Shown in pieces: positions 1-64,000 of a DNA stretch of 64,000 nt. The notes under the pieces are model-generated. The model made no database searches. It was not told the origin of the DNA and worked only from the letters and a program-made list of their open reading frames with translations. This DNA comes from Psychroflexus gondwanensis ACAM 44 (GTDB taxonomy: Bacteria; Bacteroidota; Bacteroidia; Flavobacteriales; Flavobacteriaceae), in NCBI RefSeq assembly GCF_000355905.1, contig NZ_APLF01000018.1, positions 1 to 64,000 of the forward strand, in the 5' to 3' direction. Positions within the stretch are counted from its first letter, which is position 1, and each line of letters starts with the position of its first letter. Position numbers and translations under genes: made by a program.

Positions 1-25
1 AACTAATTAAAGTTGAGGTTTAAAA

Positions 26-66
26 GGTGGTGCTCCAGCCCCGAAGCCTCGGGGGGAACCAGGGTC
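26..66 (-). pseudogene. Broken tRNA-Phe 3' end (tRNA-like remnant)
   Basis: The bases on both sides of a central insert match the acceptor and T-arm end of the intact tRNA-Phe gene at 175-247. The shared order is the terminator sequence, then the acceptor 3' strand, then a T-arm half, then the gaaccaggg of the other T-arm half. The T loop is replaced by a GC-rich palindrome (39-54), and similarity stops after about position 66. No anticodon arm, D arm or acceptor 5' strand follows, so it cannot fold as a tRNA. Seen directly by comparing the two copies. That it is a decayed duplicate is inference. Confidence 0.6.
39..54. repeat. GC-rich palindrome inside tRNA remnant
   Basis: CCCCGA-AGCC-TCGGGG forms a 6-bp perfect stem with a 4-base loop. 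Its GC content stands out in this AT-rich stretch, and it sits exactly where the T loop of the intact tRNA-Phe copy would be. Short interspersed palindromes of this look are common in Flavobacteriia intergenic DNA, so insertion of such an element into a duplicated tRNA end is a plausible reading. Only this one copy is visible in the window. Confidence 0.5.
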
Positions 67-130
67 TATTTCTTATTTAGAATTTCGTTGGATTGTTTGC
101 TATAAATTATATAGAGGAAGTGTGTGGGTT

Positions 131-169
131 AAATATAAAAAAACCCCAACTAATTAAAGTTGAGGTTTA
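131..169 (-). terminator. Rho-independent terminator of tRNA-Phe
   Basis: Read on the minus strand, AACCTCAACT pairs with AGTTGGGGTT around a 6-base loop (arms 159-168 and 142-151) and is followed by a run of seven or more T. It lies directly downstream of tRNA-Phe. The same hairpin (without its distal arm, lost at the window edge) precedes the tRNA remnant at position 1-22. Confidence 0.85.
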
Positions 170-174
170 AAAGG

Positions 175-247
175 TGGTGCCTCCAGGAATCGAACCAGGG
201 ACACAAGGATTTTCAGTCCTTTGCTCTACCAACTGAGCTAAGGCACC
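175..247 (-). tRNA. tRNA-Phe (GAA)
   Basis: A 73-base cloverleaf on the minus strand. The 7-bp acceptor stem is GGTGCCT/AGGCACC. The D arm (GCTC...GAGC), the anticodon arm with GAA in the loop CTGAAAA, and the T arm with GGTTCGATTCC are all present. The discriminator base is A, and the CCA end is not encoded (CCT follows). It has its own terminator and sits just upstream of the divergently read coaX. Confidence 0.95.
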
Positions 248-319
248 AGTTTTAATGCGGGGGCAAATATAAAACCATTATTTAATTCTACAAAACAAAA
301 CTTGAAATATTCTTATCAC

Positions 320-327
320 TATCTTTG
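320..327 (+). promoter_or_regulatory. Bacteroidota-type -7 box for coaX
   Basis: TATCTTTG matches the Bacteroidota sigma-A -7 consensus TAnnTTTG exactly and ends 15 bases before the chosen coaX ATG at 343. An in-frame TTG at 325 overlaps this box, which argues against TTG as start. No convincing -33 element is seen. Confidence 0.5.
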
Positions 328-342
328 ACCCTAAATTTTGAC

Positions 343-1074
343 ATGAATTTAGTTATTGATGTAGGGAATACATTGGTTAAACTCGCAATATTTGATCAAG
401 ATCAACTGCTGGAGAGCACGTCATCTTCTTCAGCAAATGCATTAAAACATGTAAAGACTCTTTTTGAAACCTATCCTAAGCTTACTAACGGCATCATATC
501 TTCAACAGCTCAAGTTCCAGAAGACTTAAAAAAGGAATTGACTTTAGAGCTAAACCTTGTTGAATTCACTCATCAAAGTAAAGTCAATTTTAAAAATAAT
601 TATACAACCCCTGAAACCCTGGGTTTAGATAGAATAGCCCTTGTAGCAGCAGCTTCCGAGGTTTACCCTAATGCCAATGTTCTGGTTATAGATGCAGGGA
701 GCTGTATCACTTACGATTTTTTGGACAAAACAAATACTTACCAAGGAGGTGCTATCTCTCCAGGTTTGCAGATGCGTTTTAAAGCCATGCATACGTTTAC
801 AGAAAAATTACCGTTGATAACAAAGCCTTGGCAAAACACATTTTTCATCGGTAAATCTACTCACGAAGCAATGCAAATTGGTGTTTTCAAGTCAGTTTGC
901 TATGAAATCGACGGTTATGTTGAAGATTATCTTGCTGATTATGAAGATTTAACAGTTGTTTTAACAGGAGGTGATTACAATTTGTTGTCAGCATCTATAA
1001 AAAATAGCATATTTGCCACTTCGAATTTTTTATTAAAAGGCTTAAATAAAATTTTACAACTCAATTCAAATTAA
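343..1074 (+). CDS. coaX: Type III pantothenate kinase CoaX
   Basis: Catalyses ATP-dependent phosphorylation of pantothenate, the first step of coenzyme A synthesis, in the cytoplasm. The 243-residue product has the family marks of the ASKHA fold: DVGNT near the N terminus (residues 6-10), GLDRIA around 94-99 with the catalytic-region Asp96, and IDAGSC around 116-121. Length is normal. The ATG at 343 is preferred over an upstream TTG because the latter lies in the -7 promoter box and the conserved DVGNT then starts at residue 6. The stop codon overlaps the ATG of the next gene by one base, so it is probably co-transcribed with the envelope genes downstream. Confidence 0.93.
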   Translation: MNLVIDVGNTLVKLAIFDQDQLLESTSSSSANALKHVKTLFETYPKLTNGIISSTAQVPEDLKKELTLELNLVEFTHQSKVNFKNNYTTPETLGLDRIALVAAASEVYPNANVLVIDAGSCITYDFLDKTNTYQGGAISPGLQMRFKAMHTFTEKLPLITKPWQNTFFIGKSTHEAMQIGVFKSVCYEIDGYVEDYLADYEDLTVVLTGGDYNLLSASIKNSIFATSNFLLKGLNKILQLNSN

Positions 1075-2324
1075 TGCTCACTAGATTTATTCTTTTTACA
1101 TCGGTACTACTTTTAACGACTTCTTCAGCTTTAGCACAAGAAAACTCGTCCTCACCTTATTCTTTTCTAGGAATTGGGACTAAAGCCTTTAGAGGAACTG
1201 TAGAGAACAGATCTATGGGTGGATTAGGGATGTTGGGAGATAGTATTCATTTGAATTTAAAAAATCCAGCGGCCTACTCAGATTTGAAGTTAACAACGTT
1301 TACCGCTGGAGCTACAACCAATTCAGTCGAATTGGAGTCTGCTTCTGCTTCTGATAACTTAGATTATTTGACTTTAGATTATATTGCTATTGGACTTCCT
1401 TTCAATAAACTTGGTGTAGGTTTTGGAATAAAACCTAGAACTGCAGTGGGTTATGAATTAGTAGAAAGAACAAGCACTACCTTATCACAGTTAAATGGTC
1501 GAGGAGGCTTAAATACAGTTCACTTATCTGCTGGTTTTGAACCCTTTAAAAATTTTAGACTAGGGGGTACAGTCAATTACAATTTTGGAGACATTGAGAA
1601 TAAGAATCTTATTTTTAGAGAACAGATTCAGTTTGCTTCTAGAGAACTAAATTTTATTGATATTAGTGGATTGTCTTACAATGTTGGTGCGCTCTATAAG
1701 TTTAATTTAAATGAAAAATTGACTATTAATACGTCTTTAAGGTATGAAACAGGTTCAAGTTTAAATGTAAGCAATAGAAGAGAACTTGCTACGATTCAAA
1801 TAGGCCAAAACGACACTGAAATTGTTGTAGATGAGTTTGATGTGGAGCCTAGAGATTCTGAAATAAAATTACCAGAAATGTTAGCCTTTGGAGCTGGGAT
1901 AGGTGAAGATAAAAAATGGTTTGTAGGCTTGGAGTACGAACACTACCAAGCGGGAGATTTTTCTTCACTTTCCTACAATTTTGGTCCCGAGGTAGCTCAA
2001 ATAGATGCAAATGTTTTTCGTCTTGGAGGATATTATATTCCTAGGTACAATGACCCTGTAAGTTACTTTAAGCGAGTGGTTTATAGAGCAGGCCTTAGGA
2101 TGGAGCAAACAGGTTTAGAATATCGAGGTGAAGATATTGATGAGTTTGGCATATCATTTGGTCTAGGTTTACCTGCAGGTCGGGTATTTACCAATGCCAA
2201 CTTGGGAGTAGAGTATTTTGAAAGAGGAACAACTAGTAATAATTTAATTCAAGAAAACTTTATTAGTGTATTTTTGAGTTTTTCTTTCAACGATAAATGG
2301 TTCATTAAATCTAAATATAATTAA
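1074..2324 (+). CDS. Putative outer-membrane beta-barrel protein
   Basis: The 416-residue product begins with a clear Sec signal peptide ending at ALAQ (about residue 21). Many alternating amphipathic segments with Gly/aromatic ends follow, as in FadL/PorV-like barrels of Bacteroidota. The N-terminal part NRSMGGLGM and LKNPAAYSDL resembles the conserved start of the family found next to coaX in Flavobacteriia. No enzymatic motif is seen. Its ATG overlaps the coaX stop, and it is followed 13 bases later by a TPR protein and then lptC, which suggests an outer-membrane transport or assembly role. Exact function unknown. Confidence 0.75.
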   Translation: MLTRFILFTSVLLLTTSSALAQENSSSPYSFLGIGTKAFRGTVENRSMGGLGMLGDSIHLNLKNPAAYSDLKLTTFTAGATTNSVELESASASDNLDYLTLDYIAIGLPFNKLGVGFGIKPRTAVGYELVERTSTTLSQLNGRGGLNTVHLSAGFEPFKNFRLGGTVNYNFGDIENKNLIFREQIQFASRELNFIDISGLSYNVGALYKFNLNEKLTINTSLRYETGSSLNVSNRRELATIQIGQNDTEIVVDEFDVEPRDSEIKLPEMLAFGAGIGEDKKWFVGLEYEHYQAGDFSSLSYNFGPEVAQIDANVFRLGGYYIPRYNDPVSYFKRVVYRAGLRMEQTGLEYRGEDIDEFGISFGLGLPAGRVFTNANLGVEYFERGTTSNNLIQENFISVFLSFSFNDKWFIKSKYN

Positions 2325-2337
2325 ACACTTTAAAATT

Positions 2338-3708
2338 ATGAAGTTTAAAATCGCTTTTACACTTTTTGGAGTTCTTTTCGCTTTAAGTACAGCAAATGCT
2401 CAAGATTGTAATGTCACGCTTAGTTTATTTAATGAGAGCGCAAAAGTTAAAAACTTTGACGATGCCTATCCTAAATATAAGGATCTCTTAGAAAATTGTG
2501 CTGATTTAAATATTCTTATCTATCAACGTGGAGGGAAAATGCTTGAAGACATGATAGATCTAGCAGAAACTGATGACAAGAAAATGCAGTTGGTCCAAGA
2601 ATTTATTGCTAATCAAAGAATGCGATTAGAGAAATTCCCTAACGATACCAAAGAGGGAGATATGCTTGCTGATATAGCAATGATCCAGTATAAAAATGAA
2701 ATAGGAACTCTAGAGGAAAGACTAGAAGCTTTTGAAGAGGTTGTTGAAACCGATAAGGACAACTTTTCTTCACCTGTAGCTATCTATGCCTACTTTAGAA
2801 TCGCTAATGACCTAAATGATACTGGAGAAAGAGATATCCAATTTTTATTCGATAAGTATGATGAGGTAATTCTCTTGATCGAAACTCAAGAAAATGATAA
2901 AGCAGCTGAAGCAAAACCATTAATAGAAAAGCAAGAAGCTCAAGAAGAATTGACGTCTAGAGAATCCAGAATTCTAAAAAATTCTGAAATCTATTTAAGA
3001 AATTACACTAAAATTAAAGGAAGTGTAAATTCTTTACTTGGATCTAAAGCAGATTGCGATAACTTATTACCGCTTTACAAGAAAGATTTTGAAGAAAAGA
3101 AAAACGATTTAAATTGGTTAAGAAATGCTAATGAGAGGCTCTCTGCAAAAGATTGTACGGAAGATCCTTTATTTTTCAAAGTTTCAGAAGCGCTTCATCG
3201 ACAAGAGCCATCAGCAAATTCTGCTTATTCATTAGGACAACTTGCAGAAGCTGAAGGTAACAGAGGAAAAGCTTTAGAATATTTCAACGAAGCTGCGGAG
3301 CTGGCACAAGACAAAGTTAGAAAAGCTAGAATTTATTATAGAATCGCTAACAATTATAAAGAAAGAGGAAGCCTTTCTCAAGCTAGGAGCTATTACAGAA
3401 AAGCTTTAGACAATAAGCCTTCTATGGGAATCGCTTACTTGAAGATTGCAGAAATGTATGCTAAAAGTGCCAATAACTGCGGTGAATCTGTTTTTGACAA
3501 AAGATCAGTTTACTGGTTGGCTGCAGATTACGCTACAAGAGCTGGCCGTGTAGATCCATCTTTAAGTTCTACAGCTACTGCCACTGCAGCAAGTTATAAA
3601 GGTAGAGCTCCGCAAAAATCGGACATCTTTCAAGAAGATGCAGCAGGTAAGAAAATTTCGTTTTCTAACTGTTGGATAGGTGAAAGTGTGGTTGTACCAA
3701 ACCTCTAA
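2338..3708 (+). CDS. Periplasmic tetratricopeptide-repeat protein
   Basis: The 456-residue product has a signal peptide ending at ANAQ (about residue 21), then a mostly helical, acidic body. Two or three recognisable TPR units lie around residues 295-390; the clearest contain ALEYFNEAAELA and ARSYYRKALDNKP. TPRs are protein-protein docking modules, so a scaffold role in the periplasm is likely. It lies between an outer-membrane barrel and lptC, and its stop is only one base before the lptC start, so the genes are coupled. No specific partner can be named. Confidence 0.8.
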   Translation: MKFKIAFTLFGVLFALSTANAQDCNVTLSLFNESAKVKNFDDAYPKYKDLLENCADLNILIYQRGGKMLEDMIDLAETDDKKMQLVQEFIANQRMRLEKFPNDTKEGDMLADIAMIQYKNEIGTLEERLEAFEEVVETDKDNFSSPVAIYAYFRIANDLNDTGERDIQFLFDKYDEVILLIETQENDKAAEAKPLIEKQEAQEELTSRESRILKNSEIYLRNYTKIKGSVNSLLGSKADCDNLLPLYKKDFEEKKNDLNWLRNANERLSAKDCTEDPLFFKVSEALHRQEPSANSAYSLGQLAEAEGNRGKALEYFNEAAELAQDKVRKARIYYRIANNYKERGSLSQARSYYRKALDNKPSMGIAYLKIAEMYAKSANNCGESVFDKRSVYWLAADYATRAGRVDPSLSSTATATAASYKGRAPQKSDIFQEDAAGKKISFSNCWIGESVVVPNL

Positions 3709-3709
3709 A

Positions 3710-4270
3710 ATGGCAAAAAAAAAATCACTCATTTACAAAAGCATTGCTGTATGTATTTTTACAGCAATGCTTTTTGCTTGTGAGGGAAATCTAAGGGATG
3801 TTAAGCAGATGGAAAAAGATTTTCTAGAACCTCAATCCAAGGTGTACGATCTTAATCTCTTTTATACAGATAGTGGCTTTGTAAAAGCAAACCTGAGAAG
3901 TCCCGAAATGCTAGATTTTTCCAACAGGAAATTCCCTTTCAGAGAATTTCCTCAAGGTATTGAACTTGATTTTTTTGAAAAAGACTCTAGTAAAAATACA
4001 GTGACTTCAGACTATGCTATTCAATATTTGGAAACTGGACTTATCGATTTAAGACAAAACGTAAGTATTGTGACTTCCGATAGTACAATTTTGAGAAGCC
4101 CTCAACTTTATTGGGATCAAAAACAGGAATGGCTTTTCACAGATTACAATTACGAATTACAACTTTCCAATGGCGCTAAAAACCAGGGAGAAGGTTTTGA
4201 TTCCGATCAGAAATTTAATACCTTCAATTCAAGAACGAACACTGGTATCCAATATATCCAAGACAAATGA
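3710..4270 (+). CDS. lptC: LPS export protein LptC (lipoprotein-type)
   Basis: LptC links the inner-membrane LptBFG exporter to the periplasmic LPS bridge. The 186-residue product has a basic N terminus, a hydrophobic stretch and a lipobox-like LFAC, then a beta-rich domain typical of LptC. Motifs include SDYAIQYLETGLIDLRQNV and the late WDQKQEWLFT. The ATG at 3710 is chosen over a GTG at 3680 because it follows the upstream stop by one base and gives a normal signal sequence. Oddly, a strong terminator-like hairpin (3737-3775) lies within codons 10-22. It overlaps the following small gene by 4 bases. Confidence 0.82.
   Translation: MAKKKSLIYKSIAVCIFTAMLFACEGNLRDVKQMEKDFLEPQSKVYDLNLFYTDSGFVKANLRSPEMLDFSNRKFPFREFPQGIELDFFEKDSSKNTVTSDYAIQYLETGLIDLRQNVSIVTSDSTILRSPQLYWDQKQEWLFTDYNYELQLSNGAKNQGEGFDSDQKFNTFNSRTNTGIQYIQDK
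3737..3775 (+). terminator. Terminator-like hairpin inside lptC
   Basis: A perfect 15-bp stem (arms 3737-3751 and 3760-3774) with an 8-base loop ends in five T. It has the full form of an intrinsic terminator but lies inside the lptC signal-sequence codons, about 30 bases after the TPR gene stop. It may partly terminate transcription of the upstream genes or attenuate lptC when translation is slow. Structure is seen; activity is inference. Confidence 0.55.
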
Positions 4271-4458
4271 AATTTTTCAAATACTTTGAATTCGCCTATA
4301 TCGCTTTTGCAATCTTCTTTATTATAGAGGCCATAAGGATTTGGGCAGAGAGTGAAGGTAGAGCTTATCTATACCTATTTTTTTCAGCCCTTGCGGTATC
4401 TATGTTTTTTTTCAAAAGACGTTTTAGAAAAAAAATTGAAAAAAAAAATAAACAATAA
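4267..4458 (+). CDS. Small two-helix membrane protein
   Basis: The 63-residue product has two hydrophobic segments (about residues 8-26 and 34-50) and a strongly basic tail rich in Lys/Arg, predicting an inner-membrane hairpin with both ends in the cytoplasm. No known domain is recognised. Its ATG overlaps the lptC stop (ATGA) and its own stop overlaps the next ATG, so it is embedded in a coupled operon, which supports it being a real gene. A role in envelope assembly is only suggested by the neighbours. Confidence 0.7.
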   Translation: MKFFKYFEFAYIAFAIFFIIEAIRIWAESEGRAYLYLFFSALAVSMFFFKRRFRKKIEKKNKQ

Positions 4459-5747
4459 TGAGCACAGAAGTCCTCATTATCGTTTTATGCTTATTACTTT
4501 CAGCATTTTTTTCTGGTATGGAAATCGCCTTCGTATCTGCAAATAAGGTGCATATTGAACTTCAAAAGAACCAAAGCAACCTTATTGCCAGCGTGCTTAA
4601 GACCTTGACGAAAAAACCTTCCAAGTTTATCGCTACAATGTTGGTAGGTAATAATATCGCTTTAGTAGTATATGGGTTTTTTATGGGGGATCTTATTATG
4701 AATTGGTTTGAGAGTCTGCGGCCTTTGCAAAGTGAATTTTTAAGTTACCTTATTGTTGAAGCTAGCTTGTTTACGCAAACCCTCATTTCTACAATCGTTA
4801 TCCTCTTTACAGCTGAATTTTTGCCCAAGGTTTTTTTTCAGATTTATGCAAACGTATTGCTTAAAGTATTCAGCGTTCCAGCTTTTATTTTTTATTACTT
4901 ATTTAGCTTTATTTCTAGTTTTGTGATCTGGGTATCTGATTTTATTCTAAAGAAAATTTTCAAAATTGAAGGGGATAAAGTACAGCTTAACTTTAGTAAA
5001 GTGGAGCTTGGTGATTACATCAACCAACAGATGGAAACCGTTGAGTACAATCAGGATGTAGACTCTGAAATACAAATCTTTCAGAATGCTCTGCAATTTT
5101 CTGAGGTTAAAGCTCGAGAAGTTATGATTCCCCGTAATGAGATTGTAGCTGTCGATATTTCGGATGGCACTCAAGACTTGGTTGACATTTTTACAAAAAC
5201 TGGCTTATCTAAATTATTGGTTTATAAAGAAAGCAACGACGACATTGTAGGTTATATCCATTCTTTTGAAATGTTTAGGAATCCACAGGATATCAAAAGT
5301 ATTTTGATGCCAGTTGTTTTTGTGCCTGAAACGATGTTGGTAAAAGAAATCCTCAATATCCTTATCAAAAAACGAAAGAGTATTGCTGTGGTTGTAGATG
5401 AATATGGTGGGACAAGCGGGATGATGACAGTAGAAGATATTGTAGAAGAATTGTTTGGTGAGATTGAAGACGAGCATGATTCCGTGGTTCTGGTAGAAGA
5501 GAGGATAAGAGATAATTTTTATAAATTCTCAGCACGATTGGATGTTGACTACATCAATGAAAAATATAAAGTAAATCTTCCAGAAAGTGAAAATTATGAA
5601 ACTTTGGGTGGAATGATCGTAAATACGACTGAAGAAATCCCAGACGTTGGTGAAGAAGTAGAGATCGACCAATTTAAAATAAAAATTCTGGAAGCTTCTA
5701 GCAAAAAAATAGAATTGGTTTCTATTAAGCTAGACACATCAGAATAG
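4458..5747 (+). CDS. CNNM/CBS-domain membrane protein (CorC/HlyC type)
   Basis: The 429-residue product has an N-terminal CNNM (DUF21) domain with four hydrophobic segments, starting with FFSGMEIAFVSAN at about residues 17-29. A CBS pair follows around 205-335 (EVMIPRNEIVAVD and VVVDEYGGTSGMMTVEDIVEE are typical), then a C-terminal CorC_HlyC domain. Members are implicated in Mg2+/Co2+ export or metal-linked signalling. The gliding protein GldE belongs to the same superfamily, but its usual partner gldD is absent here. ATG overlaps the previous stop. Confidence 0.82.
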   Translation: MSTEVLIIVLCLLLSAFFSGMEIAFVSANKVHIELQKNQSNLIASVLKTLTKKPSKFIATMLVGNNIALVVYGFFMGDLIMNWFESLRPLQSEFLSYLIVEASLFTQTLISTIVILFTAEFLPKVFFQIYANVLLKVFSVPAFIFYYLFSFISSFVIWVSDFILKKIFKIEGDKVQLNFSKVELGDYINQQMETVEYNQDVDSEIQIFQNALQFSEVKAREVMIPRNEIVAVDISDGTQDLVDIFTKTGLSKLLVYKESNDDIVGYIHSFEMFRNPQDIKSILMPVVFVPETMLVKEILNILIKKRKSIAVVVDEYGGTSGMMTVEDIVEELFGEIEDEHDSVVLVEERIRDNFYKFSARLDVDYINEKYKVNLPESENYETLGGMIVNTTEEIPDVGEEVEIDQFKIKILEASSKKIELVSIKLDTSE

Positions 5748-5897
5748 GGCTATAACTGGGTTACACTCTGTAGTTTCATTTAAATGGTAATTCAAATTTT
5801 TCATTTAAAAGAGTTTCAAATATTTTAAACGACAAAATTTTATATATGGGCTAATTATCTTATTTTCGCCCCACTAGATTTCTTAAAATATCCTAAA

Positions 5898-8012
5898 ATG
5901 GCAATACTCAGTAAAATTAGAGAACGAACAGTTTTTCTTATTGTAATTATAGCTTTAGCTTTATTTGCTTTTGTACTTACAGACTTATTCAGAAATGGAG
6001 GGTTTTCTTCAGACAAAGCAACTAGTAGTGTTGGTGTAATTGGTGATGAAGAAATAGGTAGAGAAGAATTTGCCGCAGAAGTAGAAAATATTGTACAACA
6101 AAGCCAAGGCCGCGTAAGTACACTACAAGCAGCCAACCAAGCCTGGGAAAATAACTTACGTAGAACGTTGTTAAAACAAGAGTTTGAAAGCTTAGGTCTA
6201 GAAGTAGGCGCAGACCAGATTACAGATGCTATGGCTCAACAATTAGCTGGTGATCCAAGGTTTTCAAACGAAGCTGGTTTTTTCGACGAGGCAAAATTGA
6301 AGCAGTTTATAGCTGAGTTGAAAGTAACGTCTCCACAACAATACCAACAATGGGTGAACTTTGAGCAGTCTATGGAAGTGAATGCTAAGTCTCAACTTTA
6401 TTTTAATATGGTGAAGGCAGGAGTACAAGCTACACTATTGGAAGGTCGACAAATTTATCATCAAGAAAACGATAACCTTACTTTTGAATTTGTAAAAGTT
6501 CCTTTTGATAAGGTGGAAGAAGTTGAAGTTTCAAAATCTGATATTCAAAATTACATCAACGCTCACAAAGAAAGGTTTCAGCAAGAGGCTAAGCGTAATT
6601 TGGAGTACGTGTATTTTGAAGAAGCTCCTTCAGAAGAAGATAACGCTTCTGTTTTAGAAGAGATCAAAAAACTTACGACTGACGAGAAGGTAGAACAAGC
6701 GGAAGGCTTATCTAACTTCAATACTACAGATAATCTTCAGGAGTTTGTTGCTGTTCATTCAGAAACACCATACAATGATAATTATACCTTCGAGTATAAC
6801 ATGAAAGGTGAATTTGCCCAAGCTATCTTAGACTTGGATGTGAATGAAGTTTATGGTCCTTATTACGAAAATGAAAGCTATAAAATCTCAAAACTTGTAG
6901 AGCGAACGCAAAAAGCAGACTCTGTAAAAACGAGCCATATTTTAGTTACTTATGATGGTACTCGTGTGGATGCTTCAGTCACTAGAACAAAAGAGGAAGC
7001 CAAAGCTTTAGCAGATAGTTTAACGACTGTGGTGGGAAGAAACTCTGGCAAGTTTGCAGAGTTAGCGGATGAATTTTCTTCAGATCGCCAAAGTGCAGAA
7101 AATGGAGGTCAACTCAACTGGATTACTTATGGAGCTCTAGTTCCAGAATTCAATGATTATGTATTCGATGAAGCTAAAGTCAATAGTTATGGACTCGTAG
7201 AAACAGATTTTGGATTTCACGTTATTTATCTTGAAGATAGAACATCTCTTAAAGACGCCGTAAAAGTAGCTACAGTCACCAAAAGAGTCGAGCCTTCAGA
7301 AAAAACATTAAACGAACTATACCGATCGTCCAGTAAATTTGAATTAGCAACAAAAGATAATGACTTTAGAAAAGAGGCTGATAGTATTGAGCTTACTGTA
7401 AAACCTGTTAATGGAATTAATAAATTGGACGAAAGCATTCCTGGCGCAGGTCGTCAACGTTCTATCGTTAAGTGGGCTTTTGAAGGTGAAACTAAAACAG
7501 GAGACATCAAGAGTTTTGATACAGGAAGCGGATACATTGTGGCAAGAGTGACTAAAATCTCTAAGAAAGGCCTACAGTCAGCAGAAGAAGCCTCTGCAAT
7601 TGTTACTCCAATTTTAAGAAAACAAAAACAAGCTGAACAAATTAAATCTCAAATAGAAGGGGAAGACTTGAATGCTGTTGCTTCATCATTTGGGGTAATT
7701 AAGCAAAAAGCATCTTCGGTTAACATCAGCAATCCATTTATTCCTGGAGGCGGAAGAGAGCCAAAAATAGTAGGTGCTGCTTTTGCTATGAGCGTTAATG
7801 ATATTTCTAAACCTTTACAGGGAAATACTGGAGTGTATGTGATACAACTTCTGGAGAAGAACGAGGCACCTGCTTTACCCACTTATAGAGCTGTTGCTAA
7901 AGAAGAAACAGAAAAAAGAACACGCTCTTTATTAAATCCTAGAACAAGCCCAATTATCGAAGCTTTAAAGAACAGTAAAGAGATAGAAGACAATCGCCAT
8001 TTGATGTATTAA
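5898..8012 (+). CDS. ppiD: Membrane-anchored peptidyl-prolyl isomerase (PpiD/SurA-like)
   Basis: A periplasmic folding catalyst for exported and outer-membrane proteins. The 704-residue product starts with a single N-terminal membrane anchor (residues 11-30). A SurA_N-like chaperone region (about 35-250) follows, then one complete parvulin domain (about 343-450) containing KTSHILV, the GG-Q-L-N-W segment and the closing FGFHVIYLEDR. A second, degenerate parvulin-like part may follow. Length is close to Bacteroidota PpiD-like proteins. It lies 150 bases after the CNNM gene and converges on the mevalonate genes through a shared terminator. Confidence 0.88.
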   Translation: MAILSKIRERTVFLIVIIALALFAFVLTDLFRNGGFSSDKATSSVGVIGDEEIGREEFAAEVENIVQQSQGRVSTLQAANQAWENNLRRTLLKQEFESLGLEVGADQITDAMAQQLAGDPRFSNEAGFFDEAKLKQFIAELKVTSPQQYQQWVNFEQSMEVNAKSQLYFNMVKAGVQATLLEGRQIYHQENDNLTFEFVKVPFDKVEEVEVSKSDIQNYINAHKERFQQEAKRNLEYVYFEEAPSEEDNASVLEEIKKLTTDEKVEQAEGLSNFNTTDNLQEFVAVHSETPYNDNYTFEYNMKGEFAQAILDLDVNEVYGPYYENESYKISKLVERTQKADSVKTSHILVTYDGTRVDASVTRTKEEAKALADSLTTVVGRNSGKFAELADEFSSDRQSAENGGQLNWITYGALVPEFNDYVFDEAKVNSYGLVETDFGFHVIYLEDRTSLKDAVKVATVTKRVEPSEKTLNELYRSSSKFELATKDNDFRKEADSIELTVKPVNGINKLDESIPGAGRQRSIVKWAFEGETKTGDIKSFDTGSGYIVARVTKISKKGLQSAEEASAIVTPILRKQKQAEQIKSQIEGEDLNAVASSFGVIKQKASSVNISNPFIPGGGREPKIVGAAFAMSVNDISKPLQGNTGVYVIQLLEKNEAPALPTYRAVAKEETEKRTRSLLNPRTSPIIEALKNSKEIEDNRHLMY

Positions 8013-8030
8013 TCACTAGGTATTTATTAC

Positions 8031-8080
8031 TTATAAACAAAACCCCTTTTAGTCTTTACTAAAAGGGGTTTTGTTTATAA
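8031..8080. terminator. Bidirectional terminator between ppiD and GHMP kinase gene
   Basis: A very long inverted repeat (arms 8031-8053 and 8058-8080, 4-base loop) with a GC core CCCC/GGGG flanked by A- and T-rich arms. It can end transcription from both sides. The stop codon of the minus-strand kinase gene (8075-8077) lies inside the right arm. Confidence 0.88.
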
Positions 8081-8986
8081 AGCCATATCCGAATATTCCA
8101 AAACAGTAAAATAGCCTTTAGATTCAAAATAGGATTTTGGATTGCTTTTACTTACAGCCATAACGAAATCTCCTCCCCAAGCCCCAAGGCTCTTTATGTT
8201 ACCCTCAAAATCAGGGAATAAGCGTTTTTGAACAGGCTCTATTTGAAGAATTTCAGAGAGTAGTGATTCGTGACTTTCTATTAAGCTTTGAAAATGCTCT
8301 AAAGATTCAACTGCTAGCATTTCTGAGGTGATCTCGTTAGTTTTTGAAATGTAATCGGCGAGTTGTAATGGTTTGTTTTTCCTATAATTAAGGATAGCAC
8401 TTCGGCTATTTTGTTTCTGACCTAAATACACAAAATACACATGAGGTTTTATCACTTCTGGTATTTCTACAAGGTCTACTTTTGGTAGTTGGTTTTGGAG
8501 CTGGTATATTAAAGCTGAACCAGACTCTGCACAAGCAACATCATAACCGCTACCTCCAAAGGTTTTAGCTAATAATTCATAAGGATTTACATTTGCCCAC
8601 TTAGCGATATTAGCTATTAAAGTAGACGATGTTCCCAAGCCCCAATCTCTGGGAAACTCAAGATGAGTTTCGAACCGATAGTTTTGAGTAAAAATTTCAG
8701 GATTTAATTGAAAAGCTTCATATAAAATCTGAAAAAGCCGAGTTTCAAGATCAGATTTAGATTCAGTTTTTTGTTTTGTTATGGATAAAAGATCAAATTC
8801 AATATCTAGCCAAACTTCCTTTTGATGAGTGTAGCTTATCCATCGTGAAGATTGGTTTGAAGAAGGAGTGACTTTTAAATGTTGCCCAAATCTGCAAGGC
8901 ATTGCCAAGGCTTTAGCTCCGTCGAGTACTAAATATTCTCCTGTAATGAGAAGCTTGCCGTGGCTGTAAAACGTTTGTGTGTCCAT
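8075..8986 (-). CDS. GYDIA-type GHMP kinase (mevalonate pathway)
   Basis: The 303-residue product has the GHMP kinase plan: an N-terminal HGKLLITGEYLVL segment, the ATP-loop variant WGLGTSSTLIAN around residue 115-125, and GSGYDVACAESG around 145-156. The last resembles the GYDIA signature of a Bacteroidota family. These are taken to phosphorylate mevalonate or phosphomevalonate. The start overlaps the HMG-CoA reductase stop by one base, which fixes it in the isoprenoid pathway. Which of the two kinase steps it performs cannot be decided from sequence. Confidence 0.85.
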   Translation of the reverse strand: MDTQTFYSHGKLLITGEYLVLDGAKALAMPCRFGQHLKVTPSSNQSSRWISYTHQKEVWLDIEFDLLSITKQKTESKSDLETRLFQILYEAFQLNPEIFTQNYRFETHLEFPRDWGLGTSSTLIANIAKWANVNPYELLAKTFGGSGYDVACAESGSALIYQLQNQLPKVDLVEIPEVIKPHVYFVYLGQKQNSRSAILNYRKNKPLQLADYISKTNEITSEMLAVESLEHFQSLIESHESLLSEILQIEPVQKRLFPDFEGNIKSLGAWGGDFVMAVSKSNPKSYFESKGYFTVLEYSDMAL

Positions 8987-10296
8987 TAGGCACGTAGTCT
9001 TTCTAGTAAGGAAATCACTTCAGAATGTGTTACTGTATGTGTTTTGAAATACTCCACAGCTTCCTCCCGTTCGCCCTTGTTGGCTTCAAATTGATTTAAA
9101 ATATTCATCAAGTGCATTTTCATATGCCCTTTTTGAATACCAGTAGTCACCAATGAATTGACGGCAGCAAAGTTTTGAGCAAGACCTGCAACTGCTGTTA
9201 TTCGCATCAGTTTTTCTGCAGTAGGATTTCCCAGCATGGCTAAGGATAGCTTAACCAATGGGTGTAAACTTGTAAGACCTCCAATGGTGCCTAAAGCAAG
9301 AGGAATTTCTATCCAAAATTTAAAAACACCATCCTTAGCTTCTACATGGGTTAAACTCGAATAACTCCCTTCTCTAGCTGCATATGCATGAACGCCTGCC
9401 TCCACCGCTCTAAAGTCGTTTCCCGTAGCTAAAACTAGGGCATCCACACCATTCATTATTCCTTTGTTGTGTGTGACTGCACGGTAAGGTTCTATTTTGG
9501 CGATTTTAATGGCCTGTGAGAATTTTTTCACAAATCGATTGGCCTCTTCTTGAGTTTTACCAAGGTTTGAAATCGGACAAGAGACTTCAGCCCTTACTAA
9601 ACATTCTGGAACATAATTGGATAGAATGCACATAATCACTTCTGGAAACGTGTTTTCAGTTTTAAAAGCTTGGTGAGTTAAGGCTTCAGCTTCAAGCGTT
9701 TGTCCAAATTGCTCTAAACAAGAATTGATGAAGTTGGCCCCCATAGCATCCTTTGTCTCGAAAGTGCAATACAGCTGAAAGTAATTATCTAGCTCTTGAG
9801 TTTTGTCTATAAGTTGAATGTCTTTAATACCACCCCCACGTCTCACCATGTTTTTGGTAATGCTAGCCGTTGACGAGAAAAATAAAGGTTTTATTTGTGT
9901 GAAAAAATGCTTAAGCTCTTCTGTGTTTCCCTTGAAATCAAAATGAACATGGCCCACTTTAGTCGTGCCAAGAACTTCAGTTTTGAATCCCCCTTTGTCT
10001 TGCCAAAACTTTGCGGCCTTACTGGCAGCCGCAATTACAGAACTTTCTTCTATAGCCATTGGTAGAGCGTAAAGCTCGCCATCAATATCAAAATTAGGGG
10101 CAATGCCAAGTGGCAAATAGTAATTGGAGATGGTATTTTCAGTAAATTCGTCATGTAATCTCTGTAACATTTCATCAGAATTCCAATACTGTTGAATCAC
10201 TTTTTTAGCCTTTGGGTAATTTGATAAGTAATGGTCTGTAACCCAATTTACTTTTTCTTCTTTAGTCAACTTGGAAAAGCCAGATATCTTAGACAT
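8986..10296 (-). CDS. mvaA: Hydroxymethylglutaryl-CoA reductase, class II
   Basis: Interconverts HMG-CoA and mevalonate, supplying isoprenoid precursors. The 436-residue product carries the class II marks: EESSVIAAAS (catalytic Glu), THNKGIMNGVDAL (catalytic Lys), ATGNDFRAVEAG (catalytic Asp) and a late GHMKMH (catalytic His). The length and the lack of a membrane domain fit class II rather than class I. Although class II enzymes are often called degradative, bacterial mevalonate pathways use them biosynthetically, and coupling to a GHMP kinase supports that. It has a divergent intergenic region with the S9 peptidase. Confidence 0.93.
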   Translation of the reverse strand: MSKISGFSKLTKEEKVNWVTDHYLSNYPKAKKVIQQYWNSDEMLQRLHDEFTENTISNYYLPLGIAPNFDIDGELYALPMAIEESSVIAAASKAAKFWQDKGGFKTEVLGTTKVGHVHFDFKGNTEELKHFFTQIKPLFFSSTASITKNMVRRGGGIKDIQLIDKTQELDNYFQLYCTFETKDAMGANFINSCLEQFGQTLEAEALTHQAFKTENTFPEVIMCILSNYVPECLVRAEVSCPISNLGKTQEEANRFVKKFSQAIKIAKIEPYRAVTHNKGIMNGVDALVLATGNDFRAVEAGVHAYAAREGSYSSLTHVEAKDGVFKFWIEIPLALGTIGGLTSLHPLVKLSLAMLGNPTAEKLMRITAVAGLAQNFAAVNSLVTTGIQKGHMKMHLMNILNQFEANKGEREEAVEYFKTHTVTHSEVISLLERLRA

Positions 10297-10319
10297 TTTT
10301 ATACTTTAGAATTGAATGA

Positions 10320-10327
10320 CAAAGATA
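10320..10327 (-). promoter_or_regulatory. -7 box for mvaA operon
   Basis: On the minus strand TATCTTTG is an exact TAnnTTTG match, 23 bases upstream of the mvaA ATG. It would drive mvaA and the GHMP kinase. No clear -33 element. Confidence 0.5.
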
Positions 10328-10500
10328 CACTTCATAAAATATAAGCTGCTTTAAGCTAGCAAAATTGATTTCAAAAAGAGCTAAAGTCAACATTAGTTTA
10401 GTGGGGACTTTATAATAACCCATAGTATTTAGAGTTTTAATAGAAAAAGTAATCGATTTTTAATGTTTTTTTAGTAAAATTGACCTCCAAAATATAGCCC

Positions 10501-12690
10501 ATGAAAAGTTCAAGTACTTTTATTTATTTTCTTTTTCTCTTTTTCACTTATTCTTCCACTCTTTTATACGCTCAAAATAAAGAAATAACCTTAGAGGAAA
10601 TCTGGGGGGGCGAGTTTAGCCAAGAAAGAATGCAGTCTCTACAGTCTCTTAAGGATGGTAAATCGTATATAGTTCAAGATTACGATAGAGATAATCAAGA
10701 TATGAAAGTCGACATATATAGTTATAAGACTGGTGAAAAAAAGGGAACTCTCGTGAGTAGTAAATCTATTCCAGGGTTGGATATGTTTCAGACCTTCCAA
10801 CTAAGTGCCGATGAAAGTAAGCTTATCTTAGGAACTGAGGTAGAATCTATTTTCAGAAGATCCTCAAAAGGTATTTATTATGTTTACGATTTATCTTCTA
10901 AATCACTATCCAAAATTGATGAAGACAAAATACAATCTCCTACTTTTTCTCCAAAAGGAGCTAAAGTGGCTTATGTGAAAAATAATGATATTTTTTCTTA
11001 CCTCATTTCTACTGGAGAAACCACTCAAATCACCTTCGATGGAAAGAAAAATGAAGTGATCAACGGGGTTACAGATTGGGTTTACGAAGAAGAATTCGCC
11101 TTTGTACGCGCTTTTGAGTGGAGTCCAAACGAAAATAAAATAGCTTTCCTAAGATTCGATGAGAGTGAAGTTCCAGAATTTTCCATGGATCTCTATGGAA
11201 CTTATGGACAGAGTTTATATCCATCTCAAGACGTATTTAAATATCCTAAAGCAGGGGAAGACAACGCAAAAGTAAGTTTACACCTCTTTAATTTTGGAGA
11301 TAACTCTACTTCTAAAATTGATTTAGGAGAGTATGAATACTTACCAAGATTGAAATGGACAGCCGACGAAAATCTTTTTAGTGTACAAAGTCTCAACAGA
11401 TACCAAAATGAGTTGAAAGTTTACCTAGTTGACACCAAAACAAATGAAGCCAAGTTAACCCTCACCGAAAAAGATCCTGCTTATGTGGATGTTACCGATG
11501 ATTTAACTTTTTTGAATAACAACAGCTTTATCTGGACGAGTGAAAAAGATGGATGGAAGCATATTTACCATTACGCACAGAATGGAAGTTTAATTAATCA
11601 AGTGACCAGCGGAGCTTGGGAAGTGACAAATTTTTATGGTTTCGATGATAGATCCGGTAGACTTTATTTTCAAAGTACCGAAAACGGTAGTGTAAATCGG
11701 GATGTCTACTCCGTACTGGCCAACGGTAAAAACAAATTGAGATTAACGACTAAAACAGGAACTAATAGAGCAGACTTTAGCGCTGACTTTACTTACTTCG
11801 TCAATACGTTTACAAACACTGCAACTCCCGCAGTTTATACTCTACATAAAGCTAGTAATGGAGAATTGGTAAGAGAGATAAAAGACAACCAAGCTTTATT
11901 GAATACACTTCAGCCTTATAATTTATCCGACAAAGAATTATCTACAATTGAAGTTAATGGAAATGAACTTAATATGTGGATGATTAAGCCCCCTAATTTC
12001 AATCCAGAAAATGAATATCCAATACTCATGTTTCAGTATTCTGGACCTGGCTCTCAATCTGTATCCAACAGCTTCTTTGGCACCAACGATTATTGGTATC
12101 AAATGCTTGCTCAGCAAGGCTACATAGTCGCTTGTGTTGATGGAAGAGGAACTGGTTATAAAGGGAGGGATTTCAAAAAAGTAACCCAAAAAGAACTCGG
12201 TAAATACGAGCTCGAAGACCAAATTTCTGCTGCAAAATTACTTGGTGAAAAACCATTTATAAATAAAGAAAGGATTGGTATTTGGGGCTGGAGTTATGGA
12301 GGGTTTATGTCTTCTAATGCCATCTTCCAAGCCAACGACGTTTTTAAAGCCGCTATTGCCGTGGCACCTGTAACTAGCTGGAGGTTTTATGACACGGTCT
12401 ATACAGAACGCTATATGACAACTCCTCAGGAAAATGCTTCTGGATATGATGAGAATTCGCCAATTACTCATGTAGACGAATTCAATTCTGGAAATTATCT
12501 ATTAATTCATGGTAGTGGGGATGACAATGTACATGTACAAAATACGATGCAACTTATTGAGGCCTTAGTACAAGCAAATAAACAGTTTGATTGGAGAATA
12601 TACCCAGACAAGAATCATGGAATTTACGGAGGTAACACACGCCTTCACCTCTACACCTTAATGACAAACTTTATTAAAGAAAAGCTTTAA
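10501..12690 (+). CDS. Dipeptidyl-peptidase IV-type S9 serine peptidase
   Basis: Cleaves N-terminal dipeptides, typically X-Pro, outside the cytoplasm. The 729-residue product has a signal peptide ending at YAQ (about residue 25), an N-terminal beta-propeller (about 45-480; the region includes the DPP4-like double Glu EEEFAF near residue 200), and a C-terminal alpha/beta hydrolase. The catalytic triad is visible: Ser598 in GWSYGG, Asp674 in HGSGDDNVH, His706 in DKNHG. The next gene encodes a di/tripeptide transporter, so the pair suggests peptide scavenging. Confidence 0.93.
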   Translation: MKSSSTFIYFLFLFFTYSSTLLYAQNKEITLEEIWGGEFSQERMQSLQSLKDGKSYIVQDYDRDNQDMKVDIYSYKTGEKKGTLVSSKSIPGLDMFQTFQLSADESKLILGTEVESIFRRSSKGIYYVYDLSSKSLSKIDEDKIQSPTFSPKGAKVAYVKNNDIFSYLISTGETTQITFDGKKNEVINGVTDWVYEEEFAFVRAFEWSPNENKIAFLRFDESEVPEFSMDLYGTYGQSLYPSQDVFKYPKAGEDNAKVSLHLFNFGDNSTSKIDLGEYEYLPRLKWTADENLFSVQSLNRYQNELKVYLVDTKTNEAKLTLTEKDPAYVDVTDDLTFLNNNSFIWTSEKDGWKHIYHYAQNGSLINQVTSGAWEVTNFYGFDDRSGRLYFQSTENGSVNRDVYSVLANGKNKLRLTTKTGTNRADFSADFTYFVNTFTNTATPAVYTLHKASNGELVREIKDNQALLNTLQPYNLSDKELSTIEVNGNELNMWMIKPPNFNPENEYPILMFQYSGPGSQSVSNSFFGTNDYWYQMLAQQGYIVACVDGRGTGYKGRDFKKVTQKELGKYELEDQISAAKLLGEKPFINKERIGIWGWSYGGFMSSNAIFQANDVFKAAIAVAPVTSWRFYDTVYTERYMTTPQENASGYDENSPITHVDEFNSGNYLLIHGSGDDNVHVQNTMQLIEALVQANKQFDWRIYPDKNHGIYGGNTRLHLYTLMTNFIKEKL

Positions 12691-12695
12691 CTTAT

Positions 12696-14603
12696 ATGGA
12701 AGCCACAATCAAACCAGCTTATCAAAAAGAATTATTTGGACATCCAGCAGGTCTATATATTTTATTTTTCACAGAACTGTGGGAGCGCTTTTCCTATTAC
12801 GGGATGCGTGCCATACTTACTCTTTATATGCTAGCGAAAGTCAGTTCAGACAATCCGGGCTTAGGTTGGGAAGAAGGCAAAGCTCTAGCTACTTATGGGT
12901 GGTACACGATGCTCGTTTATGTAGTGTCTATTCCTGGGGGAATTATTGCCGATAAAATTTTAGGTCAAAAAATGTCGGTAATGATAGGTGGTTGGTTTCT
13001 GGTCGCAGGACACGGAGTCTTATCTATTGAACAGGATTGGGCGTTTTTTAGTGGTTTACTTCTTATCGTTCTTGGTGTGGGCTTGCTAAAACCCAATATT
13101 TCTACTATGGTGGGTGGTCTTTATAAAGAAGGAGATGCTAGAAGAGATAAAGGCTTTTCTATTTTCTATATCGGTATAAACGTTGGTGCTGCAATTGCAG
13201 CTATTTTGGTAGGTTATATCGCTGCAGAATATGGTTGGCACTATGGCTTCGGCTTAGCCGCTATAGGAATGGTGTTAGGACAGTTGGTTTACATTTATGG
13301 TCAAAAATACCTGACCCATGTTGGAAATAAACCAGATCCAGATTCTACCGAAGAAGCCTCTGTCTCTATTAAAGAGATTTTCCAAAGAATGCTGTCTACC
13401 AAAAAATCTTTAGCTGTTTTAGTTTTGCTACTGGCTATTTCTTTTGTGATCCCTGTCCAATTTATGGAAAGCGAAGTAACGGCTTACATTGTTTTCTTCA
13501 TCTTTTTATCGGTTGTTGTCGGTTTTATGATGACCGTTTATGAAGATCTTAATGGTAAGGTAGAAAAAGATAGGTTTATTGTCTTACTTCTATCTTTCTT
13601 GATCGTCATTGTTTTCTGGGGAGCTTTTGAACAGGCAGGGGGCTTATTAAACATTTATGCTCAACAAAAAACAGATAGATTTTTACCTGTTTTTGACTAC
13701 ACTGTTCCAGCTGCGTTTTTTCAATCTTTAAATCCTACTTATATCATTTTATTTGGTATTCCAGTCGCTGGATTCTGGGCTTGGATGAAGCGGCGTGGAA
13801 AAGAAGCCTCTTCTATATTTAAGATGGCTATTGGTGTTATTATTATGGGACTTGGCTTTTTCTTTATGGTATTTGCTACTTTAGATTATGAAGCTAACGG
13901 TGAAGCGGCAATCTATTGGCTTATTTTTGCGTATTTACTTCACACTATTGGAGAGCTTTCTGCATCTCCAGTTGCGCTGTCCTTTATCACCAAGCTGGCT
14001 CCATTGCGCTATGGTGCACTTATGATGGGGTTATACTTTGCTGCAACTGGTTTGGGAAACAAAGTTGCTGGAATTATAGGTGAATCCTCTCAAGCTGAAA
14101 GCATAACTGTTGTCCTTAAAGCAGATCAAGATCAGCTGATGCGTTTTGTTCCGAATCATGAAACAGATAGCATTTTTCAAAAAAATAAAGCTTTTACACT
14201 AGAAACTCAACTTTATAAAAATGCCTCTGGTGAAGTTATTTTTGAAGAAGTAAATACAGATGAAAAAATCAATTCGTTATTTGCTTTTAAAGAAGAGGGT
14301 TCAAAATTGGAGTTAATGGATAGGATAGAGCCTTATGAAGTTTCTGTTGATGATAAGTTATTGACCTACTTAAAATTTGACTATAAAGACGGTCGTTATG
14401 TAGGCAGAGTAGATGTGGATCAATTTCAAACAGATCTTGAGTTTAAAACCTTTATGGGAATTATAATCTTTACAGTAGCCTTTGGGGTTTTAGTTATTTT
14501 ACTATTAAAACCATTAAAGCGTTTAACCCATGGTGCTGAAGAAAAAGAAGTGGAAGGCCTAGAGGCGGAAGGCTTTGAAATAGCAGATGACGAAATTAAA
14601 TAA
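12696..14603 (+). CDS. POT-family proton-coupled oligopeptide transporter
   Basis: Imports di- and tripeptides with protons. The 635-residue product shows the POT signature TELWERFSYYGMRAIL near residues 24-39 and GxKPN-like LLKPNISTMVGG near 130, plus twelve or more hydrophobic segments. It is longer than DtpT-type proteins (about 460-500) because of a soluble, charged insertion of roughly 110 residues (about 470-585) before the last transmembrane helix. It starts five bases after the DPP-IV gene and six bases before the thioredoxin gene. Confidence 0.9.
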   Translation: MEATIKPAYQKELFGHPAGLYILFFTELWERFSYYGMRAILTLYMLAKVSSDNPGLGWEEGKALATYGWYTMLVYVVSIPGGIIADKILGQKMSVMIGGWFLVAGHGVLSIEQDWAFFSGLLLIVLGVGLLKPNISTMVGGLYKEGDARRDKGFSIFYIGINVGAAIAAILVGYIAAEYGWHYGFGLAAIGMVLGQLVYIYGQKYLTHVGNKPDPDSTEEASVSIKEIFQRMLSTKKSLAVLVLLLAISFVIPVQFMESEVTAYIVFFIFLSVVVGFMMTVYEDLNGKVEKDRFIVLLLSFLIVIVFWGAFEQAGGLLNIYAQQKTDRFLPVFDYTVPAAFFQSLNPTYIILFGIPVAGFWAWMKRRGKEASSIFKMAIGVIIMGLGFFFMVFATLDYEANGEAAIYWLIFAYLLHTIGELSASPVALSFITKLAPLRYGALMMGLYFAATGLGNKVAGIIGESSQAESITVVLKADQDQLMRFVPNHETDSIFQKNKAFTLETQLYKNASGEVIFEEVNTDEKINSLFAFKEEGSKLELMDRIEPYEVSVDDKLLTYLKFDYKDGRYVGRVDVDQFQTDLEFKTFMGIIIFTVAFGVLVILLLKPLKRLTHGAEEKEVEGLEAEGFEIADDEIK

Positions 14604-14609
14604 AAAGTT

Positions 14610-15149
14610 ATGAAGTACTGGTCTACAGCTATAATGCTCTTATTTATTACCTCGCTCTCCGCGCAAGTGGAGTGGATGAGTATGAATGAGGCTTTACGAG
14701 CCCAAAAGGATGAGCCTAAGAAAATATTTGCAGACTTTTATACCGACTGGTGTGGGCCTTGTAAAGCCATGGATAAAAACACCTTTGCTCATCCAGATGT
14801 AGCAGAGTATATCAATACGCATTATTATCCTGTAAAATTTAATGCTGAAGGCACCGAGAAAGTCTTTTATAAAGATTTCGAATACACCAATCCTAACTTT
14901 AAACCTAATCGCAAAGGAAAGCGAAACGCCCAGCATTTTTTTGCTAATGCGCTAAAGGTGTCTGCTTATCCAACGGTTGTCTTTTTTGACGAGGAGGCCA
15001 ATGTCATCTCACCAGTTGTTGGCTACAAAACCCCTCAGCAATTAGAGCTTTATCTGAAAATGATAGCAACTGGCGCTTACAAAGAGTTAACGACTCAGGG
15101 AGCTTGGGAAGACTACCAATCTAAATTTGAAAGTACCTTTAAAGAATAA
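14610..15149 (+). CDS. Periplasmic thioredoxin-fold protein
   Basis: The 179-residue product has a short signal peptide ending at SAQ (about residue 18) and a thioredoxin domain with the active site WCGPCKAMDK (Cys48 and Cys51). A cis-Pro segment SAYPTVVFFDE lies around residues 113-123. It resembles the DUF255/thioredoxin_7 group that acts as a periplasmic thiol-disulfide oxidoreductase. It closes the peptidase-transporter operon. Its 3' end overlaps the convergent comEC gene by 37 bases. Confidence 0.85.
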   Translation: MKYWSTAIMLLFITSLSAQVEWMSMNEALRAQKDEPKKIFADFYTDWCGPCKAMDKNTFAHPDVAEYINTHYYPVKFNAEGTEKVFYKDFEYTNPNFKPNRKGKRNAQHFFANALKVSAYPTVVFFDEEANVISPVVGYKTPQQLELYLKMIATGAYKELTTQGAWEDYQSKFESTFKE

Positions 15150-17206
15150 TTTTCAGGAAATACATAAGCTCCATCTTCCCAAGTGGAATGAAAGTGAATA
15201 TCCAATAGTTGCGCAGAATTTCTCCAACGCTCAATATCAGTTTTATAATTACTTCCATCTGCGATCACTTGTTTAGGCTTCAAATCGTGCAGTAATCTAT
15301 CAAAATTGAGATTTGGAGAATTTTTCAAAAGGATATAGGTGGGACGAAAGTTTTCCTTGGGATAGACAGGAATACTGTCTAAAACGACTAAAATTTCAGA
15401 AGGATTTATTTCATAACTAGATTTTAATTCCAAAAAATCAATGCGTTCGATACCCTTTAAGGTTTTGTAATTTTTGAGATGATAAGTCAATTCGGGGGAC
15501 TCTATGTTTTGAGACTGATCGGTAAACAAAGTCAAATGTGATCCTTTTAAAACCCCTAGTTGAGACTCTCTATAGGTTTGAAAAATAACGATTTCTTCCT
15601 GCTGAATTTGATCTCGGTTTTCGATATAAATATAGAGAAGTAAAGCCACCAGCGATAAATTCAGAATAAAATAGCTTCTAAACTTTTGCTTTGAATCCCA
15701 TAGAATTAGGCTAAAAAATAGCACTAAGCTAGATATTAAGATAGTCTTTGTAAAGTAGATGTCATTAATAATTAAGCTTTCTTGGGAGGCGATCCAGTCG
15801 ACCACCCAAAGGAGTGCATCTAGTGAACTAGCGTATATTGATACCAAAGTTTCCGGTAGTAAGTCGAGAAGGCTTAAAGCGATAATAATGATACCTCCGC
15901 CTAAGAGTAGGCCTAAACCTGGAAGGATAATAAGATTACTCACCAAAAATAACCCAGGAAACTGATGGAAATAATATAAACTGAGGGGAAGTACGCCGAG
16001 TTGAGCAGTTATAGTCACACAGGAGATATCCCAAACTTTTTTGTCCAGATAATAACGAGGGCTGTAAAGTTTAGATAGTCTTGGCTGAAGAATAACAATG
16101 CTGATAACAGCCATGTAACTTAATTGAAAACCAACCTGAAAGATGAGATAAGGATTAATCATAATCAAAAAAACAGCCGACAAAGCCAAGGTATTTATGG
16201 CGCTTGTTTTCCGTCTATAGTTGAGGGCTATGCTCAAAAAAGAAAACATGACTGCTGCCCTCAACACTGATGGTGTATAACCAGCAAGTGTAGCAAAACC
16301 CCAAATACCAATAAGAACGAGAATATTTCTTAATACTCTACCGTAGCGAAAACTTAAAAGACCTTTGGTGACAAATTGTAAAATGAGAAGGATAATACCC
16401 ACATGTAATCCCGAAACCGCTAAAATATGAACCACCCCAGCTTTAGAAAATTGATTATAGGTTTCTGGATCTATATCTTGTTTTTGGCCAAGCAAAAGGG
16501 CCTGGATGATATCTAACTGTGCCTTGCTAAAATCATGTTTTTGAAGCGAATTTTGAATGGTGGATCTTATTTTTTCACCAAAAGCTAAAAAGCTAAAGCC
16601 TGCTTCTTTTTCGATGAGTAAATGATTGTATTCGGTATTTATAAAGTGACTCATCTGCTGAGTAGCCATGTAGTCTTTATAATTAAATTGTTGAGGATTT
16701 TGCGGATCTTTAAAGGCTTGCATTTGTCCAAACCCTAAAACCATGGAGTTCGCGGATACATCTGAATCAAGACGTTTTGAAATTTGTAATAAGACCTTCC
16801 CCTCGTAAGGCTTAGAATTTATGGACTGTATCTGGAACTCAAACTTGTCCTTAAAAGCACTGGATTTTAAAGCTTTAATTATATGACCTTGGAATACAAC
16901 AGCATTTTGTAAAGTAGAGTCAATCCTTATGAGCTTGCTGTAGTGAGAGTCCTGATGCTTTGGAAGGTGGATTTTGGTATTCAGAAACCCTATTGACATT
17001 AAAAATAAAAGAGAAACAGCAGTGAACAACAGTTTTGTTGCAGGGAATCGTCTTGCCACAAAAAAGCTCATCAAAAAGAGAAGAAATATGACTAAGGAGA
17101 GAGTTATATAAAGAGAAAAATCCAGTCCAATTTCAAAAAATCCAATCCAACTTCCCAACAAGAAAACCGTGCATATTTGCAACACCGGAAGATTGGAGTA
17201 CTTCAT
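15113..17206 (-). CDS. comEC: ComEC/Rec2 DNA-uptake channel protein
   Basis: Forms the inner-membrane channel for single-stranded DNA in natural transformation. The 697-residue product has early hydrophobic helices, a DUF4131-type soluble domain (about 80-200), then the Competence domain with HILAVSGLHVGIILLIL around residues 258-274 and many transmembrane segments to about residue 520. The C-terminal metallo-beta-lactamase HxHxD motif is not seen; the C terminus (about 530-697) is a short alpha/beta region, as in other Bacteroidota ComEC. It follows the NlpC/P60 gene by 17 bases. Confidence 0.87.
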   Translation of the reverse strand: MKYSNLPVLQICTVFLLGSWIGFFEIGLDFSLYITLSLVIFLLFLMSFFVARRFPATKLLFTAVSLLFLMSIGFLNTKIHLPKHQDSHYSKLIRIDSTLQNAVVFQGHIIKALKSSAFKDKFEFQIQSINSKPYEGKVLLQISKRLDSDVSANSMVLGFGQMQAFKDPQNPQQFNYKDYMATQQMSHFINTEYNHLLIEKEAGFSFLAFGEKIRSTIQNSLQKHDFSKAQLDIIQALLLGQKQDIDPETYNQFSKAGVVHILAVSGLHVGIILLILQFVTKGLLSFRYGRVLRNILVLIGIWGFATLAGYTPSVLRAAVMFSFLSIALNYRRKTSAINTLALSAVFLIMINPYLIFQVGFQLSYMAVISIVILQPRLSKLYSPRYYLDKKVWDISCVTITAQLGVLPLSLYYFHQFPGLFLVSNLIILPGLGLLLGGGIIIIALSLLDLLPETLVSIYASSLDALLWVVDWIASQESLIINDIYFTKTILISSLVLFFSLILWDSKQKFRSYFILNLSLVALLLYIYIENRDQIQQEEIVIFQTYRESQLGVLKGSHLTLFTDQSQNIESPELTYHLKNYKTLKGIERIDFLELKSSYEINPSEILVVLDSIPVYPKENFRPTYILLKNSPNLNFDRLLHDLKPKQVIADGSNYKTDIERWRNSAQLLDIHFHSTWEDGAYVFPENYSLKVLSNLDW

Positions 17207-17223
17207 CTTTTAAAATTTTGAAC

Positions 17224-17727
17224 TTAATTCACCACTCGCCTGCTTTTTACATAATTTTTTTTCCAGAACGGATTGTTAATAGAGGAAATCATAACTCCTC
17301 TGGAGCTAGAGGAATGAATAAAATCAATCGTTTCTGGTGTTTTTTTGACTACCAATCCTACATGGTTAATTCTCCTCCTGTTTTTGGAAATTTTAAAAAA
17401 GACAAGGTCACCAACGTCTACCTGTTTTAGTTTCAATTTCTTTCCCGTCTTGGACATGTCCCTAGAGGTTCTTGGTAACTCTACTCCATATTGCATAAAT
17501 GAGAGTTGTATTAACCCAGAGCAATCCATTCCGGCAGAAGTGGTTCCTCCATATTTATAAGGAGTGCCTATGTATCTTTTAGAATAATCGACAACATTTT
17601 GGATCGTATTGGACCTTTTAAGTTCAACTTGTTGAGCTCGTTTTGAGCTACCACAAGAGATAAGGCTTAAAATTCCAATACAAAAGATAAGTTTTAAACT
17701 GATAGAATGAAAAGCTCCTTGTTTCAT
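17224..17727 (-). CDS. NlpC/P60 (C40) peptidoglycan-hydrolase lipoprotein
   Basis: Cleaves peptide stems of peptidoglycan. The 167-residue product has a signal sequence with lipobox LISC and an NlpC/P60 domain with catalytic Cys in MDCSGLIQ, His in INHVGLVV and the third polar residue His in FIHSSS. The ATG at 17727 is chosen rather than a start inside wzc because it follows the wzc stop by one base and places the signal peptide at the N terminus. Being in the wza-wzc unit suggests local wall opening for polysaccharide export. Confidence 0.88.
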   Translation of the reverse strand: MKQGAFHSISLKLIFCIGILSLISCGSSKRAQQVELKRSNTIQNVVDYSKRYIGTPYKYGGTTSAGMDCSGLIQLSFMQYGVELPRTSRDMSKTGKKLKLKQVDVGDLVFFKISKNRRRINHVGLVVKKTPETIDFIHSSSSRGVMISSINNPFWKKNYVKSRRVVN

Positions 17728-17728
17728 A

Positions 17729-20119
17729 TTACCAAAATTTCCAAGATTTTTTCTTCTGCTGATTTTCTCCGTATCCATATCCATACCCATAATTATAAGC
17801 ATTTATTCCATTTTCGTCCAATCCGTTGATGACAATTCCCACATTGATCAATTTTTTTTGCTTGTAGATATCGCGAATATGTGGTAAAAGTCTTGTGTCT
17901 GTATATTCAGATCGGGTGAGGTACAACGTAATGTCGGCATATTTGGAAATTAAAATAGTGTCGGTGACTAAAATGGTTGGTGCCGTATCAATAATCACGT
18001 AATCGTAAAGAGCTTTAGCTTCATCTAATAGAGTAGAAAACTTTGAACTCATCAACATCTCCGCCGGATTAGGAGGTATATCTCCAGATAATATCACATC
18101 TAGATCCAAACCTTCTACGGACTCCTTGATGATTAATTGTTTAAACGAGACAGAATCGTCATATAAATAATTAGAAACTCCTACATGATCTTTCTTTAGA
18201 CCCAAATAATTGTGTATTTGTGGGTTTCTTAAATCACAACCTAAAAGTAGAACTTTCTTTTTGGCAGCAACTAATGAAGAGGCTAGATTGACAGCAACAA
18301 AGGTTTTTCCTTCACCTTTGGTTGAGGAAGTGACAAAGACAACTTCTGAGGGATGTGTTGTGGTTTCCTTCTTCAGATTCATGAAATTGAGATTGGTTCT
18401 CATAATTCTAAAGGATTCTGCGAGGGAAGACCTATCGTTTGGAAGAATCACTTGATTTCCCTTATTCTGGTGTTGAGGAACTTCTGCCACAATGGGGATG
18501 TTTGGTAAAAAGGCTTTTATCTGATCTTTAGTCTTAATCTTTGTATCAAACAAAAACATAAGGTAAAGCACTCCAAAAGGAATAACCAATCCCACAATTA
18601 AACTCCCTAATAGAACGATTCTAGATTTAGGGCTTATAGGAGTAGGTTGGGTATATGCATAGTCTACAACTTTAAGAATAGGAGCTGTAATGGCATAAGA
18701 CAAAGCCGCTTCTTCTCTTTTTTGAAGTAAAAACAGATAGAGCTTTTCCTTTACGGCTTGTTGCCTTTTTATATTACGGATTTCTTTTTCTTGACCAGGT
18801 AATTGGGCAATTGTAAAATCGAACTGTTGCTCTCTTTTCTTTAATTCCTTTAAGGATATCGTTAAGCTTTTGATGTAGCCATCTATAGTGTTAAGAATAT
18901 TTTTTCTTAGCTGGGAGATGAGCTTACTCATTTCTTTTACAGCAGGATTCTCTGGCGTAGAGGAGATCAGTAGACGTTCTCTTTCTAAAACCCTATCATT
19001 ATAGGCTTCGGTAAAGCTATTGATGTTATCGTTGCTGATTCCAATTCTAGCTGGGAGTAATTCATAATCGTCTTGGTTTAGAAGCTCTTCTTTAAAGCTT
19101 TCTGTCAAGGATAATTGATTGCTTATTTCAAATTTTCGAAGTTCAGCTTGAGAACTTCTTCCAAATAATGTTTCCGCATTATTTTCAATTTCAACTAGGT
19201 CATTTTCACTTTTAAATTCTGCCAATCCACTTTCTACAGTATCCAATTCGCTCACTAGATACTCCAAACGCTCTATCACAAATTCTTCGGTACGTTTTGA
19301 GACTAAACGGTTATCGTCTATACCGTCATTGTTAAATTGATCGATTAGCGCATTGAGAATGTCTTCATTTTTGCTGCTATTCTGACCTTTTATAGCCAAA
19401 TCCAGAATTTCACTTCTCTCCCCTAATGGCTCAACGCTCACCTGAGTTGTAAGATAGCTAATGGCTTGTGAAATAGAACGAAACTTGAAGTTGAAGGTTA
19501 TTCCATTAAGTTCAGTAATATCACCATTGTAGTCTGGGTTAAAGTTGAGTACCAAAGGAAAGCCTTCCACGATCATGTTTTCACCAACTGTAAATTGTTC
19601 TGAAAAATTTGTTTCAGGATTTATGACTTTAAACTGGTTGAGTGAGCTGAATTCAACAGTGTAAAAAGGAGTAGAAGCATCTTGTAAAGTGTCGTTTTCT
19701 ACCCAAGATATCGTAAAAGGGCGCTCGTCTTTCCAAATCTCAGAAGACTTTATACTTCCAGACTTATAGTAGCTAGATTCTAAACTTAAATTCTCTACCA
19801 CTTTCTTTGCAATTCGTCTCGATTTCAAGATCTCTCTTTCGTTTTCGAGGTTAACCTTACTCATATCTATAAGCGGAGAACCTCCTTGTAAACCAGAAAG
19901 GTCTAAACCTCCTTCATCTTTTAGAATTTTTACTTGGGCATTGGTTTGGTATATATTTGTAGAATACCTGAGGTAAATAAACGCTAAAGAAACAGAGATA
20001 GCGACACAAATAATAAACCATGGCCAATATCTAAGATATTGAAGCACTGTTTTTTTTAGATCTTCACTGCTATCCTCTGGCGTTGAGACAGTATCGAGTG
20101 GTGTATTAGAATTTTCCAT
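17729..20119 (-). CDS. wzc: Polysaccharide co-polymerase / tyrosine autokinase Wzc
   Basis: Controls chain length and export of capsule or exopolysaccharide. The 796-residue product has an N-terminal Wzz domain with transmembrane helix (about 34-55), coiled-coil region (about 280-450), second transmembrane helix (about 510-535) and a C-terminal BY-kinase. The kinase has Walker A SSTKGEGKTF near residue 600 and the downstream VIIDTAPT. The tail has a tyrosine cluster, AYNYGYGYGYG, the autophosphorylation region. It is nine bases after wza. Confidence 0.93.
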   Translation of the reverse strand: MENSNTPLDTVSTPEDSSEDLKKTVLQYLRYWPWFIICVAISVSLAFIYLRYSTNIYQTNAQVKILKDEGGLDLSGLQGGSPLIDMSKVNLENEREILKSRRIAKKVVENLSLESSYYKSGSIKSSEIWKDERPFTISWVENDTLQDASTPFYTVEFSSLNQFKVINPETNFSEQFTVGENMIVEGFPLVLNFNPDYNGDITELNGITFNFKFRSISQAISYLTTQVSVEPLGERSEILDLAIKGQNSSKNEDILNALIDQFNNDGIDDNRLVSKRTEEFVIERLEYLVSELDTVESGLAEFKSENDLVEIENNAETLFGRSSQAELRKFEISNQLSLTESFKEELLNQDDYELLPARIGISNDNINSFTEAYNDRVLERERLLISSTPENPAVKEMSKLISQLRKNILNTIDGYIKSLTISLKELKKREQQFDFTIAQLPGQEKEIRNIKRQQAVKEKLYLFLLQKREEAALSYAITAPILKVVDYAYTQPTPISPKSRIVLLGSLIVGLVIPFGVLYLMFLFDTKIKTKDQIKAFLPNIPIVAEVPQHQNKGNQVILPNDRSSLAESFRIMRTNLNFMNLKKETTTHPSEVVFVTSSTKGEGKTFVAVNLASSLVAAKKKVLLLGCDLRNPQIHNYLGLKKDHVGVSNYLYDDSVSFKQLIIKESVEGLDLDVILSGDIPPNPAEMLMSSKFSTLLDEAKALYDYVIIDTAPTILVTDTILISKYADITLYLTRSEYTDTRLLPHIRDIYKQKKLINVGIVINGLDENGINAYNYGYGYGYGENQQKKKSWKFW

Positions 20120-20127
20120 AGATGAGT

Positions 20128-20892
20128 TTATCTAGCAATAATAACAACTGCTGATAGTATAATAGATAAAACGGAAAGCAAGGTTCCAACATTACTTACA
20201 AATCCTGCAGATTTCACTTTAGGATTATTAGGTTCAACATAAATGAAGTCATTGGGCTTCACGAAAAAATACTCCGTATTCATCCAATCGGTCTGTGTGA
20301 GGTCAATACGTTTTACTTCACGGCTTCCCCCTTCCTGTCTGTAAATTAATACATTATCTCTTCTTCCATTTATAGTAAGGTCTCCAGCAAGACCAAGAGC
20401 TTGGGGGAGAGTCATATTTTCTTCAATAATTTCAAAGGTTCCAGGTTGTCTAACCTCACCTTGAACGGTAAATTTATAATTTATAATCCTTACGATGACA
20501 GTCGGGCTTTTAATAAATTTAGACAATTTTTCTTCCAAAATATCTTGGATATCTTGAGTTGTCTCTCCTTCTACTTTAATTTTTCCAAGTTGAGGAAAAT
20601 TAATTTCACCCTCACTGTTAACGAGGTAGCCAGATAATTTCAACAGCTCTACTTGGTTGGTTTGAACGGAGGAACCCTCTCCAGTATTAAAATTATATGG
20701 GATTACGCTTTCAGGGTTTAACGCTGAGGTAGAGATTTTTAATATATCGTTGATCTGAATTTTTGGATGTGTATTTATGGACTCAATAGAAACAAATTCT
20801 CTGCTATCAATATCTTGGTAATACACAACCTCTTTTCTAGTAGAACAACTTAATAAAACAAATGAGAAAAGGAGAAGGATGGATTTTTTCAT
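20128..20892 (-). CDS. wza: Polysaccharide export lipoprotein Wza (SLBB)
   Basis: Forms the outer-membrane exit pore for polysaccharide. The 254-residue product has a lipoprotein signal with LLSCS, a Poly_export domain (about 45-125), an SLBB-type beta-grasp segment with FTVQGEVRQPGTFEI around residues 145-160, and a hydrophobic C-terminal helix as in other Bacteroidota Wza-like proteins. First gene of the leftward unit wza-wzc-NlpC/P60-comEC, divergent from the epimerase. Confidence 0.92.
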   Translation of the reverse strand: MKKSILLLFSFVLLSCSTRKEVVYYQDIDSREFVSIESINTHPKIQINDILKISTSALNPESVIPYNFNTGEGSSVQTNQVELLKLSGYLVNSEGEINFPQLGKIKVEGETTQDIQDILEEKLSKFIKSPTVIVRIINYKFTVQGEVRQPGTFEIIEENMTLPQALGLAGDLTINGRRDNVLIYRQEGGSREVKRIDLTQTDWMNTEYFFVKPNDFIYVEPNNPKVKSAGFVSNVGTLLSVLSIILSAVVIIAR

Positions 20893-20908
20893 TTAAAATT
20901 TTGTTAAT

Positions 20909-20916
20909 CAAATTTA
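20909..20916 (-). promoter_or_regulatory. -7 box for wza operon
   Basis: TAAATTTG on the minus strand, an exact TAnnTTTG match, ends 16 bases upstream of the wza ATG. Predicted leader is only about 10 bases. Confidence 0.5.
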
Positions 20917-21034
20917 ATACAAATAAGGGTATTTTTTCTCCAAAACAAAAGTCTTTTTGATCTAAAAGCAACTAGTTTTTGCAAAAACTATAGACTAGAG
21001 CAACAATAATAAAGATAAGTGCAAAATTTATTCT

Positions 21035-21042
21035 TAAATTTG
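21035..21042 (+). promoter_or_regulatory. -7 box for polysaccharide epimerase gene
   Basis: TAAATTTG exactly matches TAnnTTTG, 30 bases before the ATG at 21073. With the box at 20909-20916 it forms a divergent promoter pair. Confidence 0.5.
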
Positions 21043-21072
21043 TTAACTTTTCTAGTATTTAACCAATAGAAA

Positions 21073-22989
21073 ATGAACATCATCCAATCTGCAAAGCGTA
21101 TAAGCTTCAAAATTATTAAGCGCATGGTTCGTAACTATGTGCCTAGAAGTCTCATTTTCTTTATAGACGTGAGCATATCTATACTTTCAGCTCAATTCAC
21201 ATTTTTTTTAATCTCATCGGTAGGCTCTGGGCAACTTAAATTTATTCACCTTAATTGGGAGTTTTTATCCCTTGTAAGCATACAAATTTTATTTTTTCTC
21301 ATTTTCAAATCTTACTCAGGAATAGTCAGGTATACCGGCTTTAAAGATTCAATTAAGCAATTGCAGACCACAATTTCTACAGTGGCTGCTCTTATTCTCA
21401 TCAACGAGTTGATATATAGCATTTATCAAGTTAAAATCTTAGTCAATGGCGGGGCTATAATCTATGGATTCATAGCTTTTTCTATGTTATTTCTTTTTCG
21501 AGTTATTGTAAAGAGAGTTTATCAACTTATTCACTCAGACTCTTCTTCTACTAAAGCATACCTTCTTGGGACAAGCCTTACCGATGTAGCAATAGCAGAA
21601 AGCATCATGTCCGATGCAAGAACCAACTTCGATATCGTAGGTTTTATAAGTGAAGTCACAAAACTTAAAAGAACCCGAATACTAACCCTTCCTATTTTAA
21701 CACTGGAGCAATTGGAGCATCAAAAAATACGTGGGGGGTCCTCGGTTATTGTCTCCAGCCAAAAGTTAAGAGAACTAGCCATAGCAGATTCTAATATTTT
21801 AAATCAGTTACTGGAACTTAACCTTAAAATATTTAAACTCCCAGAGCTGCAAGACTGGAACGGAGAATCTATTTCTTCTGAAATTAGAAAAGTTAATTTA
21901 GAAGACCTGCTTCAAAGAACCCCTATAAAGCTTCAACGCGAAAAACTAAGGGCTATTTACAAAGACAAGGTGATTCTAGTTACCGGAGCTGCTGGTTCAA
22001 TTGGCAGTGATATCGTGCGCCAACTAATTCGATTTGAGCCTAAAAAAATACTGATGTTAGATCAGGCCGAGACACCTCTTCATGAAATGAGTCTTGAGTT
22101 GGAATCAAAATATCCCAACCTTCATTTTGAAAAAATCATAGCCAATGTTCGCAATCTAAAGCGACTTGAAAGTATTTTCGAAGATCATCAACCAGAAATT
22201 GTCTTTCATGGGGCCGCCTATAAACATGTTCCGATGATGGAAGCTAACTCTATTGAGGCTTTGGATGTTAATTTTATAGGGACCAAAAATTTAACCGATT
22301 TAGCTATTAAACATAAAATTTCAAGATTTCTGTTTGTATCTACAGATAAGGCCGTAAACCCAACCAATATTATGGGAGCCTCCAAGCGGAGTGCTGAAAT
22401 TTACTTACAATCTGTCGCTAGGGATAAATCTATCACTACTCGGTTTATCACCACACGCTTTGGAAATGTTTTAGGGTCCAATGGCTCAGTGATTCCCCAT
22501 TTCAAAAGGCAAATTGAAAACTTTGGCCCAGTAACAGTTACTCATCCAGATATTACCAGATATTTTATGACTATAGATGAAGCTTGTCAACTTGTTTTGG
22601 AAGCGGGTGCTATGGGAAATGGAGGAGAAATTTACGTGTTTGATATGGGCAAGCCCGTCAAAATCTTTGATCTTGCTAAACAAATGATACGGCTTTCAGG
22701 ATTTATTCCAGGAAAAGACATAGAAATCGTGTTTACAGGATTAAGGCCTGGGGAGAAGCTTTATGAAGAATTGCTGGCCGATAAGGAAAATACGCTACCT
22801 ACTCATCATCAAAAAATTCTTATTGCCAAAGCAAGCTATGATTTTGATGCTGAAAAACTAATTTTAATTGAAAACCTTCACTATCAAATTGCCAATAATA
22901 ACGAAGTCAAGTCTATTGAAGTTCTCAAAAAATTGGTTCCAGAATTTATACCCTTAACGGAGGAAGAGCGTCAAAAAAATGCTATCTAA
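21073..22989 (+). CDS. Membrane-bound nucleoside-diphosphate-sugar epimerase/dehydratase (FlaA1/CapD-like)
   Basis: Modifies UDP-sugars (typically 4,6-dehydration of UDP-GlcNAc) for surface polysaccharide. The 638-residue product has four N-terminal transmembrane segments (about 25-150), a degenerate CoA-binding-like region (about 160-250), and a short-chain dehydrogenase domain from about residue 300. NAD is bound at VTGAAGSIGSDIV, and the catalytic segment is STDKAVNPTNIMGASKR, where Met replaces the usual Tyr as in this family. It is divergent from wza and ends exactly where the convergent GAF gene begins its stop. Confidence 0.92.
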   Translation: MNIIQSAKRISFKIIKRMVRNYVPRSLIFFIDVSISILSAQFTFFLISSVGSGQLKFIHLNWEFLSLVSIQILFFLIFKSYSGIVRYTGFKDSIKQLQTTISTVAALILINELIYSIYQVKILVNGGAIIYGFIAFSMLFLFRVIVKRVYQLIHSDSSSTKAYLLGTSLTDVAIAESIMSDARTNFDIVGFISEVTKLKRTRILTLPILTLEQLEHQKIRGGSSVIVSSQKLRELAIADSNILNQLLELNLKIFKLPELQDWNGESISSEIRKVNLEDLLQRTPIKLQREKLRAIYKDKVILVTGAAGSIGSDIVRQLIRFEPKKILMLDQAETPLHEMSLELESKYPNLHFEKIIANVRNLKRLESIFEDHQPEIVFHGAAYKHVPMMEANSIEALDVNFIGTKNLTDLAIKHKISRFLFVSTDKAVNPTNIMGASKRSAEIYLQSVARDKSITTRFITTRFGNVLGSNGSVIPHFKRQIENFGPVTVTHPDITRYFMTIDEACQLVLEAGAMGNGGEIYVFDMGKPVKIFDLAKQMIRLSGFIPGKDIEIVFTGLRPGEKLYEELLADKENTLPTHHQKILIAKASYDFDAEKLILIENLHYQIANNNEVKSIEVLKKLVPEFIPLTEEERQKNAI

Positions 22990-23451
22990 TTAAGCTTCTA
23001 AAATACGGCTCACCTCAGCATTTACCCAAGTTAAAAAATCTTCATCTTCTTTTGAAAATGCATTTTTGGTATGAGAATCGATATCGATTTGACCAATATT
23101 TTGTCCGTCAACAAAAAGAGGGATCACCACTTCAGACTTTACATATATACTACAAGCAATGTAATTATCTTGAGCAGCAACATCGTCTACCACAAAGTTC
23201 TGGTTGGATTCTGCGACTTGGCCACAAATTCCTTTTCCGAAAGGAATTATTGTATGGTCCGTAGGTTCACCAGCATAAGCTTTTAAAATAAGCTCTCTTT
23301 TATCCCCATTTTTGAAATAAAATCCAACCCAATCGTAAGTTGTAACATCTTTTTGGAGAATACTGCAAACCTCCGCCAATCGCTGATCGATGCCCAGGTT
23401 GTCTTGTTTTAAAATATCTATTATACGGGGTTTTAAGCTTTCTAGGGTCAT
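22990..23451 (-). CDS. GAF-domain free methionine-(R)-sulfoxide reductase
   Basis: Reduces free methionine-R-sulfoxide. The 153-residue product is a single GAF domain of the fRMsr type: YDWVGFYF near residue 39, GKGICGQVAES with one conserved Cys, VDDVAAQDNYIACS with the second, and EVVIPLFVDGQNIGQIDIDS at the end. The two Cys match those used in E. coli MsrC. It converges with the epimerase with no spacer. Confidence 0.87.
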   Translation of the reverse strand: MTLESLKPRIIDILKQDNLGIDQRLAEVCSILQKDVTTYDWVGFYFKNGDKRELILKAYAGEPTDHTIIPFGKGICGQVAESNQNFVVDDVAAQDNYIACSIYVKSEVVIPLFVDGQNIGQIDIDSHTKNAFSKEDEDFLTWVNAEVSRILEA

Positions 23452-23466
23452 GATCTATATTTTAAG

Positions 23467-23474
23467 CAAAAGTA
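23467..23474 (-). promoter_or_regulatory. -7 box for GAF-type MsrC gene
   Basis: TACTTTTG on the minus strand, exact TAnnTTTG, 15 bases upstream of the ATG at 23451. Confidence 0.5.
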
Positions 23475-23585
23475 TTTAATATTAGAGCAACACAGAAGAA
23501 CGCTTTTCTATAAATTTGTTAAATATTAGCGAAGGATTTCTTCTCAATTAAGTTTCAATTAGGAGGTTGCTATAAAGACAATAAT

Positions 23586-24137
23586 TTGGAAATTTTTAAA
23601 AAAAATAAAGCGGTTATTAAGTTCCTTGGCGTTTTCTTTGGCACTTATATTCTGCTAACCATAGCCTATCAGTTGTATCTAGATTACGCTCCAGAGCAAC
23701 CTTATTTTCCGGAGATTATTACTCATATGGTCGCTTTACAGACAGAAAGTTTAATTAGCTTTTTTGGATATGAAACCAATAGTATTCCCAGTCATTACGA
23801 TCCTTCTATGCGAATTGGTATAAACGGGGATTACTTGGTTAGAGTTATAGAAGGCTGTAATGCTGTAAGTGTCATCATCCTCTTTTTATCTTTCATTTTA
23901 GCATTTAAAAAGGACTTCAGGTCTACAGTTCTATTCATTTTTGCGGGGAGCGTTATCATTTATTCGCTGAATGTCCTTCGTATAGCCTTGCTTACAATTG
24001 GAATTTATGAGATACCAGACTACCAAGAATTTATGCACGGGACTTTATTTCCAGCCTTTATCTATGGATTGGTATTTTTGCTTTGGATTGTATGGATCAA
24101 AAATTATAAACCTAAAGTAAAATCTGTTGATGAATAA
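23586..24137 (+). CDS. xrtF: Exosortase family protein XrtF
   Basis: Exosortases are polytopic inner-membrane cysteine transpeptidases that process C-terminal sorting signals. The 183-residue product has several hydrophobic segments and the catalytic residues Cys91 in EGCNAVSV, Arg132 in NVLRIALL and His151 in FMHGTLFP. Length and spacing fit the Flavobacteriia-specific XrtF subfamily. TTG at 23586 is the only likely start in reach of the conserved KNKAVIKFL. It overlaps the next gene by 8 bases. No protein with a recognisable cognate sorting tail is seen in the window. Confidence 0.87.
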   Translation: MEIFKKNKAVIKFLGVFFGTYILLTIAYQLYLDYAPEQPYFPEIITHMVALQTESLISFFGYETNSIPSHYDPSMRIGINGDYLVRVIEGCNAVSVIILFLSFILAFKKDFRSTVLFIFAGSVIIYSLNVLRIALLTIGIYEIPDYQEFMHGTLFPAFIYGLVFLLWIVWIKNYKPKVKSVDE

Positions 24138-24570
24138 AGTCTTAAAAATTGGCTTAATCGGGATTTTGCTTTTAGGGCTTGTGTTAATTCGGTTCTATGA
24201 GCATGAACTCTTTTCCGACCCCTTATTGGAATTTTACAGCTCAGAGTTTAGTTATGCTCAAGCGCCAGATTTTGATGTTATGCAAGTACTTGGCTCAACA
24301 AGTTGGAGATTCTTACTCAATTCCATAATCTCTATAGCAATTATTGGGATTGTTTTTCCTTATAGAAAAACCGTACTGTTTGCAGCGGTATTTTATGCTT
24401 TGGCCTATTTGATTTTGACGCTCTTGTTTTGGTTCTTTATAAATGATATGGAAAGAGAAAACTTTCTAACTATTTTTTATATCAGGCGTTTTTTAATCCA
24501 ACCTATATTTGTATTGGTATTATTACCAGCCTTTTACTATCAAAAGTATAGTGTTAAAGAAAAAGATTAA
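24130..24570 (+). CDS. Exosortase F system-associated membrane protein
   Basis: The 146-residue product has about four transmembrane helices and the recognisable LIRFYEHELFSDPLLEFY segment near the N terminus, typical of the partner that nearly always follows xrtF. Its molecular role is unknown. ATG at 24130 is used; a TTG just before it is also in frame. The gene overlaps xrtF by 8 bases, so the two are translationally coupled. Confidence 0.82.
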   Translation: MNKVLKIGLIGILLLGLVLIRFYEHELFSDPLLEFYSSEFSYAQAPDFDVMQVLGSTSWRFLLNSIISIAIIGIVFPYRKTVLFAAVFYALAYLILTLLFWFFINDMERENFLTIFYIRRFLIQPIFVLVLLPAFYYQKYSVKEKD

Positions 24571-24584
24571 TTCATAAAAATAAC

Positions 24585-24592
24585 TACTTTTG
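24585..24592 (+). promoter_or_regulatory. -7 box upstream of metal-efflux operon
   Basis: TACTTTTG is an exact TAnnTTTG match that ends only 4 bases before the GTG start at 24597. Transcription would begin at or next to the start codon, so the message may be leaderless. Confidence 0.5.
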
Positions 24593-24596
24593 TAAT

Positions 24597-24995
24597 GTGA
24601 AATCATTAATTTCTAAAATAGGATCAATTGTTATAGCCCTTCTGGTGCTAGTCTCCACGATGTCATTTACCATCGATGCTCACTACTGTGGTAATATTTT
24701 AGTAGATAAAGCTATTTTATCTAAAGCACAAACTTGTGAAATGCATCAACATATGCCTTCGGAAGAAGAGTCTAGTTGTTGTGATAATGAGGTTGAAACC
24801 ATAGAGGGGCAAGATATCCTTCAATTTTCTAAAGCTGAATTTGATTTGGATATTCCTTTAGAATTTACTGTTTTCAGTTTAATTTACTTCTGCGATTTAG
24901 ATGTTTTTGAAAAGCAAATTGATGAATTTCAATTTTACAATCCCCCCCAATATTCGTTAGACCTTCAGCTGCTTAACCAGGTTTTCCTTATTTGA
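24597..24995 (+). CDS. HYC_CC_PP family protein (metal-linked, exported)
   Basis: The 132-residue product has a signal-type N terminus followed by AHYCGN, then CEMHQHM, SCCDNE and a late YNPPQY. These give the HYC, CC and PP marks of a small Flavobacteriia family found next to heavy-metal transporters. His, Met and Cys clusters suggest periplasmic copper or silver binding, but no function is established. GTG is the only start near the signal peptide. It sits 87 bases before the CusA-like pump gene. Confidence 0.78.
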   Translation: MKSLISKIGSIVIALLVLVSTMSFTIDAHYCGNILVDKAILSKAQTCEMHQHMPSEEESSCCDNEVETIEGQDILQFSKAEFDLDIPLEFTVFSLIYFCDLDVFEKQIDEFQFYNPPQYSLDLQLLNQVFLI

Positions 24996-25082
24996 TTATT
25001 AAAACTTACCACATTTACTTTAACTGAATCAACTTCAGAATAAAAGTAAAACATGTTGTAACTGTTTTAATATCATATTCTT

Positions 25083-28000
25083 ATGCTGAATACCATTATA
25101 AAGTTTTTTTTGAATCAACGGCTATTGTCGTTTATTCTACTTTCCACGATTGTCCTAGGAGGATTAATAGTTTCTCCCTTTCAATGGAATCTTTCTTTTT
25201 TACCGAAAAATCCTATTCCTGTAGATGCGATTCCCAACACGGGAGCAAATCAACAGATTGTCTTTACAGAATGGCCAGGGCGATCTCCACAAGATATTGA
25301 AGATCAAATTGGCTATCCGCTTACCACATACCTACTTGGTTTGCCAGGCGTAGAGACGGTGAGAAGCTCTTCTATGTTTGGATTTTCTAGTATCTATATC
25401 ATCTTCGAAGAGGATACTGAATTCTATTGGTCTAGATCTAGAATTGTAGAAAAACTGAGTGCCGTTCCAAAAGATTTATTGCCTCCAGATGTAAAACCCA
25501 CCTTAGGTCCAGACGCCACTGCTTTGGGCCAAGTGTATTGGTATACTATTGAGGGGCGAGATAAAAATAACGATCCAACAGGAGGGTGGAGTTTACAAGA
25601 GCTAAGAAGTATTCAAGATTATTTTGTCAAGTACAGCTTGAGTAGTGCCAAAGGAATTTCTGAAGTTGCTTCCATCGGCGGGTATGTGAAAGAGTACCAA
25701 ATAAATGTGAATCCGGAGGCTTTACGATCTTACGGTATTTCACTCATGCAGGTTGCTAATGCTGTAAAGTCTAGCAATCAAGATGTGGGAGCCAAAACTT
25801 TAGAGATCAATCAGGTTGAATATATTATCCGAAGCTTGGGAGATCTCGAAAGCTTAAAGGATATTGAAAATACGATGGTGGATGAGGTAAATAATGTTCC
25901 TGTCTACATCAAAGATATTGCGAAAGTTAACCTTGGGCCAGCCCAGCGAAGAGGAATTCTGGACAAAGCAGGAGCAGAGGTTGTTGGAGGCGTGGTGGTT
26001 GCTCGAGATGGGTACAACCCCATGGAAGCCATTCAAAACATCAAAGATAAAATAGAAGAAGTCTCCCCTGGTTTGCCAACTAAAATCTTGGAAGACGGTA
26101 CAGAAAGTAAACTCAAAATCATTCCCTTTTACGACCGTTCAGAATTAATCAACGAAACCATTGGCACTTTAGAAGAAGCCATCACTTTACAGTTGATTAT
26201 CGCCATATTGGTGGTTATTATTATCATCTTCAATCTGAGGACGTCTTTAGTGATCTCATCCGTCTTACCCATATCGGTTTTGCTGGTTTTTATAGCGATG
26301 AAGATTTTCAATATACAAGCCAATATCGTTGCCCTTTCGGGAATTGCTATTGCCATAGGAACCATGATCGATCTTGCGGTGATCCTAACAGAAAACGTGG
26401 TCAAAAAATTTGAAGACCATCCGAATCGCGATCTACTTAAAAACATCTTCGATGGTTCTTCAGAAGTGAGTTCTGCCATTTTAACTGCTGTGCTAACTAC
26501 CATTGTAAGTTTTGTTCCTGTGTTTAGTTTAGAAGCTGCAGAAGGAAAACTCTTTATCCCTTTAGCTTACACTAAAACTTTTGCTCTTGCTTCAGCTTTT
26601 TTGGTGACTGTATTGATTTTACCGAGTTTGATGTATTTTATTTTTAAAATAAAATTGAACAGATCAAAATTGTCTTGGTCTTTAAACGCCCTTCTTGTTT
26701 TATTGGGAGTATGGGCTGTTTTTTATTCATTTTGGTTAGGGATTTTTATTATTGTCTATGCCCTGAGTTTTTGGGTATCCAAAAATGCCCATCGCGATTT
26801 GAAAGCCCTCAAATACCTGCATTATTTTGTCATTATCCTAGGGTTTTTGATAGGCTTAGCTAAGCTTTGGTCTCCACTAGGTCCAGCAAATTCTATAATT
26901 AGTAATTTTCTTTTTGTAGGGGTTTTACTAGGTGTCATTTTAGGCTTTTATCTCATTTTACAAAAATACTACCTAGATATTTTGAATTTCTTTATGGCCA
27001 GAATGAAAGGCTTTCTAGCCTTAGTAGCTCTATTCCTGCTGGTAGCTGTTTTAATGTGGCAAGGATTTTCAAGTGTATTTGGATGGTCTCAACCCCTTTC
27101 CAATTCCATAGGGTTTTCTGTTGAAAAAACCCAAGTTTGGAAAGGCTTAGAGAGAACTTTTCCTGGCATTGGAAAAGAGTTTATGCCCAGTCTCGACGAA
27201 GGAAGTTTTATCCTGATGCCCACCAGCATGGCACACTCTGGAATTTCTTTTAACAAAGAAAAACTTCAACAAATGGATGTGTTGGTAAGTCAGATTCCAG
27301 AAGTGAAAACCGTTGTTGGTAAATTAGGACGAGTCGAGTCTGCTATAGATCCTGCGCCAATTTCTATGTTCGAAAATCTCATCACCTATAAGTCAGAGTT
27401 TGCCTTGGATGAGAATGGTAAACGCGTTGCTTATCGTGTGAATGAAAATGGGAACTACAAAATTTCTGAAACACTTTATACATCCAAGTTTTCAGACTTA
27501 ACCTCATTGTATTTTGATAACGAAACCTTCAGGTTTGTAGATGCAGATGGCGAAGTTTTCCCAGACAAGGTCAACGATGAGCTATTCTACGAGATCGATA
27601 ATCATTTTCAACGTTACTTAATTCAAGATGAAGAGGGACGTTATTTCAGAAACTGGAGAAAGCACATTCAATCTAAAGATGATATTTGGGATGAAATTTC
27701 GAAAGTGACTAAAATCCCCGGAGTAACTTCTGCACCTCAACTTCAGCCTATAGAAACGAGGCAAATTATGTTACAAACGGGGATGCGGGCTCCAATGGGA
27801 ATAAAGGTGTCTGGACCAGATTTGAAAACGATTGAAGCTTTCGGACTTCGACTAGAAGAGATCTTAAAACAGGTTGAAACCGTCAAAACCGAAGCCGTTT
27901 TTGCCGATAGAATTGTTGGTAAACCTTATTTGAACATCGTCTTAAAGCGTCAAAACCTGGCAAAATATGGGCTGAGTGTAGATGAGGTCCAAAACTTTAT

Positions 28001-28970
28001 TTCCGTAGCTGTTGGAGGGATGCCACTTACAGAGTTGATTGATGGCAGAGAACGCTATGGGGTGAGGGTAAGATATCCACGGGAATTGAGAAATTCACCA
28101 GAGACTCTCAAAACAATGTTGATTTCTACATCCAATGGGACTCAAATCCCGATTGGGGAGATTGTAGATATCGAGTATGCTAGAGGTCCACAAAACATCA
28201 AAAGTGAAAATACATTTTTAACGGGCTATGTGCTTTTTGATAAAGCTGAGGGAATTGCTGAAGTCACTGCAGTTGAGGACTCTAAAGCTCTTATCACTTC
28301 TGAAATAGAAAATGGAAACTTAATTGTTCCTTCTGGAATCAGTTATCGCTTTGCAGGAAATTTTGAAAATCAAGTGCGATCAGAAAAACGCTTATCCATT
28401 ATTCTACCACTAGTGTTGCTGGTCATTTTCTTAATCCTTTATTTCCAGTTCAAATCTGTGAGTATAAGTGCTATGATATTTTCTTCCATAGCGCTAGCCT
28501 TCAGTGGAGGTTTTATTTTAATCTGGTGCTATGGGCAAGGCTGGTTTTTAAATTTCAGTGTTTTTGGAGAAAACTTAAGGGATGTTTTTCAGTTGAAGAC
28601 TATCAACTCTAGCGTTGCTGTATGGGTGGGATTCATTGCTCTCTTCGGTATTGCCACAGACGATGCCGTATTGATGGCCACGTATTTAAAACAGTCACTA
28701 AAAGATAATCCAACGAAAACAATTTCAGAATTGAAAACCGCTGTTATGGAAGGTGGGCAAAAGCGAATTCGTCCAGCTGTGATGACTTCCATAACAACTA
28801 TAATCGCTCTGCTTCCTGTGTTGTCTTCCACTGGAAAAGGATCGGATATCATGATACCTATGGCGATTCCTGCTTTTGGTGGAATGTTGATGGCAAGTTT
28901 AACCTACTTTTTGTTGCCTATTTTATTCTATCTTTTTTATAAGAAAACGATGAACACCACTCAATCTTAA
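25083..28970 (+). CDS. cusA: CusA/CzcA-type heavy-metal RND efflux pump
   Basis: Proton-driven inner-membrane pump exporting metal ions through a tripartite complex. The 1295-residue product has the HME-RND plan: VDAIPNTGANQQIVFTEWPG in the first porter segment and IAIAIGTMIDLAVILTEN in TM4, with Asp430 and Glu437. That TM4 motif is the CusA-like form linked to monovalent Cu/Ag rather than the CzcA form. It is about 250 residues longer than E. coli CusA because of an extra hydrophobic region near residues 520-650 and a hydrophilic insertion near 770-870. Followed after 4 bases by the channel gene. Confidence 0.92.
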   Translation: MLNTIIKFFLNQRLLSFILLSTIVLGGLIVSPFQWNLSFLPKNPIPVDAIPNTGANQQIVFTEWPGRSPQDIEDQIGYPLTTYLLGLPGVETVRSSSMFGFSSIYIIFEEDTEFYWSRSRIVEKLSAVPKDLLPPDVKPTLGPDATALGQVYWYTIEGRDKNNDPTGGWSLQELRSIQDYFVKYSLSSAKGISEVASIGGYVKEYQINVNPEALRSYGISLMQVANAVKSSNQDVGAKTLEINQVEYIIRSLGDLESLKDIENTMVDEVNNVPVYIKDIAKVNLGPAQRRGILDKAGAEVVGGVVVARDGYNPMEAIQNIKDKIEEVSPGLPTKILEDGTESKLKIIPFYDRSELINETIGTLEEAITLQLIIAILVVIIIIFNLRTSLVISSVLPISVLLVFIAMKIFNIQANIVALSGIAIAIGTMIDLAVILTENVVKKFEDHPNRDLLKNIFDGSSEVSSAILTAVLTTIVSFVPVFSLEAAEGKLFIPLAYTKTFALASAFLVTVLILPSLMYFIFKIKLNRSKLSWSLNALLVLLGVWAVFYSFWLGIFIIVYALSFWVSKNAHRDLKALKYLHYFVIILGFLIGLAKLWSPLGPANSIISNFLFVGVLLGVILGFYLILQKYYLDILNFFMARMKGFLALVALFLLVAVLMWQGFSSVFGWSQPLSNSIGFSVEKTQVWKGLERTFPGIGKEFMPSLDEGSFILMPTSMAHSGISFNKEKLQQMDVLVSQIPEVKTVVGKLGRVESAIDPAPISMFENLITYKSEFALDENGKRVAYRVNENGNYKISETLYTSKFSDLTSLYFDNETFRFVDADGEVFPDKVNDELFYEIDNHFQRYLIQDEEGRYFRNWRKHIQSKDDIWDEISKVTKIPGVTSAPQLQPIETRQIMLQTGMRAPMGIKVSGPDLKTIEAFGLRLEEILKQVETVKTEAVFADRIVGKPYLNIVLKRQNLAKYGLSVDEVQNFISVAVGGMPLTELIDGRERYGVRVRYPRELRNSPETLKTMLISTSNGTQIPIGEIVDIEYARGPQNIKSENTFLTGYVLFDKAEGIAEVTAVEDSKALITSEIENGNLIVPSGISYRFAGNFENQVRSEKRLSIILPLVLLVIFLILYFQFKSVSISAMIFSSIALAFSGGFILIWCYGQGWFLNFSVFGENLRDVFQLKTINSSVAVWVGFIALFGIATDDAVLMATYLKQSLKDNPTKTISELKTAVMEGGQKRIRPAVMTSITTIIALLPVLSSTGKGSDIMIPMAIPAFGGMLMASLTYFLLPILFYLFYKKTMNTTQS

Positions 28971-28974
28971 ACTC

Positions 28975-30255
28975 ATGAAATCTATTTTACACCCCTTAAA
29001 TCACAATTTCAAGAGCACTCATAGGATGACTTTAGTCTGTTGTTTTATAAGTATTTTGATGTTCAGCTGGTCCTCTTTTAGCCAAAGTCTCGAAGACTTA
29101 CAACACCTAGCTGCTGAAAACAATTTGGAATTGAAAGCACAATTCAAACGTTTTGAAGCACAACTTGAAGATATCACGCAAGCCAAATCTTGGCAAGATC
29201 CCAACTTGAGTTTTGGATATTTTATAAGTCCAATAGAAACCAGAGTTGGTCCTCAGATTGCAAGATTTTCGTTGACTCAAAAGTTGCCATGGTTCGGAAC
29301 CTATAAAGCTAAAGGTGACATTGCTGCGTTTAGAGCTGAAGCTGAATTTGAAAAATTTCAAGATCAAAAATTGAAGTTATTTCTAAATGTTGCTCAGAAG
29401 TATTACGACCTTTTGGCTTTAAGGTATATCACAGAACTTGAAACGAAACAACTTGATATTTTAGAAAATCTGAAAGTTATAGTAGAATCTAACTACAAAA
29501 ATAATAAAGCCAGGTTGGTTGATATTTTGAGAGTAGATCTGGAAATGGATAAACAGTTGAGTACAATTCAAGTTTTAAAAGACCAAGGCCAAGTTTTTGT
29601 CACTCAACTCAATCAATTGATGGACAGGCAGTTGAACACTCCTGTCCAAATTTTAAATCCAAAGCAGATTCTAGAACAAAATGAATCGATTGAAATAGAT
29701 TCTATGGTTAGAAATCACCCTCGACTTGAAGCGATTCGCAAATTGAAAGCCTCCAATGAGGCAGAAAGCGTGTTAGCTAAAAAAGAAGCGATGCCACAGT
29801 TTGGTTTAGGATTGGATTATGCTATTATCCAAGACCGAAATGTTCAAAATGCAGAGGCTGGTCAAGATGCGATTATGCCTATGTTATCGGTGAGCTTACC
29901 TATTTTTGGGAAGAAGAATAAATCTAGAAAAAAGGCGGCTTCACTTAAAGGCGAATCTATTGAATTCCAATTGGAAAACGAAGAGTCGCGTTTGGAAACC
30001 GAAATTCAAGTTGCTCTTTATAAACAAGATGAACTTTTTAGTCTACTTAGCTTATACGATAAGCAGCTATTGAGTTTAAAAGATATCCTTCAACTTTCTG
30101 AAACCGCATTAGCCAATGCTAGCATGGGAATAGAAGAAGTGTTGCGCTTGCAAGAAGAGCGTTTACTCTATGAGAAACAACGGGCCAAAACGTTGGCCGA
30201 TCTTCAAAAAACCGATGAAACTTTAATCTACTTAACTTCAAACTCAGACTTATGA
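28975..30255 (+). CDS. TolC-family outer-membrane efflux channel (CusC-like)
   Basis: Outer-membrane exit duct of the metal pump. The 426-residue product has a signal region (an internal Met at residue 18 may be the true start, giving a signal peptide ending at SFSQ) and two long helical halves with TolC-type repeats, e.g. NLELKAQFKRFEAQ and SWQDPNLSFGYFISP. The first of these halves lies before residue 200 and the second ends near 420. It overlaps the permease gene by 4 bases. Confidence 0.88.
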   Translation: MKSILHPLNHNFKSTHRMTLVCCFISILMFSWSSFSQSLEDLQHLAAENNLELKAQFKRFEAQLEDITQAKSWQDPNLSFGYFISPIETRVGPQIARFSLTQKLPWFGTYKAKGDIAAFRAEAEFEKFQDQKLKLFLNVAQKYYDLLALRYITELETKQLDILENLKVIVESNYKNNKARLVDILRVDLEMDKQLSTIQVLKDQGQVFVTQLNQLMDRQLNTPVQILNPKQILEQNESIEIDSMVRNHPRLEAIRKLKASNEAESVLAKKEAMPQFGLGLDYAIIQDRNVQNAEAGQDAIMPMLSVSLPIFGKKNKSRKKAASLKGESIEFQLENEESRLETEIQVALYKQDELFSLLSLYDKQLLSLKDILQLSETALANASMGIEEVLRLQEERLLYEKQRAKTLADLQKTDETLIYLTSNSDL

Positions 30256-31484
30256 GCAGCGATATCTTTTTAGAAAATTGGGGGAATGCAGCCAACACTG
30301 CTTTGGGATTTTTCTGGATGGCACTTTGGGCGTTTATTCTTGGGTATGCGCTTAGCAGTCTCATTCAAGTATTGGTTACCAAGCAAAACATGCAAAAAAC
30401 CATGGGTAAAGCTGATGCTAAATCTGTACTTTTTGGTACTTTTTTTGGCTTCATCAGCAGTTCTTGTAGTTTTTCCGCTCTGGCAACCACAAAATCACTT
30501 TTCAAAAAGGGAGCTAGTTTTGTATCCTCAATGGCGTTTTTACTGGCCTCTACAAACTTGGTCATAGAACTCGGAATTGTCATTTCTATATTTTTAGGCT
30601 GGCAATTTGTTGTGGGTGAATATGTTGGCGGAATTTTGCTTATACTTATCGTTTGGGCACTAATTGGCCTATTCAATCCCAGTTCCATCATCTCTAAAGC
30701 TAGAAAAAAACTCGGTGATTCTGAAAAAACTAAGACTGACTCGAAGCCTATTTCAGAAAAAATTCAGAATAAAACCAATTGGGTGAAAATCGGGAAGCAA
30801 TACGGCATGGAGTGGAAAATGGTATGGAAAGATGTGACGATAGGTTTCACTATTGCAGGGATTATTTCAGCATTTGTTCCCGATTCATTTTTTCAAACCT
30901 TGTTTATCAACACGGGGGACGGTCAAACTTCTTTTGGGTTTTTCACACTTCTGGAACATGTGGTGGTAGGTCCTTTTGCTGCGTTTATCACGTTTATAGG
31001 ATCTATGGGAAACATTCCGCTGGCAGCCTTATTATTTGGTAAAGGGGTGAGCTTTGCTGGTGTTATGGCTTTTATTTTTAGTGATTTAGTAGTGTTTCCA
31101 GTCTTAAGAATCAATGCTAAATATTACGGCTGGAAAATGTCACTTCTTATACTTTCTATGTTGTTTACGGCTTTAATCCTGACCTCACTTCTTCTGCATT
31201 ATAGTTTCGATTTGTTGGATATGATACCTGATTTTTCATCCAGTACGATTTCACAACAAGATCATTTTCAAATTGATTATACATTTTTTCTGAACATTGG
31301 ATTCTTGATTATTTCGGGAATTCTGGTTTATCTCGGCTTTTTCTCCAAACAAAAAGATTTGTCTTACATGAAAGAAATGGCGCCTAAAAGTCCGCTCTTA
31401 GAAAAAGTTTTAAAATACGTCGCCTTTATAAGCTATATATGGCTGTTGGGTGGAATTCTAGTCAAATACATATTTAATTATTAA
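30252..31484 (+). CDS. SO_0444-type Cu/Zn efflux permease
   Basis: The 410-residue product has two blocks of transmembrane helices of the predicted-permease (DUF318/ArsP-like) family. The conserved segment GTFFGFISSSCSFSALATTKS lies near residue 58-78, and its mirror image IGSMGNIPLAALLFGKG lies near 240. The Ser-Ser-Cys-Ser motif is the likely metal or thiolate-binding site. Members related to SO_0444 are described as Cu/Zn exporters. Overlaps the TolC gene by 4 bases and precedes the adaptor gene by 16. Confidence 0.83.
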   Translation: MSSDIFLENWGNAANTALGFFWMALWAFILGYALSSLIQVLVTKQNMQKTMGKADAKSVLFGTFFGFISSSCSFSALATTKSLFKKGASFVSSMAFLLASTNLVIELGIVISIFLGWQFVVGEYVGGILLILIVWALIGLFNPSSIISKARKKLGDSEKTKTDSKPISEKIQNKTNWVKIGKQYGMEWKMVWKDVTIGFTIAGIISAFVPDSFFQTLFINTGDGQTSFGFFTLLEHVVVGPFAAFITFIGSMGNIPLAALLFGKGVSFAGVMAFIFSDLVVFPVLRINAKYYGWKMSLLILSMLFTALILTSLLLHYSFDLLDMIPDFSSSTISQQDHFQIDYTFFLNIGFLIISGILVYLGFFSKQKDLSYMKEMAPKSPLLEKVLKYVAFISYIWLLGGILVKYIFNY

Positions 31485-31500
31485 CGAACATATTTCAATA

Positions 31501-33141
31501 ATGAACACTAAATTTAAAACGTACTTAATCGCCGGACTGGTTTTAGTTCTTGGTATTTTCATTGGAGCTAGCCTATTTTCTTCTGAAGAGAATGCGGAGG
31601 ATCATAATCATTCCGCAGAAACAGAATCTTCGGTTTGGACTTGCTCTATGCACCCACAAATCCGTAACAGCAAACCAGGCGATTGTCCTATCTGTGGGAT
31701 GGACTTGATTCCTGCCAACACCCTAGAGGAAACGGTAGATCCAGATGCTATCCGAATGACTAAGTCTGCAAGGGCTCTGGCTAAAATAGAAACAACGCTG
31801 GTTGGCGATGGGAAAAGGACCACTTCAAACTTAGAACTTTCTGGTCAACTAGACATTAATGAAAAAAGTAAAACGAGTTTAACCACAAATTTTGATGGTA
31901 GAATTGAGCAGCTAAACATAAATTTTGAAGGGGAAACCGTTCAAAACAATCAAGTAGTTGCTGAATTGTATTCTTCCACTATTCAAGTTTTGAAAGATGA
32001 ATACGCTTTAGCGAAACGCACGGATAACGAAAGCATAATGCAAAGTGTGGTTCAAAAAATTGAGAATCTAGAACTGAGTTTACAAGACATTCAAAACAAG
32101 TCTAAGTCTTCAACAATATCATTGAGAGCTCAGCAAACAGGGAATGTTACACAACTAATGGTAGCTCAGGGCGACCAAGTGAAAGCTGGACAAGCACTTA
32201 TGGAAATTACAGATTTGTCCACGCTTTGGGCGATGTTTGATGTTTATGAGCAAGACCTAAACCTCATCAAAGTTGGTGATGAAATGAGCATGAATATAGG
32301 AGGAGCAGCGGTGACAGGTAAAGTGGATTTTATTTCACCTATTTTCAATACAGAAGAGCGATCTGCCAAAGTAAGGGTTGTGGTCCAAAATCCTAATTTG
32401 AGATGGAAGCCTGGCGTTTTTGTCACAGGAGTAGTTAGTACTAACGTTACAAACACAAAAAACGAAACTCCTTTATATGTCCCCAAATCTTCAGTGCTTT
32501 GGACAGGTAAACGCTCTATAGTTTACAAGCAATTGGAAAACGAAAACGGTGTTTATTTCAAACTAACGACAGTTGAAATAGGACAAACCTCAGGAGACAA
32601 TATTGAAATTTTATCAGGATTGCAAGTAGGAGATGAGGTGGTTACTCAAGGGGCTTTTAGTATTGATTCTGAAGCACAACTTGCCGACAAGACTAGCATG
32701 ATGGACCCGAAAACAGAAAAGTCACAACCAAAGTCGTTTGTTGAAGAAGAGATAAACCTAAATCCGAAAGCGATTGCGCCGCTTCTATCCGATTATAGGC
32801 AGCTTAAAACTGCTTTATCTTCAGATAATTTCGAAGATGCCAAAATCAATTATAAAAAATTGACGACTTCTTTTTCTAAGCTGAAGCTGAGAAAGCTTCA
32901 GAATGCAGATAAAATTAAATCCATAGACGAACTAAGAGAAGAGTTTCTAGTCCTTTCAGAAGATATCATTGCGATAGCAAAATCTTCAAACCCAACTGAT
33001 CAGTTACTTTATGTACAGCGTTGCCCTATGGCTAATAATAGTGAAGGAGCGTCTTGGCTAAGCTTTACCAAAAAGATTGAAAATCCCTATTATGGAGCCT
33101 CTATGTTGACCTGTGGAAGCACCATAGACTCGATTCAATGA
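31501..33141 (+). CDS. cusB: CusB-like periplasmic adaptor with metal-binding ends
   Basis: Links pump and channel and may hand metal to the pump. The 546-residue product has a membrane anchor (residues 8-26), then a heavy-metal-binding domain WTCSMHPQI...GDCPICGMDL around residues 46-68. The biotinyl-lipoyl/hairpin/beta-barrel core of RND adaptors follows (about 90-400), then a C-terminal DUF3347-like region (about 420-546). That region contains CPMANNSEGASWLS and MLTCGST, further soft-metal ligands. Both the first and last parts go beyond the standard CusB plan. Confidence 0.9.
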   Translation: MNTKFKTYLIAGLVLVLGIFIGASLFSSEENAEDHNHSAETESSVWTCSMHPQIRNSKPGDCPICGMDLIPANTLEETVDPDAIRMTKSARALAKIETTLVGDGKRTTSNLELSGQLDINEKSKTSLTTNFDGRIEQLNINFEGETVQNNQVVAELYSSTIQVLKDEYALAKRTDNESIMQSVVQKIENLELSLQDIQNKSKSSTISLRAQQTGNVTQLMVAQGDQVKAGQALMEITDLSTLWAMFDVYEQDLNLIKVGDEMSMNIGGAAVTGKVDFISPIFNTEERSAKVRVVVQNPNLRWKPGVFVTGVVSTNVTNTKNETPLYVPKSSVLWTGKRSIVYKQLENENGVYFKLTTVEIGQTSGDNIEILSGLQVGDEVVTQGAFSIDSEAQLADKTSMMDPKTEKSQPKSFVEEEINLNPKAIAPLLSDYRQLKTALSSDNFEDAKINYKKLTTSFSKLKLRKLQNADKIKSIDELREEFLVLSEDIIAIAKSSNPTDQLLYVQRCPMANNSEGASWLSFTKKIENPYYGASMLTCGSTIDSIQ

Positions 33142-33173
33142 TTAACTTTATATCATAATTTAAAGATAGCATA

Positions 33174-33887
33174 ATGACACACACCTATAAAGTGACTGGC
33201 ATGACCTGCCAATATTGTAAAGCAAGCGTAAAAGAAGGGCTAGAACATCTAGAACACGTTAAGTCCGCTTCTGTTAATCTAGAAGCTGAGGAAGCTGAAA
33301 TTGACATGGAACAGCATATAGAAGTATCTACCCTCCAAGAAGCTATTTCAAAGAAATATCAGATCTCTAAAAAATCTGATTTTAAAGATACTTCGAGTGC
33401 AAATCTTCAAGAACAGTCTAAGTTTCAACAACTTTTCCCCTTGTTTCTAATCTTTGGATATATCACAGCGGCTTCAGTGCTATTGAATTCCACTTCTTGG
33501 GAATTGGATTCGTTTATGTTTGATTTTATGGGCCTGTTTTATATTGTTTTTAGTTTCTTCAAATTTTTGGATTATACAGGCTTTCCTGCTTCTTTTCAGA
33601 TGTACGATCCTTTGGCCAAAGTTCTTCCAGCCTATGGTTGGATATATCCGTTTTTAGAAACTGCCTTAGGCTTGATGTTCTTGTTAAGATTCGAGATTGA
33701 TATAGCTTTAGTAACAACAATTATCATTTTAGGAATAACAACCATAGGGGTAACCAAATCTCTGTTTTCTAAGAAAACTATTAAATGTGCGTGTTTGGGA
33801 ACAGCACTCAACTTGCCAATGACAGAAGCCACCTTTATAGAAAACACTATAATGCTCGTAATGGCAGTATGGATGTTGGCGATTTAA
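33174..33887 (+). CDS. HMA copper-binding domain fused to MauE/DoxX-like membrane domain
   Basis: The 237-residue product has an N-terminal heavy-metal-associated domain with GMTCQYCK (Cys12, Cys15) spanning about residues 1-68. Four transmembrane helices of the MauE/DoxX type follow (about 85-237), ending with CACLGTALNLP, a thiol motif typical of MauE-like proteins. Likely binds copper at the membrane or supports redox of the metal site; this is inference. Last gene of the metal operon; its stop overlaps the convergent dinB stop by 4 bases. Confidence 0.82.
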   Translation: MTHTYKVTGMTCQYCKASVKEGLEHLEHVKSASVNLEAEEAEIDMEQHIEVSTLQEAISKKYQISKKSDFKDTSSANLQEQSKFQQLFPLFLIFGYITAASVLLNSTSWELDSFMFDFMGLFYIVFSFFKFLDYTGFPASFQMYDPLAKVLPAYGWIYPFLETALGLMFLLRFEIDIALVTTIIILGITTIGVTKSLFSKKTIKCACLGTALNLPMTEATFIENTIMLVMAVWMLAI

Positions 33888-34972
33888 AACGGTAGTTTCA
33901 ATTGTTCTTCTTTCAATTTTGGGGTGACCTTTGGTGTTTTATCAGTGTTGAGGTTAGAAAGAGAAATACCCAGTAAGCGTATGGAGTCTTTAATAGGCTC
34001 TTGAAAAAGTAAAGCCTTGGTTTCTTCCATGATCAAGGCTTTGGAGGAAATGAAGAATTTTAAGGTTTTACTTCGTGTTTGAATATTGAAATCGCTAGTT
34101 TTTAGTTTTAGGGTAATGGTTTTCCCAGCAACTCTACTTCCCTTTAATCGTCTTTCAACTTCTTCTGCTATATCTTCGAGCTTTTCTAGCATATAAATTT
34201 CAGAAGAAATATTTTCTGAAAATGTTCTTTCGGCCCCTAGAGATTTTCGGATTCGACTAGGTTTTACTTCACTTAAATGAATCCCGCGGACTACATTAAA
34301 ATAATGTAGACCACTTTTTCCAAAGTGGTCTTGTAAGTACTCCAAGGTTTTGAGCTTCAAATCGACTCCAGTAAAAATGCCTAAGCCATACATTTTTTCT
34401 TGAGTCACTTTGCCCACACCGTGAAACTTCCGAATGTCTAGCGTCTCTAGGAAACTGATAACATCTTCTGGCGGAATAGTTTTTTGGCCATTTGGTTTGT
34501 TGATGTCACTGGCGATTTTTGCGATAAATTTATTGATAGAAATACCCGCCGAAGCGTTAAGCCCAGTCCTATCTTTTATCTTCTTTCGTATTTCCCTTGC
34601 TAAAATAGTGGCGCTGGGATAGTCAAATTTATTGACGGTTACATCCAAATAAGCTTCATCGAGAGACAGGGGTTCCACCAAATCGGTATATTCAAAAAAG
34701 ACTTTGCGGATGATTTGTGAAATTTCTTTGTAGCGCTCAAACCGTGGTTTTACAAAAATAAGATGGGGACATAATCTAGCCGCTAGCCGGCCACTCATCG
34801 CGCTTTTTACACCAAACTTTCTAGCTTCATAACTAGCCGCGGCTACAACACCGCGTTTGGAACTTCCCCCAACGGCCAGAGCTTTCCCAGATAAAGAGGG
34901 ATCATCTAGCTGCTCTACAGAGGCATAGAAAGCATCCATGTCTACGTGTATAATCTTGCGAAGATGTTCCAT
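33884..34972 (-). CDS. dinB: DNA polymerase IV (DinB)
   Basis: Y-family translesion polymerase. The 362-residue product has HVDMDAFYASVEQ at the N terminus, the catalytic EPLSLDEAYLDVT near residue 100, a helix-hairpin-helix thumb and a little-finger domain. It ends in a short Lys/Leu-rich tail (KEEQLKLPF) that looks like a beta-clamp binding peptide. ATG at 34972 is preferred to ATG 34981 or TTG 34987 because a -7 box (34985-34992) overlaps or abuts the latter two. The non-coding repeat array lies directly upstream. Confidence 0.9.
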   Translation of the reverse strand: MEHLRKIIHVDMDAFYASVEQLDDPSLSGKALAVGGSSKRGVVAAASYEARKFGVKSAMSGRLAARLCPHLIFVKPRFERYKEISQIIRKVFFEYTDLVEPLSLDEAYLDVTVNKFDYPSATILAREIRKKIKDRTGLNASAGISINKFIAKIASDINKPNGQKTIPPEDVISFLETLDIRKFHGVGKVTQEKMYGLGIFTGVDLKLKTLEYLQDHFGKSGLHYFNVVRGIHLSEVKPSRIRKSLGAERTFSENISSEIYMLEKLEDIAEEVERRLKGSRVAGKTITLKLKTSDFNIQTRSKTLKFFISSKALIMEETKALLFQEPIKDSIRLLGISLSNLNTDKTPKVTPKLKEEQLKLPF

Positions 34973-34984
34973 AAAATCCATGAT

Positions 34985-34992
34985 CAAAAATA
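34985..34992 (-). promoter_or_regulatory. -7 box for dinB
   Basis: TATTTTTG on the minus strand, exact TAnnTTTG, 12 bases upstream of the chosen dinB ATG. It is immediately next to the repeat array, so the array forms the far-upstream region of this promoter. Confidence 0.5.
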
Positions 34993-35061
34993 CATAAAGC
35001 GAGGGAAAAGGGTTCTTAATAGGTCATTATAAAATTTTATTGATCTTTGAGTTTTCTTGGT

Positions 35062-35557
35062 AACTAAACTCTATAGATGTCAGGGCTCTGCCCCTCAAAC
35101 CTTATAATTATTTATGCTATTGAGATTACAGGGCTAACGCCCCTTTTTAATTTTGATCGTTTTCAAGGGATAGTAAAATAGGTGAGCAACATCCCTCAAC
35201 ACCATATAATCATTTATATTAAAGGAATTGCTGGCTCGCTAAACTCTATAGATATCAGGGCTCTGCCCCTCAAATTTTATAATCATTTATGCTATTGAGA
35301 TTACAGGGCTAACGCCCCGTTTTTTAATCTTAAACATTTATTATAGATTGTAAAATAGGGGAGCAACATCCCTCAACACCATATAATCATTTATATTAAA
35401 GGAATTGCTGGCTCGCTAAACTTTATAGATATCAGGGCTCTGCCCCTCAAACCTTATAATTATTTATGCTATTGAGATTACAGGGCTAACGCCCCTTTTT
35501 TAATCTTAAACATTTATTATAGATTTTAAAATAGGGGAGCAACATCCCTCAACACTT
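35062..35557. repeat. Family A repeat block 1
   Basis: Three head-to-tail family A units. Each has GGGCTCTGCCCC, then GGGCTAACGCCCC about 49 bases later, then AGGGGAGCAACATCCCT about 45-50 bases later, and usually GGAATTGCTGGCTCGCTAAAC. The first unit starts degenerate (taactaaactctatagatgt) and the third is cut short after the AGCAACA box. Unit-to-unit identity is high by eye. Confidence 0.8.
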
Positions 35558-35755
35558 TGCAATTATTATATTAAGGGGACCGTAGGCTAAACGTCTTTTT
35601 TAATTTTAATTATTTCTCTATTGTTTATAATATTAGGGGGCAGCGCCCACACATCTCAATAACATATAACAGAAAGACCTTATAGAGGGGCTTTAGCTCT
35701 GAAATCTGTCCTCGTAAATATTATTGAATTTTCAGAACTAACGCCCCTTTTTAAT
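35558..35755. repeat. Linker and family B repeat unit 1
   Basis: Begins with a linker (ttaaggggaccgtaggctaa) that recurs near 36187. Then one family B unit follows: GGGGGCAGCGCCCAC, AGAGGGGCTTTAGCTCT and CAGAACTAACGCCCC. The join to the previous family A unit is abrupt, directly after an AGCAACATCCCT box. Confidence 0.75.
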
Positions 35756-36041
35756 TTTGATCGTTTTCAAGGGATAGTAAAATAGGGGAGCAACATCCCT
35801 CAACACCATATAATCATTTATTAAAGGAATTGCTGGCTCGCTAAACTCTATAGATATCAGGGCGCTGCCCCTCAAATTTTATAATTATCTATGCTATTGA
35901 GATTACAGGGCTAACGCCCCTTTTCTAATTTCTTAATTATTTTCTAGAGATTGTAAAATAGGGGAGCAACATCCCTCAACACCATATAATCATTTATATT
36001 AAAGGAATTGCTGGCTCGCTAAACTTTATAGATATCAGGGC
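35756..36041. repeat. Family A repeat block 2
   Basis: Family A returns with AGGGGAGCAACATCCCT at about 35785 and 35961. One first-type box changed in its loop (GGGCGCTGCCCC, about 35860) and one GGGCTAACGCCCC at 35908 are also present. It ends at 36041 in the middle of a first-type box where family B sequence takes over. Confidence 0.75.
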
Positions 36042-36622
36042 TTTTATAGAGGGGCTTTAGCTCTGAAATCTGCCAATTTAAATATTAAGGAGATCACAGT
36101 CCTGACGCCCTTTTTTTAATTCTAATCATTTTTCAGAGGTTGTAAAATAGGGGAGCAACATCCCTCAACATTTTACAATTATTATATTAAGGAGACCGTA
36201 GGCTAAACGCTCTTTTTAATTCTGATTATTTTTTCTATCGTTAATAATGTTATGGGGCATCGCCCACACGTCTTAATAACATATAACAGAAAGACTTTAT
36301 AGAGGGGTGTTAGCCCTGAAATCTGTCCCCGTAAATATTATTGAATTATCAGAACTAACGCCGCCTTTTCAATTCTAATTTTTTCTGTTGTTTATAACAA
36401 TAGGGGGCATCGCTCACACATCTCACTAACCCATAACAGAAAGAGCTTATAGAGGGGCTTTAGCTCTGAAATCTGTCCTCGTAAATATTATTGAATTATC
36501 AGAACTAACGCCCCTTTTCAATTCTAATTTTTTCTATTGTTTATAATATCGGGGGCATCGCCCACACATCTCAATAACATATAACAGAAAGAGTCTGTAG
36601 AGGGGTGTTAGCCCTGAAATCT
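36042..36622. repeat. Hybrid unit and family B repeat block 2
   Basis: Starts with a family B box (AGAGGGGCTTTAGCTCT) fused to a family A unit. A degenerate GTCCTGACGCCC, an AGCAACATCCCT box and the shared linker follow. After that come three family B units with period 148-150. The middle hairpin of family B alternates between GGGGCTTTAGCTCT and GGGGTGTTAGCCCT. Confidence 0.75.
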
Positions 36623-36726
36623 ACCAATGTAAATTGAAGCAGTCATAATAAAGACTAACTATAGTTTTGCCGACAAAATGAATAGATTTTAAATAAACCT
36701 GCATAGTAGCTAATTGTCAAGCTGAA

Positions 36727-38385
36727 TTAAATTCCTTTAGGAATGGCATCAATGAGATGTTTGGTGTAGTCTTTTTTAGGGTTTGCATAGACGATATCAG
36801 CGTCGCCTTGCTCCACAATTTTGCCTTGGTGCATGACCAAAAGTTGATCTGCCATGTACTTGACCACCGCCAAATCATGGGAAATGAAAATATAGGTAAA
36901 TCCAAAATCGGTTTTCAATTCATTGAGGAGGTTCAATACCTGCGCTTGGACAGAAATGTCTAAAGCCGAGACCGACTCATCGCAAATGATGAGTTTAGGT
37001 TGCACAGCAATGGTTCTTGCAATCCCAATACGTTGTCGCTGCCCGCCGCTAAATTCATGCGGATACCTGTTAAAGTGAGCTTCAGACAAGCCTACGCGTT
37101 CCAGAAGTTCAATTGTTTTTTGTTTTCTAGATGTAGCATTGCCATATAATCCGTGGACTTTCATAGGTTCCATGATGGCTTTGCCAACCGAAAGTCTTGG
37201 GTTTAAACTAGAAAATGGATCTTGAAAAATAAGTTGGATATCTTTTCTCAGTTGCCTTAAGGCCTCTCCTTTAAGGTGAGTAATAGGGTGACCTTGGTAT
37301 AAGATTTCACCTTCTGTAGGATCATTGAGCCTAAGAATGGCATTGCCTAAAGTGGATTTTCCACAGCCAGATTCACCAACAAGTCCAAGGGTTTCCCCCT
37401 GATAAATTTTAAAACTTACTCTGTCGACAGCCTGTATTTTTTCGGTTTTTGAAAACCAACCCGAGTTGGAAAAAAAGGTTTTACTTACATTCTTAATTTC
37501 TAGTAATGGTGGTTTCGAATAGATCCTTTCATGCCTTTTTTGTCTCTCTTCTGAAGTTTCTATTTTAGAATTTGGAATATCCTGCATAAAGTCCTTAACT
37601 GTTGGTAAAGACTTAAGTCGTTCACTGGTAGAGGGTTTTGAGGCTAAAAGCGCCTTGGTATATAGATGCTGTGGAGTTTTGAAAATAGAAACCACATCGT
37701 TCTGCTCTACGATTTCTCCTTGATACATGACTGCAACCCGATCTGCTAGTTCTGAAACTAAAGCTAGATCGTGAGAAATAAAGAGAATACCCATTTGAGT
37801 TTCCTGCTGGAGAGATTTCAACAAGGTTAAAATCTCCTTTTGGACAGTAACGTCTAGAGCAGTTGTAGGCTCGTCTGCTATTAAGAGTTTTGGTTTGCAG
37901 GCAATGGCCATAGCAATCATTACTCTTTGCTTTTGACCTCCACTTATTTGGTGAGGATAGCTTTCAAAAATGTCATGGATTCGGGGTAGCTTTACCTTTT
38001 CAAAAAGGCTTAAGACCTCTTGTTTTGCTTTGGATTTAGACAGCTTTTTATGCCGAATTAAAACTTCCGCAACTTGTTTCCCACACGTCATAGAAGGATT
38101 TAAAGAACTCATAGGTTCTTGGAAAATCATTGAAATATCGTTCCCTCGAATGCTCTGGAATTGCTGCTCGGTACATTTTGTGAGGTCTCGATCTTGAAAT
38201 AGAATCTCTCCCTCAACCTGAGCTTTGGGTCCTAATAAACCTAAAATAGACAAGGTAGAAACTGATTTCCCGGAGCCAGACTCGCCTACAATACCTAAAA
38301 TCTCGTTGGGTTGTAACTGAAAGTCGATGTTTTTGATCACTCTTTCGTCACCAAAACTGACTTGAAGGTTTTTTACATTTAGCAT
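36727..38385 (-). CDS. Fused oligopeptide ABC transporter ATPase (DppD-DppF type)
   Basis: Powers peptide or related solute import. The 552-residue product contains two complete ABC domains. The first (about 1-260) has [13 protein letters not shown] and [14 protein letters not shown]. The second (about 295-550) has [15 protein letters not shown] and [14 protein letters not shown]. Each ends with an oligopeptide_ABC C-terminal extension. The matching permease and binding-protein genes are not in the window, so the substrate is unknown; GsiA- and YejF-type proteins have the same fused plan. The start overlaps the exonuclease stop by one base. Confidence 0.92.
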
Positions 38386-39098
38386 TACACAGAAATCAGT
38401 TCATGATCTTCCAAGAGCTCTTCCTGGCGAAGCTTCAAAATTAATTGTGCTACGGCAATAACGTCTTTTTCGCAATAGGTTACAATCCTATCCAAGTCTT
38501 TTTCTTTATAAAACACATCTCTAACTTGGCTGCCATCAATATCATCTTTTGGAGAAGGGATATTGAAAAGCTCGGTGAGTAATTTTAAGGAGGTGTAGTG
38601 TTTATAATCTCCAAATTTCCATAATTCTAAAGTATCTAAATGAGGAATTTCCCAAGGTTTTTTACCAAAAAGCTGAAGTTGACTTGGTAGAGCAATGCCG
38701 CAGATAAGCATTCTTCTAGCGATATACGGAAAATCAAATTCCTTAGCATTATGCCCACACATCAGGTGATGAGGAAGGCTGAAATAGTCTTCAACAAGTA
38801 GTTTGAAACGCTTTAATAAATCGGCCTCTTCACCATAAAAACTCGTGGTTCTAAATTTACGCTCATTACCTTTAAAATTAAAATAGCCTACAGAAATACA
38901 GACGATCTTACCAAACTCAGCCCAGATGCCAGCTCGCTCGTAATACTCTTTGGGAGAATGGTCCTCCTTTCTTTGATACTCTGTTTTGTCTGCAAAAAGC
39001 TTTTGCTTAGTCGGAGATAAGTCTTCGAAATCTGCGTGTTCTGGAACCGTTTCAATATCTAAAAACAAAATATGTTCTAAGTTGAGTTTGTCTAACAT
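38385..39098 (-). CDS. PolB-like 3'-5' exonuclease
   Basis: The 237-residue product belongs to the stand-alone DnaQ/PolB-type exonuclease group (DNA_pol_B_exo2). Motif Exo I is FLDIETVPE near residue 12-20, Exo II is GHNAKEFDFPYIARR near 113-127, and Exo III is YCEKDVIAVAQL near 208-219. These supply the acidic metal ligands. Likely acts in DNA repair or processing; the specific role is unknown. A partial duplicate with an internal deletion lies at 42282-42449, on the far side of nrdJ. Confidence 0.86.
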   Translation of the reverse strand: MLDKLNLEHILFLDIETVPEHADFEDLSPTKQKLFADKTEYQRKEDHSPKEYYERAGIWAEFGKIVCISVGYFNFKGNERKFRTTSFYGEEADLLKRFKLLVEDYFSLPHHLMCGHNAKEFDFPYIARRMLICGIALPSQLQLFGKKPWEIPHLDTLELWKFGDYKHYTSLKLLTELFNIPSPKDDIDGSQVRDVFYKEKDLDRIVTYCEKDVIAVAQLILKLRQEELLEDHELISV

Positions 39099-39409
39099 AA
39101 TAAGGATTTGTTTTCTCTGTTAATTGAACTAATTTACTGAAAATTTAAAAGAAAAGAAAGGATGGAGGGTTTCTCGAAAATATCAATTAATCCAAACTCA
39201 ACTCTGCACGACTTGTATAACGCGTGTAATCCATTGTCTAGTTACAAAATAGATATCATCATTTATCCACTAAGCGTATTGATTATAAGCATTGAAGGCT
39301 TAATCAAAAATTACAAAAGAACCTTTTTCTAAGTTTAAATCGTTTAAAGAGGGATGCTCGTGCGTTTCTACTTCAAAAAAGTAACGTTAAATGAAGGCGC
39401 AGGAATTTA
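39099..39409. other. Intergenic region between nrdJ and exonuclease gene
   Basis: 311 bases of AT-rich DNA. The part next to the exonuclease gene (39099 to about 39150) is duplicated at 42450-42493. Beyond that no coding sequence, clear terminator or repeat is recognised; nrdJ runs into this region from the right. Confidence 0.6.
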
Positions 39410-41956
39410 TCACCCACACTTAGAATCGCCGCAACTTTTACATTTTAAGCAGCCTTCTTCAAAAATTAAGCCGTCTGGATCGTTACAGTTCGGACATTTT
39501 TTATCCAAAGCTTCTGTTCCTTCTGGTACAAAACGTTTTAATGCTCTGGCAACTCCATTTTTCCAGGTGTTGATGTGATCGTCGTATAAGTTCAAATTCT
39601 GAACTAAATCTACAACATAAGGGATTGGCATTCCGTGGCGCAATACTCCAGAAATTAATTTAGCATAGTTCCAAAATTCCTTATCAAAGGATCTCGATAA
39701 GCCTTCAATGGTTATTTTGTAGCCTTCACTATCTATATATTGAAAATCGTACCTCGACGAACCGTCATCATTTCTATTTTTTGTAACCCAACCTTTTTCT
39801 ACCCATTGTGGCAAATTGAAAGCATCTTTCATTTGACCTGTAAAAATTTCATAAGGCCGTCCATCCACCAAACCAATAACGGCTAACCATTTTTCAGAGT
39901 CATTATGAAAACGCACAATCTCTGCTTCAATTCTATCTGGTCGTTTGGCGGTTAGCGTTTCAGTTGAAGTAATCGTCTGTTCTTTAGTTTTTTGGTCTGT
40001 TGACACTAAAATTCCACTTCTTGACCCATCTCTATAAACGGTTATTCCTTTTAAACCTTTTTGCCATGAATCCACATAAATATCGCCGACCGAATCTACT
40101 GTTACATCAGAAGCCAAATTAATGGTTGAGCTAATAGAATGGGTTGTGTATTTTTGAACCAAAGCTTGCATTTCTACCCGTTTTTTCCAATCAATTTCTG
40201 GTGCAGTTGCTCCAGCATAAGGACTTTCGGCTACATCTGATTTACCAGTGGTATTCATCCACGTTTCATATTTTTTATGATACACGGTAAATTCTTCAAA
40301 TCCATCACCTAATTCATCTACAAAATCGACTTTAGAATTTTCGTCATTGGTATTTACTTTTCTTCGTCTTACGTAAGATAATAGAAATACAGGCTCAATA
40401 CCCGAAGAGACTTGTGCCAACATACTTAATGAACCTGTTGGTGCAACGGTACTTATAGAGATATTTCTTCGGCCATGCTCAATCATTCTTTCGTACATCT
40501 CAGGAAATTCTTTTGCCATCATTTGTACAAATTCTGAGGTGTCTTCAATATTTCTATTGAACACTTCAAACTGACCTCTTGTGATGGCCATATCGATACT
40601 ACTATCAAATTCGGCAGTCATTTTTGTTTTCATAATGTCATTAACAACTGCTAAAGCATCGTCGGTATCAAACTTAATTCCTAAGGCTGCAATAGCATCA
40701 GCTAAAGCTGTAAACCCTAAACCTGTACGTCTTCCTTTTTTACCTGTTTCAGCCAATAAATTCCAGAGATCTTTCTCTGTTCTTTTGATGGCCTCTGGTT
40801 CTGGATCTGCATTGATTTTAGCTAAAATACGCTCAACGGCTTCCAATTCTAAATCCACCAAATCGTCCATAAGCCGCTGTGTTTCGTAAACCACTTCGTA
40901 AAACTTCTTAAAGTTGAATTTTGCGTTTTTAGTGAATGGGGCTTCAACAAAACCGAATAAATTAACCGCAATCAGTCGGCAACTATCACCACCTTGCATC
41001 GCAATTTCTGAACATGGATTGGTAGAACTATTTTTAAATTCTGGATATACAGAAGAGGTTGAATAATGATGCTGTCTGTCCCAGAAAATTAATCCTGGTT
41101 CTGCAGTATTGTGAGCACAAGTGATGATTTTATCCCAAAGATCTTTTGCGTCAATCTCCTTAGTATATTCTGGGTCCTTACTTTCAATTGGCCATTGTAA
41201 GGTGAACTTAGTATCGTTAACAACAGCTTGCATAAATTCATCTGACAAGCGAATAGAAATATTAGCTCCGGTTATTTTGGTTAAATCTTGTTTTATCGTA
41301 ATAAAATCCTCAATGTCTGGATGTTTAACGTCCATAGTAAGCATTAAAGCACCACGTCTTCCGTTTTGAGCGACTTCTCTTGTCGTGTTTGAAAACCGAT
41401 TCATAAATGAAACTGCTCCTGTTGTAGAACCAGCAGCATTAGACACCAAAGCATCTTTTGGACGCAATTCTGACAAGTCCACTCCCACTCCACAACGTCT
41501 CTTAAATAGTTGCGCTAATTGCTCATCTGTATGGCAAACACCTCCATAAGAATCTAAAACCGAAGGCACCACAATACAATTTGATAATGACGCAATGACT
41601 TGATCGTTACCTAAACCGAACATCACACTTCCCTGTGGAATAACGTATTTAAAATCTTTAAAAAGTTGATATATTTTAGTCTCGTCTAACGGTTTTCTGT
41701 TTTTACCGTAATCTGATAAATGTTCTGAAACGGTTTCGGTAGATGCATATTTATTTTCAACACGACCAAATTCTTTGGCCATTCGCAAATGCATTTCGTC
41801 GGGAGATTTTTCCAAATAATTACCATGTTTATCTTTTAGACAATACTTGTTAATCCAAGTGGTTGCGGCAAGTTCATCGTTATTGAAATACTCTAAAGAT
41901 TGCTCTAAGACATCTTTATAAGTGTATGATATTGAGGGGGATACGGTTTGACTCAT
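39410..41956 (-). CDS. nrdJ: Adenosylcobalamin-dependent ribonucleotide reductase (class II, NrdJ)
   Basis: Makes deoxyribonucleotides using a B12 radical, with or without oxygen. The 848-residue product has the ten-stranded barrel marks GVGVDLSELRP (about residues 156-166), NPCSEIAMQ (active-site Cys, about 317-325) and TGLGFTALADAIAALG. Its C-terminal Cys-rich tail, CPNCNDPDGLIFEEGCLKCKSCG in pattern CxxC...CxxC, serves zinc binding and disulfide exchange. No B12-riboswitch box is seen upstream. Flanked by exonuclease-gene copies, which suggests insertion or duplication at this site. Confidence 0.93.
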   Translation of the reverse strand: MSQTVSPSISYTYKDVLEQSLEYFNNDELAATTWINKYCLKDKHGNYLEKSPDEMHLRMAKEFGRVENKYASTETVSEHLSDYGKNRKPLDETKIYQLFKDFKYVIPQGSVMFGLGNDQVIASLSNCIVVPSVLDSYGGVCHTDEQLAQLFKRRCGVGVDLSELRPKDALVSNAAGSTTGAVSFMNRFSNTTREVAQNGRRGALMLTMDVKHPDIEDFITIKQDLTKITGANISIRLSDEFMQAVVNDTKFTLQWPIESKDPEYTKEIDAKDLWDKIITCAHNTAEPGLIFWDRQHHYSTSSVYPEFKNSSTNPCSEIAMQGGDSCRLIAVNLFGFVEAPFTKNAKFNFKKFYEVVYETQRLMDDLVDLELEAVERILAKINADPEPEAIKRTEKDLWNLLAETGKKGRRTGLGFTALADAIAALGIKFDTDDALAVVNDIMKTKMTAEFDSSIDMAITRGQFEVFNRNIEDTSEFVQMMAKEFPEMYERMIEHGRRNISISTVAPTGSLSMLAQVSSGIEPVFLLSYVRRRKVNTNDENSKVDFVDELGDGFEEFTVYHKKYETWMNTTGKSDVAESPYAGATAPEIDWKKRVEMQALVQKYTTHSISSTINLASDVTVDSVGDIYVDSWQKGLKGITVYRDGSRSGILVSTDQKTKEQTITSTETLTAKRPDRIEAEIVRFHNDSEKWLAVIGLVDGRPYEIFTGQMKDAFNLPQWVEKGWVTKNRNDDGSSRYDFQYIDSEGYKITIEGLSRSFDKEFWNYAKLISGVLRHGMPIPYVVDLVQNLNLYDDHINTWKNGVARALKRFVPEGTEALDKKCPNCNDPDGLIFEEGCLKCKSCGDSKCG

Positions 41957-41993
41957 ATTGAAATTTATTTTTGAAATATTAGTACGATAGCCA

Positions 41994-42001
41994 CAAATTT
42001 A
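41994..42001 (-). promoter_or_regulatory. -7 box for nrdJ
   Basis: TAAATTTG on the minus strand, exact TAnnTTTG, 37 bases upstream of the nrdJ ATG. Predicted transcription start is near 41988-41990. Confidence 0.5.
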
Positions 42002-42021
42002 CCGAACAATAAATGGATAAA

Positions 42022-42037
42022 CATGATAAATATCATG
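42022..42037. promoter_or_regulatory. CRP/FNR-like palindrome upstream of nrdJ
   Basis: CATGATA-AA-TATCATG is a perfect inverted repeat containing TGAT-N4-ATCA, the core of CRP/FNR-family sites (FNR consensus TTGAT-N4-ATCAA). Its centre is about 40 bases upstream of the predicted nrdJ start, the usual place for a class II activator site. The regulator is not in the window. Confidence 0.45.
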
Positions 42038-42281
42038 CTTGTTGATAAGTCGGGGGGGGGCTGTTAATTAATTAAAAATTATCTAAAATTTCTGTCTCAA
42101 TTAGTGCGATTCCGATGATGGCCTTTAAGGGTATTAATTTGTCATACAACTTATGCTAAGAAGATTCTAAGACTGGAACCTTAGTAAAAGTCACCAGAAC
42201 TATTTGCTTTAGCTAAAAGTAATTCAACCATTTTATTGTTGTGGTTTAATTATTCGATTAAGAATTTATAGAGGACAGTAA
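42038..42281. other. Intergenic stretch with G9 tract, no gene seen
   Basis: After the palindrome there is a run of nine G (42052-42060), unusual in this AT-rich genome. About 220 bases follow in which no coding sequence, RNA gene or repeat is recognised. Confidence 0.55.
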
Positions 42282-42449
42282 TCAGTTACATATAGCTTGA
42301 TTGTGATGAACTTTTTCTTTATAAAACACATCTCTAACTTGGCTGCCATCAATATCATCTCTTGGAGATAAGTCTTCTAAGTCGGCGTGTTCTGGAACCG
42401 TTTCAATATCCAAAAACAAAATATGTTCTAAGTTGAGTTTGTGTAACAT
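42282..42449 (-). pseudogene. Partial, internally deleted copy of the PolB-like exonuclease gene
   Basis: Encodes 55 residues in one open frame. Residues 1-29 match the start of the exonuclease at 38385-39098, including Exo I FLDIETVPE. The frame then jumps, after LSP, to DDIDGSQVRDVFYKEK, which lies about 150 residues further on in the full gene. About nine unrelated residues and a stop follow. The joint has short homology (TCTCC in both parental sites). Exo II and Exo III are gone, so it cannot be an active exonuclease. Upstream DNA to about 42493 is also duplicated. Confidence 0.85.
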
Positions 42450-42592
42450 AATAAGGATTTGTTTTCTTTTATAATCGAACTAATTTACTGAAATTAAATT
42501 GATCCATTTTCAGGATAAAATTAAGTGGAAAAGATTTCCAAAGACATTGTAATTATCTTAAAGTCAAAGTTATGTAATTCAAAAAATAAACT

Positions 42593-42600
42593 TACTTTTG
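42593..42600 (+). promoter_or_regulatory. -7 box for rpsP-rimM
   Basis: TACTTTTG, exact TAnnTTTG, 49 bases before the rpsP ATG, leaving a leader of about 45 bases. Confidence 0.55.
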
Positions 42601-42618
42601 CACCTCATTATTAATAAC

Positions 42619-42634
42619 GGGAGTCGAGAACTCC
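42619..42634 (+). promoter_or_regulatory. Hairpin in rpsP leader
   Basis: GGAGT-CGAGA-ACTCC (arms 42620-42624 and 42630-42634) lies in the short leader between the -7 box and the rpsP start. It could be a translational control element for the ribosomal protein operon or a simple stem. Only its structure is seen. Confidence 0.4.
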
Positions 42635-42649
42635 AAAATTTAATTTTTT

Positions 42650-43225
42650 ATGCCAGTTAAAATAAGATTACAAAGACACGGTAAAAAAGGGAAACCTTTT
42701 TTCTGGATCGTCGCTGCAGATGCTCGTGCTAAAAGAGATGGTAAATACCTTGAGAAATTAGGGATTTACAATCCTGTTACTCAGCCCGCTACTATTGAGC
42801 TTAATGTAGATTCAACTGTAAAATGGTTACGAAATGGTGCACAACCAACCGATACTGCAAAACGTATTTTATCTTACAAAGGCGCTTTGATGAAAAAACA
42901 CCTGTTAGCAGGTGTTGATAAAGGAGCGTTAACAGAGGAAGAAGCAGAGAAGAAATTCGAAGCTTGGATGTCTGAGAAAGGAGATAAAATTTCTACTGCT
43001 GAAGAAAAAGCAGCAAAAGTTAAAGAAGCAGATAGAGAAAAAGCATTGGAAGCAGAAAGAGAAGTAAATGCTAAGCGTGAAGCTGAAGCAAAAGCTGCTC
43101 AAGACGAGGAAGAAGCTAAAGTAAAAGAAGAAGCTGATGCTAAGGCTGCAGCAGAATCTGAAAAAGAATCTAAAGAAGAAGCTCCTGCTGAAGAAGAGTC
43201 ATCTGAAGATACTAAAAAAGCTTAA
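42650..43225 (+). CDS. rpsP: 30S ribosomal protein S16 with long C-terminal tail
   Basis: Small-subunit assembly protein. Residues 1 to about 80 are canonical S16: VKIRLQRHGKKGKPFFWIV, then AKRDGKYLEKLGIYNP. The total of 191 residues is more than twice the usual 80-90. The extra part (about 85-191) is nearly all Ala, Glu and Lys and likely forms a long charged helix; such tails are seen in Bacteroidota S16. It is followed 11 bases later by rimM, the standard partner. Confidence 0.95.
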   Translation: MPVKIRLQRHGKKGKPFFWIVAADARAKRDGKYLEKLGIYNPVTQPATIELNVDSTVKWLRNGAQPTDTAKRILSYKGALMKKHLLAGVDKGALTEEEAEKKFEAWMSEKGDKISTAEEKAAKVKEADREKALEAEREVNAKREAEAKAAQDEEEAKVKEEADAKAAAESEKESKEEAPAEEESSEDTKKA

Positions 43226-43236
43226 CATTTTCTACG

Positions 43237-43767
43237 ATGACCAAAGATGATTGTTTTTATTTAGGTCAAATCGTAAGTAAATTTAGTTTTAAAGGGGAGT
43301 TGCAAATCAAGTTAGATACCGACGAACCTGAACTCTATGAACATTTGGAATCAATTTTTGTGGATTACCGCAATAAATTGATTCCTTTTTTTGTGGAAAA
43401 ATCTAACCTCCAAAAAAGTAATTTATTACGCGTAAAACTAGAGGAAGTCAACGAAGAAGGAGATGCGGACGACTTGCTAAAAAGAGACGTTTACCTGCCG
43501 TTATCTAAGTTACCCAAACTTGACGGTAATAAATTTTACTATCACGATGTTATAGGTTATAAAGCGGTAGATGTCACTCATGGTGAGATTGGGACCATCC
43601 AGTTTGTCAATGACCAAACTATGCAAGCCCTTTTCTTTATTGATTTTAACGGTAAAGAAATAATTATACCTGTGAATGACAGATTTATACAAAAGGTGGA
43701 TAAGGATGAACATATCATTTACTTCCAAACCCCAGAGGGTTTAATAGATATGTATTTGGAAGACTAG
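43237..43767 (+). CDS. rimM: Ribosome maturation factor RimM
   Basis: Assists 16S rRNA processing and 30S head assembly with S19. The 176-residue product has an N-terminal RimM domain beginning CFYLGQIVSKFSFKGELQIK (residues 5-24) and a C-terminal PRC-barrel with YYHDVIGYKAVD and IIIPVNDRFIQKVD. It is the second gene of the rpsP unit and stops three bases before the convergent rodA stop. Confidence 0.94.
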   Translation: MTKDDCFYLGQIVSKFSFKGELQIKLDTDEPELYEHLESIFVDYRNKLIPFFVEKSNLQKSNLLRVKLEEVNEEGDADDLLKRDVYLPLSKLPKLDGNKFYYHDVIGYKAVDVTHGEIGTIQFVNDQTMQALFFIDFNGKEIIIPVNDRFIQKVDKDEHIIYFQTPEGLIDMYLED

Positions 43768-43770
43768 TTT

Positions 43771-45021
43771 TTAATCCAAACTCTTTCGTTTAGCATCCAA
43801 TTTTAAGAATACCAGTACCAAGATCAAAAAACCCCATAATCCAGACCCTCCATAACTAAAAAATGGAAGCGGGATGCCAACTGTTGGAAATAAACCTATT
43901 ACCATCGCAATGTTCACAAAGAAGTGAACAAAAATAACGGATAGTACAGAATAGCCGTACACTCTGCTGAATTGGCTTTTTTGACGTTCCGCTAAGTGAA
44001 ATAGCCTAAGAATGAGTATAGCAAATAATAAAACCACAGCACTTGTTCCCAAAAATCCCCACTCTTCACCTACCGTGCTGAAAATGTAATCTGTATGTTG
44101 CTCTGGTACAAAGCGTCCTTGAGTTTGTGATCCTTTTAGCCAGCCTTTCCCTAGCCAGCCTCCACTGCCTATGGCAACTTCGCTTTGGTAAAGATTAAAA
44201 GCTGAGCCTCGAATATCATTAGTCTCTCCTAAGATCACATCGAACCTCTCTTTTTGATGGGGAAGCAATACAGAATTCAATATAAAATTGACAGAATATG
44301 AAAATCCCAAACTAAATAGAAGTGTCAAGGCATAAATCCAAAACCTTGGTTTCCGTTTTCTATTGAATAGATAAATAATAATAAGTACTGCTACAAAAAA
44401 GGGAGCAAAAATTCCAAACCCAAACTTGAGAGTGATCACAAAAATGGCTACAGATAGAAATCCCACGCTCAAGTAAGCTTGTGGAAGTCCTTCTCTATAC
44501 AAAGGGATGACAAATGCCAAATAAATGAGGGCACTACCAGCATCTGGTTGAAGCATGATAAGCGCTAGTGGGATTCCAATAATGGCGAAAGCTTTGAGTT
44601 GTGAAACAAACGTAGAAAGGTCGTTATTGATTTCACTTATGTATTTTGCCAAGGCAAGTGCCACAGCCGTTTTCATAAACTCGGCAGGTTGTATACTAAA
44701 TGAACCAAAGGAATACCAAGCCGTTTGGCCAGCAATAGTCTTACCGAAAATGAAGAGTCCTATGAGAGACAATATGGCTGCAATGTAAATAATGCTTGCA
44801 AACCTTTCGAAAAACTTGCTTTCTAGGGCTAGGACAATTATAGCTATCACCACGCCCAAAATAATCCATAGCAGCTGCTTTCCATAAATTTTAGAAAGAT
44901 CAAAAATACTTTCATCTGGATTTACAAAGGTAGTTGAGTATATATTTACCCACCCAAAGCCCATTAGTATAATTACAATTAAAATGGTGAGCCAATCAAT
45001 CTGCAATAGAGTTTTAGGCAT
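43771..45021 (-). CDS. rodA: SEDS peptidoglycan polymerase RodA
   Basis: Glycosyltransferase that polymerises lipid II for cell elongation together with PBP2. The 416-residue product has about ten transmembrane helices and SEDS marks GKTIAGQTAWYSFGSFSIQPAEF, with QPAEF near residue 115. The extracellular loop GKGWLKGSQTQGRFVPEQHTDYIFS lies near 300, and GIPLPFFSYGGSG near 385. It is last in the mreBCD-mrdA-rodA operon, two bases after mrdA. Confidence 0.95.
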   Translation of the reverse strand: MPKTLLQIDWLTILIVIILMGFGWVNIYSTTFVNPDESIFDLSKIYGKQLLWIILGVVIAIIVLALESKFFERFASIIYIAAILSLIGLFIFGKTIAGQTAWYSFGSFSIQPAEFMKTAVALALAKYISEINNDLSTFVSQLKAFAIIGIPLALIMLQPDAGSALIYLAFVIPLYREGLPQAYLSVGFLSVAIFVITLKFGFGIFAPFFVAVLIIIYLFNRKRKPRFWIYALTLLFSLGFSYSVNFILNSVLLPHQKERFDVILGETNDIRGSAFNLYQSEVAIGSGGWLGKGWLKGSQTQGRFVPEQHTDYIFSTVGEEWGFLGTSAVVLLFAILILRLFHLAERQKSQFSRVYGYSVLSVIFVHFFVNIAMVIGLFPTVGIPLPFFSYGGSGLWGFLILVLVFLKLDAKRKSLD

Positions 45022-45023
45022 AC

Positions 45024-46892
45024 TTACTGGTTAATTTTAAAAGGTTCACCAGAATAAGGTTTAGCGTACTCGTCTTCCAAAGTATGGCTGAGAATCCAGT
45101 TCTCAAGGTCTTTTCGTTCAATATTATCTTTCAGATATTTCTCTATCATCAAAGTAGAAATTCTACCAGCATACCTAGATCCCCAGTACCCATTTTCTAC
45201 GAAAACAGCCAAGGCTATCTTAGGGTTATCTTTTGGAGCAAAGGCAATAAAAATAGAATGGTCTGTCAGTTGCATCCTTTCTCCGTCGATTTTTACGTAA
45301 TTCTCTGATGTCCCTGTTTTGCCACAAACTTCTATGCCAGGGACTCTAAGAAATGTAGCTGTCCCGTAATTATAGACATCATGCATCCCTTGAATAATCG
45401 GCTCAAAATGCTCTTTATCAATCGTGGTGACTTGTTTTGTCGTGTACTTTTCATTGTCAACTGGCTTGTCGTCTATTGATTTTATAATATGGGGTCTATA
45501 GAACCAACCTTTATTAGCGATAGCTGCAGTTGCATTAGCAAGTTGAATAGGAGTAGTAAGCACTTCCCCCTGACCAATGGCGTTGGACAAAGTAGCGCTT
45601 GCATACCAATTGTAAGTTGGATAGCTATAAGCTTTGTTATAATAATCAGAGTTTGGTAGTAATCCTGCTCTCCCTACAGGTAAATCATAACCTAAATAAT
45701 CGCCAAGACCAAAACTAGCCATATGCCCTCGCCAGACGTCGATCCCTTTTTGAGGAGTATCATATTTTTCAATAGTCCTTCTGTAGATTTGAGCGAAGTA
45801 GGAATTACAAGAATGTGCAATTCCAGTAACCATTTGTACTGGACTCGGGTGGTTGTGACAACCCATTCTTACACCTCTTGCATAGGTGTACCCGCCATTG
45901 CACCTAAAACTTTCTTCTAGTCCAACGACTTCTTCCTGTAGGGCTACGAGTCCTGTTAACGCTTTAAATGGTGAGCCTGGCGCATAAATAGCCTGTAAAG
46001 CCCTGTTATACAAAGGTTTATGTATGGTATCGTAATAAAGTTCCGTGAAATTTTTTGACCGCTTTCTTCCTACTAAAATATCGGGATCATAAGAAGGTGC
46101 TGTAATTAAACTTAAAATTTCTCCACTACTTGGCTCTATGGCTACAATACCTCCTCGTTTGCCTTTCATCAATTTTTCTCCATAGGCTTGCAGTTCTGCA
46201 TCTATAGTAAGGTGGAGATCGCTTCCCTTTTTGGGTAAGGTGTCAAACTTACCTTCCTTAAAGGGTTTGATGTTTTTATTGTGAATATCTCTTAGATAAT
46301 GTTTAACGCCACGCTCACCTCTTAAGGCCTCCTCATACTGTTCTTCAACTCCCTGTTTTCCCTTTAGATCCCCCGATTGATAATAGGAATTTTGTGAAAT
46401 CTCTCTATCTCCAACCTCTGCGATATATCCTAAAATATTAGCACTATGGTTAATTGTATAATCTCTTAGCGACCTTTTCTGAATGTAAAACCCTTGGTAT
46501 TTATGCATGCGTTCTTGAAGAACAGCATATTCTTTTTTGGTAAGCTGAGGAGTAATCACAGAAGACAATCTTGGGGAGTATCGCCACGCTTTTTCCAGCT
46601 GAATTTTGAGTCGCTCTGGAGTTAATTTTAATAAACTGGCAAGCTCTAAAGTGTCAAAGTCCTTAACTTCCTGAGGAACAGCCATGACATCGTAAGCAGG
46701 TTGGTTACCTACCATCAGTTTTCCATTTCGGTCATAAATATATCCTCGTTGAGGATAATCGTAGACTTTACGTACAGAAATATTGGTCGAAACCTCGTCA
46801 AAACTCTCGTCTAAAACTTGCAAGTAAAATAAACGAATTAAAAAAAGGAATGCGGCAAAACTAACTAGAATAATAGGGAGTAACTTTCTCAT
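45024..46892 (-). CDS. mrdA: Penicillin-binding protein 2 (elongation transpeptidase)
   Basis: Cross-links peptidoglycan during elongation. The 622-residue product has an N-terminal anchor, a dimerisation domain (about 50-210) and a transpeptidase domain. The latter has the catalytic SPFK (SxxK, about residue 310), SCN (SxN, about 368) and KTGT (about 533). The start overlaps mreD by 4 bases. Partner of the following rodA. Confidence 0.95.
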   Translation of the reverse strand: MRKLLPIILVSFAAFLFLIRLFYLQVLDESFDEVSTNISVRKVYDYPQRGYIYDRNGKLMVGNQPAYDVMAVPQEVKDFDTLELASLLKLTPERLKIQLEKAWRYSPRLSSVITPQLTKKEYAVLQERMHKYQGFYIQKRSLRDYTINHSANILGYIAEVGDREISQNSYYQSGDLKGKQGVEEQYEEALRGERGVKHYLRDIHNKNIKPFKEGKFDTLPKKGSDLHLTIDAELQAYGEKLMKGKRGGIVAIEPSSGEILSLITAPSYDPDILVGRKRSKNFTELYYDTIHKPLYNRALQAIYAPGSPFKALTGLVALQEEVVGLEESFRCNGGYTYARGVRMGCHNHPSPVQMVTGIAHSCNSYFAQIYRRTIEKYDTPQKGIDVWRGHMASFGLGDYLGYDLPVGRAGLLPNSDYYNKAYSYPTYNWYASATLSNAIGQGEVLTTPIQLANATAAIANKGWFYRPHIIKSIDDKPVDNEKYTTKQVTTIDKEHFEPIIQGMHDVYNYGTATFLRVPGIEVCGKTGTSENYVKIDGERMQLTDHSIFIAFAPKDNPKIALAVFVENGYWGSRYAGRISTLMIEKYLKDNIERKDLENWILSHTLEDEYAKPYSGEPFKINQ

Positions 46893-47392
46893 TTACTGTT
46901 CTTTCGAATTAAATTTAAGGTGATTATAATTAATAGTATACTAAAAATAGAAGAATAAATTGTTTTCTCTATAAAATACAATAAATGATCGACACTAAAG
47001 ATTTCTAAGCTAAAAAGTACAGTATGATGGACCAAAACCATAAGACTTACATAAATGAACCTTTCTCTAAAGGGGGCATTATAAAATTTAAGGGTTTGGT
47101 AATCGTAACTCAATCCGAAAGCATTCCTTAAAAATAACGGTCTTAAGTAAGCAATTGTGAGTGTTGCAGCTGCATGAATTCCGCCGCTATCTTCAAAAAT
47201 ATCTAAACTAATCCCTAAAATAAATGCAAGAATAAGCTTCTGTACAGAATTGATATCGAAGGGAAGTAAGATGATAAGTAAGGGATAGATAATGGGATTG
47301 ATGTAACCAAAGACATTAAACTGATTCAAGATTAAAACTTGAATTAATATAAGAAGGACAAACCTGATACTATTTATAAAATAGGTTTTCAT
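46889..47392 (-). CDS. mreD: Rod-shape protein MreD
   Basis: The 167-residue product is a small integral membrane protein with about five hydrophobic helices, lying between mreC and mrdA. It starts directly at the mreC stop and overlaps mrdA by 4 bases. Sequence of MreD is poorly conserved, so the call rests mainly on membrane topology, length and strict gene order. It is part of the elongasome with MreB, MreC, PBP2 and RodA. Confidence 0.88.
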   Translation of the reverse strand: MKTYFINSIRFVLLILIQVLILNQFNVFGYINPIIYPLLIILLPFDINSVQKLILAFILGISLDIFEDSGGIHAAATLTIAYLRPLFLRNAFGLSYDYQTLKFYNAPFRERFIYVSLMVLVHHTVLFSLEIFSVDHLLYFIEKTIYSSIFSILLIIITLNLIRKNSK

Positions 47393-48217
47393 CTATCGTA
47401 AATCTGGATTTAGTAATTCTAAGGCTTCTGCTTTTCGACTGTTTTCTATAATGTAGATATGCTTTAAATTAGTCATATCATTAAAAAGTTTGACATCAAT
47501 AGAAAAATATCCTATGTTTTCGTCCAATTGAAAATCGCTTATGATACCGATGGGAACATTTTCAGGAAATACCAAAGAACGCCCACCAGTGGTAATAGTA
47601 TCTCCAAGCTTTACAGGGGCAGACCTTGGCACATCAATAAGGCTTAAAATATTTGGATCTTTTCCATCCCAAGTAAGTGTCCCGAAATGATAGGTTTTTT
47701 TAAGCTTGGCATTAATTGAGGTATTGGTATTCAGAATAGAAATAACCCTTGAGTATTTTGGACTTACGTCTTGAATAATACCGACGATGCCTTGACTGGA
47801 AATAACACCTAAGTCTTTAGATATACTATCCTTGGTACCACCTTCAATCAACAAAAAGTTATCGATTTTATCGTAATGGTTGGAGATCACCCTAGATCTG
47901 GTTATCTTATATAAACTATCCTCTATAAATTCAAGTTCAACCGGTAAGCTATCTTTTGCTGAGGGGATGTTCAATAATTTTCGTCTCAAGTTTTCATTCT
48001 CCTTTTGAAGAATTTCGTTTTGAGTTTTCAAATCAAAATATTGATGAACATTTTCTGAAGAGCCCAAGACTGTTCCCGATATAAAATTAGCCGATGAAAC
48101 AAGCTTGCTGTTATGGTAGGTATGGGATTTAAACGTTAGCCCTAGAGCTATCGTCATAAGAATGATAAACACCAAACCCGTCTTATTTTTAATAAGAAAA
48201 ATAATGATTTGCTGCAT
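47393..48217 (-). CDS. mreC: Rod-shape protein MreC
   Basis: The 274-residue product has one N-terminal transmembrane helix (about 10-27), a short coiled coil (about 60-85, with ENEILQKENENLRRKLL-like heptads) and the beta-rich MreC domain with VISSQGIVGIIQDVSPKYSRV near residues 143-163. The late GDTITTGG segment is typical. It scaffolds the elongation complex in the periplasm. Nine bases after mreB. Confidence 0.93.
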   Translation of the reverse strand: MQQIIIFLIKNKTGLVFIILMTIALGLTFKSHTYHNSKLVSSANFISGTVLGSSENVHQYFDLKTQNEILQKENENLRRKLLNIPSAKDSLPVELEFIEDSLYKITRSRVISNHYDKIDNFLLIEGGTKDSISKDLGVISSQGIVGIIQDVSPKYSRVISILNTNTSINAKLKKTYHFGTLTWDGKDPNILSLIDVPRSAPVKLGDTITTGGRSLVFPENVPIGIISDFQLDENIGYFSIDVKLFNDMTNLKHIYIIENSRKAEALELLNPDLR

Positions 48218-48226
48218 AACACGTTT

Positions 48227-49255
48227 CTATTTTAGAAGTACAGCTTTATAGCGTTCTAAATCTTTTAAAGTAATGCCTGTTCCTCTCACAATAGCTCTTA
48301 GGGGGTCTTCTGCTATATAAACCGGTAAGTCTGTTTTCTGAGATAAACGTTTATCCAAGCCTCTCAACATAGACCCTCCACCAGCAAGGTATATACCAGT
48401 GTTATAAATATCTGCAGCTAATTCTGGAGGAGTTTGAGATAAGGTTTCCATTACAGCATCTTCTATCCTAAGTATAGATTTATCTAAGGCTTTTGCAATC
48501 TCTCTAAAAGAAATTTCCACTTGTTTTGGTTTACCAGTTAGTAGGTCCCGGCCTTGGACGCTCATATCTTCAGGGGCGGTTTCGAGATCTTCGGTAGCAG
48601 AACCAATTTGGATTTTGATTTTTTCAGCAGTACGTTCTCCAATAAACAAGTTATGCTGTGTTCTCATGAAGTAAATGATATCATTTGTAAATACATCACC
48701 AGCAATCTTTACAGATTTATCACAAACAATACCACCAAGCGCAATAACTGCGATCTCGGTAGTACCTCCACCTATATCAACAATCATATTTCCTTTGGGC
48801 TGCATAATGTCTACACCTATACCAATAGCTGCTGCCATAGGCTCGTGGATAAGATAAACCTCTTTGCCGTTTACTCGTTCTGCAGAATCTTTAACCGCTC
48901 TCATTTCTACTTCTGTAATTCCACTAGGAATACAAATCACCATACGAAGAGAGGGAGTGAATAAGCGTTTTTTGAGAGCAGGAATTTCTTTTATGAACAT
49001 ACTGATCATTTGCTCACTTGCATCAAAATCTGCAATAACCCCATCTTTAAGAGGACGAATGGTTTTGATGTTTTCGTGAGTTTTTCCCTGCATCATGGCG
49101 GCCTCTTTTCCAACCGCTATAATCTTTCCAGTAATTCGATTTCGAGCAACGATAGAAGGGCTGTCGACAACGACCTTATCATTGTGAATTATTAATGTAT
49201 TAGCAGTACCTAAGTCGATAGCGATATCTTCAGTTAGAAAGTCAAAAAATCCCAT
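48227..49255 (-). CDS. mreB: Actin-like cell-shape protein MreB
   Basis: Cytoplasmic filament that directs the elongation machinery. The 342-residue product has the actin-fold phosphate loops DLGTANTLI (residues 13-21) and DIGGGTTEIAVI (about 165-176). The adenosine motif GGGSMLRGLDK lies near 291, and an N-terminal amphipathic start MGFFDFL is present. First gene of the leftward shape operon; two TAACTTTA stretches just upstream may act as imperfect -7 boxes. Confidence 0.96.
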   Translation of the reverse strand: MGFFDFLTEDIAIDLGTANTLIIHNDKVVVDSPSIVARNRITGKIIAVGKEAAMMQGKTHENIKTIRPLKDGVIADFDASEQMISMFIKEIPALKKRLFTPSLRMVICIPSGITEVEMRAVKDSAERVNGKEVYLIHEPMAAAIGIGVDIMQPKGNMIVDIGGGTTEIAVIALGGIVCDKSVKIAGDVFTNDIIYFMRTQHNLFIGERTAEKIKIQIGSATEDLETAPEDMSVQGRDLLTGKPKQVEISFREIAKALDKSILRIEDAVMETLSQTPPELAADIYNTGIYLAGGGSMLRGLDKRLSQKTDLPVYIAEDPLRAIVRGTGITLKDLERYKAVLLK

Positions 49256-49292
49256 GGTATAATAAAGTTAGAAAGAGGATAAAGTTAGTGAA

Positions 49293-50825
49293 TTAATGCT
49301 TAAAATGACGTATTCCTGTCATTACCATAGAAATATTATTTTCGTCACAATAAGTGATGCTCAGCTTGTCTTTGATAGATCCGCCAGGTTGGATTACAGA
49401 CGTAATACCAGCCTTACCTGCAATCTCTACACAATCTGGAAATGGAAAGAAAGCATCACTAGCCATAACAGAATTTTTTAAGTCAAATTTAAAATTTAAA
49501 GCCTTTTCAATAGCGTGGTTGAGGGCATCTACGCGAGAGGTTTGGCCAGTCCCACTTGCTAGCAATTGCTTGTCTTTTGCCAAAACAATAGTGTTGGACT
49601 TGGTATGCTTACAAATTTTTGAAGCAAACAACAGATCGTCAACTTGAGAGTCTGTTGGGGATGTTTTTGTAACCGTTTTTATTTCTTCTTTGTTATCTGT
49701 TTTGAGATCCCTGTCTTGAACCAGAACACCATTAAGACAAGTTCTCACAATCTTATCTTCAAATAGAAATACTTTTTGGACGAGTATGATTCTGTTTTTC
49801 TTCTTGGTAAGTATTTCCAAAGCTTCATCACTATAACTTGGAGCAATGACCACTTCACAAAATAGGTTGTGAATTTCTTCTGAAGTTGCTTTGTCAATTT
49901 CTGTATTTGAAATTAAAACTCCTCCAAAAGCAGACACAGGATCTCCAGCTAATGCGTCTACATAAGCTTTATGAACACTATCGCGTTGAGCAAGGCCACA
50001 AGCATTATTGTGTTTTAAAATGGCGAAGGTTGGCGCATCATCAGTAAACTCTGCCATCAAATTTACGGCGGCGTCTACATCCAATAAGTTGTTGTAAGAT
50101 AATTCCTTGCCGTGGAGCTTATTAAATACCTTATCAAAATCGCCAAAGAAAAATCCTTGTTGGTGAGGGTTTTCTCCATATCGTAATTCTACTCCTTTCT
50201 CGAAACTTTGTTTATGAGAAGGAAGTTGTTCTGTCGTGTTGAAGTAATTAAAAATGGCGGTATCATAATGAGAAGAAACTTGGAAGGCTTTTGCAGCAAA
50301 ATTCTTTCGCTCTTTAAGGCTTACTTTTCCTTGCGAGTTTTTAAGAACTCCCAGAAGGCTTTCGTAATCCGATCTTGAAGAGACACAAAGCACATCTTTA
50401 AAATTTTTGGCAGCAGCTCGTATTAAAGAGATGCCTCCTATATCAATTTTTTCAATACTATCTTGTTCGTTAGCCCCAGAAGCTACGGTGTCTTCAAAAG
50501 GATATAAATCAACAATAACCAAGTCAATTTGTGGAATATCATAAGATTTCAATTCCTCTTGGTCTTGCGCATTATCACTTCGATTTAAGATCCCCCCAAA
50601 AACTTTTGGGTGTAGGGTTTTAACACGACCTCCCAAGATAGAAGGGTAGGACGTGATCTCTTCTACGGGAGTAACTTCTATGCCCAAGTCTTTGATGAAT
50701 TTTTCTGTCCCTCCAGTGGAGTAAATTTGAACTCCTAGATCATTTAAGGTTTGCACAATTGGCTCTAAACCTTCTTTATGATACACTGAGATTAAAGCGG
50801 ATTTTATTTCTTTTTCTTGGGCCAT
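49293..50825 (-). CDS. purH: Bifunctional AICAR transformylase / IMP cyclohydrolase
   Basis: Carries out the last two steps of IMP synthesis. The 510-residue product has an N-terminal MGS-like cyclohydrolase domain (about 1-195, with STGGT near 36-40 and GGRVKTLHPKVFGG near 66-79). The formyltransferase domain (about 200-510) has KHNNACG (the Lys-His catalytic pair), SDAFFPFPD and the terminal GIRHFKH. Length is normal. It lies 37 bases upstream of mreB on the same strand and may be partly co-transcribed with it. Confidence 0.96.
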   Translation of the reverse strand: MAQEKEIKSALISVYHKEGLEPIVQTLNDLGVQIYSTGGTEKFIKDLGIEVTPVEEITSYPSILGGRVKTLHPKVFGGILNRSDNAQDQEELKSYDIPQIDLVIVDLYPFEDTVASGANEQDSIEKIDIGGISLIRAAAKNFKDVLCVSSRSDYESLLGVLKNSQGKVSLKERKNFAAKAFQVSSHYDTAIFNYFNTTEQLPSHKQSFEKGVELRYGENPHQQGFFFGDFDKVFNKLHGKELSYNNLLDVDAAVNLMAEFTDDAPTFAILKHNNACGLAQRDSVHKAYVDALAGDPVSAFGGVLISNTEIDKATSEEIHNLFCEVVIAPSYSDEALEILTKKKNRIILVQKVFLFEDKIVRTCLNGVLVQDRDLKTDNKEEIKTVTKTSPTDSQVDDLLFASKICKHTKSNTIVLAKDKQLLASGTGQTSRVDALNHAIEKALNFKFDLKNSVMASDAFFPFPDCVEIAGKAGITSVIQPGGSIKDKLSITYCDENNISMVMTGIRHFKH

Positions 50826-50849
50826 CGGAGATACATTTTGTTAATGCTG

Positions 50850-50857
50850 CAAAAGTA
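50850..50857 (-). promoter_or_regulatory. -7 box for purH
   Basis: TACTTTTG on the minus strand, exact TAnnTTTG, 24 bases upstream of the purH ATG. Confidence 0.5.
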
Positions 50858-50907
50858 GAACATTGCCAATGAATATTTAAACGATAAACACCAAATAATC
50901 AGGAAAT

Positions 50908-50935
50908 ATAAAGCCCAGCTTTTGCCGGGCTTTAT
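50908..50935 (-). terminator. Terminator after cysN
   Basis: AAAGCCC (50910-50916) pairs with GGGCTTT (50927-50933) and flanking A-T pairs extend the stem. On the minus strand T-rich sequence follows. It lies between the cysN stop and the purH promoter, separating the two transcripts. Confidence 0.75.
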
Positions 50936-50961
50936 ATTCTAATGTTTTGGACACTAATATT

Positions 50962-52218
50962 TTAAATGATCATCCCCGCGGCGACAGTTTCCTTTGTAGA
51001 CTCATCTACTAATATGATACTTCCTGTGCTTCGGTTATCTCTATAACTATCCAGCATCAACCGATGAGAGGTTTTAAGTCTTACTCTGGCAATATCGTTC
51101 ATTGTTAAATCCTTATCTTCTTCATTTCGTTTGAATGTATCAACATCCATTTTGTAAACCACCTCTTTAATGACAGCTTTTTGCTCATTGGAGGTATGCA
51201 TGATGGTATATTTGGTTCTAGATTTTACAGGAGCATTATTAAGCCAGCATAACATCACATCAAATTCTTGTGAAAGTTCTGGTTGATTGTTCTTTTTTAC
51301 AATCATATCTCCTCTACTTATATCGATATCATCCTCCAAGGTCATTGCTATAGACATAGGAGCAAAAGCTTCCTCAACTTCAGTTTCTCCTACGTTTATG
51401 GTTTTAATTTTAGAGGTAAAACCAGAAGGCAATACAGCTACTTCGTCGTTCACTCTATAAATTCCACTAGCGATTCTTCCTGCATACCCTCTGTAATCTT
51501 CGAAGCCTTCGCGCTGAGGTCTGAGAACGGTTTGTACTGGGAATCTAGCATCAATTTTGTTGATATCACTACTAATGTGAAGGGTTTCTAGCTCGTGCAA
51601 CATCGGCGAACCTTGAAACCATGTCATATTTTCTGAACGATTGACCACATTATCTCCGTTTAAAGCACTTATGGGGATGTAACGCACGTCTTTGATAAGT
51701 AGTTTTGAAGAAAACTCTTCAAATTGCTCTACAATGGAGTTGAAGGTCTCTTCAGAATAAGATACCAAGTCCATTTTATTCACACACACTATAATGTGAG
51801 GAATATTCAATAAAGAGGCTATAAAGGTGTGCCTTTTGGTTTGTTCTATTACACCATGCCTAGCATCAATAAGAACAACAGCAGCATTGGCTGTAGATGC
51901 ACCAGTCACCATATTTCTTGTATACTGAATGTGACCGGGAGTATCTGCGATAATAAATTTACGCTTTGGTGTTGTAAAATATCTATAAGCAACATCAATA
52001 GTAATACCCTGTTCCCGTTCGTCTTTAAGGCCGTCCGTGAACATAGCTAGGTCTACGCCTTCTATTCCTTTTTGCTTACTGGAATTTTTTACAGCAGCGA
52101 GTTGGTCTTCAAAAATGGATTTGGAATCGTAAAGCAATCTTCCAATAAGTGTGCTTTTACCATCATCTACACTTCCAGCAGTTGTAAATCTTAGTAATTG
52201 GTTTTTATCTATTTTCAT
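50962..52218 (-). CDS. cysN: Sulfate adenylyltransferase GTPase subunit CysN
   Basis: Couples GTP hydrolysis to APS formation by CysD. The 418-residue product is an EF-Tu-like GTPase with P-loop GSVDDGKSTLIGRLL (about residues 15-29), switch DTPGHIQYTRNMVTG (about 93-107) and NKMD (about 147-150). Two beta-barrel domains follow. No fused CysC domain is present; APS kinase is a separate gene. It is the last gene of cysQ-cysC-cysD-cysN and precedes a terminator. Confidence 0.95.
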   Translation of the reverse strand: MKIDKNQLLRFTTAGSVDDGKSTLIGRLLYDSKSIFEDQLAAVKNSSKQKGIEGVDLAMFTDGLKDEREQGITIDVAYRYFTTPKRKFIIADTPGHIQYTRNMVTGASTANAAVVLIDARHGVIEQTKRHTFIASLLNIPHIIVCVNKMDLVSYSEETFNSIVEQFEEFSSKLLIKDVRYIPISALNGDNVVNRSENMTWFQGSPMLHELETLHISSDINKIDARFPVQTVLRPQREGFEDYRGYAGRIASGIYRVNDEVAVLPSGFTSKIKTINVGETEVEEAFAPMSIAMTLEDDIDISRGDMIVKKNNQPELSQEFDVMLCWLNNAPVKSRTKYTIMHTSNEQKAVIKEVVYKMDVDTFKRNEEDKDLTMNDIARVRLKTSHRLMLDSYRDNRSTGSIILVDESTKETVAAGMII

Positions 52219-52272
52219 GATATGCGTCAGTTTAAGTCATCAGAATTTTGAGTGTGTTAGAGAAATTATAGT

Positions 52273-53178
52273 CTAGAAATAGCCGTCTTTTTTTCGATCT
52301 TCCATGGCGGTTTCAGATCGTTTATCATCACTTCTATTTCCTCTTTCGGTTTCTCTCATCGTAGAAACTTCTTCGACGATTTTTTCCATAGTGTCTGCTT
52401 CAGACTCAATTCCTCCTGTAATGGTGATGTCTCCCAAGGTTCTAAATCTTATTCTTTTAGAGACGATTTCTTCGTTAGGCTCTAGTTTTAAAAATTCAGA
52501 ATTAGGAATCCAAGACCCATTTCTTTTCACTACATCCCTTTGGTGAGCTAAATACAAAGAAGGAATTTCTATTTTTTCTTTGGTGAGATAGTTCCAAACA
52601 TCCATTTCGGTCCAGTTACTAATAGGAAAGGCTCTGAAATGTTCTCCTTCAAAGTATTTCCCATTGAGTAAATTCCACAGTTCAGGACGTTGATTTTTAG
52701 GATCCCATTGCCCAAACTCATCTCTATGTGAGAAAAAACGCTCCTTAGCCCTTGCTTTCTCCTCATCTCTTCGGCCACCACCAATAGCACAATCTACTTT
52801 ATGCTCCTCTAGACTATCCAACAGAGTTGTGATTTGCAAAGCATTTCTAGTCGCATTTTTACCTTTTTCTTCGGCAACACGTCCTTTATTTATGGATTCT
52901 TGGACAGAACCTACAATAAGATTGACCCCTAGTTTTTTGGCAAGATCATCTCTAAATTGAATAGCTTCTGGGAAATTATGCCCTGTGTCTACATGCATTA
53001 GAGCAAAAGGAATCTTTGCTGGATGAAAGGCTTTTTTGGCCAAATGCGTAACAAGAATGGAGTCCTTTCCTCCAGAAAATAAAATAACTGGATTTTGAAA
53101 TTGAGCCCAAACCTCTCTCAAAATAAAGATGGCTTCTGATTCCAATTCTTCCAAATAATTCAAATAATAGGTGCTCAT
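52273..53178 (-). CDS. cysD: Sulfate adenylyltransferase small subunit CysD
   Basis: Forms adenosine 5'-phosphosulfate from ATP and sulfate. The 301-residue product is a PP-loop ATP pyrophosphatase-fold enzyme with SGGKDS at about residues 35-40 (nucleotide loop). The later conserved segments include HVDTGHNFPE and GGRRDEEKARAKER, and a typical GDITITGGIESEA near the end. It is four bases after cysC and 54 bases before cysN. Confidence 0.95.
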   Translation of the reverse strand: MSTYYLNYLEELESEAIFILREVWAQFQNPVILFSGGKDSILVTHLAKKAFHPAKIPFALMHVDTGHNFPEAIQFRDDLAKKLGVNLIVGSVQESINKGRVAEEKGKNATRNALQITTLLDSLEEHKVDCAIGGGRRDEEKARAKERFFSHRDEFGQWDPKNQRPELWNLLNGKYFEGEHFRAFPISNWTEMDVWNYLTKEKIEIPSLYLAHQRDVVKRNGSWIPNSEFLKLEPNEEIVSKRIRFRTLGDITITGGIESEADTMEKIVEEVSTMRETERGNRSDDKRSETAMEDRKKDGYF

Positions 53179-53182
53179 GGTA

Positions 53183-53776
53183 TTATATTCTATGTGTTTC
53201 TTCTAAATAATCTATAATTTGCTTCACCGCCATTTCTACACTAATCTCTTCTGTAGAAATCTTAAGATCTGGGTTTTCAGGAGCTTCGTAAGGGGCGTCT
53301 ATCCCGGTGAAGTTTTTTATTTCTCCAGCTCTTGCTTTTTTGTACAAGCCTTTCACGTCTCTGTTCTCACATTCTTCTAAAGAGGTGTCTACAAATATTT
53401 CTATAAGATCTTCCTTACCTACAATTTCTTTAACCTGTTCCCTGTCTGAAATTAATGGAGACACAAATGCAGCGATAGTCACCACTCCAGAGTCAACGAA
53501 GAGTTTTGCAACTTCAGCGATTCGCCTTAAATTTTCGTAGCGATCCTCTTTAGTAAACCCAAGCCCTTTATTAATTCCACTTCTTATGTTATCCCCATCC
53601 AAAGCATAGGTGTGGATCCCTTTATAAAATAATTCTTCTTCAACTTTATTCGCGATAGTCGATTTTCCAGAACCCGACAGCCCCGTGAACCAAAGCACGA
53701 AAGAGTCGTGGCCATTGACTTTATTTCTATGTGATCTAGTTATATCATAGTCATGTATGACGATGTTTTTACTCAT
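53183..53776 (-). CDS. cysC: Adenylylsulfate (APS) kinase
   Basis: Phosphorylates APS to PAPS. The 197-residue product has Walker A FTGLSGSGKSTIAN (about residues 30-43), DGDNIRSGINKGLGF (about 60-74) and the EIFVDTSLEECENRD region with the mobile lid KKARAGEIKNFTGIDAPYE. Standard single-domain length. Overlaps cysQ by 4 bases (ATGA), indicating tight coupling to PAP removal. Confidence 0.95.
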   Translation of the reverse strand: MSKNIVIHDYDITRSHRNKVNGHDSFVLWFTGLSGSGKSTIANKVEEELFYKGIHTYALDGDNIRSGINKGLGFTKEDRYENLRRIAEVAKLFVDSGVVTIAAFVSPLISDREQVKEIVGKEDLIEIFVDTSLEECENRDVKGLYKKARAGEIKNFTGIDAPYEAPENPDLKISTEEISVEMAVKQIIDYLEETHRI

Positions 53777-54573
53777 AATGTTGTTTTGACATGAAAATAA
53801 CCATTCAAAAGATTTTCTCTATTGTAAAGCATTTCTTCATTTGTATCTAGGCTTATAACCTGGAGGCCAACAGCTTTACAAATAGCTTGTCCTGCAGCGG
53901 TATCCCATTCCATCGTAGGGGCATATCGAGGATATACATCTGCCTCTCCTTCTGCGACTAAGCAAAATTTAAGAGAGCTTCCTTTGGAAACAATCTCTAC
54001 TGGTTTGTGATGTGTGTCTTTCAGTTTCTCTACATAGTCCAATGTGTCTTGATTCATGTGAGATCGGCTTCCAACCACCCTAATGGGGTTAGAGCCCTTG
54101 CTCGGCTTCAAGGGAGTTGCTTTTTTTAGTAAAGCATCCACATTAAAATCTCCTTGCGGAACTTCTACTTTATAGGAGGTTTGAGTTTCAACATCTCCTA
54201 CATATAAAATGCGCTGCGCAGGAACATAAATAACTCCGAATATTGATTTTTGGTCATCAATTAAAGCAATATTGACAGTAAATTCACCATTCTTTTTTAC
54301 AAATTCCTTAGTACCGTCCAGGGGGTCCACAATCCAACAGGTTTTCCAGGACTTCCGTTCACTATAGTCTATAGCTTTGTTTTCTTCGCTAATAATGGGG
54401 ATAGGAGTAGTCTCCAAATAAGACATGATCACTTTATTGGCCTCTTTATCGGCTAAAGTTAGTGGAGAATTATCCTCTTTATATTCCACTTCAAAATCTT
54501 GCTTGTAGATGTTCATAATGGCTTCTCCGGCTTTTATAGAAGCTTCAATTGCCTTTAATTTATTTTGATGCAT
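53773..54573 (-). CDS. cysQ: 3'(2'),5'-bisphosphate nucleotidase CysQ
   Basis: Removes inhibitory PAP and recycles PAPS. The 266-residue product is of the inositol-monophosphatase fold with metal-binding motifs SEEN (about residues 59-62), DPLDGTKEF (about 83-91) and the late PTMEWDTAAGQAI (about 218-230). It is the first gene of the leftward sulfate-activation operon. It keeps the pathway moving whether sulfate goes to cysteine or to sulfated products. Confidence 0.93.
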   Translation of the reverse strand: MHQNKLKAIEASIKAGEAIMNIYKQDFEVEYKEDNSPLTLADKEANKVIMSYLETTPIPIISEENKAIDYSERKSWKTCWIVDPLDGTKEFVKKNGEFTVNIALIDDQKSIFGVIYVPAQRILYVGDVETQTSYKVEVPQGDFNVDALLKKATPLKPSKGSNPIRVVGSRSHMNQDTLDYVEKLKDTHHKPVEIVSKGSSLKFCLVAEGEADVYPRYAPTMEWDTAAGQAICKAVGLQVISLDTNEEMLYNRENLLNGYFHVKTTL

Positions 54574-54673
54574 AAAAATGATTATTCTAATTTAGGGCTT
54601 GATATTCAGTTGATTATGTTCGTTGCCAAAACACAAATTTCAAACTTTTATTTTTAGTTTTTATAATAATTGA

Positions 54674-54681
54674 CAAAAGTA
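54674..54681 (-). promoter_or_regulatory. Possible -7 box for cysQCDN
   Basis: TACTTTTG on the minus strand, exact TAnnTTTG, about 100 bases upstream of the cysQ ATG. The longer leader makes it less certain than the other boxes listed. Confidence 0.35.
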
Positions 54682-54835
54682 TATAATTTCTACCAATCTA
54701 GTAGACTATTCAAATTTGAATACAGAATTCTCTTCTGTTAAATTTTATTCTGAAGTAAAATTGTAATTATTAATCCTTTCGACAGTTAAACTTGAAACTC
54801 TGATTCTTACATTTACGTAAATAAATTAAAAAGTT

Positions 54836-55567
54836 ATGAAAACCCTTAACACCTTTTTTTTTGGTCTTTTTTTCTCTGTTTTAGGAATGGGAACTGCCTT
54901 GAGCCAAAACATTCATCAGCATCAGCAATGGCAGGATTTACTTCAAACTTATGTGAATACTAATGGAGATGTTGATTATAAGAATTTGAAAAAAAATGAA
55001 AGGAAGCTCGACACTTACTTAGATCTTATTTCTAAAAACCCTCCTCAAGACTCCTGGACCAAAAATCAAAAGAAAGCTTACCTCATCAATGCGTATAACG
55101 CCTTTACCGTAAAGTTGATCTTAGATCACTATCCCGTAGAGAGTATTAAAGATATTGGAGGGTTTTTTAGCAGTCCTTTTACTACAGAATTTGCGAAAAT
55201 TGACGGTAAATTATATTCCCTAGATGATATTGAGAAAGGAATGCTCTTGAAAATGGGAGATCCCCGCGTTCATTTTGCGGTGAACTGCGCTTCAGAGTCT
55301 TGTCCCAAATTGCTGAACGAAGCCTATGTAGCTTCAAAACTCGACAAGCAACTTGACGCTTCCTCGAAAACCTTCGTAAATTCCAATAAAAACAAATTAT
55401 CCAAAACTAAAGTAGAGCTCTCCAAAATTTTCAAATGGTATGCTTCAGATTTTGAATCCGAATATGGTACAGTCATAAGATTCATAAATATGTATGCAAA
55501 TGAAACCATAAATGAAGAAGCATATATAGATTATTTGTCCTATTCTTGGGAACTGAATGAAATGTAG
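54836..55567 (+). CDS. Exported DUF547 protein
   Basis: The 243-residue product has a signal peptide ending at ALSQ (about residue 23) and a DUF547 domain, recognised by KKAYLINAYNAFTVKLILD (about 76-94) and HFAVNCASESCPKL (about 143-156). The family is widespread and of unknown function, often found beside redox or glycosyl transfer genes. It starts a four-gene block with a glycosyltransferase five bases downstream. Confidence 0.83.
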   Translation: MKTLNTFFFGLFFSVLGMGTALSQNIHQHQQWQDLLQTYVNTNGDVDYKNLKKNERKLDTYLDLISKNPPQDSWTKNQKKAYLINAYNAFTVKLILDHYPVESIKDIGGFFSSPFTTEFAKIDGKLYSLDDIEKGMLLKMGDPRVHFAVNCASESCPKLLNEAYVASKLDKQLDASSKTFVNSNKNKLSKTKVELSKIFKWYASDFESEYGTVIRFINMYANETINEEAYIDYLSYSWELNEM

Positions 55568-55572
55568 CTGGC

Positions 55573-56265
55573 ATGATTAGTATCATTATTCCAGTTTATA
55601 ATGAAGCTGAAGAGGTTGAAAGCAACCTTAAACAAATTCAGAATAGAATAAGTTCTTTTGGGTATGTTACGGAAATTCTTGTTGTGGACGGCGGAAGTAA
55701 CGATGGAACTTTAGCTTTAATTAATCAGGTTGACGGTATCAAATGCTTGGAAAGTACAAGAGGAAGACCAAGGCAAATGAATTATGGTGCCAAACAAGCC
55801 ACTGCAGAAATCCTATATTTCCTTCATATTGATTCTTTTCCACCTCAAGATTTTGATAGGCTAATTATAGAATCCGTTCAAAACCGACACCAAGCGGGAT
55901 GTTTCAAAATGAAATTTAGGAGTCGACATCCCTGGCTTCAATTTATAAGCTGGTTCACTAAATTTAATACCAGATCTTGTAGAGGTGGTGACCAGAGCTT
56001 GTTCGTGACAAAATCTCTTTTTGAAAAGGTAGGAGGCTACAATGAAGAGTTTCTAATTTATGAAGATCATGAAATTTTAAAACTGATTTATGACACTTCC
56101 GATTTTAAGGTGATTCAACATTCGATTTCAACATCTGCAAGACGTTTTGAACATAAAGGCATTCTGAAATTACAGGTTCTTTTTTGTATAATTTATTTTA
56201 AAAAATGGAGCGGGGCTTCATCAGATGAGCTCTATAGCTTTTATATGAAGCACATTAACAACTGA
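55573..56265 (+). CDS. Family 2 glycosyltransferase (TIGR04283-like)
   Basis: The 230-residue product is a GT-A fold transferase with SIIIPVYNEAEEVE at the N terminus, the nucleotide-binding VDGGSNDGT (about residues 38-46) and RGRPRQMNYGA (about 62-72). A metal-site-like HID segment (about 94-96) is also present, where many family members have the DxD motif. Its closest recognisable group is the TIGR04283 family linked to arsenosugar-type pathways, but the usual TIGR04282 partner is absent here, so the substrate is unknown. Confidence 0.8.
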   Translation: MISIIIPVYNEAEEVESNLKQIQNRISSFGYVTEILVVDGGSNDGTLALINQVDGIKCLESTRGRPRQMNYGAKQATAEILYFLHIDSFPPQDFDRLIIESVQNRHQAGCFKMKFRSRHPWLQFISWFTKFNTRSCRGGDQSLFVTKSLFEKVGGYNEEFLIYEDHEILKLIYDTSDFKVIQHSISTSARRFEHKGILKLQVLFCIIYFKKWSGASSDELYSFYMKHINN

Positions 56266-56341
56266 ATTTGTATATTTTAAGACTCTTTAGCTACTGAACT
56301 TCTATGAGATAAACTAATTTTACATTTAAAACCATAATAGT

Positions 56342-57652
56342 TTGGGACAAGAACACATCGTTATTATAGGGAATGGGATTTCTGGAGTAACTGCAGCAAG
56401 GCATATTCGGAAACAATCTCAGAAACGCATTACCTTAATTTCTTCTGAAAGTGAACATTTCTTTTCTAGAACTGCTTTGATGTACGTTTATATGGGCCAT
56501 ATGAAATGGAATCATCTTAAGCCTTATGAAGATGGATTTTGGAAGAAAAATAGAATAGACATAAAGCAGGCTCATGTTTCGGCCGTTGATCATAAAAACA
56601 AAGAGCTACAACTAGAATCAGGAGAAGCATTTCCCTATGATAAGCTTGTCATTGCCTGTGGCTCTAAATCAAACAAATTCGGTTGGCCTGGTCAAGATTC
56701 GAAAGGTGTTTTGGGCCTTTATAGCAAGCAAGATTTAGAGTCTCTAGAAGACCATGCGCCAAATAAGGAGGTATGCAAGAGAGCCGTTATTGTTGGTGGT
56801 GGTTTAATAGGAATTGAATTAGCAGAAATGCTTGCGACCAGAAATATACCGGTTACTCTATTGGTAAGGGAGAGCCATTTTTGGAACAATGTGCTACCCA
56901 GCGAAGAAGCTAAGCTAATAGATAGACACATTCGAGAGCACCACATCGACTTAAGATTGGAAACTAATCTGGAAGAAATTATTGCGGATGATACAGGTAG
57001 AGTTAAGGCTATAAAAATTAAAGAAACAGGGGAGGTTTTGGAATGTAATTTTGTAGGATTAACGCCTGGCGTTTCACCAAATATTGATTTCCTTAAATCC
57101 AGTGATATCGAATTGAATCGTGGAGTTTTAGTGAACCGAAAGCTGGAAACCAGCGTAGAGGATATTTATGCTATTGGAGACTGTGCCGAGCAAAGGCAGC
57201 CTATTGGAAATCGTCCTTCAATTGAAGCGGTGTGGTATACCGGTAGAATGATGGGGGAGACTTTGGCACAAACACTCTGTGGAAATCCTAGAGAATACAA
57301 GCCAGGACAGTGGTTCAATTCGGCTAAGTTTTTTGATATAGAATATCAAACATACGGTTGGGTATTTAGCCAAGCAAAGGAGGGACATACCGACTTTTAC
57401 TGGGAACATACCGATGGAAAAAAATGCATACATATCCAGTATGAAATTGAATCGAGGATTTTTAAAGGCATAAACACCTTTGGAATTCGATTGCGCCATG
57501 AGGTTTTTGACCGATGGTTAACAGAGAACGCTACAGTAGATGAGGTTATTAAAAACCTGAAGTCGGCTAACTTTGATCCCGAATTTTTTAAGTCTTATGA
57601 GAAAGAAATTCAAAATAAATTTCAACATACACTAAAAACAACTTCATTATGA
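56342..57652 (+). CDS. NAD(P)/FAD-dependent oxidoreductase
   Basis: The 436-residue product is a pyridine nucleotide-disulfide-type flavoprotein. FAD is bound at IVIIGNGISGVTAA (residues 6-19) and NAD(P) at VIVGGGLIGIELAEM (about 149-163). The second FAD motif is IYAIGDCAE (about 276-284). The C-terminal 100 residues do not resemble a standard disulfide reductase dimer domain, and no CxxxxC redox motif is seen. TTG at 56342 is the only usable start because a stop lies five codons upstream. It overlaps the next gene by 4 bases (ATGA). Confidence 0.86.
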   Translation: MGQEHIVIIGNGISGVTAARHIRKQSQKRITLISSESEHFFSRTALMYVYMGHMKWNHLKPYEDGFWKKNRIDIKQAHVSAVDHKNKELQLESGEAFPYDKLVIACGSKSNKFGWPGQDSKGVLGLYSKQDLESLEDHAPNKEVCKRAVIVGGGLIGIELAEMLATRNIPVTLLVRESHFWNNVLPSEEAKLIDRHIREHHIDLRLETNLEEIIADDTGRVKAIKIKETGEVLECNFVGLTPGVSPNIDFLKSSDIELNRGVLVNRKLETSVEDIYAIGDCAEQRQPIGNRPSIEAVWYTGRMMGETLAQTLCGNPREYKPGQWFNSAKFFDIEYQTYGWVFSQAKEGHTDFYWEHTDGKKCIHIQYEIESRIFKGINTFGIRLRHEVFDRWLTENATVDEVIKNLKSANFDPEFFKSYEKEIQNKFQHTLKTTSL

Positions 57653-59235
57653 GTGTAGATATAAACATGTCTGTTACAGGCAATTCGCCAGAAGCTTTAA
57701 ACGTCCAGCAAAAACTATCTTCTGCGCTAGGATTGTTGGGTATTTTTATAATGACCTTATCGGGGTTCAATATTCATTTTCAGCCCAAAATCGTTTGGGT
57801 GAGTTTATCCCTTATCATGGTTCTCGCAGGGATTTTTTGGTATTCCAAAGTGAGTTACGCGCACAAGACTGAAGGTATCAAAAACGATCGGATTTATTTT
57901 AAATCTCTAACCAACCGAGGATTTTGGGCCTATATTTTAGGCTTAGCTTTAACAGGGTTTTATATTGTACTTTATTTTTATCCCAACTGGATAGGATTGA
58001 GTAGCGAAGGAGAAAACACAGGGGTTGTAGCTTTATTTGATCCGTTAAGCAAAGCTATAAGTGGGAATGCAGCAAGCCAATGGTTTGTTTATGGAACCTT
58101 ATACACCTTAGCTATTGTTGGTTTTGGTGTGAAATTCTTATGGAAATATCGTCATAATCGCTATCAACGCTTACGTACATTTTCAGTTATGTTTTTCCAA
58201 TTGGGATTTGCATTTTTAATTCCAGAGCTGATGTCAAGACTCAATGGAGATAATTTTTCATTACCCTACTATAACTTCATCAACATATGGCCTTTAAATC
58301 ATTACAATTTTGAACAATATAGAGTCGACCAGTTTGTAAATGCGGGGACTGTTGGTATTGGACTACTTATTTTTGGAGTTCTTTCTATCCTAATTATCAC
58401 TCCTATTTTAACCTACAAATACGGTAAGCGCTGGTATTGTTCTTGGGTGTGTGGTTGTGGAGGATTAGCAGAAACTGCTGGGGATCCTTTTCGTCATTTG
58501 AGCGACAAATCCCAGTCTTCTTGGAAATTGGAGCGCTGGTTGGTCCATACAGTTCTTGTTTTTGTAGTTATAATGACGACGGCGGTTGTTTATTCTTACC
58601 TAAATACTGATAAGTACTGGTTGTCTGGCACTGCTTTTCTGATAAGTGTAGCTAGTTTATTGACGATTGTCTTTACTTGGACGATGGTCTATAAGCGTCA
58701 AGAACTACAAAACGATGCTAAATATGCAGCGATTGGTTTTTTTGTCGTCATACTTTCCTTGCTGGGACTTCACTTTTCTGGACTTATAGATAAGATCTTT
58801 TTATTTGAAGCTGAAACCTTAAGAGCAACTTATGGTTTTGCAATTGGAGCTATCTTTTCTGGAGTTGTAGGGGTTGGGTTTTATCCTATTTTTGGGAATA
58901 GAGTTTGGTGTAGATTTGGATGTCCTATGGCAGCTATTTTAGGATTTCAACAGCGCTTATTTTCAAAATTCAGAATTACGACCAATGGTGGTCAATGTAT
59001 TTCTTGCGGAAACTGTACCACGTATTGTGAGATGGGAATAGATGTGAGAGCCTACGCACAAAAAGGAGAAAACATAGTGAGATCGTCTTGTGTGGGTTGT
59101 GGAATTTGTGCTTCCGTTTGTCCAAGAGGAGTTTTAAAATTGGAGAATGATACACCAGCTGGCAGAATCAATTCAAATGAAATCCTTCTTGGAAATGATG
59201 TGGATTTGATGGACTTGGTGAATCAAAACAAGTAA
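57649..59235 (+). CDS. NapH/NosR-like 4Fe-4S membrane protein
   Basis: The 528-residue product has about ten transmembrane helices and several cysteine groups. A membrane-adjacent WYCSWVCGCGGLAETAG lies at about residues 263-279, VWCRFGCPMA at about 422-431, and two ferredoxin-type clusters CISCGNCTTYC and CVGCGICASVC at about 448-495. It should pass electrons through the membrane, with the coupled FAD oxidoreductase as a likely electron partner. End acceptor unknown. A strong terminator follows. Confidence 0.87.
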   Translation: MSVDINMSVTGNSPEALNVQQKLSSALGLLGIFIMTLSGFNIHFQPKIVWVSLSLIMVLAGIFWYSKVSYAHKTEGIKNDRIYFKSLTNRGFWAYILGLALTGFYIVLYFYPNWIGLSSEGENTGVVALFDPLSKAISGNAASQWFVYGTLYTLAIVGFGVKFLWKYRHNRYQRLRTFSVMFFQLGFAFLIPELMSRLNGDNFSLPYYNFINIWPLNHYNFEQYRVDQFVNAGTVGIGLLIFGVLSILIITPILTYKYGKRWYCSWVCGCGGLAETAGDPFRHLSDKSQSSWKLERWLVHTVLVFVVIMTTAVVYSYLNTDKYWLSGTAFLISVASLLTIVFTWTMVYKRQELQNDAKYAAIGFFVVILSLLGLHFSGLIDKIFLFEAETLRATYGFAIGAIFSGVVGVGFYPIFGNRVWCRFGCPMAAILGFQQRLFSKFRITTNGGQCISCGNCTTYCEMGIDVRAYAQKGENIVRSSCVGCGICASVCPRGVLKLENDTPAGRINSNEILLGNDVDLMDLVNQNK

Positions 59236-59256
59236 AATAAATTCATAGTATAATTT

Positions 59257-59289
59257 AACTCCTTCTCACTTTTTTGAGAAGGAGTTTTT
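59257..59289 (+). terminator. Terminator after Fe-S membrane protein gene
   Basis: AACTCCTTCTCA (59257-59268) pairs perfectly with TGAGAAGGAGTT (59275-59286) around a 6-base loop, followed by TTTTT. It ends the 54.8-59.2 kb transcript. Confidence 0.9.
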
Positions 59290-59508
59290 GATTTCATTCA
59301 AAAAAATAGTAATTATTTAAGAACCTATTCATTAATTTTTTAAATTTAAGAGATGTTTAATGATTTTTTTAAAGTAGACTTTTATACGATTACATTTAAA
59401 ATTCAATCATTAATACAATTTTTATAGAAATCTTAGCAATTTTTATTTAAAATCAAACGTTTACAAAAAGCTTACTAGGGGGAATTCAATTTGATTTGTT
59501 TTAAAAAT

Positions 59509-60039
59509 ATGAAATACTTACTTATTATATGTGTCATTTTCTTCAGTTGTACTGACGATAGATCTCTGGACTCTGATGAGTTTGAAGTGATTCCAAGATT
59601 TGAAGCCAATGTGTTTCAAACTGTGTATACCGCAGAACTGATCAATGCAGGAAATGATTCTATCCCTATTCCCAATACTATTCGTGATTTTGTGGATATT
59701 GATTTTTTAAATGAACAGTATAATGCTGATTATTTAGAATCTTTAGAATTCAAGTTCTTAGCAGAGAACAGTATCAATAGACCTCAAACTTTAGATTTTA
59801 TTTTCTTTGATATCGATGATTTTGAAACTTTTAGAGTCACGGAGACTATTCCATCAGGAAGTTTGACAGGCCCTAGTATTAAAACTTTTTCGGTTGAACT
59901 CAATCCTCAACAAATTGATATAATTACTTCGAGTATACGAGCAGAAGTTTTTGTAAATCAGCCCAGAGCGGCAACAAATATCGGTGAGATGCAAATTGAA
60001 TGTATTGTGGAAGCAGGTTATCTTTATCCAGGAGAATGA
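59509..60039 (+). CDS. Small lipoprotein coupled to PorP/SprF gene
   Basis: The 176-residue product has a lipoprotein signal MKYLLIICVIFFSC followed by an acidic, beta-rich body with no recognised domain. ATG at 59509 is preferred to the TTG at 59491 because it places the lipobox correctly. Its stop overlaps the ATG of the PorP-like gene (ATGA), so the two are made together and probably act together at the outer membrane. Function unknown. Confidence 0.75.
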   Translation: MKYLLIICVIFFSCTDDRSLDSDEFEVIPRFEANVFQTVYTAELINAGNDSIPIPNTIRDFVDIDFLNEQYNADYLESLEFKFLAENSINRPQTLDFIFFDIDDFETFRVTETIPSGSLTGPSIKTFSVELNPQQIDIITSSIRAEVFVNQPRAATNIGEMQIECIVEAGYLYPGE

Positions 60040-61397
60040 AGTACATCCCTATTCTTTTTTTTGTTCTAGTATCCAATATTCTGTGGAGTCAAGACAATCA
60101 TTTGCTCTACAATCAAACGCATAACCCGCAATCTTTGATGTTGAATCCTGGAGCTGCTTATGAAAAAACAAACTTCCATATCGGAGTTCCTATACTTTCT
60201 AATGTTTATGCCTCGGTTGGAAACACAGTGCTCAATGTTGATAATTTATTCAACACTAGAGATTTCAACGTCAATGTAGCAGAATCTCTAGACCGGATAT
60301 CAGCTAAAGATTTTGTGGCTTTCAATCAAAAGATTGATCTTATCAATTTCGGTTGGAAACGCAAGTCTATTTATTACACCGCTGGGGTTTATCAAGAAAG
60401 TGATGCTGTATTTAATTTTCCAAAAGACTTACTAGAACTGGCCTATTTTGGAAATGCTGGTCAAAATAGAAGTTATGATATTGGACAGATCAACTTCAGA
60501 GGAAACCTACAGACCGTTTTTCATATTGGAATTAATCAACAAGTGAACGACGATTTACATATCGGAGTACGAGGAAAACTCTACACTTCCAGTGTTAATA
60601 TAAAATCAGTTGGAAATACTGGGCATTTCGTCTCCAAAGAGAATGAGGAAGGGCTTTTGCTCAACCAAAGCATAAGCAATTTGGACTTAAGATTCCAAAG
60701 TACAGGTTTTGAAAGTTTTGATGAACTGACTCCTGGGAATATACTCATAGGTTCTAACTATGGTTTAGGCTTAGATTTTGGACTGTCTTATTATTTCAAC
60801 GATAGGCTAGAGTTCACAGGAAGTATTTTGGACCTTGGTTTTATTCACTTTAGTAAAGATACCAGACAGGATGTTTATCAAGGCTTTTTTGAATATGATG
60901 GGCTTAGTCTTCAATTTCCTGATTTCCAAAATGGGGACGATTTGATTACTTACTATCAAAATTTGGGGGATGATATTGAAACGAATTTACCAGAGGAGAT
61001 TACTTCTGGCTCCTATATGTATATGCAACCAACTAAGATAAATTTGGGATTAAGTTATAATTTTGGAGGAGAAGCCGGTCCATGCAATTGCAGGCTAAAA
61101 TCTTCAGGAAAGCGCTCTGGCAACCAAACTCTTAGTCTGCATGCTTTTAGTATGGTAAGTGCTGGGAATCTGTTTTACAGCCTCAATGGAATGTACGAGC
61201 GAAGCTTTTGGAAAGTCTTGTATGCAAAAGTGAGTTTAGGAATAGATCAATTTAATAGACCAAACTATGGAGGAGGTTTGGCCCTAGATGTTTGGAAATT
61301 AAACTTATCTCTAAATGTGGATCGCTTAAATCATTTTAATAACATTTATAATGCCGAGGCGCTAACTTATCAGTTTGGTTTAAACCTAAAACTTTAA
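60036..61397 (+). CDS. PorP/SprF family type IX secretion-associated barrel
   Basis: The 453-residue product has a signal peptide ending at LWSQ (about residue 17), then HLLYNQTHNPQSLMLNPGAAY, the opening typical of PorP/SprF proteins. Gly/aromatic beta-barrel strands follow through to the C terminus. Members help type IX secretion move large adhesins to the surface, usually as SprF beside a giant adhesin gene; no adhesin is present here. It starts inside the lipoprotein stop and its end overlaps the convergent upxY gene by 12 bases. Confidence 0.83.
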   Translation: MKYIPILFFVLVSNILWSQDNHLLYNQTHNPQSLMLNPGAAYEKTNFHIGVPILSNVYASVGNTVLNVDNLFNTRDFNVNVAESLDRISAKDFVAFNQKIDLINFGWKRKSIYYTAGVYQESDAVFNFPKDLLELAYFGNAGQNRSYDIGQINFRGNLQTVFHIGINQQVNDDLHIGVRGKLYTSSVNIKSVGNTGHFVSKENEEGLLLNQSISNLDLRFQSTGFESFDELTPGNILIGSNYGLGLDFGLSYYFNDRLEFTGSILDLGFIHFSKDTRQDVYQGFFEYDGLSLQFPDFQNGDDLITYYQNLGDDIETNLPEEITSGSYMYMQPTKINLGLSYNFGGEAGPCNCRLKSSGKRSGNQTLSLHAFSMVSAGNLFYSLNGMYERSFWKVLYAKVSLGIDQFNRPNYGGGLALDVWKLNLSLNVDRLNHFNNIYNAEALTYQFGLNLKL

Positions 61398-61886
61398 AGT
61401 CTTTTTTTTAAATTTCACCACATACCCCAAGCCTTCAAGGACTACCCAACATTCCGTAGTACTCGTATAAGTCACAGTTCCTTGAATATGTTCAAAACCT
61501 AAAGAAGTCATATCTAGTTTTACGCCTGCTTGCATTTTTTGCAATCCATGGTTTTCAAATTGACTATCGTCCAGAAGTGATTTTAAACTTTCAACTTCTT
61601 CAGAAGTGACCTTGGCGGGTTGCCCAAGCCAATACAAATATCTTATAGCATTTTTCCTGTTAAAAACTAGCTCTCTTTTTTCGTTTTCAATATATACTAA
61701 AATCATAGAAGGGAGAAGGGGTGTTTCTACCTTCTTTTTTCGATCGCTCCACACTTTAAGTTCAACTTGAGTAGGGCAGTAAGCTTCAATTCCATCCTCT
61801 TGTAGTTGCTGAGCAAGCTTTTTCTCTGCTCGAGGCTTGGTGTAGAGAACATACCAGAAAGAGTCTGATTTTGAAGATGAATTCAT
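61386..61886 (-). CDS. UpxY-family transcription antiterminator (NusG paralogue)
   Basis: The 166-residue product has an NGN domain starting SFWYVLYTKPRAEKKLAQQL (about residues 9-28), with CPTQVELKVWSDRKKKVETPLLPSMI near 37-62, and a short C-terminal KOW-like part. UpxY proteins normally lead capsule or polysaccharide operons and promote their read-through. Here nothing but the convergent PorP-like gene lies downstream, so it is an orphan or acts in trans. Confidence 0.85.
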   Translation of the reverse strand: MNSSSKSDSFWYVLYTKPRAEKKLAQQLQEDGIEAYCPTQVELKVWSDRKKKVETPLLPSMILVYIENEKRELVFNRKNAIRYLYWLGQPAKVTSEEVESLKSLLDDSQFENHGLQKMQAGVKLDMTSLGFEHIQGTVTYTSTTECWVVLEGLGYVVKFKKKTLKF

Positions 61887-61926
61887 AGAGATTAAAATAA
61901 CAACAAGCTCAGATCTAAATATACAT

Positions 61927-62694
61927 TTAATCCATTATAACCTCAAACGAATGGGAAAGACCTTTAAACTCATCTAGTTCCGCGGTTAAAGAACCCACAG
62001 CAAGTTCTGCTTCAATTTTTAAGGGGATTTTGTTTTGGTCTGCGCTTATCCAAAATGTTAAGCTTTCTTGAGCTTCAAAAACACGTTCTGCTTTCACGTA
62101 TGGTCTAAATTTTAAGCAGGCCACTTTTCCGAATTTAGTATCCAAGACTTCATAACCAAGGAATTTAGTCTTAAAATCATAGTTTTCATTATCAAAAAAC
62201 ATGTTCAAGTTAAACTCTTGACCAATCCGCAAGGTTTCAATATTAATACTGTTCCTAAGTTTATAGAAGGCGGAAAGCATATCTTGAGTATTGAGCTCAA
62301 AATCAAAAGATTCTGTTGTTTTGTGCTTATAATCTACGACTTTGACCCGTTGTGAATTGTGATTAAAGTAGAGTTCTTTATGCTTTTTGTACCCTCCTTC
62401 ATTAATGTCTCTTATAAACTTTACGGGCAGTCCATCTTGGTTAACGAAGGTTTCGTATCGATCTCTCACTCTAAAGAACACATCTAACAAACCAACACTT
62501 TTTCCATTGCCGATAATGTGATGAACATCCTCATTGTTTAGTTTGGTTTTTCTGACTTCAAGAGTGGCTTTGCTCGTATTAAACCACCCGTATTTTATTT
62601 TAAAACTCAACCACTCTCCATCTTCATATGCAGATTGGCTGTAACTGCAAAAAACACTTGAAATGGCAATAACTAGGCTAAGGATAAATTTCAT
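61927..62694 (-). CDS. Exported DUF3108 protein
   Basis: The 255-residue product has a signal peptide ending at SYSQ (about residue 21) and a DUF3108 beta-rich domain with WLSFKIKYGWFNTSKATLEV near the start and LTFWISADQNKIPLKIEAEL near the end. ATG at 62694 is chosen over a TTG at 62715 because it starts the signal peptide directly. The family is of unknown function, likely periplasmic or outer-membrane linked. Confidence 0.8.
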   Translation of the reverse strand: MKFILSLVIAISSVFCSYSQSAYEDGEWLSFKIKYGWFNTSKATLEVRKTKLNNEDVHHIIGNGKSVGLLDVFFRVRDRYETFVNQDGLPVKFIRDINEGGYKKHKELYFNHNSQRVKVVDYKHKTTESFDFELNTQDMLSAFYKLRNSINIETLRIGQEFNLNMFFDNENYDFKTKFLGYEVLDTKFGKVACLKFRPYVKAERVFEAQESLTFWISADQNKIPLKIEAELAVGSLTAELDEFKGLSHSFEVIMD

Positions 62695-62766
62695 AAAGAT
62701 AGAATGTCTATTCAAATTTCAATATAATCAATTAGTATGCCTTTATTTTATGATAACTTTAAAAGC

Positions 62767-62795
62767 GAAAGCCTCGCACTTTAGAAGAGGCTTTC
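62767..62795 (-). terminator. Probable terminator after hppD
   Basis: GAAAGCCTC (62767-62775) pairs with GAGGCTTTC (62787-62795) around an 11-base loop, between the hppD stop and the DUF3108 gene. Only a weak T tract follows on the minus strand. Confidence 0.6.
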
Positions 62796-62818
62796 AATTT
62801 CTGTACTGTAATACCAAT

Positions 62819-63958
62819 TTAAAGTGTTCCTCTTAAGGTCTGTTCCCTTTCAATAGCTTCAAACAAAGCTTTAAAGTTTCCTTTTCCAAAAGATTGCGCT
62901 CCTTTACGTTGAATAATTTCAAAAAACATGGTAGGTCTATCCAAAATAGGTTTGGTAAAAATTTGAAGCAAATAGCCTTCATCATCACTATCAATTAAGA
63001 TCCCAAGTTCTTTCAGCGGTGCCAAATCTTCGTCTATTTCTCCTACGCGGTCCAAAACAGTGTCGTAATAAGTTTCAGGAATGTTTAAGAATTCAACACC
63101 TCTTTTTTGGAGTTCGCTTACGGTTTCAATGATGTTATCTGTGGCTACAGCAATATGTTGAACCCCAGAACCATTATAAAAATCAATATACTCTTCAATT
63201 TGTGACTTCTTTTTCCCTTTGGCAGGTTCGTTAATCGGGAACTTTATTCTTCCATTTCCGTTGCTCATCACTTTACTCATCAGGGCGGTATATTCTGTAG
63301 AGATATCTTTATCATCAAAAGATAGCAATTGAGCAAAACCCATCACTTCAGCATAAAAATTTACCCATTTATTCATCTCGTTCCAGCCTACATTTCCAAC
63401 GATGTGGTCAATATATTTTAGACCTACACCTTCGGTTTTGTAAGATTTTGTCCAGGAGTGGTATCCCGGTAAAAATGGACCTTCATAGTCTTTTCGTTCT
63501 ATAAACAAGTGAATAGTCTCACCATAGGTATGTATACCAGAAATAACAGCTTTACCATTGTCGTCCTCAATGGTGTAAGGCTCTACATAAGGTTTTGCCC
63601 CACGCTTTACGGTTTCTTCAAAACTCTTAGCAGCATCATCTACCCATAGCGACACAAATTTTACTCCATCACCATGTTCATTGATATGTCGATTAATATC
63701 ACCGCCATCGCTCATTGGGCTGGTTAGTACTAGCCTTATTTTTCCTTGTTGTAAAACATAGGAAGTAGAATCTTTTTTTCCCGTTTCCAAGCCCGCATAG
63801 GCTACTGGCTGAAACCCCCATGCTGTCTGGTAATAGTAGGCTGCTTGTTTGGCATTTCCTACGTAAAGCTCTACAAAATCGGTTCCTAGAATAGGAAGGA
63901 AATCTTCCGCCTCAAGATTTACTTTGGTTAATTTCTGACTAGTGGTATCTGTGCTCAT
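62819..63958 (-). CDS. hppD: 4-Hydroxyphenylpyruvate dioxygenase
   Basis: Converts 4-hydroxyphenylpyruvate to homogentisate in tyrosine breakdown. The 379-residue product has two vicinal-oxygen-chelate halves. The iron ligands are visible as His in YIDHIVGNV (about residue 185), His in GVQHIAV (about 271) and Glu in MFFEIIQRKG (about 350). Length and the C-terminal FKALFEAIEREQ are typical. It starts 42 bases before the window end; other tyrosine-catabolic genes may lie beyond. Confidence 0.95.
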   Translation of the reverse strand: MSTDTTSQKLTKVNLEAEDFLPILGTDFVELYVGNAKQAAYYYQTAWGFQPVAYAGLETGKKDSTSYVLQQGKIRLVLTSPMSDGGDINRHINEHGDGVKFVSLWVDDAAKSFEETVKRGAKPYVEPYTIEDDNGKAVISGIHTYGETIHLFIERKDYEGPFLPGYHSWTKSYKTEGVGLKYIDHIVGNVGWNEMNKWVNFYAEVMGFAQLLSFDDKDISTEYTALMSKVMSNGNGRIKFPINEPAKGKKKSQIEEYIDFYNGSGVQHIAVATDNIIETVSELQKRGVEFLNIPETYYDTVLDRVGEIDEDLAPLKELGILIDSDDEGYLLQIFTKPILDRPTMFFEIIQRKGAQSFGKGNFKALFEAIEREQTLRGTL

Positions 63959-64000
63959 GAGTTTAGGTTTTTAATTCTTAATTTATATATTTTGGGCGTT

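Follow-up and report, generated by a model that had tools for sequence, protein, structure and literature searches.

The window, a 64,000-nucleotide stretch of DNA from Psychroflexus gondwanensis ACAM 44, harbours a repeat-rich tract between two genes on the minus strand. One is dinB (33884–34987), coding for a Y-family DNA polymerase with Pfam IMS domains, and the other (36727–38385) codes for a protein with two ABC ATPase domains, likewise found by Pfam. In the gap, at 35062–36636, lies a real repeat array of about 1.56 kb. Its 21 boxes belong to two unit families that interleave, and no open reading frame inside it is longer than 45 amino acids. A preliminary description had placed a non-coding array of some twenty short hairpins with two periods at this position, and all these points were borne out. 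Tandem Repeats Finder detected a period of 177 bp (35064–35555) and one of 150 bp (36228–36622), and gap-free repeat families gave spacings of 175–178 and 148–150 bp. To count the boxes, we trained a matrix on 65 boxes drawn from eight loci (L167–L169, L171–L173, L175 and L181). None of these stems from the window, and circularity is thus avoided; seven of the loci carry a Y1 transposase gene, and the eighth, L168, is the end of contig C25, which bears boxes. The matrix found 21 boxes of at least 8 bits in the region 35001–36700 (at 35073–36624), whereas 60 dinucleotide shuffles yielded 0.30 on average and never more than 2, and the rest of the window 0.16 per 1.7 kb.

According to the same matrix, 16 of the 21 boxes are arranged in eight dyads, while five are single and four of those degenerate. 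P dyads consist of two plus boxes spaced by 48 bp (35073–35143, 35248–35318, 35425–35495 and 35850–35920), and Q dyads of two minus boxes spaced by 50 bp (35637–35709, 36254–36326, 36404–36476 and 36552–36624). The hairpin spacing of about 50 bases described earlier is seen within the dyads; distances between them are irregular. The single boxes are located at 35536–35558 (minus, degenerate, 8.1 bits), 35725–35747 (plus, degenerate), 36051–36073 (minus), 36089–36111 (plus, degenerate) and 36492–36514 (plus, degenerate). Plus boxes prevail on the left and minus boxes on the right; at 14 bits the order reads ++++++--++-------. The stems are short, typically GGGC/GCCC with four pairs. When six oligonucleotides (five from the window, one C1 box) were folded as DNA, energies ranged from -1.5 to -3.8 kcal/mol with z scores from -0.5 to -2.4, and in several window boxes the stem is disrupted by sequence changes. 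The earlier term GC hairpins is generous.

A box can be written as AGATNNCAGGGCKN1-5GCCC. With the strict search pattern AGATNNCAGGGCKN{1,5}GCCC we retrieved 39 copies from the 3.3-Mb genome, and none with the reversed control pattern. The window array accounts for eight of them, the surroundings of a Y1 transposase gene on contig C1 for 25, and the end of contig C25 for six. A search with the whole array, which returned only the self-match in this genome, had suggested that the repeats are unique to the window; the short-box search overturned this. The genome-wide count and the search for a RAYT gene that had been proposed thus led to a transposase gene with most of the strict boxes, albeit not one of the class 2 RAYT type. 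Among 27 genomes of the genus, 39 is also the maximum of strict boxes, degenerate copies being outside this count. The end of C25 (16,781 bases) probably abuts C1, as both contig ends (G000:C25:16479-16781 and G000:C1:1-361) lie inside the same 51-bp-spaced box array. This array probably broke the assembly, so that the one at the transposase gene would be longer than seen.

Among 126 unique boxes selected by their stem alone, 99 carry AGAT at positions -8 to -5. Outside this genome the figure is 65 of 89; some of the loci sampled had been retrieved through similarity to the window. NTCA prevails at positions -4 to -1. Across 21 stretches, neighbouring boxes have the same orientation in 140 cases and are inverted in 15; 81 of the 140 same-orientation spacings measure 48–54 bp, 40 of them exactly 51 bp. 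The boxes are a REP-like family of the genus Psychroflexus, to which the named relatives of dinB also point. The loops of the strict boxes in the window array are of the CTCTG/CGCTG and CTAACG kind, which is common in other species too, and differ from those beside the transposase gene in the same genome, mostly CTACG or CTAAAG. This suggests that the window array preserves an older box type.

The transposase gene (C1:1779-2237), in the following called TnpA, encodes a protein of 153 amino acids with the motifs WQ (WQN) and YILNQPEHH. It scored 76.8 bits with the NCBIfam model for IS200/IS605 family transposases (cut-off 55) and 35 bits with the REP-associated model, which is under the cut-off of 80. 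Its AlphaFold model (pLDDT 89) matches the TnpA structures of ISDra2 and IS608, and more weakly that of the E. coli TnpA-REP (4er8). A close clade of proteins at least 72% identical occurs in seven genomes, each with a single copy at a conserved place beside the same DAHP synthase/chorismate mutase gene (Pfam). Palindromes stand beside all seven genes: in the 1.5 kb past the DAHP neighbour we counted, at a cut-off of at least 12 bits, 22 boxes in P. gondwanensis, 12 in G025, 21 in G009, 13 in G006, 7 in G007, 11 in G026 and 10 in G015. All seven proteins (L031, L147–L152) have DHTH as their HuH motif, with threonine in place of a bulky hydrophobic residue. Because DHTH stands where DH[IV]H would be expected, the activity of TnpA is uncertain, and we speak of a subclass-1.2 type, assigned by motifs. 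The dN/dS ratio between P. gondwanensis and G025 is 0.08, the only usable value of 15 computed pairs, since the other 14 had a dS above 2 or were saturated. The G007 copy is split into two reading frames near its start. A PIN-domain gene and an upstream DUF6364 gene, resembling a toxin-antitoxin pair, adjoin the TnpA array (G000:C1:455-1132, L031:75-752).

Fifteen of the 27 genus genomes possess a relative of the transposase (E 1e-10); boxes are present in 13 of these 15 and in none of the other 12, counts that are not independent given the common ancestry of the genomes. Six box-bearing genomes, G002, G003, G010, G012, G013 and G016 (1, 29, 4, 1, 5 and 1 boxes), have only distant TnpA relatives (35–56% identical). 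At the orthologous TnpA place, three genomes that lack a TnpA match there carry boxes, ten in G003 and a single one in both G013 and G002; the other 17 genomes have neither boxes nor TnpA. The sequences suggest that G003, G013 and G002 lost the gene and retained relic boxes; no relic boxes point to such a loss at this place in G010, G012 and G016. The ten-box array of G003 (L274) lies beyond the DAHP synthase gene and likely represents boxes that outlasted the gene.

Further Y1 proteins are encoded in the P. gondwanensis genome. A second transposase of the subclass-1.2 type (G000:C17:47762-48220; L032, L163) is 50% identical and carries a DHIH motif. It has its own palindrome, TAGTCCCTAACGGGACAA, for which 14 of 15 genome matches (up to two mismatches) fall around the gene at C17:47095-49282 and one on C9. 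A third copy (G000:C16:9915-10325; L033, L166) is apparently broken near its 3′ end and flanked by CCCACGGTTTAAACCGTGGG-like palindromes. The Y1 proteins at G000:C9:364790-364969 (L034) and G000:C20:24095-24451 (L035) have NP-type Y motifs (YIHDNP and YINTNP) and, by motif, are class 2.

The array shares traits with several known systems. As in REPtrons, that is REPs with a TnpA-REP/RAYT of TnpA_Y1 class 2, palindromes cluster at a vertically kept, low-copy Y1 gene and further copies occur elsewhere. Here, however, the class 1 motif YILNQPEHH replaces the Y---NP motif of class 2. Like canonical REPs the boxes are short extragenic palindromes: 186 of 205 boxes of at least 14 bits, including all 17 of the window array, lie outside open reading frames of at least 100 amino acids. 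Canonical REPs have GTAG or CGTC at the foot of the stem, and the AGAT tag sets the boxes apart from both families; REPs also usually exceed 100 copies per genome according to one account (PMC2817692), compared with 39 strict boxes here. In BIMEs regularly spaced REPs alternate in orientation, whereas same-orientation neighbours dominate among the boxes. REPIN clusters, as described by Bertels and Rainey 2011 (PMC3116915), likewise have paired palindromes as the unit and form tandem clusters that include flanking sequence, but a REPIN is an inverted doublet that forms one long hairpin, while the two boxes of a dyad have the same orientation at a distance of 48 or 50 bp, and neighbour spacing peaks at 51 bp. 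Because it departs from canonical REPs, BIMEs and REPINs in at least one tested feature each, the array is not classed as a REP array even though it works like one. With IS200/IS605 elements (subclass 1.1) the system has the fold, the expected single-strand chemistry and subterminal hairpins in common; those elements are multi-copy and near-identical, in contrast to the single close-clade copy at a conserved place in seven genomes. The motifs mostly fit TnpA_Y1 subclass 1.2, whose marks in Quentin et al. 2018 (PMC6006769) are WQ, Y---Q--HH, DH[IV]H, about 148–150 amino acids, low copy number and occurrence in Bacteroidota. TnpA agrees in all of these except DHTH. In Table 1 of that paper the subclass has a "no" for REP, whereas boxes surround the gene here. 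The earlier idea of a REP/BIME-like array expanded by a transposase in trans stands insofar as the same boxes flank a Y1 gene on another contig and unit numbers differ from a sister species; the missing GTAG foot and the head-to-tail order speak against its literal form. It should be noted that all seven close-clade genes have palindromes alongside, as expected for REPs mobilised by TnpA, whereas the window array itself has no such gene.

Of 80 named dinB loci, six have the ABC gene within reach, and the other 74, L036 included, gave no ABC match. In four named species (L039–L042) the gap is near-empty with 106, 104, 52 and 14 bp. In two others it is occupied by other genes, 776 bp in L037 and 1425 bp in L038. 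These gaps (L037:3700-4500, P. sediminis; L038:3050-4500, P. montanilacus) additionally contain a different repeat, CCGTGACC...CGTGGTGAAAT, and for this reason the dinB-ABC gap seems to be a recurrent landing place. A long match to the array turned up in just one of the 27 genus genomes, G025, where it occupies the same place; as a rule 13 candidates per genome were scored in this search, and the dinB gap was inspected in a minority of unnamed relatives. The two sister genomes are 92.6% identical in dinB and 93.8% in part of the ABC gene. Their dyad numbers differ (P 4 versus 1, Q 4 versus 6 in P. gondwanensis and G025). P dyads are 89% alike within P. gondwanensis and 81% alike to G025; the values for Q dyads are 81% within P. 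gondwanensis, 87% within G025 and 80% between them. G026, inferred to be P. tropicus (L040), has TnpA and nevertheless a gap of only 104 bp; TnpA alone does not yield an array.

Taken together, we consider it rather likely that the array is made up of REP-like palindromes of the kind found around the subclass-1.2-type TnpA. As an orphan cluster it would have entered the gap before the split from G025, multiplied locally and begun to decay. Judging from fold, motifs and co-location, TnpA would recognise the tag and the short hairpin on single-stranded DNA and move or copy boxes. One or more dyads of 48–50 bp would then have inserted into the short dinB-ABC gap before the G025 split, a timing derived from the occupied site common to P. 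gondwanensis and G025 and the near-empty sites of the four named species. Dyads and spacers would subsequently have multiplied as units of 175–177 and about 150 bp, differently in the two species, by TnpA or by slippage and recombination, and the stem-breaking changes point to ongoing decay of the boxes. We infer that TnpA seeded the array and that transposition built it, while recombination may well be behind the later growth of units; to this extent the recombination suggested earlier finds a likely place. Recombination alone after a single insertion accounts for the multiplication step equally well. This reading is favoured by the strict box common to the window array and the TnpA surroundings, which with the contig end account for all 39 copies. 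Further points in its favour are the 21 boxes found by a matrix from other loci, the confinement of boxes to genus genomes with a TnpA relative, the boxes at all seven close-clade genes, the low dN/dS, the fold of TnpA, the short gaps in L039–L042, the unequal dyad numbers of the two sister genomes and the greater likeness of P dyads within P. gondwanensis than to G025. Against it stand the six box-bearing genomes without a close-clade TnpA, the short gap of G026 despite its TnpA, the weak hairpins, the DHTH motif, and the Q dyads, which are no more alike within P. gondwanensis than to G025.

The array could instead be the relic of a former TnpA locus, in which TnpA and its flanking boxes once stood between dinB and the ABC gene and only the boxes were kept. 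The TnpA-less boxes of G003, G013 and G002 set a precedent, and the plus boxes on the left and minus boxes on the right could have flanked a gene. Still, we deem this unlikely, as contig C18, on which the window lies, matches neither Y1_Tnp at E 0.01 nor TnpA at E 1e-10, the G025 array is TnpA-less as well, and no species was found with TnpA at the dinB-ABC place. It is also quite improbable that a chance palindromic stretch grew into a plain satellite by slippage and unequal recombination, with TnpA uninvolved. Although the 177- and 150-bp units include long spacers, as tandem duplication predicts, and unit numbers differ between the sister species, the box with its tag is found again near TnpA in seven genomes and scattered over various sites in other genomes, which a chance origin fails to explain.

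We regard it as highly improbable that the array is a functional element, i.e. a transcribed structured RNA, an attenuator or a regulatory region of dinB or the ABC gene, even though it sits between two co-directional genes, so that read-through of the ABC message would transcribe it, T runs follow some of the plus-strand boxes, and 13 promoter-like sites compare with 8.9 (sd 2.8) in shuffles. An Rfam scan of the array gave only three matches, all under the gathering score and none approaching it, which rejects a known structured RNA, and there are no terminator-like sites (1.6 in shuffles); the structured transcript considered earlier is thus unsupported. Just upstream of the likely dinB ATG (34981), sequence comparison revealed an TATTTTTG element (34985–34992, minus strand). 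We take it to resemble the Bacteroidota -7 promoter box. Of 12 sequences compared, 9 have it beside the start of dinB, among them six named species (L036–L041) that lack the array at this site. Accordingly, the view of the array as an upstream control region of dinB did not hold, and such a role appears unlikely. Moreover, the make-up of the array differs between the sister species. With no sign of a host function, the array is probably a by-product. A phage origin was rejected because none of 50,697 phage records matched, and a CRISPR array because its spacers would be non-repetitive, whereas those here are themselves repeated within the 175–177- and 150-bp units.

REPs of subclass 1.2 are undescribed among the matches listed for the open-access literature, and the accessible text of the RepRanger paper (PMC12306157) contained no mention of RAYT, TnpA or Psychroflexus. 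We surveyed the best-scoring Bacteroidota relatives of the gene together with Pfam Y1_Tnp matches (L187–L270) and 18 genus loci, a sample of best matches and not a random one. From 102 loci, 13 with short sequence or flanks and three duplicates were removed; L150, L160 and L165 were not entered. Classes were assigned from the Y-motif pattern alone. Hairpins were called recurrent when at least three shared the same 5-bp stem within 1 kb either side; because a measure based on perfect 6-bp stems misses the 4-bp stems of Psychroflexus, 5-bp stems and repeated 12-mers were used too. Recurrent hairpins flank 19 of 56 subclass-1.2-type loci outside the genus, the other 37 having none at this threshold, and 10 of 16 within it, as well as one of six unclassified loci and none of eight with the subclass-1.1 pattern, a small and impure control in which L232 and L265 are near the 1.2 pattern. 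L232 has four copies of a palindrome core. The background gave 2 of 1117 overlapping and 0 of 278 non-overlapping windows. As these windows from dinB loci are mostly coding, we added a comparison matched for non-coding share, with 9 of 19 loci versus 0 of 100 windows (23 loci) at a share of 0.20–0.35, and 5 of 30 loci versus 3 of 2353 windows at 0–0.20. Palindrome cores such as CCCTACGGGA and TCCTACGGAG top the enriched 10-mers across 61 loci; each occurs in 8–9 loci versus 0.1–0.3 expected. At 24 of its 26 sites, the sequence TTTGTAG[CA]AA is preceded by a hairpin at most 32 nt away on the 5′ side (0 of 14 in the background), and it had looked like a strong phylum-wide tag. A recount by locus weakened this, since L223 alone contributes 18 of the 26 sites and just 5 of the 61 loci have any site.

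It is an even question, in our judgement, whether a second REP system spanning the Bacteroidota is built around subclass 1.2, with lineage-specific GC-rich palindromes, mostly in local arrays and occasionally in orphan arrays such as that at dinB. A shared tag, the hairpin followed by TTTGTAG[CA]AA, would be a weaker addition to such a system. The matter is of interest because this transposase type had been listed as REP-less. If the proposed relationship is true, domesticated transposases are partnered with palindromes of their own not just in class 2 but also in the IS200-like class 1, and a protein subclass without a known partner would gain a testable substrate. The window array would then be a datable fossil, with a near-empty site in relatives, an occupied one in two sister genomes, and later turnover of its units.
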